Below are positions 1-64,000 of a DNA stretch of 64,000 bases, in pieces. Position numbers and translations under genes: made by a program. Every line of letters starts with the position of its first letter. Within the stretch, counting starts at the first letter, position 1. Location of the stretch: assembly GCA_963965975.1 (NCBI GenBank), contig OZ014425.1, forward strand, positions 1,935,501 through 1,999,500, read 5' to 3'. This DNA comes from Xestospongia bergquistia. Its lineage: Eukaryota > Porifera > Demospongiae > Haplosclerida > Petrosiidae. The notes below the pieces were generated by a model that searched no databases, had not been told where the DNA came from, and saw only the letters and a program-made list of their open reading frames with translations.

Positions 1-3000
1 AACAACTCGAGTAAGAGTATTAGCATAGTCATTATTAGAAGACTCTGTCACAAAGTTAGGCAAAACATCAATAATCCACTTTATGGGTAAATATTGGTCT
101 TCAGAATAGGCTAACAGATAGAACAGCATGGTAATAAACACGACCTAGGTATGTGAAAAAATTGGATACATTTTCCAAATAAACATGATACAATACATAA
201 TTGAAAATTGAAATGATAAATGTTAAACGTACTACTTACAAAGTTAAAGAGCAATGTACCTCCACTGAAAATGAAGGAGGATAGTGCAGTTAATAGAGTT
301 AGACCAACAGATAAATTAACAGAGAAAATAGACCATAGTGACTTCAAAACCTAACAATTGACATAATTCAATTAGACATATATCCAATTGTTAAATCACT
401 CTAGCGTAATATCAGTACATACAATATTAACATAAGAACTAACTGATATCACTGTTTCATAATTCTCAGAGACAAAATGTTTTGCTTCATGCCAAAAATG
501 TGCTCTTACACCTTCCATAGTAATATTATGACCAGTAGAGAAATTGACTGGCTGTACATTGTTAGTGATATTCTATTAAGATACTGTAATAATGATGAGG
601 CAAGTTATAGTCTAACCTGAAATACATACATGTGGTACAATTTATCATAAAGTTGCAAGACTTGTTCATTAACAGCTGAATCATTAACTATTGACTGAAC
701 CTAATATGAGGATAAATAAATAAACATTTTATAATAAATAAAGTAAATATAGGGATGACTAATATCAAACCAATATAGTCTGATGTTGCTGACCCTTCAT
801 TAAGAGAGGAAGGGTCTGAGTAGAAGTAGATATAGGACTCATACAACAGGAATGTGGATATGGGTAGAGCATATTTAGACCTGAGCACATGTTAAGAGAG
901 TGAAAAACACAAAATGGTTGTTGTGATATGTCCTGGCTGTAGTGATAATCTTTTGAATAGAAGCACAGACCATCCTTTACTAACTATGCTGCTTTGTGTC
1001 ATGTACTGTAGAGTTTCTAGCAGCTTCAAGGACTTTATTAGCCATCAATTCACATGGAATAGGTGTTAAGTGAAAAGGAGAGCTCATAAATGCATGAGGC
1101 GAGGGGTCAGCAATGCCAGACTAAGTCCATTACAAAGGATACAAGCAAGATAGTAGGGATGGCAGTTGCAAAATCTCTACATAATAGCACAGGTGGCACA
1201 AACAATTTAGGATATTCACCAACTAGCTAAACCACTTAAATAATATCAATAATATATTGTTGCATTCAATTCTATGTGTATGTTATTATGTAGGGATGAT
1301 GCAATTCCCATCCCTAATATCTTGCTTACATTCTCTGTATTCGACTAACATTGCTCATCCCTATATTTATGTTATTCTAAATAAAATGCTTTTTATTTAC
1401 TTGTTTGCTAATTTTTTTGAATGCGAGTGTTTTAATAGCCAATAAAGAAAACTATAGCACATTGCAAGACAGTGGAGTTCCATGTTAAACCAGCTCACAA
1501 AAAGTACCTTACATATATCCTTACATATTGTGATGAAGAAATATTAATTATTATGACTAAAGTGATAACAAAGTGATAACAGGAAATTAGCTGGGAACTT
1601 GGAATGGTTCCATCAACAAGGCAGTGAGGTTCTATGTTCAACCAAATCACAAAAAAATATCCTTACATATTGTGAAGATATAATTATTACAACTAAAGAG
1701 ACAACAAAGTGATAACAGGAAATTAGTTGTTCCATCAACAAGGATTTCCTCCAGAAAACGATAAGAAAGTTTTAATGATGCTTAATTCTATACATCATAG
1801 ATAGGCTTACAGTCATTAGTTCATTACTCGTAGAATAATGATCCTGGTCTTCTTTTAAGCTGAACATCAAAGCACAAAATAGTCTATTAATACAATTATT
1901 CATAAAAAATGGTTTCTCTGAGTGTAGCTCTTGATAGTAAACTAGTGATATTACTTGATCTTGTTTTAAAAGCACTCAAAATGTGAGAAACAAAAGCAAA
2001 TAGTTTGTTTCAAATTGTGCTGCACATGTGAAATGGTGGCAAATCTTTTACTTACTAAGTTATTATTGTGGACAAAACAAGAAACATAAACAATTCAGCA
2101 TTTTCATCAACTTCTATTGTGATACTTAGAAACATTGTTTTAGCCTATAAATCAGTTACAACATGGACATTATCCTAGGGAGGAAGACTAACAATGACAA
2201 GTATTGAGATATTCTTATTTGTTTTGGGTGAGATAGTCTGTGTTTTATACATTTCAATGGACAATCTGGGCCATCCCTACATACACACTGCTATTGTGTG
2301 CCTGCTAACATGAGTAATTATACAAACCACACCCACTTGATTAGAAAGCCAGCTCCTTCCATAATGAAATCCTTGGTCAGCAAACTGTTCCAAGTGAGTG
2401 TGAATAGTACTGGTGTTTGCTGCTCCTAAAATACTAAAAATAGCACTATTACTACAACACTCAAATAAAATAATACAAATAGCACTATTACTACATACAC
2501 TCAAATAAAATAATACAAATAGCACTATTACTACATGCACTCAAATAAAATAATAAAAGTAACACTATTACTACATACACTTAAATAAAATACTAAAAAT
2601 AGCACTATTACTAAATGCATTCTATCCTATATAACACATATAGAGCATATAGAGTACTAACCTATGGACCCATGAAGTACTGTTAGCTACTGTTGAATTA
2701 AGGACTTGCGTTACTAGTCCAACAGTATAAGATACTTCTAGTTGTATTTGAAATACCAAAAACACAGAGAGACCAATTGAGCCTATTATTAAGCCAATAA
2801 CAATAAAGGCACTCATCAATGAACTGACAGACATCTTCAGCAAGTGAAGGAATAAATTGTCTATGTCAAAACAGATCTGGAATAACATAGGCATTGGATC
2901 AGGAAACAGTTTAAGATGATGAGTGTAACACCACTGTTTAACTTTATACCAAGTTGATGTAACAAGATTATAGCAATATTTAGTGACAGAGAGAAACATT

Positions 3001-4527
3001 AGCTGTTTTATACACCAGCCAATACCAAATAAAGGTGATATAAGCAATAACCAAGGATGATGTAGTAGAATGAGCATAGAACATAAAGTTATTAGAACAA
3101 GAAATACTTGATTACTAGGATTGCTGTGCTTATTCGACACCAATGAAACATCTTGTACACTAAATTTTAATATCTTTCGAACTTCGCTCTTATCATCATC
3201 ATATGATGGTGGGTGGGAGGTAGGGCTATCCATACTATGCCACAATCGTCCATGATCCGGCTTAGGGCTCTGACTAGGTTCATCATGTGTTTTAAAACGC
3301 ACAACTGAACGTTTAGTGACAGTCTGACCTTCAGAAGGAGGATTGACAACAACTGATTCTACTTCTTCCTTTTCAAGATCTTCCTCTACAGGAATTGATT
3401 CTGTCGAAGTTTCTTCAGATATGCCCAAACCGGGTTTAACAATACTTTCATTGATGTAATTGTAAGCATCACTGAACACACTAGAACGACGACCAGATAA
3501 TTGACGCGTCAACACTTCTCTTTTCTTGTTCATCTCTGCTTTAGAATGAGACTTCTTCAGAGAACCAACAATGTAGCCTAACCCAGCTATCCCAAATAAA
3601 ACAGTGACAAGAGGAATCCCCATAGCACCTAAAAAAATGGTTCCGATCTTTGTGATCACTAAATACCAAAGTCCAATTACAAGAGGTTTAACAAATAGTG
3701 GAGAAGAATGATTCTGCCTCGAGTAATTAGTATACCATATTAATAGGGGAAGTCCTGTTGCTATGACAAATATCTATAAAAGATATAACATACTAAGTCA
3801 GTCATTGTTGTATAAACACTATATAATATGACATGTATTTAGATCTACTGAGTCTCACTTGTGTAGTCTCAATGTAGGTTATGATAAAGTTCATCAGATG
3901 AAATGCTAGCAAAGTGGCTTCAAGAAAATGGTAAAACAGGCTGAACTTGAAGACAAAATATAAACTAATAGTGGTTCCAATAAGAAACCCAATCTGTTTC
4001 CAGTAATTAGCACCAAACGCCTCCACCTTTGTGAGGATATAATTGAAAAATGACAAAGGTGACATGATGATACCAGCCACAAGAGGAATATTATTGTCAT
4101 CCAAGTCAGTAAGCCATTTTTCAATACAACTTGTATATGCATGTTTAAAAGGAAATATAAATGTTCCAACAAGTACTGCCCATAATATTGGATGGAGAAA
4201 TGGCTCTAGAATGAAGTACACAGCAATAGCAATGCATAGAATGACACCAAATATTGAGAAAACAACAGCATTATAAACTGCTTGAAGCCATGCATCTTCC
4301 AAATGTGTATCAGTTTCATTATGTGGATCACGTGCAGCATGAAACATACTACGTAGACTTTGAGCCAATGAGACTTGAGCTTGGACGGTTGCCATAGATA
4401 TGCTTCTTTTTGATTGAAAACGTTTCCTTCTCGTTGACAAAGCATCCTTGTCATAAACACCCCCTTCATCAATGGATTGTGTTGGAGAACTCATTGATCT
4501 TTGGAATGATGATGAGAATCCCTCCAT
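1..4527 (-). CDS. TMEM245: TMEM245-like multi-pass membrane protein (3' end beyond window)
   Basis: Predicted multi-pass membrane protein of the TMEM245 (C9orf5) family, whose molecular role is poorly defined. Hand-spliced exons on the minus strand: 4527-3859, 3773-2662, 880 to about 715, about 701-617, about 590-424, about 346-241 and 144 to the left edge. Exon 1 carries a Ser-rich cytoplasmic leader and then the family-typical AVYFILEPFLHPILWAVL segment. Exon 2 has a long charged, probably cytosolic loop and several hydrophobic helices. The last visible exons contain FSGGTLLFNF and FITMLFYLLAYSEDQYLPIKW, which resemble the conserved C-terminal core. The 881-2661 intron is unusually long for this window. 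The junction near 702-715 is uncertain because no good donor is visible. Family assignment rests on remembered similarity and is strong at both ends. The gene is head-to-head with the next one, with 211 bp between the start codons. Confidence 0.82.
1478..1745. repeat. imperfect direct duplication, about 110 bp
   Basis: Two adjacent similar segments share GTTCTATGTT/GTTCCATGTT, ATATCCTTACATATTGTGA, GTGATAACAGGAAATTAG and CCATCAACAAGG in the same order. Short indels separate them. Intronic, with no evident function. Confidence 0.75.
2430..2620. repeat. 40-bp minisatellite, about 4.5 copies
   Basis: The string AGCACTATTACTA recurs at about 2442, 2481, 2521, 2561 and 2601, giving a 40-bp period with few mismatches. 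It lies inside a TMEM245 intron. Confidence 0.9.
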
Positions 4528-4655
4528 TAAGAGAATAGGAAATGATCTCTTTACTAGTTGTCAGTGAATTCACTCTTGGCAGCTGATATGGGTTTGCAGG
4601 ACCGAGCCCCTACACTAATTACTATCTTAATTATTAAAAAGGCGGTTTAATGAAC

Positions 4656-4665
4656 ATCACGTGAT
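4656..4665. promoter_or_regulatory. ATCACGTGAT palindrome in divergent promoter
   Basis: A perfect 10-bp palindrome with a CACGTG E-box core. It lies 129 bp from the TMEM245 start and 74 bp before the start of the downstream gene. The same 10-mer occurs in two other head-to-head promoters of this window. CACGTG flanked this way is the usual target of bHLH-Zip factors (USF, MITF/TFE, MAX families). That a factor binds here is inference. Confidence 0.6.
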
Positions 4666-4738
4666 CCTTCTCTGTGGACCTTCGCACTTTTTTGCTGTGG
4701 ACTATAGTCTGTCTCCGTTCTTTTTACTACCTTTGGAC

Positions 4739-6385
4739 ATGTCCGCAGTACCACCTGACCCCGTCCCTCATAGCGTGGCAGAGACCCTCCAAGTTACAAC
4801 AGATGTGACTGATCCTGTAGGTGTTGCAGTAACTCAGGGTGGATTGGCAGCGCAACCTGTCCCAGCATCAAGCATTCCCAGTGTTGGTGCTAGTATATCT
4901 GTACCAGATAATGGAACAACCTCAGCATTAGCTCACGACAGGTCTTCTTCAGCGCTCTTAAGTTTGGCCTCATCATGTAGCTTAACAGAGATACTGAATG
5001 CTCAACAACAGGCATTGGAGCAGTTCCAATGTCAATTACAGCTAGCGCAACAAACAGAAGCTATCAATCAACGACTTGATGCCATTGAACGAACTCTAAA
5101 CTCTTTAATTCAGCAACGAGCTCAAGAGGAGGCGGCCAAAAATGCAGCAGTTGTTGCAGCTGCATCAGTGGTTTCACCCATCACACCTGTTCAACTCCGC
5201 CCATCTCAACAACTTCAGTTGCCTAGCAACAGCCCTCCTAGCAGTGAAGGAAAGAGAAAACTTCCACGTGAACTATGTGTAAGTATTACATCATTACAAC
5301 ATAACTTATATTTCTTTAATTTTTTATTTTACAGAGTAAAGTTCGTACAACTTACAACTCACTGAATTTACAATTCAAAATTGATGAGCGATTCTTGAGT
5401 CCTTCCAACCAACATGTTACTGATGCCCTTATTGATCAAGTCTATACTGATAGTGGTGGTATCTATAATGTTAAGGACATCAAACGTAAGACACATCCAG
5501 TATCCATTCATCAGTTGTGTATTTTATATTATTTTAGGTGCTGTTCATCGTTATTATGAGTCCCGTCGACGCATTGGTATCGAAGAACTGCCAGATCGGC
5601 AGGAGAAAGCTGCTGAACAGAAGAAGAGAAGGAAATATCGTGCTAGACAGCAAAGGGTATATTTGAATGACACATATTCTTAACATTTTCTTAACATTTT
5701 TTTGTAGGCTTATGATCGGCGCAAGAAGTTTGTCCGAGATTCTGAAATGAAATACTGGCAATATATTACTCCAGGATGCATGACAGAAGAGTCTGATGCT
5801 GAAAATGGGGAAAACCCTGAGAAAATTATCAATCATCGTCTTATTTGGCGTTCAGAATGTTAGTCAACTAGAAATCTTTATTATAATCTATGCTATTTTG
5901 TTTAGTTCTCAACATGTTCGTCCAAAAGTTGGACAGTCGATATGAGCGGGCTCGCAAGCCTGGCCCCGGTGTATCTGCTAATGCTAGGAGAGAACGTACT
6001 GAGGGACAACCCTCAACCTCTCCTCCTCCTCCTGCCCTCCCTTCTTGGATGATTGATCCAGATTATCATCAGGTATTAAGCAATATAAATTTCATTACCA
6101 CATATATATTGTACTAGGTGGCTGTGTCTGGTATTTCTGTCACTCTTACACCAACTGTTTCTCAATCTCAACTGATAGTGACTACACCGCTTCATGATGC
6201 TACATCTTTAGTTGAAACATCAACAGGTACTTTCAAAGTCGAGTAGATTAACTTAGTTTATTTGTCATTTAGTAACAGATGATGTGTCCTACTCTTCATT
6301 GATTGATATGCAGGAAGTTAAAGATGATTCTAGTGATTTTGAGCTACCAGATCATATCACTGATGGAACACTTCAAGCAATGTAA
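4739..6385 (+). CDS. uncharacterised basic, proline-rich protein (possibly C14orf93-like)
   Basis: Seven short-intron exons: 4739-5278, 5335-5487, 5538-5657, about 5708-5859, 5907-6072, about 6118-6225 and 6272-6385. An in-frame GTG upstream is not used; the ATG at MSAVPPDPVP is the natural start. The N-terminal third is Ser/Ala/Gln-rich with a glutamine-rich coiled-coil stretch (about residues 85-140). The middle contains HRYYESRRR, then a strongly basic segment (QKKRRKYRARQQR, YDRRKKF) that looks nuclear-localising and DNA- or RNA-binding, then a WRSEFLN...LDSRYERARK segment and a PPPP tract. The order of a basic helix, an acidic SDAEN stretch and a WRS/LD-R motif faintly recalls vertebrate C14orf93, but this is weak memory. 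It could also be a sponge-specific family. Gene structure is well supported; function is not. Confidence 0.7.
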
Positions 6386-6497
6386 ATGACACAGTTGTAG
6401 GAACAACCAAAACTTTCTCATATTAATATAAAGTTACTTGTTTTTAAGCATAACAGGTACTCTTTTTGAGTTTCTTGAAGGCTATTGTGACAATTTA

Positions 6498-7909
6498 TTA
6501 TAATGTTTTAACTTTAAGTTCATTGATTATGGTGTTGATAACTTTGTCACGTGTTACTGCATTAATCAAGTCAATTACAGGTAAACTTGGTTGCTCTTTT
6601 CCTTGGACACTATCTAATGTAATCTTGACAAGTTCAATGTTATCTTCAAGAGGAAATATCACCTATCAACAATAGGAGAAGATAAGTGATATAACACTGA
6701 TCAGTGACTCACTTCGTTAGGATTTACTAGTGTTCTATCAAAGTCAGGTGTCACCATAGCTGATACCTATTATAACAATGTGCTGTTAAATATCTAAAGA
6801 ATAATTGACATACTAATGTTCTCACAATAGCTTCTTTTAACCTTTCTTCATTATCTTGAGGCTATAATAATGGAACATTAGTTTATGACAGTACCTACTT
6901 GCTAGACCTACCAATTCAAGCCAGGTATTAACAGACACTGCTGGCTCCAAACATTCAACATAATGCCACCAATGATAAGGAACAAACAGAACATCTCCAG
7001 GAGACAATGTGATCTAGATTATATACTGTAGTACTAGTCTAATTACACTCCTTACCTAGCCTCATACCCAAGTCTTTGGATGCCTGGGTATGGGGCTAAT
7101 AGAATCCTCAACCAGAGAACTGTAGTACTAAAAGATTATGTTCTATTACTTACCTTATATGGTGTTGCATTAAAAAACTTTGAATGTTTAGCAGCATTTG
7201 GGGACTTGATGTTCACATTACTGAACACACTTGACTCTTCATATGGTATTCTGGTGGGATATAACATGTCATTATCTGAGGGAGAATAGAGTGTCCATTC
7301 TTTGGTTCCCCATAATTGGGCAACTAGATTACAACCATACGTGTCATAATGACAAGGTGTGCATGCACCCTCGCTACCTATCCATAAAGTAGACTGGTTC
7401 CCATTCCGAGACTCCAACCCAAACATATTCCAATCTATAGCTTCAACAAGAGTTTGATGATTACAGCATAACTCATTCATGTATTTGTAATCAGCGTATA
7501 CCCAATATTGAGACCTTGAAATAGACAAAAAAGGATTAGGTCTCAGAATATCAGTTTCTAGTCTGAGTCTTTTTGTAGATTTTGTTTCATCTTGATCACT
7601 TGATATCCATTCACTGAACTGACTGAAGTCAGCTTCAATATATTGACATTGGGTTTCAAATACTACATCACTGTCACTAAATAATTTTTTATACTCAAAT
7701 GAATCAGTTTTGGGGCAAACTTTGAATTTTGTACAAACATCATTAAGTTTTTGTGAAATGAATTGAGGACTCCATGTTAAGGGGTATTCCCAATCGCTGG
7801 TTATAAATCCCCTAAATATGGTTGGAACCTTTAGTTCGTTTAATATTAGTTTCTTTAATTCACTTGAAGTAAGATGACTATCTGAAGTGATCACAGAAAC
7901 AGCAGCCAT
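6498..7909 (-). CDS. HSPBAP1: HSPBAP1-like JmjC-domain protein
   Basis: Probable Fe(II)/2-oxoglutarate oxygenase of the JmjC class, close to HSPB1-associated protein 1. Exons: 7909-7154, 7013-6912 (34 codons), 6861-6814 (16 codons), about 6766-6715 and about 6676-6498. Exon 1 begins with the typical [20 protein letters not shown] entry. The catalytic core is visible: [20 protein letters not shown] gives the HxD iron ligands, and the next exon gives the distal histidine in [23 protein letters not shown] is a family signature. The protein is about 380 residues, somewhat shorter than the human one because the C-terminal region is short. It shares an 87-bp intergenic promoter with the IFT54 gene in the opposite direction. 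Substrate is unknown in any species as far as I know. Confidence 0.88.
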
Positions 7910-7936
7910 AATAATATAATATTAGGGGTGTGGTTT

Positions 7937-7950
7937 GTTGTCACGGTAAC
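7937..7950 (+). promoter_or_regulatory. RFX X-box-like site upstream of IFT54
   Basis: GTTGTCACGGTAAC matches the X-box consensus (GTHNYYATRRNAAC) at 13 of 14 positions; the centre is AC instead of AT. It is an imperfect inverted repeat, as expected for RFX. It lies 46 bp before the IFT54 start codon and 27 bp from the HSPBAP1 start on the other strand. In animals RFX factors drive ciliary genes through such sites near the start. Occupancy here is inference. Confidence 0.65.
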
Positions 7951-7996
7951 GTTCGATTTCTAATAAACAGGGAGAATAGGTCCAAGGTTCTGGGAA

Positions 7997-10478
7997 ATGG
8001 CAGAGAAAATTGACCCAAAAGTCATTAAAAGAACACAGGATATATTAGGCAAAGTTATCAAAAAGCCACCACTAACTGAGAAATTCTTAGCAAAACCGCC
8101 ATTTCGATATCTTCATGACTTGATTCTTGAGGTTAGAAAATAATATAAACTATTAAAGAATCAACAACCTTCCAGATTTCTCGAAAAGCTAACTTTTTTG
8201 AAGGTCTGTATTCTGGAAAGGAATTAGAAGCTGGTGGGACATGGGTAAGTCACATAATCATACTAACATTCACTTTTATATCTTTATCTGTAGGAACGTG
8301 ATGACAAGGCTGCTTTTTTACAGAAAGCTATCAATGTAGTTGGTATGTTATTGAGTATATTCTATTTATTTTTTGGTGCACTTTTATTTGTCACAAAATA
8401 TGTATCAATGAGAAAAACAAGACTTAGGCTTTAAAGTTTCAGGGCTCAAAATTAGTATTTAGGAGTAAGTAAACAATGTATAATCTGCAAAATTATTAAG
8501 GCCTATAGATTAGCATTAACAGCTGAAGAGTCAACAGTCATTCTGTAAATTCATATTACAAAACTTGCTCATCATCCACACACACATACTAACTGATTTA
8601 TTTCTGTTTTAGCCTTTACTACTGGAACTGTTCCAAAGGTACGTGTTTCAAAAATAATGTCAGGACTAGAATCAGAAAAGACAAATGAGTTTCTTCAACA
8701 AATAGGAATGGCTGTTCTGAAAAAAGTGCGATCAAATGTGTTTGACATTCAAATAAATCTTCTTTAATGTAATAGCTTGATTCTAGTGAGGCTATTCAAA
8801 GAGTTTTAAAGGGAGAAAAACCAGGCCAACCAACTGACAAGAAATCAACAAAGTTAGCTATATTAATTTGATATAATGGCACTAAAATTGTATTTATAGA
8901 GAAGACACCAAGATTCAAGAACCTCCTGTAGATGATAAGAAAAAGAAGAAAGAACCATCATCTGAAGCAAAAGAGGAGACACAAAATAGCACACAGGATA
9001 CTGAGGGTAGTATTGATAAAGAAAATGAGGTAAGTTGTTGTCTATTATAAATGATAAATTCTTCTTTGTCTTAGGTTGTTAGTGTACCTGCTGAATCAGA
9101 GAACCAGTCTGAGCTTCCTCCTTCAAACCCTCCACAAGAAAGACCCCAACATAGAGTTAGTGAAGATCTTTCATTTCAAATAATTATATTATTCTTAACA
9201 GCCAGGAACTAGGAGAAAAACCCGAGATATTCCAGCTGGTAAAGGAGACAGTAGAACTAAAAGGAATACAAGTGATCCACTTTCTTCTGATGGGTCTGGA
9301 TCAGGAAGTCAAGTCCAACTTGATAGACCATCAACAGCAAAAGGACAAAGAAAATCAATTGATAATACTGAAAGCTCACAACCAGTAATGACCAATGAAT
9401 CTAGAATGGAAACTCAAGGAGTGGATACTGAAATGGTAACAGAGAGACGTTCTCCATCTCCTCCTACAACAGTACAAAGTGGAATAGTGTAAGATATTTC
9501 ATATCAGTTGTCATACTCTGATAAATGTGTTTGTTGTATAGACCATTGTCTACTCGTCCAAGCAGTTCTAGACCTCCAGCTCCACGAGTTATAAAGAGAT
9601 TGGCTGATAGCGAAGAACCTGGCTCTCGGTAAGACATACCAGTCATTATTTTACTCTATTTTCACTGTTCACTTTTATCCCAATGTTACTTGTACTTTGA
9701 TATAACTATTCACTCTAATCTTACTAGCTTACTTATTTGTCATAGCACTAATTCAGGGCAAGAGAAAATACTCCCTGCTGTTATCTTGGATCAAGGTGGA
9801 AAAGAAGCAGATGACCAAGAGGAAGAGGACGAAGAAGAAGAGTTTGTTGTTCAAGACTCTGTCCCTCTTCCACCACCTTCTGAAGCGTTTTCAGATTTGC
9901 CAGCAAATTCAAAACCAGAGGGAGCTTTAGCAAAAACTTTAATGGCTGCTAAAGAACGATTTGAAGGTGAAGAAAAAACAACTGTTCCTCGAAGTGTAAC
10001 TATAACTGAAGCTCAAATAAAACGTGAAAGAGAGTTGGTACAAAAGGAAGTGTCCAAACTTCAGAACTCAATACAGAGCTTGTGTCAAACTGCTAATCCT
10101 TTAGGCAAAATAATGGACTATGTTCAGGTACATTGTTGTTTTGTTCAATTCCCTATTTAGATGTTACACAATTAAACAATTTTTAATTAATATTTGTGTC
10201 TAATATAACTATTTATTTCTTAATTTCTAGGAAGATCTGGATAGTATGGAACAAGAGTTGGAGATGTGGAAGAAAGAAAATTCACAACACGTTGATGCTT
10301 TGAGAAGAGAAGAACGGTCAGTCTTTAGTACAAAGTAATAGATGTATTTTTATTACATGATACTTATCACAGAATCACTGAAGATGAATTAACACCTTTA
10401 AAAGCACAGTTAGAAGAGTTAAATGCAAGAATTAATGAACAGGTAATACTGGGTAGTTGACTGATTACTCTCTCTGTC

Positions 10479-10526
<48 letters not shown>

Positions 10527-10636
10527 ACTCACTCACTCACTTACAGTATGATCTTATTAGTGCTAGTAAAGCAACTATACTAACTAATGATCAACGTATT
10601 CAACAGATGCTTTTATCATTGAACTCTCACCACTAA
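7997..10636 (+). CDS. TRAF3IP1: TRAF3IP1 / IFT54, intraflagellar transport B subunit
   Basis: Homologue of TRAF3-interacting protein 1 (MIP-T3, IFT54), a tubulin-binding IFT-B component needed for building cilia. The first exons encode the calponin-homology-like N domain: RRTQ-type opening ([20 protein letters not shown]), then [21 protein letters not shown], and the [10 protein letters not shown] segment. The middle is a low-complexity Lys/Ser/Glu-rich linker (KKKKEPSSE) and an acidic run near 9,820. The 3' exons encode the C-terminal coiled coil ([36 protein letters not shown]) ending in LLSLNSHH. About 12 exons give roughly 560 residues. The start is the only ATG fitting the conserved N terminus. 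A (TC)n tract lies in the last intron. With the X-box upstream, a ciliary role in choanocytes or larval cells is the natural reading. Confidence 0.92.
10455..10543. repeat. (TC)n microsatellite in IFT54 intron
   Basis: Near-continuous CT dinucleotides with a few interruptions and a CACT tail. It doubles as the polypyrimidine tract before the last acceptor (TTACAG). Confidence 0.9.
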
Positions 10637-10782
10637 CTATTATAATTATTACATGTTGTTTTGAAATACAAAATTGATTTGAAGTGTAATAGAAACATGT
10701 TCAATAATCAGTGCATGTATTCAATATAATAATGTGATTGTCCATATTATATCTGCACTATTGACTGTGGTACATTTGGTAT

Positions 10783-11135
10783 AGAGTTACAACTATAATT
10801 ATAAATACATTTGTTAGAATCATCATAGAAGAGGAAATTAGTATAAAATAAAACGGTAATGATATTGAAAGTAAAATGAGGAAAGGATGTTATAAGGTTA
10901 CAGTCAATAATATTTACTTCAGATAACCACAAACAGATATACTGCAATACAATAGAATTGTTGCAAGGTCTAGAGTTACAACTATAATTATTATAAATCT
11001 ATTTGTTGGAATCATTATAGAAGAGGAAATTAGTATATAAATAAAATGGTAATAGTAAAATGAGGAGGATGTTATTGTGATGTCACAATCAATTATAATT
11101 ACATCAGATCATATATATTGCAATACAGTAGAATA
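10783..11135. repeat. tandem duplication of about 180 bp, intergenic
   Basis: Two consecutive copies begin with CTAGAGTTACAACTATAATTA-type or TAGAGTTACAACTATAATTA strings (about 10,784 and 10,970). They share TAGAAGAGGAAATTAGTATA, AAAATGAGGA and TGCAATACA in order. They lie between the IFT54 stop and the AOX promoter. The rest of 10637-11261 shows nothing else recognisable. Confidence 0.75.
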
Positions 11136-11217
11136 CACTCCTACGTGACAAGATACGCATACTTTACGGGTCAAAGTACTTTGAATTATTAACTTGTCAC
11201 GTATTGTGTGTGTGCGT

Positions 11218-11228
11218 CTATAAATAAG
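11218..11228 (+). promoter_or_regulatory. TATA-like element of the AOX gene
   Basis: CTATAAATAAG lies 34 bp before the AOX start codon, close to the expected core-promoter position for a short leader. No transcript evidence is available. Confidence 0.45.
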
Positions 11229-11261
11229 AAGGGCGTTCATAACTTAAATTAATTCATAACG

Positions 11262-12849
11262 ATGCTTGCCTCTAAGAGCAGAGTTTTATTAACCAACAAA
11301 AGATGGCTATCCAGTCTGTCTTCTCAAGTAACAATACTCCTCAGTCCAAGAACAAGATCATGTTCTGTAGGAAGCACAAAGATTTGTTCTATAGTGAGTA
11401 TTTTAAATAAGGAATGCATTAAGGACTTCGATGTGTTTTTGTTTATTTTCCTAATGGAAACAGAGCAATTCCCTAAAATATATATCAATATAAGAGAGGT
11501 TCACTATAAATTGATCTCTTTACTTTAGTTTCAGATACTTTTTCTTATTGTAGGCTAATTATTCTACATCATCATCATCACCAGAGAATCTATCTAATAA
11601 TGATTTTAAAGATGTTCCTCATTTTAAGAGGAGTTCTATTATGCATCCATTGTCAGCTCATATTAAAATGGTGATGGAAGAGAAGCCATACACACTTCCA
11701 CATCCTATATGGTTAGTTTTTAATGCTGTGAAATTACTTAACAACTTTTCTTTAATCAGGACTGAAGAAGAACTGAACAGCATTGAAATTACTCATGAAA
11801 AGCCTTCTCTTTTTGTAGACAAAGTAAGTTAGTATATAAAATCATTGTTTATCATTATTTTTTTCTTATATTTCAGGCTGCTTACTTCTCAATTCGAGCT
11901 GTACGTACATTCTTTGATATATTTTCTGGGTACACCTGGGGAAAAATATTTGGTACATTAGATGAAAAAAAATGGTTGACTCGGATTATTTTCTTGGAAA
12001 CCGTGGCGGGTGTACCAGGAATGATAGCAGCTATGGTAAGACACATGAGATCATTGAGATACATGCAAAGAGATCATGGATGGATCCACACTCTACTAGG
12101 TAAGAGATATCTATTTGTATAGAATATGAAAAGATGTTCATAACTATTGTACTTTGCTTGACTGTTATGAAATAAACTATTTGCTTTAGAAGTAATGTCA
12201 TATATCAGTATTATATACTAATATTATAACTTATAATTTAAACAAAATTATTTCTACTTTCTAGAAGAGGCAGAGAACGAGCGTATGCACTTATTAACTG
12301 CTCTAGTTCTTCGTAAGCCAGGTCCTCTCTTCAAATTTGCTGTGATTGGTGCTCAAGGTACTTGACATTTTTTGTAATAAACTAGTCATGTGTTGTAACA
12401 GGATGCTTTGTGACAATGTTCTGGATAGCATACATATTGAGTCCACGATTTTGTCATCGTTTTGTTGGCTATTTAGAAGAGGAAGCAGTAAAGACTTACA
12501 CACATTGTATAGAGGTATATATTTCCATTTAGTAAGTGTTACTATAATATGGTGCTCTTTGTATAGTGTATAGACAATGGAGATCTCAGAATGTGGGCTC
12601 AAATGGCAGCTCCTCCTATTGCTCAAACATATTGGCAACTACCCGTGAGTTTTATAGTGATAATTGTACTAGCTAATAACTTCAATAGTTTGCATTCTTT
12701 AACTATCAAAAATTTTGTAGGAAGGTGCTATGATGAGGGACGTTTTACTGGCCATTAGAGCTGATGAAGCTCATCATCGCCTGGTTAACCACACCCTTTC
12801 ATCTATGAAACCGTCAGCACCAAATCCTTTTGGACCTGGCACACACTAG
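11262..12849 (+). CDS. AOX: mitochondrial alternative oxidase
   Basis: Cyanide-resistant ubiquinol oxidase of the inner mitochondrial membrane. It reduces oxygen to water with electrons from ubiquinol and bypasses complexes III and IV without proton pumping. Spliced exons start at 11262, 11555, 11761, about 11879, 12265, about 12402, 12567 and 12721. The N terminus is rich in Ser/Arg/Lys/Leu and lacks acids, fitting a mitochondrial presequence. All six di-iron ligand positions appear intact: Glu in [11 protein letters not shown], Glu and His in EEAENERMH, Glu in [14 protein letters not shown], Glu and His in [12 protein letters not shown]. The protein is about 330 residues, normal for the family. 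The start fits the presequence and lies just after a TATA-like box. AOX is known from several invertebrate phyla including sponges, and the introns here argue against bacterial contamination. Confidence 0.96.
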
Positions 12850-12992
12850 ATTAGCAATTACAAGCATTTTATCGTTCATTTTAACCTCTCATTTAATTAT
12901 TTTGTGCAATAGTTGTTTATGCCCGTATATTACAAATTATCTAGTATACGGATTTTCAGAAATTTCCGTTTAATTCCGTAGACTTACCAAAT

Positions 12993-13412
12993 ATGTCCTT
13001 GTCAAGATTGATAATATCTTCACATCTGCTGAATTACAATAAAATCATAGCCACTCCGATCATTTCTTGTTACTGTTCTACTGTTCATGATGCAGCTGAT
13101 CAAGTCACGTGGTTAAAGAAATGGGGAAGAAGGGATATGAATAGACGTAAGATGGTTGCAAAACACAGCGATGAGAGATTACGACTCAAAATGTTAAAGA
13201 AGACTGCAATGCTGCCTTCATTAGTTAAATTGCAAGCAAAAGATGATTTAAAGAAACTACCCAGGGACAGTTGTATATGTCGTGTTCGTAATCGCTGTGT
13301 ACTTACAGATCGAGAACGTGGTACAATCACTCAATTTAAATTGTCACGACATAAATTTCAAGAGTATGCAAGGCAAGGTATCATATCTGGATTGACAAAG
13401 TCGTCATGGTAA
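12993..13412 (+). CDS. MRPS14: mitochondrial ribosomal protein S14 (uS14m)
   Basis: A 139-residue intact single-exon frame. The C-terminal half carries the uS14 signature: RDSCICRVRNRCVLTDRERG followed by FKLSRHKFQEYARQG and the ending GLTKSSW, in place of the bacterial GRPRG/SRIxFRELA motif. The N-terminal 35 residues are hydrophobic and Ser/Ile-rich with few acids, fitting mitochondrial import. The small-subunit protein sits in the mitoribosome head. It lies 143 bp after AOX on the same strand and 125 bp before the convergent PH-domain gene. AATAAA near 13441 is a likely polyadenylation signal. Confidence 0.95.
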   Translation: MSLSRLIISSHLLNYNKIIATPIISCYCSTVHDAADQVTWLKKWGRRDMNRRKMVAKHSDERLRLKMLKKTAMLPSLVKLQAKDDLKKLPRDSCICRVRNRCVLTDRERGTITQFKLSRHKFQEYARQGIISGLTKSSW

Positions 13413-13537
13413 CATGGTTATATTGGGATGTATATATGTGAATAAAGGAAATCAAATATTACTTAAAAAATCACAACATAAATCTAAAAAATATATATTG
13501 AAAGTGATAACAAAACAAACACTGTTCATTCAATAAA

Positions 13538-15248
13538 TCAGCATCTTGATCTTGTTAGAATCATCATGTCAGAATGAGATGCAGATGTTGAATTAGAAGG
13601 TATGGAATTACACTCAAATGCAGTTGACAAGCTCCATCCGTGCTGATTAAACAAGTTCAGAATTGTAGCATGTGAAGTGGATAATTCAGCAAACCTATCC
13701 ATAGTACAAGTCGTGTCATTTTATGTTCTTAATTCCAAACTACTCAAGTAGTACAATAGTAGTAGAGTATTGGGAATTAGGTTTAAATAACAATGCACTC
13801 AAGAGTAATAGAAAATAATTTTTTAAACAAAATGCATGATATTCAACAGTACAGACAAATTTACAGAAGTGTGGTGACATGTAAAACATACTGGACTATT
13901 TTTTTTTGGGGGGGGGGGGGGGGGGTAATTATCTTATATCTAAGTGCTTGCAAAAGTAAGGCTTCAAAATGTATGCTTCTACCTGTCCTTGCTATCACTT
14001 ACCATCCTCGGTCATCCTGTATTGTTTTACCATTAGTACTACTACTTAAATGCATCATGAGTTCAGTGGAAATATCACCATTAATACGAACGGCTGGCTT
14101 AGCACCATAAAATATTTCAATAGTAGTGTATTGTACTGGAGGTATAATAGGGTCTATTGTTTGGTAAAGTATAATATAACACATTACATTGTTCTATTAT
14201 ACCTTCTTTATGTACTATAATTAGGTCTTTAATTTTCTTAATCCATTCTTCCTGGATTAGGTAGAAAACCATATATTGGATTAATCCACTGTTTGTACTC
14301 ACTCTTTTAGCATGTGAAGTAGCATTAAACACATATGTCCGTCCTTTGGTCACTATCTTGAATGTAAAACCATGCTTTAATAAACAGACTTTAATTATAA
14401 AAACAAGCAAGTACTTAGTAATATACTTTGGAGATATCTTTCTGTGCTTCTTCAAAGTCTTCTGCTATTTCATCAATATCTTCACAGTATATTGTACCAG
14501 CTGGTGCATTATCCTGACCAAATATATTTATAGCATTAGTGATTATCACAGATTGAAATATATTATAGGCAAAATGGATTATACTAGGTTGATTAATTGT
14601 GTGTGTGTTTATGTGTATATGAGTGTTTGTGTGTGTGTTTGTGTGTATATGAGTGTTTGTGTTTATGTGTATATGAGTCTTTGTGTTTGTGTTTGTGTGT
14701 GGGCATGAAGTTGTTATGTAACTTACAGAGTCATTTTTAAAATATTTGAATGTATTATCACCAATTGTACACCAACGTTTCTTCCATCCCTATAAAAGGG
14801 AATAATTATTAATAATAATAAGTTGTAGTTAGGTTTGATTTGATCCTCTTTTATGACATATGAGTTGTAGGAACTGTAAGTCTTATAGAATTCTACAAGT
14901 TTGAGATGTAAGTAATACATACTAGTTAAACTATTGCATATTAAAGAATTAACAATCCAAAACAAAACAAATTAGTTATTGTGGTTGCATTGATGACAAT
15001 TCTGAATAACAAGCAATTAAATCATCTATACAAAAGGCCCTAAGACTAGTTACTGCTACACTATGTGACTAATAGTACATGTATACTCATCATCAGAGTA
15101 ATATGTGATGTTTTAAAGTTTTAATACCTTGGTAGCATCTTGACCACCTCTCTTCTCCAACCATCCACTCATAGTTAAATTGCTGGCAGCCTAAATTAGT
15201 GGAGACAATAAGATCAAACCAGACCTTTACACAAAAGACATTTACCAT
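13538..15248 (-). CDS. small PH-domain protein, uncharacterised C-terminal module
   Basis: Hand-spliced exons: 15248-15246 (just the ATG), 15190-15128, 14789-14727, about 14511-14440, about 14373-14308, about 14251-14203, about 14145-14007 and about 13696-13538. The first half reads as a pleckstrin-homology domain: MSGWLEKRGGQ, GWKKRWCTIGDNTFKYFKND, then a strand pair (FTFKIVTKGRTYVFNA) and the C-terminal helix with its invariant Trp (REEWIKKIKDLI). The second half (about 95 residues: YTTIEIFYGAKPAVRINGDI, then DDRGWFAELSTSHATILNLF) is well conserved-looking but not recognised. PH domains usually bind phosphoinositides or proteins; no binding preference can be read here. The exon-1 call of a lone ATG is supported by ATG|GTAAAT and the downstream AG|GCTGCC. 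It is divergent from STAT. Confidence 0.75.
13902..13926. repeat. poly-T/poly-G homopolymer run in PH-gene intron
   Basis: T9 followed by about 18 consecutive G on the + strand. It lies in the last intron of the PH-domain gene. Such runs are prone to length errors in assembly. Confidence 0.9.
14598..14703. repeat. GT-rich microsatellite
   Basis: Degenerate TGTGTGTTTATGTGTATATGAGTGTT repeats within a PH-gene intron. The open frame through it is a product of the repeat. Confidence 0.85.
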
Positions 15249-15351
15249 AATATAACTCTATTTCACTAAGAATTACGAAGACAGCCACTCCCACTACAAC
15301 AGCTATTTTAAATTTATGCAAAACACGTGGTATAACTTGAATGTCATATTA

Positions 15352-15361
15352 ATCACGTGAT
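15352..15361. promoter_or_regulatory. ATCACGTGAT palindrome between PH gene and STAT
   Basis: Second copy of the exact 10-mer found at 4656 and 60193. It lies 104 bp upstream of the PH-gene start, with another E-box (ACACGTGG) at 15322-15329. The intergene is head-to-head. Confidence 0.6.
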
Positions 15362-15399
15362 GTTAGTCTAATTTAACGATTGTGTTAAAAATTATTCTT

Positions 15400-16706
15400 T
15401 CTCAGAACGGGGTCACAGGGATCGACAGCATGTCTCCTCAGAAAAGCTTACGGTGACAAATTACTAAGAAAGAGCCATCCTATAGTTATTAACTATAAAA
15501 ATTCAACGAAACAGCAATTTATTGTTAAGGGAGTGTCTACTGTTGTCTTCCTAGAGTTACAAAAGTTGTGAAACGGGAGCACTTATAATTTGACAGGATC
15601 TCATACTATTAGGTCCTTACAAGAGTGAAAAGATAACTGGATTGTTGTTCTGTCTAGGTAAGTCTACTTTACTTTAAGTACTTAAACATAAAACAACAGT
15701 CAATGTTTATTTTTAATACCATAGGGCAGAATAGTAGTCTTTGTGTACATGTGTTAAATATACAAGGAATACATACTATAATTGGTAATGTTTAGTGTGT
15801 GAGTAATGGAATATGATACTTTGTTGTGTAGTTAGCATTTAGTGTCCTAGGTTTAGGTATCTGGGTAAAGTATTATTTTCACAATTAGGTGCAGTGTTTC
15901 TTACCAGCACTCTAGACTCATTTTTATCAAATAATTTTTTATTGCCCTTTACTGTCACTTGTGAGTGATCATGGTATGAGTGTCCATTGAGTGTTAATGT
16001 TGTTGTTATATATGGTTTTAATGATTATTCATTGATCTGTAATTAATTACTGTTTTTAATTTGTTCACTTGAATACTTAAAATTGAAAGAAATCAGAATA
16101 TTTTAAGTTAGATTGGAAAAAAAAGTTTTGTGTATTAATAGAAAGTGTAGTCAGCCTAAACCACCAACATCATGTATCTTCATGACATTATTATTATGTT
16201 ATGTAATAGTTAGGTGGTTGTTTCTACATTTCCTAATAATTTACATCTCATTCCTTTAAATTTACACAATATGGAAAGGATTGTAGTGTTTCATGAAACC
16301 AGCTAATGTCATTGTTATAATTAGTATTAATTATATGGATTTTACACTTTTTCACTGGAAATTGTTTAGATTGTTTTTAATGTTAAATATAATATTTCTT
16401 GTTATAATCTCTCTTTGTTCAAGTTTGGCTTCTGCTTATATGGTAGTATTTAGAATTCCAGTGATTGGAAGAACAGACAAATAATTAGAACAGTAACCAT
16501 ATGCCTTGTGGCTAGCTGGAATCATCCAGTCAAGGGAAGAAATGGGGTTTCCCTATAGCATCATCTTTCCATTTGACCTGACAAGATGCTTTGATAGGGA
16601 CTGTGATCAAATACCTTTGTGGTTTATAGTTAGGGAAAGAATGTTAGGGTTTTCCCTCTTTGATTGTGACCCTCCTCTCTTTGAACTTTGTACAGACTTT
16701 CACATA
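15400..16706 (+). other. STAT 5' leader region (non-coding exon plus intron, inferred)
   Basis: No coding exon recognised. TGTCTAG|GTAAGT at 15656 looks like a strong donor ending a non-coding exon. TTTGTACAG near 16695 is a good acceptor just before the STAT start codon, which suggests a 5'UTR intron of about 1 kb. The transcript start is not defined from sequence. Confidence 0.45.
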
Positions 16707-17137
16707 ATGGCTTTATGGGATAAAAGTCAACGTCTTCAGGGTCCTCTCCTGGAGCAGATGAAACAGTTGTATGGACGTCAATTTCCCATTGAAGTACGAC
16801 ATTATCTAGCTACATGGATAGAAGCACAACTTTGGTGAGTAAAACTTGAGGGCTAGTTGTTAGTAGTTATGAATGAATTATTGTAATTGAATGTTCTGTA
16901 GGAGTGATATTGATCCTGACAATATTGCTCATGAGCCCAATGCTCGTCGTCTCTTTGAAGCAATGTTAATAGCTTTACAAGAAGTAAGTTCTCTTCATAT
17001 ATTATTATTATAATAATAATATTACTTTGCTCTATTATAGTTGATAGCAACATATTCTGCTAACTTTATCACAAAGACGCAACTAGAAGCACTTTTTTCT
17101 CACATGAAGGTACAATGTGCTTTGTTTGTATGCTTTT

Positions 17138-17180
<43 letters not shown>

Positions 17181-20100
17181 CCTCCCTCCCTCCCTCCCTC
17201 CCTCCTAATCCCTCTCCCTCCCATTTACAGGGAGAGTACATGCATCGTCCATTAGAGTTAGTTCGTGTTGTTCAAATGTGTTTGATTACAGAAGCTGAAC
17301 TTGTCCATAAACAAGAAGAGTTACAAGCAAGTACTGTAAGTTTACTAGACAATAATTGTCCTCACTTACTCTACTCCCAATTTAGTCTTCTGCACAAATG
17401 ACTGTAAATACTAATGCAGTACAGATACAACAGTTACTTCAGAATATTATTTCAAGGACTGAGGTAGATTAAAACCTGGTCAATATAATTACATGAATCG
17501 TAAAAGTCCCAAAATTCACAAATTTTTTTTTCAGGGGATGGAAACTATGTTTCGAACAATATCAGCAAAACATGAGTCCTTTCAGATACATTATCAAGAG
17601 AGTTGTCGAATAGAAAGTTAGACTGAAAATAATTTGACTTAAATGACTTTTCATTTTATAGTGACGTTTCGTCAAGGCAATATTCCAGTTGACCAAGTTG
17701 GTAAAATTCGTGAAAAAAAGCAGCTCATTGATCAGATAATTGCTAAAGATATTGATGAAATAAAACAAACAATTGATGTATGTGATATTTGAGCTCTCAT
17801 TAGTTAATCACTTGTTCATTAGGACGTGGGTCAGCGTTTTGTGGAGTGTCTTGATGAAGTAGGACGTGCTCAACATGTTGTCATTTTAGAACTAGATAAT
17901 TGGAAACAAAGTCAACGGCAGTTTTCCTGGGAGGATGATTCAGGACGTGTTGAACTTAATAACATACAACATTGGTTTGAGTCACTTGCTGAACTTCTTT
18001 GGCGACTTCGACAACTTGGAAAACAGGTTTGTAATGTTGATAATAATCTATTGTGTAATATTGATGATAATCTATTTTTTTTTTAGTTGATGATAACTAT
18101 TAGTCGATTTACCACACCTGTTCTTCAGCAAACTGATCAATTTGGTGCCATTACACAACATGTCACAAAATACTTGCAAGAATTGATACAAGGGTTAGCC
18201 ACACCCATCACAGTCACACCCACTTCTAATTCTATCATTTAATTTAGGAGCTTTGTATTAGAAAAACAGCCACCTCAAGTGATTAAGACTTCTAATCGTT
18301 TTTCAGCAACTGTTAGGTACACATATCCAATTGTCATGTGATCATCATGTGATAATGCTCTTTATAGACTTCTTGTTGGCAGTAAACTCCAAATACATCT
18401 ATGTGTCCCTGAAGTTGTTGCAACAATAATTAAGTAGGTGGAGCTATTAATTGTGTTCATATGTGTGCCATGTTTTTGTAGTGAGAAACAAGCTAAAGCT
18501 ATTATCACAGATCCTTCAAAAGTGTGAGTTTTATATAGAGATACCTTTGGTCAGTGATGAGAGGTAAAAGGTTTGACTCCGCCCATAACTCCACTGATTT
18601 GGTGATAACAATGTTGATATTCAAAGAGTGAATATTATCAATTTAACCACCTTCAAATCATTTGATTGTCATATGATTAGTCATGTGACATGGGTTCAAT
18701 ACATGCTTTTAAGATGGAGGGTACTCTTAAAAGATGCATACTTTAACCCAACACTCCTATCAATTAGAGTGGGCGAAGTGTGATATTTTGAACCTCATCT
18801 GAGACCATTCTCACTATTTGTATAGTTTACAATGCAGAGGTCATCTTTTCATTCTATACTAGGATGAACAACACTTTTACAGCTGGAGAAATCTTAAACA
18901 ATCAGAAAGCTATGGAGTACAATGCCCAGACTAGTGTACTACAATGTAATTTTAATTATATGCAATTAAGACGTATCAAAAGGAACACTGATAAAAAGGC
19001 CACTGAGATTGTCATGGAGGAAAAATTCACTCTCATTTTTCGCTCAAAGTTTACTATCCCTGGGGAAGAAATGGAGATTCCTGTTATGGTAAGGAGAGTA
19101 GTAGGTGATGTCAAGTTTTGATAACTTACAAATTCTTAAAAATGGAGCTAATTACATAAAATTAAATGTGATTATAACAACACTGCTGTGTTAGCATCCT
19201 TAGTGTCACTAGAAGTTTTTGAAATATAAAGTTAGTATGAGAGTTGTTACTGTTTTGTTAACAGCATGACCTGTAGACAAAGATATGGATAACATTTAGA
19301 ATACCAGATATGCTATTGAATTGCCATATGTTAACAAATGAAGTAAGAGGAAGAACATGATTCATTGGTCTGTTATCCATTGAGTATGTTGAAGTAATAA
19401 TGAAGTAATAATGAAGTTAGTATACAAGAATGAGTCATATTTAAATAATCACTAGTTAATTATTTAACACTAACACTTCCATTGTCCAATACATTTAATA
19501 CAGAGATTCCTGTTTCTTTCCTCTAGTGTCAAAGTCTCCCTGTTGTGGTGATAGTTCATGTCACACAGCAACCAGCTGCTGAAGCTACCATTTTTTGGGA
19601 CAATGCTTTTGCAGATGCTGTATGTTCAATTTATATCATAATTAAAGGGTTTGTCTCTCTACCTTATAGAATCGAGAGCCTTTTGTAGTTCCTGAAGTAG
19701 TGCCATGGCCCAGAGTATCTGAAGCTTTACATTACTATTTTCTTGCTCACACTGGTCGTGGTTTAACTCCACAAAACTTAGATTATCTAGGACGAAAGTT
19801 ATTAGGTGTAGGTAGGTGTGGTTATATGTGATAACAATGTATTATTAGTATTATATATAAGGTATGGAAGAAGACATTAGCCAAATGTCAGTCTCTAGGC
19901 AACAAATGTGTCGTGATCAATTACGTACTCGAACATTCACATTTTGGGAGTGGTTTTATAAACATCTTGATCTTATTAAGACAACTCTGAAAAGGGAATG
20001 GGTGGAAGGGTATGTTACTATACTGTTCCTATAATTAGTACATCTAATGAGCTAATTATATTAAATAAGTGTTACATAATCCGGTCACAGCTATAATCTT

Positions 20101-21015
20101 GTAATGACCATTTTCATTCTTTAGTTTGATTGAAGGGTTTATGGACAAAATGGAGGCCCAAAATGTTCTGATGCAGTTCCAACCAGGAACATTCTTAGTG
20201 AGATTCTCTGATTCTGAGGCAGGGGGTGTGTCTGTTACTTGGGTAGCAGGTATATGCATATTACATCTAGTATGTCACTATTATCATCACTATTATCATT
20301 ACTATAGAAAATGATGCAGGAGAGAATCAAACATATCGTCTAGCTCCTTGGGGAAAGCATGATCTTTCCATTCGTAACTTTGCTGATAGGTAATATTAAT
20401 CATTCACATGCTAATATTGACTCCACCTACTTTAATTAGATTACATGACTTGACTCATTTGGTATTTTTGTATCCAACACGTCTAAAAGATGAAGTTTTT
20501 GGACCATACTACTCACCACAACGTAAGTCAAATAGTGTTGTAGCTTGTTGACATGGCTATGCAAGAAGGAATAACTCTTTAATTAAATATTAAATATTAT
20601 ACTGGATCTAACCTGTTAGTGTATTGCTTAAAATGAAATGTATTATTAATAGGAACTGAGCTTCGTGGTGATGGTTATGTTGAATCTGAAGTACACATTA
20701 CAGTGACCAATGAAAGATCGATGAGTACTCCAGCTAGCCCTGCCCCCTCTCTTTATTCATTTACTGCAGGCGTAAGTATAATAGCAAATTTACATATTGT
20801 TGTAATGATTTCTAAATATTTAGACTCCTGGTCCTACCACTCCATTTTCTAATATGAGCGCTGCTGTAAGTACATTGATTTTATAGTCAATTCATTCTCT
20901 CTTGTTCTTATAGTCTTATAATGGAGGTGTTGCCTTAACACCAGGCTTAGATGGTTTCCCTGATCTTGGACCCTCCCTGGGTGATTTTTTTGTTGACCCA
21001 CCCCCTCCTTCATAA
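16707..21015 (+). CDS. STAT: STAT transcription factor (STAT5/6-like architecture)
   Basis: Signal transducer and activator of transcription: tyrosine-phosphorylated in the cytoplasm, dimerises through its SH2 domain, then binds DNA. More than 20 short exons are spliced. The N-domain starts [20 protein letters not shown] and contains [23 protein letters not shown], which favours the STAT5/6 side. A coiled-coil region follows (exons 17.2-18.1 kb), then the DNA-binding domain ([48 protein letters not shown]), a linker, and an SH2 domain with the phosphotyrosine Arg in [11 protein letters not shown]. The activation tyrosine is in [11 protein letters not shown], placed as in STAT5. The tail is Ser/Pro-rich with an acidic-hydrophobic end ([14 protein letters not shown]) typical of an activation domain. 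Nothing is missing. Intron 18524-18862 and intron 19090-19527 are longer than the rest. Confidence 0.95.
17138..17208. repeat. (TC)n-(TCCC)n microsatellite in STAT intron
   Basis: About 20 CT dinucleotides pass into CCCT tetranucleotides inside a STAT intron, just before the acceptor at TTACAG 17230. Confidence 0.9.
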
Positions 21016-21472
21016 TTTATACACTAACTTATCATTAACCTTAATCAGTATACCCTTCCTTCTTTAAGGGACACTATTGTAGTACGTTACTTTTTTGTAC
21101 ATGGTTTCTTAATCTATTTTTGTATTACTATCTTGCTCTTGTGTGCTCCTCTTTATTTTTGTAAGGGGATCTTTGGAATTTTTGGAATTTTCTTTTTTCA
21201 AAACAATAATTTTCACTTTGATGACTTCTTTTTTTTGATTTTGTAATAAATGTTTTACACACTAATGAAAATTTGAATGTTTAAAATCATAATTTGCATG
21301 CAAATAGAAATAAAGTTACACTTAAAAAATCACTTAGTAACAATCACAATCAAAAACATTAAAATCACTATAATTATAAAACATTATTTTAAATTATTCG
21401 AAATTTTTGTGAGCTTAGAGTGTGTGGCAAAACTAAGACTACAGCTGGTCAAACCAGTTAATGTATTATGTT
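21016..21472. other. convergent 3' region of STAT and the R3H gene
   Basis: AT-rich non-coding stretch between two stop codons. AATAAA at about 21246 (+ strand) is a plausible STAT polyadenylation signal. No gene or repeat is recognised. Confidence 0.5.
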
Positions 21473-25686
<4,214 letters not shown>

Positions 25687-27190
25687 GATGATAATGACTT
25701 CAAATGTGAGAATTGTCTCAAACAAACAGATCGGAACTTATAAATCAAAATGTAATCTGTTGCAACAAAATCAACGAGAGTCAATACAACTTGTGCGTCT
25801 GCAGTATGAGAGGCGTGGTCAGGCGTGTGATTTGAATGTGACTTCGTAAGATAATGTTACTTGATATGAAATGTTATAAATGAGTTGATTCTTGATGATG
25901 ATCTAAGGATAATTACAAATAAAGGAAAATGTAATATGATTATCACAAAGTAGTAAAAAGCTTGTCATTATTAATACATAGTTTATATACATTATGTTTT
26001 CAAGTGGTCAATGTTTGGGTGCCAACAAAAGTGGTTTGTGGGGGTATTAGTCCTTTTACATGACAATACAAAGCTGAGGTTTATACATGGAGGAACCAAG
26101 GGACTTCTCCCAAAATGTTTTTGCTAAATTGAAGATTGAGTCAACTAAAACATTTAATTTTAGAGTGCCATGTGTCTGCTTTTTCTTGAAAATATCTAGT
26201 ACTTCATCAAAATTAACATTGTTCAACTAAGACTCTTTATTATAATATTAAAATTAGATTTCAAGGTTCGAGTCAATCATTGTGTAGGCATGACCCCCTC
26301 TCCCCCAATCTCCAAATTCTGTATGAATCCCTATAAAGGGTTAAGACACAGAAGCAAGAATCTCTACAACATCTTGAATGAAAATGTATCCTACTTTTCT
26401 CAAGATAATATTGCATGAGTGGGCAATAGACATGTAGCTCCACCTATTTTGTAAAACTTCAATAACTTGCAAACCATTATAGTAAAACTAAAATAATAAC
26501 AAAGCAGATCAAAGTCAAAGCATAGCTTAGTAAGAGAAATGGAAAGATTTGAGAGACTTATCATTTCGTTCAAATAATAATAGCGATAAGCGATCTTCTG
26601 AGCCACACCTCTTTTGCATAATTAAACTCTCCATACATAGCAAAAATTTAAGCCTTCCTGCTTCTGTGTCCTTTAACAACCTCACATTTTGTTTACCTGT
26701 AATTGTGACTATTACCTTTAATAAATGCAATGTACACTGCTTCTAGTGATCAGTGTTGCGTAATCAATGGAAACAAGATTAATGCCTGAACAATAAATGC
26801 TACAAGAAACAAAGTATTGTAATTAGTAAGTCATGACAAGGAAATAAATATTACTACTTTTATTATACATTCATTATAAAGAGGAGGAAATTTCAATATA
26901 TCTGTATAACTATCTCACCACAAATAAATGAGTTAATATGTCAACATGGGTGTGATGATAAAGTGAGTGAGTCTTCTGATTAATAACTTTGACACTATCG
27001 ACATCACTGAATAGACGTAGATAAATAATATTTCAACATCAAAACTGACTGTGAGAATAAGGTATCTAGTTTTTCCACTTTTTCTCCCTTCCCTCTCGAT
27101 CTTACCGATCCACGAAAGTAAACGGAGGAAGGGAGAAAGGAGAAACTCGTTGTTCTAACTCAAAGGCTAACAGGCACACGCTTTGGTTAC

Positions 27191-27200
27191 TTCACGTGAC
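27191..27200. promoter_or_regulatory. TTCACGTGAC E-box near WDR19
   Basis: Variant of the ATCACGTGAT element with the same TCACGTGA octamer. It lies 187 bp before the predicted WDR19 start and 36 bp from the X-box-like site. Confidence 0.5.
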
Positions 27201-27235
27201 TTTAAAGATAATCACATGATACTCATGTGATCCTG

Positions 27236-27249
27236 ATTGCTATGACAAC
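27236..27249 (+). promoter_or_regulatory. RFX X-box-like site upstream of WDR19
   Basis: ATTGCTATGACAAC fits GTHNYYATRRNAAC at 13 of 14 positions (first base A, not G). It is centred about 145 bp upstream of the start codon of a ciliary IFT-A gene, the position expected for functional X-boxes. Binding is inference. Confidence 0.6.
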
Positions 27250-27386
27250 TATTGTCTTGTGGAATTCTAAGTATGTAATGTAGGCTAGTTCCATGAGTTT
27301 TCGCAGTTTCTTACCAGAAGCTCTTATATGTTGCAATAAACAAGAATGAAAGTGAGACGGAAGAATATCTTTTAAATTACTTACCT

Positions 27387-30300
27387 ATGTCTCTGCATTG
27401 TCTGCAGTTACTTTTTGAGATACCACAAGAACTCACAGGTGCTGGTCACACCCATTTTGCTTGGCAGTCTGGTCTAGGTAACTTTTTAGCAGTAGCAGGG
27501 TTAGTTGGTAAACCACACCTCTTTTCATCTTGATTTCAAAATCATCAGAGTCAACAATGTTGTGATAATATTTGATCGTCAAGGTCAATCAGTAGCTACG
27601 ATTCCACTACCTGGACTATGTACTTCATTAAGTTGGGATAAAGAAGGTGAACACTTAGCCATTACACAAGACTTCAATGGTAAGTGCTCAGCATATATCT
27701 ACATCTTAACAAAATTATCACTAGGTCTGTTGTACATGTGGAATTCTAATACTTATGAGATAACGAAATTTGAGACTGGAGTCAAGTAAGTGTCATAAGC
27801 AGCAAGCATTTAATTTACACATAGGTCATAATATTTTTTTGAAGCTTTACATCACACTAGTTATCTAGTAATTGAATTACTCCTTTCTTTATGTAATCTA
27901 CACACCAAATTATCCCATAGAGTTCATTATCTTGTGTTTGTTGGATTAAGTACTAATCTTACAATACAATAGTTATAGTAGTGTATACTTTAAGATACTA
28001 TAACTCCTCAGCCTACACATAATTTATTTATTATAATAGTAATATATTTTGAAATATCAGAATCTGTATATGAGTACATGTGAGCTTGTGTATGGTCACT
28101 TTAGTACACAAGTGATGTATTTATTATGTTATTTTTTATAGAGAAGGCCTGTCTCTAGCTTTGTGGGCTAAACACAGTCGTTTGTTAGCTATTGGTACAA
28201 CAAGAGGGAACTTAGTTTTATATAACCACAGGACCAAAAGGTATCCACAATATAAGTGACCAATAATTTACTCTAATTATAGGAAAATCCCAGTGCTTGG
28301 AAAGCACACTAGAAAAATTACGTCAGGAGCTTGGAGTGATCAAGTATGCATATAAATTGTGCTTTGTTTTAATTTTATACTTTGTGATTTATAGAATGTT
28401 TTAGCATTAACTGGTGAAGACAAGAAAGTAACTATTTCTGATCAAGATGGTAACACAATATCTCAAAAAGAAATCAAATTTGAACTTCGTGATTTGAAAT
28501 TTTCTCCTGATGGACAGATAGTAAGACAAATGATGTCTAAAGCTATACCTTTTCTAAATTATAGCTAAGTGCTGTTTGTGGAGTTAAAGTTCTTTATTTG
28601 TTCAGTATTGATGAAGGGTCCAACCCTCCTTTGGAGCTTGTCTTTGAGGTAATCAATATTAATAACTATTATAATTATCTTTGTCGATAGCCAAAGTATG
28701 GTGATATTACTGCTCAAGCATGGTGAGTAGTCATGTGACTGCACATGACTGTGAATGGATTGTTATAGGTCCGAAAACGATAATATTTTGTTGGGGTTCA
28801 GTAAAGGCTTCATGGTAATGATATCTCGCAAGAAAGAGGAAATTGGACGAGTAAGAAATTACTAATAATTAAAATGGAAAAATGAACTTTTCTATGTTAG
28901 GAGCTGTTTCAGTCTCATAATCATAAAGGGTATCTTGGTGATATAGCTATCTCACCATCTGCTCCTCTCTTAGCTACTTCATCCAAACAACAGTAAGTTA
29001 TGATTCTGCCCTCTTGTTATTTATTACATGTATTATAGAATAAAACTACATGAATTTAATGATCTACGTGGAATGTATGGTATGTTCCAAATTGAAGATA
29101 TGAAAGGTAACTTCACACTCTGATCAAACAATACAATATAATGACATCATTACAATATAATGAACTAATTAAAATTTTTTTTTAATTTCAGGTAGTCTTG
29201 CTAAGTTACAATGGACAGATGATAGCCAACTGTTGTCTGCAAGTTTACAAAATGGTAAAGACCAAAGTATGACATCATCATTACATCATTGTGATAGGTG
29301 GAGTGATGACATTCTTGGTTCAGCTACCTCAGCTTGGAGATATTTACGAGACTAATATATCGTATTTGTCATCATTATTACAAGTTTGTTATCATTGAAT
29401 GAATTGTATTTATTATATTTTGCCATTTCTATGAAGGTAACTATAGTTAAAAAGGATTTAGAGGTCAGTCTTTTATTCACAAATCAGTGTATTAATTGAT
29501 TTATTAAAGGAACCTCCCCTAACTATTGACTGTCCAATTGAGCCCTCCTTCATTGCTATTGGTCTAACTCACTTAGCTGTAGGAATGAACAACAGACTTT
29601 GGCTCACTGATTTTACACAAAACAGTAATTACCTACATAATTTGCTATAGTTGATCAACTTATTCTCACTAGAGCCATTTTCTGAGCGTTCTTATGTAGG
29701 GACTATCACTGAAGTTAAATTAAATAGAGAGTTTGTTGCTGTGTTAACTAATGGCACTATTGAACTTCATCGAGTAAGGAGACTTGTTTACAATATTCTC
29801 TTACAAGTCATTTATCTTTTATAGATTGTCTCATCTTCTGTTATTTGGGTATGAAGACTTTAATGATATTTTTATAATCTACTTTGTGTAGCTTGGAGAG
29901 ACTCCTCAAGCTAATGAACATGAAGGTCGAACATTTCCTGATGAAGGTCAAAATGACAATATTTCGTGTTTAGCACTCACTTTAAATTTTCTCATTTATG
30001 GAACAGAGGTAGTTGACCACACCTCTTTATAGATTAATTTCATCAATAATTATTACTAGGATGGTGGTATAACATACTTTTATTTGGAAGATTGGCACTT
30101 TGTTAATGAGTTTAAACATGTTGTAGGTAAGTTAGAGCTATAATTACTATAATATTTAACTACCTTTAAAATATAATTATAATGAATTTATAGTATCTTG
30201 TAATACTAAAAATTAATATTAAAATTTTAGTGATTTTCACGCTACTCATAAATTATCTTATATCTCATTTGTAAAATTACATTATAATGTGTGCGAATTA

Positions 30301-33300
30301 TTGTGGTTAGTAATTATTAAAATAAGTACATACAATTAATAATAAGTTTAAAGTAGAACTAATATATGCTAATCATAGGAATTGATATTCCTCTTTATAA
30401 TGTAATCTGTAAAAACTTACCACAAATACTGTACATACTTAGTACATGTACATGTATGTATATTATATCTATTAGGTATATCTCAGCTCTTTCCTGATTA
30501 TACTGGTACTAAACTTGTTTTTATTGATGAGAAAAGTGATACATTTCTGTACAATCCTGTGACTGATGCTCTATTAGAGATATCTGGTGTTACTCCATCT
30601 GTCACTGGTTTGCTATGGGAGTCATTTCCAGATGATAAGGTACACAATATTGATACTGTTTTAAGTCAGTTTAGTAGTAATACATGTAGTGTCTAATATA
30701 TGCTCTTTATTTTTCTTTTAGTATATATTTGTAGCGTATGATAAAGATCAAATAACTACATATATTTACTATCAAGATACATATGAGGGTAATGAAGTAC
30801 ATGTAGGACATGTAACATATCTGTTTATTAAATTAGGTCCTTGTTGTGTTTCAGCTGAGACTACTACTGCATTGCCTTATGGCAACCATCCACTTCATTT
30901 ATACCAGGGTGAAGTGTCTTGTTTGACGCTAACAGGAAAATTGAATTCTGTTCGATTGTCATCACATTGTTTCTCTGATAATCAAGATTTATCTGATTCG
31001 GAAGTAAGCTATATCAGGAGCTGTAAACTTTGTCATGTAGTTCTTGTAATTATATATATATTCATTGTCTTTTAGCTTATGTCTTCATTCAGAAAATCTC
31101 TTGTTCTTAAGAAACTTAAAGATGCTTGGAATTTTGCTTCAGCTCTTGATAAAATAGACTGTTGGCAGGAGTTAGGTTCTACTGCACTCCATCATTTTGA
31201 TGTAAAGCTAGGTATAATATTACTGTATGTATATGTCTTGTTATTCTCTTTTTCTAATAGCTATTAGAGCTTACCAACAGATTAGAGATGTTTCTATGGT
31301 GTATTCTTTAAAGCAAATTGAGGTAACTATCTAATGAAGCTTATATTATATTTATTACATATTTTGTATAGTCCATTGAAGACCGTAATCTTTTAGCTGG
31401 TTATATATTTCTTTATTTTAAAGACTACAACAGAGCTCAGGAAATTTTCTTGGCATCTTCACAACCTTCTGCTGCACTGGAGGTAAGTCCAGTCATCCAT
31501 TTGCAATATTAAAACTTCTCTCTCTCTCTCTCTCTCATATAAGATGCGCTGTGATCTACTACAGTGGGACCAAGCTCTTCAATTGGCTAAAACTCTATCA
31601 CCTTCTAGTATTCCACAGCTAAGTAAGCAATATGCTCAACAGCTTGAATTCATGTAAGTCAGTGGCTATAAACTAGAGGTCATTATTATATTATCATAAT
31701 ACAGTGGTGATTATGGTAATGCACTTATTAACTATGAACGAGGTATTACTAATCTTCCTGAGGTAAGAATAATGTCTGCTCTTGGTATTGAAAATGATAG
31801 TATAGTTTTTATTATATTTATTTTATTTTAGGATGTTGTACATGATAGTCAATGTAATGCTGGGTTAGCTCGTACTACACTTTATACTGGTGATATTAGA
31901 AGGTTAGTTGTGTTACTGTTATTGCATACAATGTTCTGTTTTTAATAGAGGGGTCAAGTTGGCACAGTCTAGTTCTGATAAACAGTTAAAGAAAGAATGT
32001 GCTTCTATACTAAATGGATTAAAAGTAATATAATTATTTTAACTGATTTTTGATTATATTTATTGTCATAATAGCTATTTGCTGAATCAGGTTTATTATA
32101 TGAGCAATCTGAATGCTGGGAAGAGGCTGCCACTGCTTTTATCAGGATAAAGAACTGGTATGTAACATAACTGTGTGTAGCCTCATCCCCATACTATATT
32201 GGTTCAGCTGGTTTGGGAATGCAACTGAACATTTGTATAATATCTCTTGTACTTTAGGGAAAAAGTGGGCCAACTACTTCCTCGTCTCTCAAAAGCAACT
32301 AAACTTTACTCTCAGTATGCTAAATCTAGAGAAACTGATGGCTATTATCAAGAAGCCGCTACTGCTTATGAGAAAGCTAAGGAATATGACAGTGCAATAA
32401 GGCAAGCATAGATCTGTTAATCAATGACAGGTCTATTTTATGATGTAGGGTATATTTGCAATGTCTTAAATTACCTGATGAAGCTGTACGCGTTGTTAAT
32501 GAGTCACAATCTATTGAAGGAGCAAAGATGGTAGCAAGGTATATACTGATATTTGTAGTACATTGATATCATATTATTTGTAGGTTCTTTCAAGGTGTGG
32601 GGGATTATACATCAGCTTTGCAGTTTCTAGTTGTTTCAAAATGTAATGATGAGGCTTACAATATGGCAGAGGTGAGGAAGTAGGTGGGGTTATAGTTGTA
32701 ATCACACCTATTTGTAGTCACATGGTCAAATGGATCAGTATGCAGAGGTAATTGGTGAGAATGGGACAATAGATGATTATCAACGTGTAGCCTTGTATTA
32801 TGAGAGAACTAAAAATTATTTTAAAGCTGGTGTGTTCTTTTTGAAGTGTCTTGATTATAAAAAAGTAAATAAATATTTCAATAGTACAGTATTAATGGAC
32901 TGTTCTATATTAGGCATTACATCATTTTTTGACTTGTCCAACAGCTTTGTTTCCTGATGGAGAAAATATAGACATGGCAATTAATGTGGTAAGTATACTT
33001 CAAACTTTTTGTAGAAATTATAGGCATTCCAATACTCACATTGTCATTGTATAGTATTCAAAATAATCATAGTAATTATAGTAATTATGTCTTACAACTT
33101 TCTCATGCACATATATAATAATGATGTATTGACATAATAGAAGTAACTTGTCATTGACTACTACTCTATTGTTAGGTGGGTCAAGCTAGACTGGAGTCAT
33201 TGACTCTTCATCTTTACAAATACTTAATGGGTGAACTAGATGGAGAACCTAAAGAAGCTAAGTTCTTATTTGGAATGTATATGGCTCTCAAACAGTATCC

Positions 33301-34375
33301 TGAAGCAGCTCAAACTGCCATACTGATTGCCAAGGAAGATCAAAGTGCTGGTAGGTAGTTTTATAGATATTACTGTATGTATTGTGTTTCCTATTTTTAG
33401 GTAATTATCGTAATGCACGTGATATGCTTTATCAAATGTACAAAGGTGAGTAGATTGGAGTACATAATATGTTAGTGATAATTCTATGCTACTATAGATC
33501 TCCGTAAAGAAAACATTAAGATACCCAGTGAAATGAAACAGAGTCTTATGTTATTACACAGTTATCTCTTAGTAAAGGTAACCCAAGTGGTCACTGACTT
33601 AACATATACTTTGTATCTAGATTCATGTCAAAATGGGTGCTCATGATAAAGCTGCAAGACTATTGGTCCGAGTTGCTAATAACATTAGTAAATTTCCTAG
33701 CCGTGAGTTAATACATGATAAGATGATTCTTATATTATCATTTTATTATAGATATTGTTCCAATATTAACATCAACAGTAATAGAATGTCAACGTTCTGG
33801 ACTCAAGGAATCTGCATTCAGTTATGCTGCCATGTTAATGAGACCTGAGTACCGCTCACATATTGATAACAAGTGGAAAAAGAAACTAGAAAGCATTGTC
33901 AGGTGACACTCATGTGACTGTCATGTGATGCACTTTTAAGCACAAAATTACTACAGGAAACCGGAACGAAGTGAAGTAGAGGATCCACTTGAGCCTTGTC
34001 CAGTCTGTTCCTTTATGCTTTCTCAAATGAGACTAGATTGTCCCCAATGCAAATCTAATTTACCATATTGTATTGTTACAGTAAGTAGTCCAATAAATAA
34101 ACATTAATTGTAGTGGTTTTGTATTGTAGGGTCGTCATATGGTAGCAGATAACTGGTGTGAGTGTCCATCTTGTCATTTCCCTGCTCTTTATTCAGAATT
34201 TAAATTGTTAGTGTTAACACATTGTTCACAATGTGTAATATTTCCTTTTGTTATTATTAGAGTCCTTGAATCTGAAGGATGTTGTCCTCTTTGTGCTGTG
34301 ACATTATCACATGACCAACTTCAACTAGTTACTGATGTCCAATCTCATTTGAAGACATATACTAATGAAAATTAA
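27387..34375 (+). CDS. WDR19: WDR19 / IFT144, intraflagellar transport A subunit
   Basis: Core IFT-A subunit that supports retrograde transport and entry of membrane proteins into cilia. About 35 short exons. The N-terminal WD40 propellers are clear: [71 protein letters not shown], and [13 protein letters not shown]-type strands near 29.6 kb. From about 31.1 kb the sequence becomes helical and TPR-like ([50 protein letters not shown]). The C terminus has paired Cys motifs typical of the family zinc-binding end: [30 protein letters not shown] and CCPLC. The start used is the ATG in frame with the first conserved strand; a short upstream coding exon is not excluded. Some microexons were not traced base by base. 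Intron 30127-30475 is the longest at the centre. Confidence 0.95.
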
Positions 34376-34588
34376 CTATGTAATTAATCATGTTGATTTT
34401 AATGTTAACCATTGGATCACTTATCATATTGTGACAGTATGACTCATTGTACTGGGTCTGGTGACTATCTCAGGAAGTTAGAACCGGAACTTGTTATCAT
34501 AATTAGAACTGACAATAATTAACGATATTCATAAAGTGTTATTAATATATAATAGTGTGGATGCTTTAGGGTTGTTCAATAAGACAAG

Positions 34589-35350
34589 ATGAGCAAAAGC
34601 CAGCCTTATCCAGTTCAGCAGCCTACTCAACAGCAACCTCCTTACCCACCACAACCTGGTAAGAGCCAGCATACAACTGCCATTGTATTTATTATAATAT
34701 GTCTAATTCAGGGTATCCTCCTCAGCCAGCAGGCCATGGTCTACCACCACCTGGTAAGTAGCCACTTTACAATTCATACTATATCTATGTTTTTTCCAGC
34801 CCAACCAGGGTATCCTGGATACCCTCCAGTGCAGCAACCTCCTCCATCTTATACCCAGCCTCCTCAAGCTCAACCAGCTCCTGTAAGTTCTCTAAGTAAC
34901 ATGCTATCTGATCATCAATTTATGATAACTATTTGTTAGGTTGCTGTGCTGAATCAAGATGCTGTTATTGATACTAATAAACCTATTAATATACCTGTAA
35001 GTTAAAGTACACATGTTACATTTAGAGATGCCATTTAAATGTACCAGCTAGTAGTAAAAGAAGAGAACTTTAACATTGAAACTTTATGCAAACAAAGTTA
35101 TCTAGTTTCAAATAAAAATCTCTTTTAATCAACAGAGAAAATTTGCATGCAAGAAGCCACTTGTGTATATTGTCTACATCACTTTACTGTTGATGTGAAT
35201 TTATTGTTTTATTTTGTTTAGCCTCCTCCTCCTGGCTATGCCCCAACTGCTGCTCAACAAGCATTTGCCCAAGGAGGTTCTGTTATTGTGACTAAAGAGA
35301 AGAAAGATATGGTAGGTGGTGGATCAGATGGAGGAGCGACAATTTGGTAA
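34589..35350 (+). CDS. DAZAP2-like proline-rich protein, copy 1
   Basis: Small adaptor resembling DAZ-associated protein 2. Exons start at 34589, about 34712, about 34799, 34940 and 35221. The N-terminal half is low-complexity Pro/Gln/Tyr with a PPPSY motif, a potential WW-domain ligand. The C terminus is the family signature: [20 protein letters not shown] followed by VIVTKEKKD and ending GGGSDGGATIW, matching the DAZAP2 end IPPPPPG...GGSDGGYTIW. About 125 residues, shorter than human DAZAP2 (168). DAZAP2 proteins bind ubiquitin ligases and transcription regulators in vertebrates; the sponge role is unknown. The neighbour 630 bp downstream is a paralogue. Confidence 0.88.
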
Positions 35351-35982
35351 CATACTAATACAATTAATAGCCACAACAGACTATCTATTATTTTTAGTCA
35401 AATTCTTAGTTTTTACATACATTATATATCTTCATTTTGTTATAATCATAATTATATTAAATAAATTTCTTGACTATTAATTTGTATTATTGTATAGTCT
35501 CGTGAACCTGCCCCTTTATTTCCTAAAGGGCTTAAGAATAGTTAGATAGAATGGACACTAGTCTCATGTGCCCAACCTCTCTCTCAATTAGTTAAGAGAA
35601 CTGGAGATATTATAAAAAAGGTCATTACTCATCCTATTCTTGTGAATAGAATAGCTATGTGTATGTTACTGCACTATTTGTAGTATTCATCAATAGGCTA
35701 TGAGTTTAATTTGTATAATTAATATTACTTTTCTAGAGATTATAGTCCAAACATCATGATGTGTTATAGTACCTTTAAGTCAGCAATCAACCAAAAAATT
35801 AATTGTAGCAATTTCAATAATATAATGACTCCACCCCAAATCAATAACGATGACGTAACTATGTAATCAGAGTCACATGACAAATTGCAACAGAGACAGG
35901 AACTCACTTGAGAGTCTTGTGATTACAGTTATGTTATTAAAGTGAGTGACGCTTTATTCCTCGTAAATCGAAAAAACTGATA
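35351..35982. other. intergenic spacer between DAZAP2-like paralogues
   Basis: AT-rich. It contains an AATAAA-type signal at about 35459 for copy 1 and no recognisable gene or repeat. Confidence 0.5.
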
Positions 35983-37136
35983 ATGTTTAAGAGAAAAAGT
36001 AAAGACAAAGGCCAGTCTACTGGAGGTAAGGATAAAACTAACTTTGTTTTCCAAGCATTATTTATGATTTAATGTAGGTGCTGCTTATCCAAAACAGCCG
36101 GCTTATCCAGTACAAACTGCTTATCCTGTTCAGCAACCTTTTTACCCACCTCAGTCAGGTAAAATATTATCTTCATCATTTGTCATTACTTTCTATGAGT
36201 CATTTGTGAACTCTTCCCTAATATACTTTGGGATGATCCCCAATTATTTGATCAATTGAGATTTTGTTTGACAAATATGTTGTTGATTATGTTTTTGACT
36301 CTCCAGATGGCCAACACATTTTAATTAACTTTAATTAACACTAACTATATATTACTAGATTATGAAATTAACCAATAAGTTTTATGATAGGGTTATGTAT
36401 TATATAATAACAGATATATGGGTCTCATGTGCTTTATGTTAAATTTATGATAGGGTATGGATACCCACCTCAGCCTGGTTATCCACCTCAGCCAGGTTAT
36501 CCACCTCAACCAGGGTACCCTCCTCAACCAGGGTACCCACCTCAACCAGGGTACCCACCTCAACCAGGGTACCCTCCTCAACCACCTCAACCAGGACATC
36601 CTCAGCCAGGAATTGAGCCACCTCCACCTTATTCTCAAGCTCCACCTCCTCCCGGAACTCAACCACAGCCAGGTTATCAACCACCTCAACCAGCTCCTGT
36701 AAGTAATATCTATTATTAAGACATTATCATGATCTCATGTGTTTTATAGTTAGCAGTATTAAATCAAGATGCTACCATAGATCCCAACAGACCTATAAAT
36801 ATTCCTGTAAGTTAGTAGTTTACTATAAGGATGTTGTTATGATCACACCTCTGATCCTAAGACTGTCATGTAGAATTTACTTTAAACTAAACAAACTCCC
36901 TTTGCCCTTATAATAAATGCATTTAATTATGTTGTATTAGTAAGCCTTGTTGCTTGCTACCTTTCTTTCAACAAGCTCTTGACAGTACACATTTTTCTTA
37001 TATCCAGCCTCCCCCTCCTGGCTATGCTCCTACACTGGCACAACAAGCATATGCTCAAGGACAACAAGTTCATGTGACTCGACAAAAGAAAGATATGTGG
37101 GGTGGTGGTTCAGATGGAGGAATGACAATTTGGTGA
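35983..37136 (+). CDS. DAZAP2-like proline-rich protein, copy 2 with YPPQPG repeats
   Basis: Paralogue of the preceding gene. Exon 1 starts [15 protein letters not shown], a basic leader absent from copy 1, followed by [21 protein letters not shown] repeat exon (36455-36699) encodes seven YPPQPG hexapeptides in a row, then a PPPPYSQ motif. The 3' exons give [19 protein letters not shown] and the family end: [19 protein letters not shown], then [14 protein letters not shown]. About 190 residues. The YPPQPG tract is similar to proline-rich arrays of annexins and ALG-2 partners, but the C-terminal signature places it with DAZAP2. An intron of about 275 bp separates the basic N-terminal exons from the repeat exon. 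Confidence 0.87.
36459..36594 (+). repeat. 18-bp coding minisatellite (YPPQPG)7
   Basis: GGTTATCCACCTCAGCC-type units of 18 bp repeat seven times, with a third unit in which GGGTAC replaces GGTTAT. Period 18 keeps the frame, so copy number can vary without breaking the protein. Confidence 0.92.
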
Positions 37137-37426
37137 TGGATGACCTCTTAAATTATATATGTTATTGTAACTGTAATCAATGTATTACATAATAGTCTTG
37201 TGTTTCATATAAATTCTATAATTTATTTTATTTTAAAGCCATGTATTCTAATTTTACACCTATAAGTTATACAATGACATTTAGTATTTGTCCTGCCATA
37301 TCCATGATTTTATGTCTTCAATTCACATAAAATATGAACTGAACAAAGAAATAATTTTCATATAATATAAACATTTTAGTCTGTGTTAAAATTTAACAAT
37401 ATGACAGCACACTGATATAAAGACAT

Positions 37427-38845
37427 TTAATCATCGTCGTCAAAGTCAGGTAATGCACCATCAAAGAGTCGACCACCACATGAAGTGGTCCCAACATGAA
37501 AATGACTATATGGATTATGACGAGATAGCATTGCCTCACACAACCAACAAAAATTACAATTACAATTAGAACATGTCATTTTATTACAGCCATGAGACTT
37601 CTCAATATTAGCCTGACAATTGGGACATCGTTTGGAGTTACTTTTGATCCATTTACTAGAATCATACTCTTGAAAGGCTTTCATTAAATGCTGACGGCCA
37701 TATTGCTGCTCTAGAGAATGACGAACATCAGCATCACCTGAATCGTACATCTCCTTCAACTCCCTCATATCATCAGGTAATAACTTACAAGGTGATATAC
37801 CATGCCATGTACGTTTGCACAAAATACAAAATGAAAACTTACAGCAAGGACAGACAGCCATATTACAATCTTCCTCTTTTACAGTGACACAACGACAAGG
37901 TGGGCGGGGACAGTAGACAATGTCTGTCATACCATCTAGAGTACGTTGAAGAAGTAACCTATCATACCGTTCAAATAATTCTGGTGGAACCAATTCTTGT
38001 ACAAGTCCTGGTGGAATCAGTTCAGTACAATTGGAGCTAGGGCACTCAATTTTTGTAACATTACCTTCTTTAATTTTATTGCTAACATGTGCTCGCATAC
38101 ATTCAGTGCAATGTACATGTGAACATATTTGAAGACAGATACATTGTGAACCAGAAAAAGTTAAAAAACAGATTTCACACGAAAAACGATTCATTTGAAA
38201 TAGACGAGTCTTGTGCTCTCGATCATACTCAAGTAATGAGGGTATAACCATATATGGATGTTCCATCTCTTGAAAACAACGACGATCCCAGTCTCCTAAT
38301 GGAGGAAAAGGATTCTGAAATGTGATGGTCAACGTGTTATCAATTTCCAATGTTGTTAGTGACTCTGATATGAGAAACTGTTGCCATTGATAAAGAATAA
38401 CACTACCTTCATTATCACGCCAAATTTGGTCAAGATGTTGGCACAAAGTACTGAGCTGTAATACAAATAAATAATAATTTCATTGTTGTATTATGTACCG
38501 TACCTGAGTAAAATTTAACCATTTGCATGACAACGTGAACATGGGTGGAGCTGATGAAGGATAGTTAGGTGGTAGTTGGAAGTGAAGTTTTATTGGTGGA
38601 AGATGTGCTACATTGACTGACTGACTCACTAGATTGTGCGCCTTTTTCGTGGATGGTGTTATCTTGGTAGCAGGATTCAACTGAACATGTAGAGATGGGT
38701 GTGGTAGAATGACATCAGCACTCAAAATACCCATAACAATGCCTGCTCTATCTCCTGTACGTTCCCACTGAAATTCCTCTTCTTCTTTTCTCATGGCTTC
38801 CAGGAGAGCCAGTTCATCTTCTTGTTGCACACTGTCTTCAGCCAT
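37427..38845 (-). CDS. RNF14: RNF14-type RBR E3 ubiquitin ligase
   Basis: RING-between-RING ubiquitin ligase of the RNF14 (ARA54) family. Two exons: 38845-38505 and 38455-37427. Exon 1 encodes the RWD domain (QEDELALLEAMRKEEEEF, LPPNYPSSAPPMFTLSCKWL). Exon 2 has RING1 (CEICFLTF...HVHCTECM), the signature ELFERYDRLLLQ, the IBR (CRCVTVKEEDCNMAVCPCCKFSFCILC) and RING2. The catalytic cysteine is expected in GCNKMTCSNCNCNFCWLC, where the pattern is intact. About 450 residues, close to the human 474, with the typical acidic tail (DFDDDD). The ATG at MAEDSVQQE is used; the in-frame upstream codon is GTG. In vertebrates RNF14 acts on RNA-protein crosslinks and stalled translation factors; transfer of that role is inference. 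Confidence 0.95.
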
Positions 38846-38976
38846 AATAATTTTCAAAATTTCTAATTGATGCACATCATAATCATTTTTTTGTTACTAC
38901 AATTATAGCAATTTATTATTTTCAATTTGGTATTAAAAATTATTCACACTACAGCATATCAATTAATATATTATTA

Positions 38977-41900
38977 TCAGCCAATCAGTTCATTGAGCTC
39001 TTCTTCATACAATGCTAAAACCAGAAGAATAACAAAAGCAATAATGAAACCCAAATTGACAAGAAAAAAACGTAGTGACCACTTCCATCCTGTCTTTGTC
39101 AGCTTCACATAATCCCCTCCATGAATTAGTTCTGGTAGCTATAAAAAGTACTCATTGATAGTTATCATGCCATGCAAGCTAACCAGATCAGTGAGGGCAA
39201 TATAAAAGAAGAGACCAGCAGTCACAGCAAGGATCCAGCCATTTGCTTGTGAACTGTTTGAACTAATAGCTACTCCTATAAAGAAACCGACTATTGCAGT
39301 GAGAGAAGACAAAAAGTTAAAAATAAGTGCTGTGGCCCAATGCAGTCCAGACTTAATCAGGATCACATAATCACCTATTAACACAAAAAACAAATCAATA
39401 TTAAAGCCTATTTTACTGACCTAACTCATGAGGTATTTCATGAAAGATCACAGCAAACATAGTACTCAATCCTAAAGTGAGGCTCTGGGCTATAGCAGCA
39501 CCCAGAGCTAATCCATCAGCAAAGTTATGTACAGCATCACCCATAATAATCAACCAGGCCACAGGTTTGATTTTACGACAAGATATATCACAGAATTTGC
39601 TACTTCTAACATCAGTATCTTGTTCTTGTCCTGTGCCACCATTTTCATGAACTTCTGCTGTAGGCTAAAAAATAACAAGTTAAAAAGTGCAGTGAACTAT
39701 GTGCAAGAGCCAACCATGAAGATGGAGTGCATAGGATGTTTGATTTGCCACATCCGTCCTTCAATCTTATAATTATAGTAATTTGCAGTTTCTTGCAATA
39801 AATACATGCCAGTTGACTAGAAAATATCTGGTACAAATTATACCAGCGACTGATCTAAAACACTTTGGAGTGAGTGGCTATGCACTAGTCAAGGAGAAAT
39901 GTATGGTACAGGATACAATTTGAGTCAAACTAGTCAGTGGTATATGAACACCATACACCTTATCTCTTGTTTTGGCACTAAGTTCTGGCTTGTATAAAGT
40001 TATAGTACATGCCACAAATATCAAAATTAAATAATTTGCATCTTTATAGCATTTGTCTCAAATTGTCTGTAATAATTCATTAATATTAAGTGGCTCTCAG
40101 ATGCTTCTAATTTCAACAACCTGTGTAGTATATCTGAGAGCCACAGTAGAAATTGAGGGCCAGACAAGAGAGAGCTGACCTATACTTTGTTTCAATCACA
40201 CAACACATTCTACTTCAGCTCACTCATTGACATCATTTCACTAGTAGATTATTGGTAATTCCCTCTAATTTAAACAATTATTAACAAGGACGTATTGATC
40301 TAATGCAACTCCTTAAAAGTTATTTTGCAAGCATCTACCACAACAAAATTTGGAGGAACCACATTATCTAACTGTACCTTCTTGTTGGAGTCAGTTTTTG
40401 GCTTGATCTCTGGAAGTTCTGAAGAGTAGTGGCCATCTTCAGCAGAGCATCCATAGTGATGATGATGAGAGGAATTATTTGATTTCTAATAAATTAATAG
40501 TATATTTATCAATGCAGACTATAAGTATTCAACCTTTTTCAAGTAGTTTCCAAGTCCATGAAGTGCAACTTCCAATAAAAAGAAAGCATATGTTCCAAGT
40601 AAGACAAGACAGCCCTTCCAAATATAGTCTTTACTTTCTTCTGATGAATTGTGATCATGTCCATCATCATCTTCATGAGCATGTAGACCAAATGCCTACA
40701 TCAGACAATAAAACAATGTGATTATTTTATAATTGTAGCAATGTAATATCACAATTTTACTGGCAATTTTCTCATTTATCAGTGCAAAGAGATTCTTTCT
40801 GTATTAATTTTATTTGTAAGATTAATAACAATGATCAATCATATATAGGTTATAACCAGACTACAAGTGCAGTTAGTATAACAGATATAGTGTGCTGTGA
40901 AAGTTCAGTGAGACAATCCAAAGTTAAGATGATTTTACTGGACCAAGTCAAGTCTTAAACTGTCACACTAGGCTTCCAATAACACACTGACATAAACAAG
41001 TCCCGGGGCCTGTAACCTGTTTACTTAATATATAGCACATGGACATAAACAAGTCCTGAGGCCCTGTAACCTGTTTACTTAATATATAACACACTGACAT
41101 AAACAAGTCCTGAGGCCATGTAACCTATTTACTTAATATATAGCACATGGACATAAACAAGTCCTGAGGCCGTTTACTTAATATAACACACTGACATAAA
41201 CAAGTCCTGAAGCCCTGTAATTACAGGGCTTCAGGACTTGTTTATGTCAGTGTGTTATATATTAAGTAAACAGGTTATAACCTGTTTACTTAATATATAG
41301 TACACTGACATAAACAAGTGCTAGGCCCTGTAATCTGTTTACTTAATATATAACACACTGACATAAACAAGTGCTAGGGCCTGTAACCTGTTTACTTAAT
41401 ATATAGTACACTGAAGTACTGGGGCTGTTTATAGCACACTGTATATGCATTGTAGGCAAGACATAGTCACATGTTTAAACCACAGTCATACCAACGATAG
41501 TAGCAGTTGTGATATCACTTTATCATGTATAAACACCCATCATCAGCAAAATAGTTCCTGATTACTAGTACTTTCATACATATTGTATAATTACAGTCTA
41601 CTACTTACATGTGGAATAAGGTGCAGAACAGCATCAGTGATTAAAGCAGATGCTCCAATGGCTATCATGAAGGCATAGACATATTCATAAGTCTGTCTGC
41701 CCACTTTAGAATCACTGTTGATGAGTGGAACAAGAAACACCCCTAGTAATGAACCCAAACAGACTAACAGGACCATCAGAAAACCATAGCCATAAGCTGA
41801 ATAAAGGAAGGGCGTGAATAGAGGAAAGGAAGAGTAGGATATTGTATCTATAGATCTTCTCTTAGATAAGTAAAGGCATATGCAGTTTATACTATGTGTA

Positions 41901-42945
41901 TGTTACCTTGAGCAGCTGTCACTGATGATGTTGTAGAGTTATGGTTATGTTCTTCTAGACAGTCCTCAGTTGTCAAATTGAGAGAGATGATCACTGTTCT
42001 ACATAACATATATAGAGTCTCACAAGTGTTAGTAGTCCCATTATTGTTGTGATCATCATCATGATCGTCATGGTGATCATCATCATCTATGTAATACCAG
42101 AAGAAGTTAATAAATTATCTTTATAATACATTTCCAATAAAATTAATTTGTACAATGAGATTGTTTAGAAATGACATGTATTTTATCTTACCATGATCAT
42201 CATGATCATCATGGTGATGTTCTACATGGCAAACTTGTCCATCATGCCCAACTACTGACAGATGTTGAGATACAACATTAAATTGATTAACTAAGTCATC
42301 TTCAGTTGGACACTATGTGGGGAACAAAAATGATTAACTTAATGCACTTTTTATTGAGTTGTGTGTTCTAGAAACTCACAATTATATACAGTAGTTTTAA
42401 TTTGTTATTTCTTTCATAATTATGAATTTAATCATTCATTTTGTGCAAGGTTTGCTTATCACAATATTTCATTTTATCTCTGGACAAAGCTATTACAACA
42501 CTTCAAACCTCAGTTAGCTATGTGAACCATAAAACAATATCGTAATATTAATAGTAATACCGGCTATATGCTTGTTGAAGCTTGGTACTATAAGAAGGCT
42601 CGAAGCAACAAAATGTCAGCCATCTTTGGTCACCTTGCACACGACGCACACCGTCGGCAGTCAAGTGTCGTGTGCATCCACATACTTCTAAATTTAAAAA
42701 ACCCACTGACTCTCTCTCAATGTCTCAGTTTCACTCTTCAGAGCTCAGATTAACGATTCTGTTTTTTGCTATTTATATGCTAGATCATCTCTACAGTAGC
42801 TCTACACAGACGTATAGCAATAACGAGGAAGTTTGCGCAAACATTGGAATAATAGTTTTGAAGGAATAGAACTTACACTGTTCACTTGTCCTCTGACAGA
42901 GTAATAGAGAGCATACAGTACAAGGACCACTAAGTTAGTCTTCAT
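38977..42945 (-). CDS. LIV-1 subfamily zinc transporter, copy A (intact)
   Basis: Zinc importer of the SLC39/ZIP family, LIV-1 subgroup. Nine exons, about 480 residues. Exon 1 (42945-42877) is a signal peptide ([20 protein letters not shown]). Exons 2-3 encode a short ectodomain with acidic histidine clusters ([23 protein letters not shown]). Exon 4 gives TM1-2 ([20 protein letters not shown]), exon 5 TM3, exon 6 a His-rich cytosolic loop (SHHHHYGC). Exon 7 holds the metal site [10 protein letters not shown] and the LIV-1 signature HEIPHEL, completed by GD in exon 8. Exon 9 supplies the last helix and the tail EEELNELIG. The canonical CPALLYQ of many LIV-1 members is absent. Intron 4 carries a 54-bp minisatellite. 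All boundaries are GT-AG and no lesion is seen. Which vertebrate ZIP is closest cannot be told. Confidence 0.93.
39730..39872. repeat. 143-bp indel between the two duplication units
   Basis: Present in ZIP-A intron 6 and absent from ZIP-C (48566). In A it is bounded by GGAGTG at 39724-39729 and 39867-39872; in C only one GGAGTG remains. This pattern fits a deletion between short direct repeats in C, or an insertion in A with a 6-bp target duplication. Confidence 0.8.
40980..41425. repeat. 54-bp minisatellite with an inverted segment (ZIP-A intron 4)
   Basis: About eight copies of a unit containing ACATAAACAAGTCCTGAGGC and TGTTTACTTAATATATA. One unit is inverted, which creates two adjacent palindromes (centres at 41220/41221 and 41277/41278). 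The same family of repeats fills the equivalent intron of ZIP-C. Confidence 0.93.
42610..42675 (-). promoter_or_regulatory. conserved YY1-like plus metal-response-like block in ZIP intron 1
   Basis: Sense to the gene this region has AAAGATGGCTGACATT, a YY1-like string. On the + strand it has TGCACACGAC, which fits the metal-response core TGCRCNC, and ten bases of this recur inverted (GTCGTGTGCA) 21 bp later. Equivalent blocks occur in intron 1 of all four ZIP copies (about 46,630, 51,515 and 55,545), even where flanking sequence differs between A-type and B-type copies. Suggests a regulatory element or internal promoter; unproven. Confidence 0.35.
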
Positions 42946-43369
42946 CTGTAAGTTCAAGGTCAAGAAGTCTAGTTAGCCACACCCTCTTTTAATCCAATAA
43001 TGCCCTATTATGGCTAGGTTTGTGTTTCAGTGTTATGGGCTAATATGCTAGCAATACAATGCAAATACCATAGTTTCAGTATGGTCTGACACACATCACA
43101 CCACACATGATTGATATTCACTATGCGAATGACCAATATTCTTCACAACTATATCACATGTATGTTTTATATAATACTGCTGAGTACAAAAAGATATGGG
43201 CTGACTCTTGAAGGTCACATACAGGAAGAGTATTCATTATGACCAATAAATACTATACATAACTATAACACCATATTATTGAAACATAATCAAAACAATT
43301 AATTAAAAACCATGCACAGTAGAAAAATTCATTATTCTCCATTAAATATAATAGAGTCTTGTTATATTA

Positions 43370-46300
43370 TTAGCCAATCAGTTTATTGAGATCATCTTCA
43401 TACAATGCTAAAACTAGAAGAACAGTGAAAGCAATAATGAAACCCAAATTGATAAGAAAAAAACGTAGTGACCACTTCCATCCTGTCTTTGTCAGCTTCA
43501 CATAATCCCCTCCATGAATTAGGTCTGGTAGCTATAAAAAATATCAGACTCTATCAACAATTGCTGAACTGGCATGCATGTAATAGCTAACCAAGTCAGT
43601 GAGAGCAATATAAAAGAAGAGACCAGCAGTTATAGAGAGGATCCAGTCATTTTTCTCTGTACTGTTTGAGCTATAGCTAATAGCTACTCCTATAAAGAAA
43701 CCAACTATTGCAGTGAGAGAAGAAAAAAAGTTGAGAAAAAGCGCTGTGGCCCAATGCAGTCCAGACCTTACCAGGATCACATAATCACCTATTAATACAA
43801 AAGACGTATATTTATATACTATGCTACTATGCTCTGTCTCTCAGTCTGTTATTTATAGCTTACCTAACTCATGAGGTATTTCATGAAAGATCAAGGCAAA
43901 CATAGTACTCAATCCTAAAGTGAGGCTCTGGGCTATAGCAGCACCCAGAGCTAATCCATCAGCAAAGTTATGTACAGCATCACCCACAATAATCAACCAG
44001 GCCATAGATTTGATTTTACGACAAGATATACCACATAATTTGCTACTTCTAATATCAGTATCTTGTTCTTGTTCTATTTTTTCATCCTTTTTTATAAGCT
44101 TACTTCTGTCATCTAGCTACAAAATAATAGTTGAACCTCAAAATAAAAATGTAGATCTATAGCTAGTCAATGGAACTTAGCACATACCTTGTCGTGTGCA
44201 TTATTAGAGTCAGTTCTTGATTCTTTTTCTAGGACTTTTGAAGAATGGTGGCCATCTTCAGCAGAGGATCCATAATGATGATGATGACGATGACTTTCAT
44301 GAGAGGAACTATTTGATTTCTAATAAATGAATAGTATATTTATCAATGCAGACTATAAGTATTCAACCTTTTTCAAGTAGTTTCCAAGTCCATGAAGTGC
44401 AACTTCCAATAAAAAGAAAGCATATGTTCCAAGTAAGACAAGACAGCCCTTCCAAATATAGTCTTTACTTTCTTCTGATGAATTGTGATCATGCCCATCA
44501 TCATCTTCATGAGCATGTAGACCAAATGCCTACATGAGTAATAAGGACATTTCACTAAATCGTAAATAAAACACAATTATAATGTTTATTGATAGATACA
44601 ATTTTTCAGAAAAATAATTTCTTTCTGAGCTGCTGACCAATTTTGACAAGAGAATAGTAAATGCAATATCAGCAAAACAAGTATACGCCTTAATTATATA
44701 TAAATATGTAGACAATGTTCTTTCAGAAGTGAAGTGTGGAATATGACTGCTTAGTATTTAATATGAAGTAATGATTAAGCCACTAATGATGCAGGTAGTA
44801 GATCCATTAGTTAGTATACACCTTTGCTTTTAAAATAATGTAGCTTAATGTGGTAATTATAAATGTCCACTGATTTTTAAAGAAAGGTTTATTTATTAAA
44901 ATCATTTATTTATCTTTTTATTTATGTTATTCACACTTATCACTTTTTACCTATCTGGCTATACAGAGAAATTGTATTGATTTGTTAATTAACTAATCAT
45001 TGACATTGCGTATAATACATAATATACTGAGAAGTCTCACTAATAAACTAATGACAAGTCATGTAGTTGTAATTGATTGTCAGAAATACAAGATTTTATG
45101 TAATGGCTCAATAGTTAGGCACTAAACCACCTTCTATATCTACAAACTAATCTTAGACTATTTCTTGTTTACACTTCAGTAATAAACAAGAGTAGAGCAT
45201 TTGTTATTTCCTCTTGATAGGAAAGTTGATATTGATATCTACTATTTGCACTTTGTTTTGATAATGTCTGGACAATTGTAGTATATTAGTAAAAAGAACA
45301 GTGTGGTATTAACTTCTACATCATGTATTACATGTACCAAAATTGACAATGGATTTGTTAAATCAACCTACCCCTTTTTACAGTGATGCAACTATGATTT
45401 TGTTCACCAATAATTATTATTAATCACAGTGTACTACTTACATGTGGAATAAGGTGTAGAACAGCATCAGTGATTAAAGCAGATGCTCCAATGGCTACCA
45501 TGAAGGCAATGACATATTCATAAGTCTGTCTACCCACTGTAGAATTACTGTTGATGAGTGGAACAAGACACACTCCTAGTAATGAACACAAGCTCACAAA
45601 CAGAATCATCAGAAAACCATAGCCATAGGCTAAATAAAGGAATTGAAGGAGTCATATTAACATCCTTTATTAAGTGAATATTATATACACTTTACTTATA
45701 ACAAACTACCTTGAGCAGCTGTCACTGATGATGTTGTAGAGTTATGGTTATGTTCTTCTAGACAGTCCTCAGTTGTCAAATTGAGAGAGATGATCACTGT
45801 TCTACATAACATATATAGAGTCTCACAAGTGTTAGTAGTCCCATTATTGCCAGTATCATCGTTATGATCATCATAGTTATCTGGAAAGTTGAAGCATTTA
45901 CTTGTGACAAAATTCACAAAGATTAAAAATTAAAATTAATGCTAATTTATAAATGAACGTATGTTTAGAAACAACACTAGTGTGCTTATAATTAAGGGTA
46001 GCCATCATAATAAAGACACACTAAGTACCAGAACCATTTGTTAAAATAACACTTTGAAAGCAACCAGTAATGACACTTTATCTTACCATGATCATCATGA
46101 TGATGTTCCACATGACAAACTTGTCCATCATGCCCAACTACTGACAGATGTTGAGATGCTGCATTAAATTGATTAACTAAGTCATGTTCAGTTGGACACT
46201 GTGTAGAAAATTAAAATAATTATGTTAATGCACTTGTTAAGATATGTAGACTCATAGCTATAATAATTTGGGACAAGCTTTTAAACAGGTCCCAATTAGA

Positions 46301-46968
46301 GTGGTCAACAAATCAATGATGTGTACATGTCACAACTCACAAAAACTTATACATACCATATATTATAATATGCATTCAGCTGTAGGCTCACTCCCACAAT
46401 GCTTCATATCACCTTGTACTATTTATAGTGTTATTGTTATTTCACATGATTATTATTACATTGATCACATGATGTCAATGTTGCAAATATTTTCACCATT
46501 TCATTTTGTCCCAAAAAAAAAGTCAATCTGTCATTCTATAGTGGGCTAAGTGTACAACCACCATAGTTCTATAATAATACACTTAAGACTACATAATATT
46601 GATGTTAAAAGCTAAACAGGGCAACAAAAAAATGTCTACCATTTTAAGTCGCTTGCACACGACACCAATCGTCTGTACTTATCTTGAATCATTGACGTGC
46701 TCACTGCTCACTGACACGGCGTATTCCGTAGATAGTAGAGTACTGCTACCTACTCTACTATCTATGGATATTCTAAGTAAATCCTCTACAACTACGATTT
46801 CAACAATACCTTCACACAGAGATGCGCATAGCACTGGCTGAGGACGTTTGCATGACCTAGCAAAGTAATTTTGAAAGCAAACAAACTTACGCTGTTCACT
46901 TCTCCTTTAACAGAATGATGGAGAGAGCACACTATCAGCACCACTAAGTAAAAGTTTGCTTTCATCAT
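43370..46968 (-). CDS. LIV-1 subfamily zinc transporter, copy B (intact)
   Basis: Paralogue of copy A with the same nine-exon structure, in tandem and on the same strand. Start MMKANFYLVVLIVCSLHHSVKG (signal peptide; second Met also possible). The ectodomain is poorer in histidine than in A: EHHHDDH in exon 2 and DNYDDHNDDTGNNG in exon 3. TM1 exon reads YGYGFLMILFVSLCSLLG. Exon 5 is nearly identical to A. Exon 6 differs: SHESHRHHHHYG and EKESRTDSNNAHDK. Exon 7 has a charged lead (RSKLIKKDEKIEQEQD), [10 protein letters not shown] and HEIPHEL; exon 8 begins [18 protein letters not shown]. It ends EDDLNKLIG. The reading frame is complete in every exon. The large introns 3 and 4 share no minisatellite with A. 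The two forms probably differ in metal sensing through the ectodomain and loop (inference). Confidence 0.92.
46729..46764. repeat. 14-bp-arm hairpin in ZIP-B intron 1
   Basis: TAGATAGTAGAGTA, then an 8-base loop, then TACTCTACTATCTA. The arms are exact. The duplicated copy D lacks this segment (about 55,600-55,620), so it is an insertion in B or a deletion in D. Confidence 0.85.
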
Positions 46969-47148
46969 GTTGTTTCCAACTTCAGATTCTTTAGAGAGGG
47001 TTATAGCTGTTCTTAAAATAATAATCCACCCATCTACTTATATTCAATAAATCTTATTTTTATATATTATACTCTACATGCACTACAGCAATAACTAACA
47101 CTATACAGTAAAGTATGGACCTTTAAAATTTTTTTAATAAAATTATAC

Positions 47149-47952
47149 TTATTGTCGGAGGGCAAATATATTGCACACAACATGACAAGTAGTCACAATA
47201 GCCCACATCCACCAAGGGACTGGTGTTGTCCCATCGCTAGACCAATATCTAAATATTATATTAATCACTACTGGTCCAACTATTAACACTAATAATCTCC
47301 AAGGTCTTCTCCATACCATTAGAGCTGGAGAGGTTTGAGTTAGATCCTATACATATAAATAAGAATAAGTACTGATATAGGTCCTGGAAATATATTTTAT
47401 AGAAAAAATATCTATAAAATGTAACATTTATAAGTTGATCACTGTATAGATTACTTAGCATCTCACCTGATGTAGGAAATTAGAGAGCTGCTGTGTCAAA
47501 ACCTATAAGATACAAAAATACATCATGCAAGTACATCTCTACAAATGAATCAATAGGATTATGACTAGACTGCAATTAGGAAGACACTGTTGCTACTTGT
47601 TAATATCAGAGGTGTACAATATTAATGACGCTACTCTATGTAACAGTATTCCATTAATATCTACTACATAATATGCTACTCATGTACTTAAAAATATTAA
47701 CATTCTCTTATTAACGAGTCAGGCATACATACCTGTACATTATAGGCAAGTTGGGTAAGCACTTCATTAGAAGAAAGAGGTTGTCCTCCTGCCTCTGAGA
47801 TTCCAGGACTGGGAGCCATCATTCCTTGGTGTTCTATGAAACCAGATCCAGTATTTTGGGTTAGTGAGACCTGGTTGTTGTTACTAGTAGTTGATGGACT
47901 ACCAAATAAATTAGTTGAGACAGAGTCTTCATGTCCAGTAGGATTATGTACT
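47149..47952 (-). pseudogene. 5'-truncated duplicate of ACBD5 3' exons
   Basis: Copy of the last three ACBD5 exons. It begins inside the exon that reads STGHEDSVSTNLFGS, continues with QPLSSNEVLTQLAYNVQ and VLTQQLSNFLHQ, and ends in the tail-anchor exon (WRRPWRLLVLIVGPVVINIIF, stop at 47149-47151). Everything 5' of the junction at 47953, including the acyl-CoA-binding domain, is missing. The acceptor of the last exon has changed from TTATAG to TTATAT, though a nearby TATAG could substitute. With no promoter of its own it could only appear as trailing sequence of ZIP-C transcripts. Confidence 0.9.
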
Positions 47953-50900
47953 ATGAATTAGTTCTGGTAGCTATAAAAAGTACTCATTGATAGTTATCAT
48001 GCCATGCAAGCTAACCAGATCAGTGAGGGCAATATAAAAGAAGAGACCAGCAGTCACAGCAAGGATCCAGCCATTTGCTTGTGAACTGTTTGAACTAATA
48101 GCTACTCCTATAAAGAAACCGACTATTGCAGTGAGAGAAGACAAAAAGTTGAAAATAAGTGCTGTGGCCCAATGCAGTCCAGACTTAATCAGGATCACAT
48201 AATCACCTATTAACACAAAAGACAAATCAATATTGAAATTAGTAAAGCCTATTTTACTGACCTAATTCATGAGGTATTTCATGAAAGATCACAGCAAACA
48301 TAGTACTCAATCCTAAAGTGAGGCTCTGGGCTATAGCAGCACCCAGAGCTAATCCATCAGCAAAGTTATGTACAGCATCACCCACAATAATCAACCAGGC
48401 CACAGGTTTGATTTTACGACAAGATATATCACAGAATTTGCTACTTCTAACATCAGTATCTTGTTCTTGTTCTGTGCCACCATTTTCATGAACATCTGCT
48501 GTAGGCTAAAAAATAACAAGTTAAAAAGTGCAGTGAACTATGTGCAAGAGCCAACCATGAAGATGGAGTGAGTGGCTATGCACTAGTCAAGGAGAAATGT
48601 ATGGTACAGGATACAATTTGGGTCAAACTAGTCAGTGGTATATGAACACCATACATCTTGTCTCTTGTTTTGGCACTAAGTTCTGGCTTGTATAAATTTA
48701 TAGTACATGCCACAAATTTCAAAATTAAATAATTTGCATCTTTATAGCATTTGTCTCAAATTGTCTGTAATAATTTATTAATATTAAGTGGCTCTCAGAT
48801 GCCTCTAATTTCAACAACCTGACAATTGTGTGTAGTATATCTGAGAGCCACAGTAGAAATTGAGGGCCAGACAAGAGAGAGCTGACCTATACTTTGTTTC
48901 AATTACACAACACATTCTACTTCAGCTCACTCATTGACATCATTTCACTAGTAGATTATTGGTAATTCCCTCTAATTTAAACAATTATTAACAAGGATGT
49001 ATTGATCTAATGCAACTCCTTAAAAGTTATTTTGCAAGCATCTACCACAACAAAATTTGGAGGAACCACATTATCTAACTGTACCTTCTTGTTGGAGTCA
49101 GTTTTTGGCTTGATCTCTGAAAGTTCTGAAGAGTAGTGGCCATCTTCAGCAGAGGATCCATAATGATGATGATGACGACAATTGTCATGAGAGGAACTAT
49201 TTGATTTCTAATAAATGAATAGTATATTTATCAATGCAGACTATAAGTATTCAACCTTTTTCAAGTAGTTTCCAAGTCCATGAAGTGCAACTTCCAATAG
49301 AAAGAAAGCATATGTTCCAAGTAAGACAAGACAGCCCTTCCAAATATAGTCTTTACTTTCTTCTGATGAATTGTGATCATGCCCATCATCATCTTCATGA
49401 GCATGTAGACCAAATGCCTACATCAGACAACAAAACAATGTGATTATTTTATAATTGTAGCAATGTAATATCACAATTTTACTGGCAATTTTCTCATTTA
49501 TCAGTACAAAGAGATTCTTTCTGTATTAATTTTATTTGTAAGATTAATAACAATGATCAATCATATATAGGTTATAACCAGACTACAAGTGCAGTATAAC
49601 AGATATAGTGTGCTGTGAAAGTTCAGTGAGACAATCCAAAGTTAAGATGATTTTACTGGACCAAGTCAAGTCTTAAACTGTCACACTAGGCTTCCAATAA
49701 CACAGTGACATAAACAAGTCCTGGGGCCTGTAACCTGTTTACTTATTATAGCACATGGACATAAACAAGTCCTGAGGCCCTGTAACCTGTTTACTTAATA
49801 TATAGCACATGGACATAAACAAGTCCTGAGGCCCTGTAACCTGTTTACTTAATATATAACACATTGACATAAACAAGTCCTGAGGCCCTGTAACCTGTTT
49901 ACTTAATATATAGCACACTGACATAAACAAGTCCTGATGCCCTGTAACCTGTTTACTTAATATATAGCACATGGACATAAACAAGTCCTGAGGCCCTGTA
50001 ACCTGTTTACTTAATATATTATAACACACTGACATAAACAAGTCCTGAGGCCCTGTTAACTTGTTTACTTAATATATAGCACATGGACATAAACAAGTCC
50101 TGAGGCCCTGTAACCTGTTTACTTAATATATGACACACTGACATAAACAAGTCCTGAGGCCCTGTAACCTGTTTACTTAATATATAGTACACTGACATAA
50201 ACAAGTGCTAGGCCCTGTAATCTGTTTACTTAATATATAGCACACTGACATAACCTAATATATAGCACACTGGCATAAACAAGACCTAACCTGTTTACTT
50301 AATATATAGTACACTGAAGTGCTGGGGCTGTTTACTTAATAGCACACTGTATATGCAAGACATAGTCACATGTTTAAACCACAGTCATACCAATGATAGT
50401 AGCAGTTGTGATATCACTTTATCAAGTATAAACACCCATCATCAGCAAAACAGTTCCTGATTACTAGTACTTTCACACATATTGTATAATTACAGTCTAC
50501 TACTTACATGTGGAATAAGGTGCAGAACAGCATCAGTGATTAAAGCAGATGCTCCAATGGCTACCATGAAGGCATAGACATATTCATAAGTCTGTCTGCC
50601 CACTTTAGAATCACTGTTGATGAGTGGAACAAGAAACACCCCTAGTAATGAACCCAAACAGACTAACAGGACCATCAGAAAACCATAGCCATAAGCTGAA
50701 TAAAGGAAGGGAGTGAATAGAGGAAAGGAAGAGTAGGATATTGTATCTATAGATCTTCTCTTAGATAAGTAAAGGCATATGCAGTTTATACTATGTGTAT
50801 ATTACCTTGAGCAGCTGTCACTGATGATGTTGTAGAGTTATGGTCGTGTTCTTCTAGACAGTCCTCAGTCGTCAAATTGAGAGAGATGATCACTGTTCTA

Positions 50901-51845
50901 CATAACATGTATAGAGTCTCACAAGTGTTAGTAGTCCCATTATTGTTGTGATCATCATCATGATCGTCATGGTGATCATCATCATCTATGTAATACCAGA
51001 AGAAGTTAATAAATTATCATTATAATATATTTCCAATAAAATTAATTTGTACAATGAGATTGTTTAGAAATGACATGTATTTTATCTTACCATGATCATC
51101 ATGATCATCATGGTGATGTTCTATATGGCAAACTTGTCCATCATACCCAACTACTGACAGATGTTGAGATACAACATTAAATTGATTAACTAATTATCTT
51201 CAGTTGGACACTATGTGGGAAACAAAAATGATTAACTTAATGCACTTTTTATTGAGTTGTGTGTTCTAGAAACTCACAATTATATACAGTAGTTTTAATT
51301 TGTTATTTCTTTCATAATTATGAATTTAATTATTAATTTTGTGCAAGGTTTGCTTATCACAATATTTCATTTTATCTCTGGACAAAGCTATTACAACAAT
51401 TCAAACCTCAGTTAACTATGTGAACCATAAACAATATCATACTATTAATAGTAATACCGGCTATATGCTTGTTGAAGCTTGGTACTATAAGAAGGCTTGA
51501 AGCAACAAAACGTCAGCCATGTTTGGTCACCTTGCACACGACGCACACCGTCGGCAGTCAAGTGTCGTGTGCATCCACATACTTCTAAATTTAAAAAAAC
51601 CACTGACTTTCTCTTCTCAATGTCTCAGTTTCACTCTTCAGAGCTCAGATTAACGATTCTGTTTTTTGTTACTTATATGCTAGATCATCTCTACAGTAGC
51701 TCTACACAGATGTATAGCAATAACGAGGAAGTTTGGGCTAACATTGGAATAATAGTTTTAAAGGAATAGAACTTACACTGTTCACTTGTCCTCTGACAGA
51801 GTAATAGAGAGCATACAGTACAAGGACCACTAAGTTAGTCTTCAT
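47944..51845 (-). pseudogene. LIV-1 zinc transporter, copy C (broken duplicate of A)
   Basis: Near-identical duplicate of ZIP-A with two independent defects. First, exon 2 has a one-base deletion: where A reads GAAGATGACTTAG, C reads GAAGATAATTAG, giving an in-frame stop after CPTEDN. Second, the 8.8 kb duplication began inside exon 9, so the last helix is gone; the frame runs LPELIHST and stops in fused ACBD5 DNA. Exons 1 and 3-8 remain open, with [10 protein letters not shown] and HEIPHEL intact, which suggests the damage is recent. Unless exon 2 is skipped or translation restarts, no functional transporter is expected. Intron 4 holds an 11-copy minisatellite. Confidence 0.88.
49690..50335. 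repeat. 54-bp minisatellite, about 11 copies (ZIP-C intron 4)
   Basis: Unit ACATAAACAAGTCCTGAGGC...CTGTTTACTTAATATATAGCAC repeats at about 49705, 49759, 49813, 49867 and onward, with period 54 and few changes. Because 54 is a multiple of three, open frames run through the array on the minus strand; they are not genes. Lacks the inverted unit seen in ZIP-A. Confidence 0.95.
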
Positions 51846-52252
51846 CTGTAAGTTCAAGGTCAAGAAGTCTAGTTAGCCACACCCCCTTTTAATCAAATAA
51901 TGCCCTATTTAGCTACAGTGGTTATGGGCTAATACACTAGCAATACAATGCAAATACTATAGTTTCAGTATGGTCTGACACACACCACACCACACATGAT
52001 TGATATCCACAATGTGAATGACCAATATTCTTCACAACTATATCACATGTATGTTTTATATAATGCTGCTGAGTACAAAAAGATATGGACTGACTCTTGA
52101 AGGTCACATACAGGGAGAGTATTATTTATGACCAATAAATAACTATAACAACATATTATTGAAACATAATCAAAACAATTAATTAGAAACCATGCACAGT
52201 AGAAAAAAATTCATTATTCCTCCATTAAATATAATAGAGTCTTGTTATATTA

Positions 52253-55200
52253 TTAGCCAATCAGTTTATTGAGATCATCTTCATACAATGCTAAAACTAG
52301 AAGAACAGTGAAAGCAATAATGAAACCCAAATTGATAAGAAAAAAACGTAGTGACCACTTCCATCCTGTCTTTGTCAGCTTCACATAATCCCCTCCATGA
52401 ATTAGGTCTGGTAGCTATAAAAAATATCAGACTCTATCAACAATTGCTGAACTGGCATGCATGTAATAGCTAACCAGGTCAGTGAGAGCAATATAAAAGA
52501 AGAGACCAGCAGTTATAGAGAGGATCCAGCCATTTTTCTCTATACTGTTTGAGCTATAGCTAATAGCTACTCCTATAAAGAAACCAACTATTGCAGTGAG
52601 AGAAGAAAAAAAGTTGAGAAAAAGTGCTGTGGCCCAATGCAGTCCAGACCTTACCAGGATCACATAGTCACCTATTAATACAAAAGACATATATTTATAT
52701 ACTATGCTACTATGCTCTGTCTCTCAGTCTGTTATTTATAGCTTACCTAACTCATGAGGTATTTCATGAAAGATCAAGGCAAACATAGTACTCAATCCTA
52801 AAGTGAGGCTCTGGGCTATAGCAGCACCCAGAGCTAATCCATCAGCAAAGTTATGTACAGCATCACCCACAGTAATCAACCAGGCCACAGATTTGATTTT
52901 ACGACAAGATATACCACATAATTTGCTACTTCTAATATCAGTATCTTGTTCTTGTTCTATTTTTTCATCCTCTTTTATAAGCTCACTTCTGTCATCTAGC
53001 TACAAAATAATAGTTGAACCTCAAAATAAAAATGTAGATCTATAGCTAGTCAATGGAACTTAGCACATACCTTGTCGTATTCATTGTTGGAGTCAGTTTT
53101 TGGCTTGATCTCTGAAAGTTCTGAAGAGTAGTGGCCATCTTCAGCAAAGCATCCATAGTGATGATGATGATGACAATTGTCATGAGAGGAATTATTTGAT
53201 TTCTAATAAATGAATAGTATATTTATCAATGCAGATTATAAGTATTCAACCTTTTTCAAGTAGTTTCCAAGTCCATGAAGTGCAACTTCCAATAAAAAGA
53301 AAGCATATGTTCCAAGTAAGACAAGACAGCCCATCCAAATATAGTCTTTACTTTCTTCTGATGAATTGTGATCATGCACATCATCATCTTCATGAGCATG
53401 AAGACCAAATGCCTACATGAGTAATAAGGACATTTCACTAAATCGTCAATAAAACACAATTATAATGTTTATTGATAGATACAATTTTTCAGAAAAATAA
53501 TTTCTTTCTGAGCTACTGATCAATTTTGATAAGAGAATAGTAAATGCAATATCATCAAAACAAGTATACGCCTTAATTATATATAAATATGTAGACAATG
53601 TTCTTTCAGAAGTGAAGTGTGGAATATGACTGCTTAGTATTTAATATGAAGTAATGATTAAGCCACTAATGATGCAGGTAGTCGATCCATTAGTTAGTAT
53701 ACACCTTTGCTTTTAAAATAATGTAGCTTAATGTGGTAATTATAAATGTCCACTGATTTTTAAAGAAAGGTTTATTTATTAAAATCATTTATTTATCTTT
53801 TTATTTATGTTATTCACACTTATCACTTTTTACCTATCTGGCTATACAGAGAAATTGTTAAGAAATTAATTTATACACTGCAAAAATTGATTTGTTAATT
53901 AACTAATCATTGACATTGCGTATAATACATAATATACTGAGAAGTCTCACTAATAAACTAATGACAAGTCATGTAGTTGTAATTGATTGTCAGAGCTACA
54001 AGATATTGTGTAATGGCTCAATAGTTAGGCACTAAACCACCTTCTATATCTACAAACTAATCTTAGACTATTTTACACTTCAGTAATGAACAAGGGTAGA
54101 GCATTTGTTATTTCCTCTTGATAGGAAAGTTGATATTGATATCTACTATTTGCACTTTGTTTTGATAATGTCTGGACAATTGTAGTATATTAGTAAAAAG
54201 AACAGTGTGGTATTAACTTCTACATCATGTATTACATGTACCAAAATTGACAATAGATTTGTTAAATCAACCTATCCCTTTTTACAGTGATGCATTAACT
54301 ATGATTTTGTTCACCAATAATTATTATTAATTACAGTGTACTACTTACATGTGGAATAAGGTGTAGAACAGCATCAGTGATTAAAGCAGATGCTCCAATG
54401 GCTACCATGAAGGCATAGACATATTCATAAGTCTGTCTACCCACTGTAGAATCACTGTTGATGAGTGGAACAAGACACACTCCTAGTAATGAACACAAGC
54501 TCACAAACAGAATCATCAGAAAACCATAGCCATAAGCTAAATAAAGGAATTGAAGGAGTCATATTATCATCCTTTATTAAGTGAATATTATATACACTTT
54601 ACTTATAACAAACTACCTTGAGCAGCTGTCACTGATGATGTTGTAGAGTTATGGTTATGTTCTTCTAGACAGTCCTCAGTTGTCAAATTGAGAGAGATGA
54701 TCACTGTTCTACATAACATATATAGAGTCTCACAAGTGTTAGTAGTCCCATTATTGCCAGTATCATCGTTATGATCATCATAGTTATCTGGAAAGTTGAA
54801 GCATTTACTTGTGACAAAAATTCACAAAGATTAAAAATTAAAATTAATGCTAATTTATAAATGAATGTATGTTTAGAAACAACATTAGTGTGCTTATAAT
54901 TAAGGGTAGCCATCATAATAAAGACACACTAAGTACCAGAACCATTTGTTAAAATAACACTTTGAAAGCAACCAGTAATGACACTTTCTCTTACCATGAT
55001 CATCATGATGATGTTCCACATGACAAACTTGTCCATCATGCCCAACTACTGACAGACGTTGAGATGCTGCATTAAATTGATTAACTAAGTCATGTTCAGT
55101 TGGACACTATGTAGAAAATTAAAATAATTATGTTAATGCACTTGTTAAGATACATAGACTCATAGCCATAATAATTTGGGACAAGTTTTTTAAACAGGTC

Positions 55201-55817
55201 CCAATTAGAGTGGTCAACAAATCAATGATGTGTACATGTCACAACTCACAAAAACTTACACATACCATATATTATAATACGCATTCAGCTGTAGGCTCAC
55301 TCCCACAATACTTCATATCAACTTGTACTATTTATAGTGTTATTGTTATTTCACATGATTATTACATTGATCACATGAGGTCAATGTTGCAGATATTTTC
55401 ACCATTTCATTTTGTCCCAGGGCAAAAGAAAAGTCAATCTGTCATTCTATAGTGGGCTAAGTGTACAACCACCGTAGTTTTATAATAATACACTTAGGAC
55501 TACATAATATTGATGTTAAAAGCTAAACAGGGCAACAAAAAATGTCCGCCATTTTAAGTCGCTTGCACACGACACCAATCTTGAATTAGTGACGTGCTCA
55601 CTGACACAGCGTGTTGGATATTTAAGTAAATCTTCTACAACTACGATTTCAACAATACCTTCACACAGAGATGCGCATAGCACTGGCTGAGGACGTTTGC
55701 GTGACCTAGCAAAGTAATTTTGAAAGCAAACAAACTTACGCTGTTCACTTCTCCTTTAACAGAATGATGGAGAGAGCACACTATCAGCACCACTAAGTAA
55801 AAGTTTGCTTTCATCAT
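52253..55817 (-). CDS. LIV-1 subfamily zinc transporter, copy D (intact duplicate of B)
   Basis: Duplicate of ZIP-B within the second 8.8 kb unit. All nine exons are open: start MMKANFYLVV, exon 2 CPTEHDLVNQFNAASQRLSV, exon 3 DNYDDHNDDTGNNG, exon 4 ending DAVLHLIPH, exon 7 with [10 protein letters not shown] and HEIPHEL, exon 8 GDYVILVRSGLHWAT, and the complete last exon ending NKLIG. A few substitutions separate it from B (for example the exon 7 lead is RSELIKEDEKIEQ). Exon 6 is unlike B and resembles A/C instead ([18 protein letters not shown]), a sign of sequence exchange between copies. It lies 180 bp downstream of nothing but the ACBD5 stop on the same strand. Confidence 0.92.
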
Positions 55818-55997
55818 GTTGTCTCCAACTTCAGATTCTTTAGAGAGGGTTATAACTGTTCTTAAAATAATAACCCACCCATCTACTTATATTCAATAAA
55901 TCTTATTTTTATATATTATACTTTACATGCACTACAGCAATAACTAACACTATACAGTAAAGTATGGACCTTTAAAATTTTTTTAATAAAATTATAT

Positions 55998-58900
55998 TTA
56001 TTGTCGGAGGGCAAATATATTGCACACAACATGACAAGTAGTCACAATAGCCCACATCCACCAAGGGACTGGTGTTGTCCCATTGTTAGACCAATATCTA
56101 AATATTATATTAATCACTACTGGTCCAACTATTAACACTAATAATCTCCAAGGTCTTCTCCATACCATTAGAGCTGGAGAGGGTTGAGTTAGATCCTGTA
56201 CCTATAAATAAGAATAAGTACTGATATAGGTCCTGGAAAAATATTAGAAAAATATCTATAAAATGTAACATTTATAAGTTGATCACTGTATAGATTACTT
56301 AGCATCTCACCTGATGTAGGAAATTAGAGAGCTGCTGTGTCAAAACCTATAAGATACAAAAATACATCATGCAAGTACATCTCTACAAATGAACCAATAG
56401 GATTATGACTAGACTGCAATTAGGAAGACACTGATGTTACTTGTTAATATCAGAGGCGTACTATATTAATGACGCTACTCTATGTAACGGTATTCCATTA
56501 ATATCTACTACATAATATGCTACTCATGTACTTAAAAATATTAACATTCTCTTATTAACGAGTCAGGCATATATACCTGTACATTATAGGCAAGTTGGGT
56601 AAGCACTTCATTAGAAGAAAGAGGTTGTCCTCCTGCCTCTGAGATTCCAGGGCTGGGAGCCATCATTCCTTGGTGTTCTGTGAAACCAGATCCAGTATTT
56701 TGGGTTAGTGATACCTGGTTGTTGTTACTAGTAGTTGATGGACTACCAAATAAATTAGTTGAGACAGAGTCTTCATGTCCAGTAGAATTATGTACTAGAA
56801 TTTCACCAAGAGGTATGCCACTTTGGGAAATATATGGTGTTGGTCGACGTTGGATCCTAGAGTAACCTGAAGACTATGAGAAAGTAACAATAACCATCTA
56901 TTTCACTGACTTACAGTAGGAGGTGTGGATAATGGCAAATTATCAAATGAGTCCTGAAATTCTACTTCACTATCACTGTCTTCTTGTTCTTGTTTGACTA
57001 TTTCTACTGGTTTATCCCCAAAAGTAACTCTTTTAGAAGACTTAATCAGTTTCGTAGTAGAACTGTCGTTGTCACTTTCTTCTTTGTCACTCACTTCTTC
57101 ATTGTTATCTTGTTCTTTCTCCATTGTTGAGTCATCCTTTTTTGATTTGTCTTCAACAAGTTCATAGAATGGACCGATATCTGTCAAGAATTTTTCCACT
57201 TCTTTTGTCTGTGGCATTGTTTCAACTATCTGAATGTAATAACACAATAAATTGATTGCTGCACAGTAATTCAGAATACAGAAATTGTCTACATATGTAG
57301 GAACATTTTACAAGCATTTGAGTCAGTCAAGAATAAAATTATGACCCTTTCTTAGCAAATACTTAAATAAAATGTGTAAGAACAGTTTAAAGATTTGGAG
57401 ATCTTTGTGAGTCAGACCAAACCTAACCTGTTGTAATTCCTGTATATACATTCTCATTGCTGCTTCTTTGGTCATTTCACCACAAAGTGTCCAGGCCTCC
57501 CTAATATGTACAAACAATTAACAAATATGGGAGTACCTGAACTGTGCTGTTTTGGTCTACCAAAACTAAAACTAAACTATAATTTAGTAGGAGATAAAAC
57601 TATTTAGTATATTTACCAAAACTAAATTAACCTTAATAATAACTAAAAACTACATTTTTGGACCTACCTAAAACTATAACTAAAATTTTATTTCTAAATC
57701 TCATTTGATAATTTTTGTTAGTGGACTTATTGTTTCTTGCTTTTTCTGCCTGGAATGTACAGCATGCCATGTGGTCCTAAGGTTGTTTTGGACCACATGT
57801 TAACTATATTTGTTTTCTTCATTTTATTATGTTGTTGTATGTGACTTTCAAAGTCAACCAATAAAGTTAACTGGTTTATAGTAACCACTGATGCACATAG
57901 CAACCAATGAACATCATTATTTTTATCATGTGTGGTTTGAATTGTGAGTAACTGATTGAAGCCTCTGCATTCTGTTACTTGAGAAAACATATTTGAGTAG
58001 CTCCATAGCTTCTGCCAATTCGTCAGTCTTCTAAGTCAGCAATAATCCAATGCCTTATAGCCACAGCAGTACCATAAAAATAATCTTAGGATGATTTTAA
58101 AATTATAGTCTTGTTACCCACACAACCTAACAACACAAACTATCAAGATGTGCTTAGAAGGATTCATTTGTAGCTACACCCTATCTACAACTATAGTATA
58201 TGTAGCTACATATCTACATGTAGATACATGATTGTAACTACATGTGTCTACATGTACATGTGTAACTACATGTATCTACATGTATTACTGTTGTATAACA
58301 ACTATAATTGAAAAAAGTCATCCTATAATTGTTTTAGAAGAATATTGACTTCACAGTGCGGAACACTGACTAGAGCTACAAAGATTATATAATTAGCAGC
58401 AGCGTCTATGGAAGACTATAGAATGCTAAAAATATAGTCAGAGAAGCAAGCTAGTAAGATGTGTTTGAGCATGATCAGTCATGTTCATCATTATAGCCTT
58501 TTGTTAATAAAACTCATTGGGTTTGGTAGCTGAAGGATGAGGTTTTGTCATTTTGATCATCACATACAACAATATAATAAAACAATGAAAATAAACATAA
58601 TTATTTTGTTAGATTATATATTACATTATATATATAATGTAATATATAGTCCAAAACAATTATAGGATTACCTAACATGCTGTGCATGCCAGGCAATAAA
58701 ACTGGAGTTTATTTCTATTTAAGTATGGCTCATATCCTGGCAAAATCAATAGCAGCTGAGTTAAATTATATCTTAAATACTTTGATTTCAGGTATATTTG
58801 AAGTTGTTGAACATGAACTTGCTTTCATTAAGGTAAATAATTAAGCTTTAAAAACACAAAGCATTTGTCAAGATACTTATAGTGAACAGGTTGACAACAA

Positions 58901-60181
58901 CTTAGACAGAATTGAAGTATATTCTCCTTAGAAATTCACTTCAAGTGACACTAAAACTAAAATTATTACTCTAAACTAACTAAAGACATCCTAAGACACT
59001 AAAATTAAAACTAAAAAAGAAATTTAAATGAGCTGTTAAGACTAAAACTAAACTGAAAGTTTTCTTAAATGTGTATACTAAAATTAAAAGGTTTTATCAT
59101 GTTAATTAACATTAGTTAATGAAATGGTATGTTCACTTAAAAAAACATAATTTTACTATTAAAATTAATGTCAGCAGTACATGATTTGCATTTCTCACTT
59201 GCAATATTCATAGCATAGTTTATGCTCAACATGGTATGAAGTTATTGTAAAAGGAAATACTATATATATACAAATTAGTAAAGTTGTAGGAGATAAAGCA
59301 GTATCGGCTATATATAGTTACAATAACAGCTGGAAAACAACCAACAAGCAATAATTTACTTGCTTATAAAAACTATGAACAAGTTTCCTCTTAGTTTTTA
59401 CTAAAAATGGCCCATGTCATTATTGGGAGAGGCACATAACACTACTACAATGTACTTATATAGCAATTAGTAATTAAGATAACAATAGTTAACAATTAAG
59501 ACAATGCTTGGGATCTGTGGAAAGTTGTCTCGAGTTTGCAGATAAGATCAAATGATAAGATTTACAAATTGAGTACAACTAATTTAATTATGTTATTTAT
59601 ATCATACCATTTTGCTCGAGATGTTGGGTCCCAGAAACCTGGTTTGGGAGTAGTGTTCGGACCCTCTTTAGCTTGTTTATATAAACCATAAAACTAGAGA
59701 TGAGATATAAGATCTTTTCAACAAATAATTTCAATACAATGTGTAGTAGTACAACAACCTGCATAGCTAATGGAAAAGTTTATCTACCTACATCAGTAAT
59801 AAAAGAGTTTCCCTACATACAGCAAAATAATCTAACCTAATTTGCTGTACTAAGTGCTAAATATTATATTATTTTGACATCACTTGCAAATTCTTATGTA
59901 CATGTACATTGCAAAGTCAATTAACAAATTAAAGTAGTCATCCATAATCTCATAAATTAGCTAGTCGGTTATACCTTTAACTTGACCATGTTTGATGGCT
60001 GATAAGGTCCTAATAAGTGAATAATTATTCAATAATCATGTCAGTTGAAGTAAACCAATAATTTCATTGACACAATCTTACCATCTTTCGGTAAAGATCG
60101 TATTACACCTACTGCACTCTCAAATCTCTCTTGAATGGGTTTTTCTTTCCTACCATCACTATTACCACTAGAAGTAGCCAT
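55998..60181 (-). CDS. ACBD5: ACBD5, tail-anchored acyl-CoA-binding protein
   Basis: Peroxisomal-membrane protein that binds very-long-chain acyl-CoA and, in mammals, tethers peroxisomes to the ER via VAP proteins. Eight exons: 60181-60084, about 60008-59975, about 59696-59607, about 57498-57429, 57231-56917, about 56873-56579, about 56344-56309 and about 56199-55998. The ACB domain is RFESAVGVIRSLPKDGPYQP, LKFYGLYKQAKEGP, KPGFWDPTSRAKWEAWT and MTKEAAMRMYIQEL, with the lysine and tyrosine ligand positions intact. IGPFYELVEDK is an ACBD5 signature. An acidic stretch leads to EVEFQDSFDNL, an FFAT-like motif. An amphipathic coiled coil (LTQLAYNVQVLTQQLSNFLHQVQ) precedes a single C-terminal membrane helix (LLVLIVGPVVINIIF) and a short luminal end. 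About 380 residues. A 2.1 kb intron interrupts the ACB domain. Confidence 0.94.
58190..58285. repeat. TACATGTA/GTAGCTACAT-rich simple repeat
   Basis: Words such as CTACATGTA and AACTACATGT recur about eight times with irregular spacing, each itself near-palindromic. Intronic. Confidence 0.75.
58615..58648. repeat. 34-bp perfect palindrome
   Basis: TATATATTACATTATAT is followed directly by its reverse complement, with no loop. AT-only except for the two C/G positions. Inside the large ACBD5 intron. Confidence 0.85.
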
Positions 60182-60192
60182 CTTGATGGCGT

Positions 60193-60202
60193 ATCACGTG
60201 AT
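60193..60202. promoter_or_regulatory. ATCACGTGAT palindrome between ACBD5 and hedgling
   Basis: Third exact copy of the 10-mer. It lies only 12 bp upstream of the ACBD5 start codon, so it overlaps the ACBD5 leader or transcription start, and 187 bp upstream of the hedgling start. Confidence 0.6.
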
Positions 60203-60388
60203 CATCGTAGGCATGGAGACAAGCAATGACACGTGTATTTCTATAGTACACTTGAATGCGTACCCTCAGAAATGCAGTGCTGTCTCACGGCAGCTACGAT
60301 AAAAGGAGTGAATCCATCGAAAAGAGATTAGTCGAAACTTTTGTCGTTATTTCTACTCACCTTGCAGAGCTCTTGATGTTGTACTAAG

Positions 60389-63300
60389 ATGAAAGCAGTG
60401 TTACCATTATGTATAGTCCTCTTAATATTTCAGTACTGTGTACCAGTTGCTGAGGCGTCAGATGATGAGCTATACCAGTACAGGAAGGGACCGGTGCCAT
60501 ATAGATTTAGGAGAGGAGATCGTTATCCCGACAGAGATGAAGACATAGAATGCAGACCAATCAAGTTACGCATTGCAAGGGGAATGCAGAAATTTGGAGA
60601 ATTGGTGACCTACTCTGGCAATAAGATGTATTTCTATGATGATAATAGCCGTATCATGTCCTCACGAATGCATTCAAGACTGACAACCCTTGCAGATGAC
60701 TATTATGAAGTATATCATGTTAAACTCTATATTCTCAAAGCATGGACACCTTATCCTGACTATTCAGTTGACAATACTTCATTACATTATGAAGGTAAGA
60801 TAATAGCATCTTTTTTCACTTGAGTTATATGGTCTATATTCTAGGAAGATGTGTTAGAATTCATATATCTAACAGTAATGCATCCGATCTATTAAAATTT
60901 GCTATTTCATATGCAAATTTTGATTGGGTTACTTGGGACGTAGAAGGTTATGCCCGACTTTGTGTTATACCAGATGGTAAGGACATTATTTAGAATTTTT
61001 TAATTACTTACATTCTCTAGTATGTGATACTTCACTTGACATTGTGTTTGTTTTGGACCAATCTGGTAGTATTGGCAGGGCTAATAACAGAATAGCTCTC
61101 CAATTTTTGAGTAGCGTCATTGATTTCTTTAAAATTTCTCCAAATGCTACTCAAGTTGGATTAATAACTTATTCTACACATGCTTATGTTAGGTTTGATC
61201 TTGATGATTATAGCTCTAAAGAAACTATACAAGACAAAATTGCAAGAATTGATTATCCTGGTGGTTGGACTGCTACTGCTTTAGGCCTATTTCAAGCTGG
61301 TGTCATTCTAAACCCTCAACAAAGACGAGGTGCTCGACCTCTCACAGAAGGGATTCCCCGTGTGACTGTCCTCGTGACAGATGGTCGCTCTAATCGATTG
61401 CCAATTGATGAAGTTACTATATCACTGCATGCTTCTGGTGTACAAGTATATGCTGTTGGTATTGGTAATATCTACCTACCAGAACTTAAGTTTATTGCAT
61501 CTGATCCTGACCGACTTCATGTATATCTGTTGGACTCCTTCAATGATGCACAAGGATTTGTTGACTTCCTCAGTTTTACCACCTGTGATAGTGAGTTGTT
61601 TTTAAATAGTATTTGGCAAGTCTACTTTAAACTTACATATTGTGATAGTGACTTGTTTTTAAAATAGTATTTGGCAAGTTTACTTTAACCTTTCATATTT
61701 GGAAGTACTGAAGATGTATAGCTGTTAGGCATTAGGTAGTCTTTGTACCATTATTATCCTGTTTACTGTTGCATCAACAGAGCTCAGCAAAGTGTCCTTT
61801 CATTAAATAGTCTAGCCAAATCATCCTACTGCATTTTTGGAATATATGGAACTATGAATATGGCATGCTAATATTTTAATTTTCCTGTTGTTCTATGAAC
61901 ATTAATTGTGTATTTACATTAAGATTATTAGCCAGTAAATAGTTCTCCTTCCTGGCTATACTAATTAGTACTTTTAGACAAACAATAAACAGTTCACCAT
62001 TTTGAGATAATAATGAAATAAATATAGAGTGAGGAATGTGTTTGATATAATTCCTTACTCCCAGTTTGGTACCAACATGACAGTGTTAATTAATACTACA
62101 AAGATAATTGGCAATCACTTGTCTATGGTCTGTAGTTGAATTATCTAATTTTTTTTATTTTATTAGCTCCAGCTATAGTTGAGCCAGGACAGAACACAAC
62201 CACAGATGTACCTGGTGATAGTTTCCGCTTCTTTCAAACTGAATGTAATGCTTTCTCAGTGTCTGTTATAATTGAACAGATTGATCTCTATGGTCAATGT
62301 CATCTATATGCCTCTAGTTCAAAACCTAATCCAGGACCTTTAGATGATAAAAACATAGTTGTAAGAAATGAAGACTCAAAATCTGACAGAAGAAGTGTTG
62401 TACTAAAATTTGGCAAGAAAATAAAGAAAGTAAGTATTAATTTACACATTACCTCATACTAACAAGTAATGTAGATGCTTGAAGGACATTCCTACACTAG
62501 TGATACATTATCAGTATGCATATATCAAGTGTCGATTGACCTTTTATATTATTAACATCTCTTTATATCTTAGTTTGTGTACATATCAGTAAGAGGTATT
62601 AAGTATAAGAACTCATTTACTGTCATCATTTGGGACATGCTGTTTAGAAAGGAAGAATTCACAGCATATGCGCCTGAAGGTGTCGTTAATCAAGCTATCT
62701 TTGACCTTGATTCACAGCTGAAAGTGACCACAGAAAGGTATGTATCTGTTTGTTGTGCTTAGAGTCCATGTAGTATGTTTGTGAAGACTTTTAAGGGACT
62801 TTATTATATTGAGTGTGTCTATGTGTATATAACAACTCATGCCCACATAAGTATGTTAGTGTAAACTGAACCACTACACACACCAACCTACTAGTTCTGG
62901 TCATTTCTCCCTTATATGGTTGGATGACCAAGTTATGCCTTATCAATATCCTCTTCAATTGCCTTATAAAGAATGTATTATATCAGCTATAGTCCATAAC
63001 ATACAATGATGAATAATGTTTGTAATTGTCATGTTCATTATAAGCAAGTTATGATATCTTCCTTTTAGTTTCTATTATCGTATTAAAAAGGGAAATGATG
63101 GAGAGGAATTTGAAATTGATAATATTACTGGGATTTTATATGTTCGTAAACCATTGAGTATTGCTCAACAAGCTTACTACAAACTCTTGGTTGTTGCTGA
63201 AAATGTCAATGCCTCTTGTCATAGAGGAAAAGTTACTATACATGTTATTGTTGTACGTAACCAGCTCCAATTTGACCCATTGTCTCCTGTTTCCATTCCT

Positions 63301-64000
63301 GAGACTACTCCTGGAGGAACCAATGTCACTCAAGTGAGAGCATCTGGAGGAGCAGGAATTGTCTTGTATTCTATTATAGATGGTAATGTTGGAAATGCAT
63401 TTCTTATTGATCAGGACACAGGAGATATAACAGTTAACAATCCATCTGTATTAAATTTTGAGACACGCTCACAATACCAGTTGATAGTCCAGGCTACGTC
63501 TTCTCCTGGAGGTGCTACAGCTACTGCAAACCAAACCATTAATATTCTTGATATCAATGAACCTCCTGTATTTATTACCCTGTGTGCACTCAATAACACT
63601 TGTGAGTTCTCTGTGTTTGAGGACTTAACTGTTGGAAGTTTGGTTGGTCAAATAGAAGTAGATGATCCTGATCTCTCCTCAGTCCCTAATGGTATGTTAG
63701 TATATACACTATTACCAACTACTCTGCCATTTATTATTGACAATCTTGGTCGGATATTGTTAAATGAATCATTAGATCGTGAAACACAAGACAGATACAA
63801 TGTTAGAGTAATTGTACAAGATTCTGGATCTCCCAGTATTTCTATTCAAACTAATGTCGTTATATTAGTGTTGGATGTCAATGACAATGCACCAAGATTT
63901 GTAAACAATCCACCAACCAGATTTGCTATAAGAGAAGACACACTAGCAAACAGTCCTCTTCATCAATACACAGCAGTAGACGATGACATTGGTATAAATG
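60389..64000 (+). CDS. hedgling-type protein: Hedge domain, VWA, cadherin repeats (3' end beyond window)
   Basis: Large secreted or transmembrane protein beginning with a signal peptide (MKAVLPLCIVLLIFQYCVPVAEA). Exons: 60389-60793, 60845-60975, 61021-61591, about 62167-62429, about 62575-62738 and 63069 to the edge. Residues about 25-180 are hedgehog-N-like: RIMSSRMHSRLTTLA, VKLYILKAW, NTSLHYEGRCVRI, FAISYANFDWV. Then comes a von Willebrand A domain with a complete MIDAS (DQSGSIG, the Thr in GGWTATALG, the Asp in VLVTDGRS). After a linker of about 100 residues, cadherin repeats start; the later ones have INEPPVF, LDRETQDRYNV and DVNDNAPRF calcium motifs. This domain order is that of Hedgling, described in Amphimedon and Nematostella. 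No Hog autoprocessing domain is seen in the window. The Hedge part is divergent (see findings). Confidence 0.9.
61592..62166 (+). other. 575-bp intron of the hedgling-type gene
   Basis: Follows the VWA domain. It contains a near-exact short duplication of the exon edge (TGTGATAGTGAGTTGTTTTTAAA at 61586 and TGTGATAGTGACTTGTTTTTAAA at 61641), so the donor region was locally duplicated. Nothing else is recognised. Confidence 0.6.

Follow-up and report, generated by a model that had tools for sequence, protein, structure and literature searches.

The gene at the right-hand end of the window, the 64-kb stretch of sponge DNA analysed here (C15:1935501-1999500), is predicted to encode a Hedgling: a 2451-residue single-pass membrane protein with a hedgehog-N domain at the end of its ectodomain. 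This domain lacks the residues that bind zinc and, probably, those that bind two calcium ions in hedgehog, and the protein would act at cell contacts rather than as a released, lipid-modified morphogen; we give this reading a probability of roughly 0.85. Contig C10 of the same 146.5-Mb genome also carries a stand-alone hedgehog-N gene, in which the metal ligands are retained. The contrast between the two within one genome is the main point of interest, the C10 gene being the less expected of the pair.

Structure of the Hedgling gene

The gene occupies positions 60389-69528 in window coordinates (+) and extends beyond the right edge of the window. The first-pass annotation, which had placed it at 60389-64000, was correct about the start but covered only the first six exons. 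The model, predicted from the DNA letters and joined by eye from splice sites, comprises 16 exons and 15 GT-AG introns, 11 of which measure 44-53 bases, with a frame open to a single stop. Six exons can be joined within the window, the sixth being cut by its edge; ten more lie downstream on the same contig. The order of domains in the spliced product is leader, hedgehog-N, VWA, cadherin repeats, two Ig, two EGF, one membrane helix, and a cytoplasmic tail. The Hedgling type, the leader, and the Hedge-VWA-cadherin order read by the first-pass annotation were confirmed by Pfam on the spliced exons, and the extension past the right edge that it had called for brought in the rest of the cadherins, both Ig and both EGF units, and the membrane helix; a Pfam scan of the spliced product detected no Hog/Hint domain. 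The window gene therefore supplies a full-length Hedgling model.

Exon 1 (60389..60794, +), recognized by its open frame and splice sites, starts with the ATG at 60389 and encodes a hydrophobic leader, taken for a signal peptide from hydropathy and visual inspection alone, and the first part of the Hedge domain, as far as LHYE; its donor, GTAAGA, is in phase 1. The remainder of the domain (GRCVRI..FDWVTWD..YARLCVIPD) lies in exon 2 (60845..60976, +), in phase 1 at both ends, so that the domain is split by one phase-1 intron after LHYE and followed by another at its end. The Pfam match to PF01085 HH_signal (60563..60945, +; aa 59-169; 46.6 bits, E 3.9e-12) crosses the first of these introns, 60795-60844. 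Exon 3 (61021..61590, +), likewise bounded by phase-1 introns and in that respect suited to exon shuffling, encodes the VWA domain (match 61038-61559, 130 bits), which in the product spliced from the first six exons occupies aa 186-359, directly after HH_signal. A linker without a Pfam match follows in exon 4 (62167..62429, +), then the start of the first cadherin-like unit in exon 5 (62574..62737, +). Exon 6 (63069..64000 in the window, on to 66405, +) consists of cadherin repeats, with 11 Pfam stretches spanning it entirely; a cadherin match in exon 7 is below the Pfam cut-off. Exons 7-16, from downstream of exon 6 to the stop at 69528 (+), contribute the two Ig and two EGF domains, the helix, and the cytoplasmic tail. 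The helix (aa ~2245-2272, near the C-terminus) corresponds to a single strong hydropathy peak of 3.55 at aa 2254. Between the EGF domains and the helix there is a cysteine-bearing, Pfam-less stretch, encoded at 68147-68591 past the window edge, which starts SSSRRKR; RRKR, at aa 2110-2113, is presumably a furin-like site.

Among the other genes of the window are those for a Cupin_8 protein (7136-7921, -) and an IBR-domain (RBR-type) ubiquitin ligase (37427-38479, -). Collagen-like frames were noticed by eye downstream of the Hedgling gene.

Metal sites and lipid attachment

In mouse SHH the zinc ligands are H141, D148, and H183, the catalytic residue is E177, and calcium is bound by E90, E91, D96, E127, D130, and D132, as given in PMC8052667. 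A 14-row MAFFT alignment gave the corresponding positions. In the window domain H141 is retained as H133, whereas D148 and H183 are replaced by R140 and R173, i.e., one of the three zinc ligands is kept; the catalytic E177 is D167. The profile alignment stops at D167, and R173 is matched to H183 from the other alignments, whose tails are ungapped. The three residues named in the first-pass annotation (the His of LHYEG kept, Arg at the Asp position and at that of the second His) were all read correctly; the alignment has H, R, and R at the three zinc positions, a broken site. The predicted hedgehog-N domain lacks the set of residues needed to bind zinc and, as far as the alignments go, the metal loss is real.

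The loss of the calcium site is an addition to that annotation. The six calcium positions, from E90 to D132, are occupied by D, N, S, K, T, and Y, none identical to SHH and one of the six acidic in the MAFFT alignment; two of the six are acidic in the profile alignment, which opens a gap placing an Asp at D132, and the pairwise alignment deletes D96. The residues for the two calcium ions of hedgehog are therefore probably absent as well. CGPGRG, whose absence from the start of the domain the annotation had noted, has no match anywhere in the window protein, the first Cys after the leader being C55.

Of the other 13 aligned sequences, 12 have a complete zinc triad. The exception is fly Hh, with T and Y at two zinc positions and V at E177, which likewise keeps one of the three zinc ligands. 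Drosophila Hh is a morphogen despite its missing zinc ligands, and since it also lacks two of them and the catalytic Glu, zinc loss alone is silent on signalling. For the Hedgling family metal loss is known: incomplete metal sites are described in PMC6027127 and PMC8052667, and the window gene accordingly adds to a known type. That the window domain has lost its ligands, rather than never having had them, we infer from the bacterial and C10 relatives, which keep theirs; the window domain itself could not be placed in the tree.

The neighbouring VWA domain retains DQSGS, T, and TDG, the motif of a VWA metal site, and any metal-dependent binding may therefore be the task of this domain instead. 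The loss of the calcium site along with zinc, with the VWA metal-site residues kept, fits a domain retained as a binding surface.

Proposed function and alternative readings

A plausible use of the Hedge domain, judging by the sequence, is as a contact-dependent adhesion or ligand module. Calcium- and metal-dependent binding would come from the cadherin stack and from the metal site of the VWA. The Hedge head would offer a surface for binding proteins and have no peptidase activity, and the cytoplasmic tail, which bears tyrosines and one YGNM motif, may relay a signal inward. Such a protein would not be a released, lipid-modified morphogen, unless the extracellular RRKR permits shedding of the ectodomain, which is speculative.

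It is rather unlikely that the Hedge head is instead the ligand of a Patched-like receptor on neighbouring cells and thus a membrane-bound forerunner of hedgehog signalling. The calcium site of hedgehog is part of its co-receptor contacts; in the window domain this site is gone, the CGPGRG segment is absent, and the two PF02460 matches of the genome sit in an apparent NPC1 gene. Such a role would agree with the retention of the Hedge domain and with the presence of Patched homologues beside Hedglings in choanoflagellates, as described in PMC4054682.

Even less probable is a rebuilt metal site, in which H133 and H142 together with D167 or a cysteine would bind a metal in another geometry and the domain would still be a metalloprotein. 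H133 is retained, H142 lies two residues beyond where the Asp was lost and could contribute to such a geometry, the residue at the E177 position is an Asp, and C138 and C175 are near the slots; yet the remaining two canonical zinc positions are Arg (R140 and R173), which disfavours a cation site, and the calcium positions E127, D130, and D132 are K, T, and Y (Asp at the last one in the gapped profile alignment).

The contact-acting, metal-free Hedgling that we favour presupposes that its N-terminal domain is a genuine hedgehog-N domain, as claimed from the start. With a limit of E 1, phmmer matched 25 PDB sequences, every one of them a hedgehog and DHH the best (E 7.5e-9), and a profile built from 12 such domains (3 from animals, 9 from bacteria) scores the window domain at 57.3 bits, compared with 8.7 for the best of 2000 same-residue shuffles. 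Locally, the window domain is 33-38% identical to three animal hedgehogs and 29-34% identical to seven bacterial sequences. A structure prediction, made for the exon-1 part only (112 aa, without an alignment), had a mean pLDDT of 36.8, too poor for a fold search. A chance resemblance, in which a cadherin-VWA gene would carry an unrelated front end, is ruled out by the Pfam, PDB, and shuffle scores, even though the identity is just about one third.

A second hedgehog-N gene

The stand-alone gene (locus L010, C10:5427491-5428019, -) encodes a hydrophobic leader and a hedgehog-N domain ending in SCKAEK and a stop, with no intron seen; its product is probably secreted, to judge from this predicted sequence. 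PF01085 matches C10:5427509-5427950 (-) with 100 and 74 bits in two frames. A single frame shift separates the calcium half from the zinc half, each of which is otherwise open; as assembled, the product would stop before the zinc half. With the pieces joined by XXX, the match to SHH has an E of 1.7e-46, and local identity amounts to 81/141 residues (57%) with human SHH and 80/137 with Flavivirga algicola. The zinc residues H, D, and H and the catalytic E are all retained in the 14-row MAFFT alignment. All six calcium positions are acidic, four of them identical to SHH and two altered (E91 to D and D132 to E).

The genome contains a single match of this kind, with no second copy. On one side of the gene, on the opposite strand, RCC1 (in two frames) and HECT matches exceed the Pfam cut-off and a WD40 match falls short of it; on the other side the closest frame is a weak WD40 (E 0.025), L009:8746-8976 is matchless, and RCC1-like frames were seen by eye further off. 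The RCC1 and HECT frames suggest a HERC-like host gene and, if these exons form one gene, the C10 gene probably lies antisense in one of its introns. No VWA was found in the 40 kb fetched around it (best E 9.8), and a missing VWA exon was accordingly rejected. Contamination was judged an unlikely source, the contig being 7.3 Mb long, with 33% GC in the surrounding 40 kb and 35% in the gene.

Affinities of the C10 gene

In a tree without the window domain the C10 sequence groups with three animal hedgehogs against seven bacteria at 95/94; with nine bacteria (the earlier seven, L030, and L031, the weak L032 being left out) the grouping stands at 94/94, with the star lost. The animal side of both trees comprises three sequences, none cnidarian. 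The rival placement, in which the C10 gene would be a transfer from Flavobacteriaceae, is not rejected by the AU test (p 0.058 with seven bacterial rows and 0.099 with nine). When the window domain is included, no placement is supported, its own branch having a length of 10.

Residue by residue the C10 sequence, as predicted, appears intermediate between animals and bacteria. At 15 columns invariant in animals and absent from the seven bacteria it is animal-like in 5, bacterium-like in 7, and neither in 3; at 9 columns invariant in bacteria and absent from animals it has the bacterial residue in 4, the animal one in 3, and neither in 2. A segment (..ASG) common to C10 and the three animals is two residues longer than in all nine bacteria, which may reflect gain or loss, the tree being unrooted. 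The bacterial sequences, BacHhs, are described in PMC8052667 as ending where hedgehog exon 2 ends, and the end of C10 fits this too.

Relatives in bacteria are uncommon, with matches above the cut-off in 3/397 and 4/295 genomes of two families and in 1/395 genomes of one phylum, all in sets centred on genomes already known to match. Among plasmid records, 1/72,556 carried a relative; 29 pattern matches in viral contigs yielded no relatives, and the phages gave no match. In Flavivirga (L018:1086-3156) the BacHh domain (176 bits) comes last in a protein that has a VanY-type D-Ala-D-Ala carboxypeptidase domain (E 3e-13) for its front half, and the gene adjoins one for a phage-type lysozyme (E 2e-30); by eye, L019 and L027 resemble this arrangement.

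Other hedgehog-pathway domains in the genome

The genome has four Hint matches, all on contig C7. In C7:1494001-1500000 (L035) one of these (E 5e-55) follows an AIG1/GIMAP-type GTPase frame (AIG1 E 9e-29), and a similar-looking AIG1/Hint pair was noticed by eye on the opposite strand. PF01085 and PF01079 match on different contigs, so no Hedge-Hog fusion is seen. Canonical Patched was rejected as an interpretation of the two PF02460 matches, both falling in the apparent NPC1 gene, in a scan that works exon by exon and that a true Patched could escape. There are also four Frizzled-family matches; the weakest, the one compared further, is nearest Frizzled-3 (E 9e-34) rather than SMO (E 4e-23) and was rejected as Smoothened.

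Implications for the origin of hedgehog

Three published papers state that sponges lack hedgehog, and current views of how the hedgehog ligand arose presuppose that sponges have no intact hedgehog-N; the C10 gene, with its ligands intact in a Hedgling-bearing genome, makes this premise testable. The proposals put forward are that hedgehog arose from Hedgling by regaining the metal site, or that it came from bacteria in the cnidarian ancestor. PMC2362128 describes an EST from Oscarella carmela that encodes a Hedge domain, with neither Hog nor VWA in the fragment, and that could be of either type; a search of open-licence PMC papers turned up no sponge with an intact, stand-alone hedgehog-N gene.

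We suggest tentatively, at somewhat less than even odds, that this sponge has both kinds of hedgehog-N: a metal-free Hedgling and a stand-alone, probably secreted C10 protein with the zinc triad, six acidic calcium positions, an SHH-like KAE end, and a place on the animal side with respect to BacHh. If C10 is sister to the hedgehog ligand, an intact gene would predate the sponge-cnidarian split, distinct from Hedgling and still without a link to Hog. Both published proposals would then need revision.

Comparison with known systems

PMC4054682 describes Hedglings as large proteins that span the membrane and carry an Hh domain at the N-terminus, a VWA next to it, and multiple cadherins; it reports them from choanoflagellates, sponges, and cnidarians. 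Compared by published description, those of Amphimedon queenslandica, Nematostella vectensis (Nv 200640), and choanoflagellates resemble the window gene in the Hedge-VWA-cadherin-helix order, the lack of Hog, and the incomplete zinc motif. The Hedge domain is encoded by a single large exon according to PMC8052667 and by two in Nematostella according to PMC2362128; the window gene has two. Two A. queenslandica primers given in PMC2000352 had no match in the genome, one a 30-mer searched exactly and the other a 20-mer allowing up to one mismatch; as a primer may span an exon join, this makes A. queenslandica an unlikely source and no more.

With the bilaterian ligands SHH, DHH, and fly Hh the window gene shares the hedgehog-N domain, at the 33-38% local identity given above, and differs from them by the absence of Hog and CGPGRG, by a single zinc ligand out of three, by the missing calcium site, and by its cadherin scaffold. 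BacHhs, bacterial M15A-like peptidases with hedgehog-N, share the domain according to the profile (seven of them at 29-34% local identity), with, unlike the window domain, the zinc triad and catalytic Glu in all nine rows; their calcium residues are kept save D132, which differs in 6/9, and E127, which is Asp in 2/9.

Three small secreted Hh-domain proteins, with Hh adjacent to VWA, are described from a choanoflagellate in PMC4054682. By this description the Salpingoeca rosetta proteins are like C10 in being small, with a signal sequence and no membrane helix; their Hh domain adjoins a VWA, whereas C10 has none in 40 kb. Within the sponge genome itself, C10 and the window Hedgling both have hedgehog-N after a hydrophobic leader, C10 being stand-alone, intronless as seen, and in possession of its zinc ligands.
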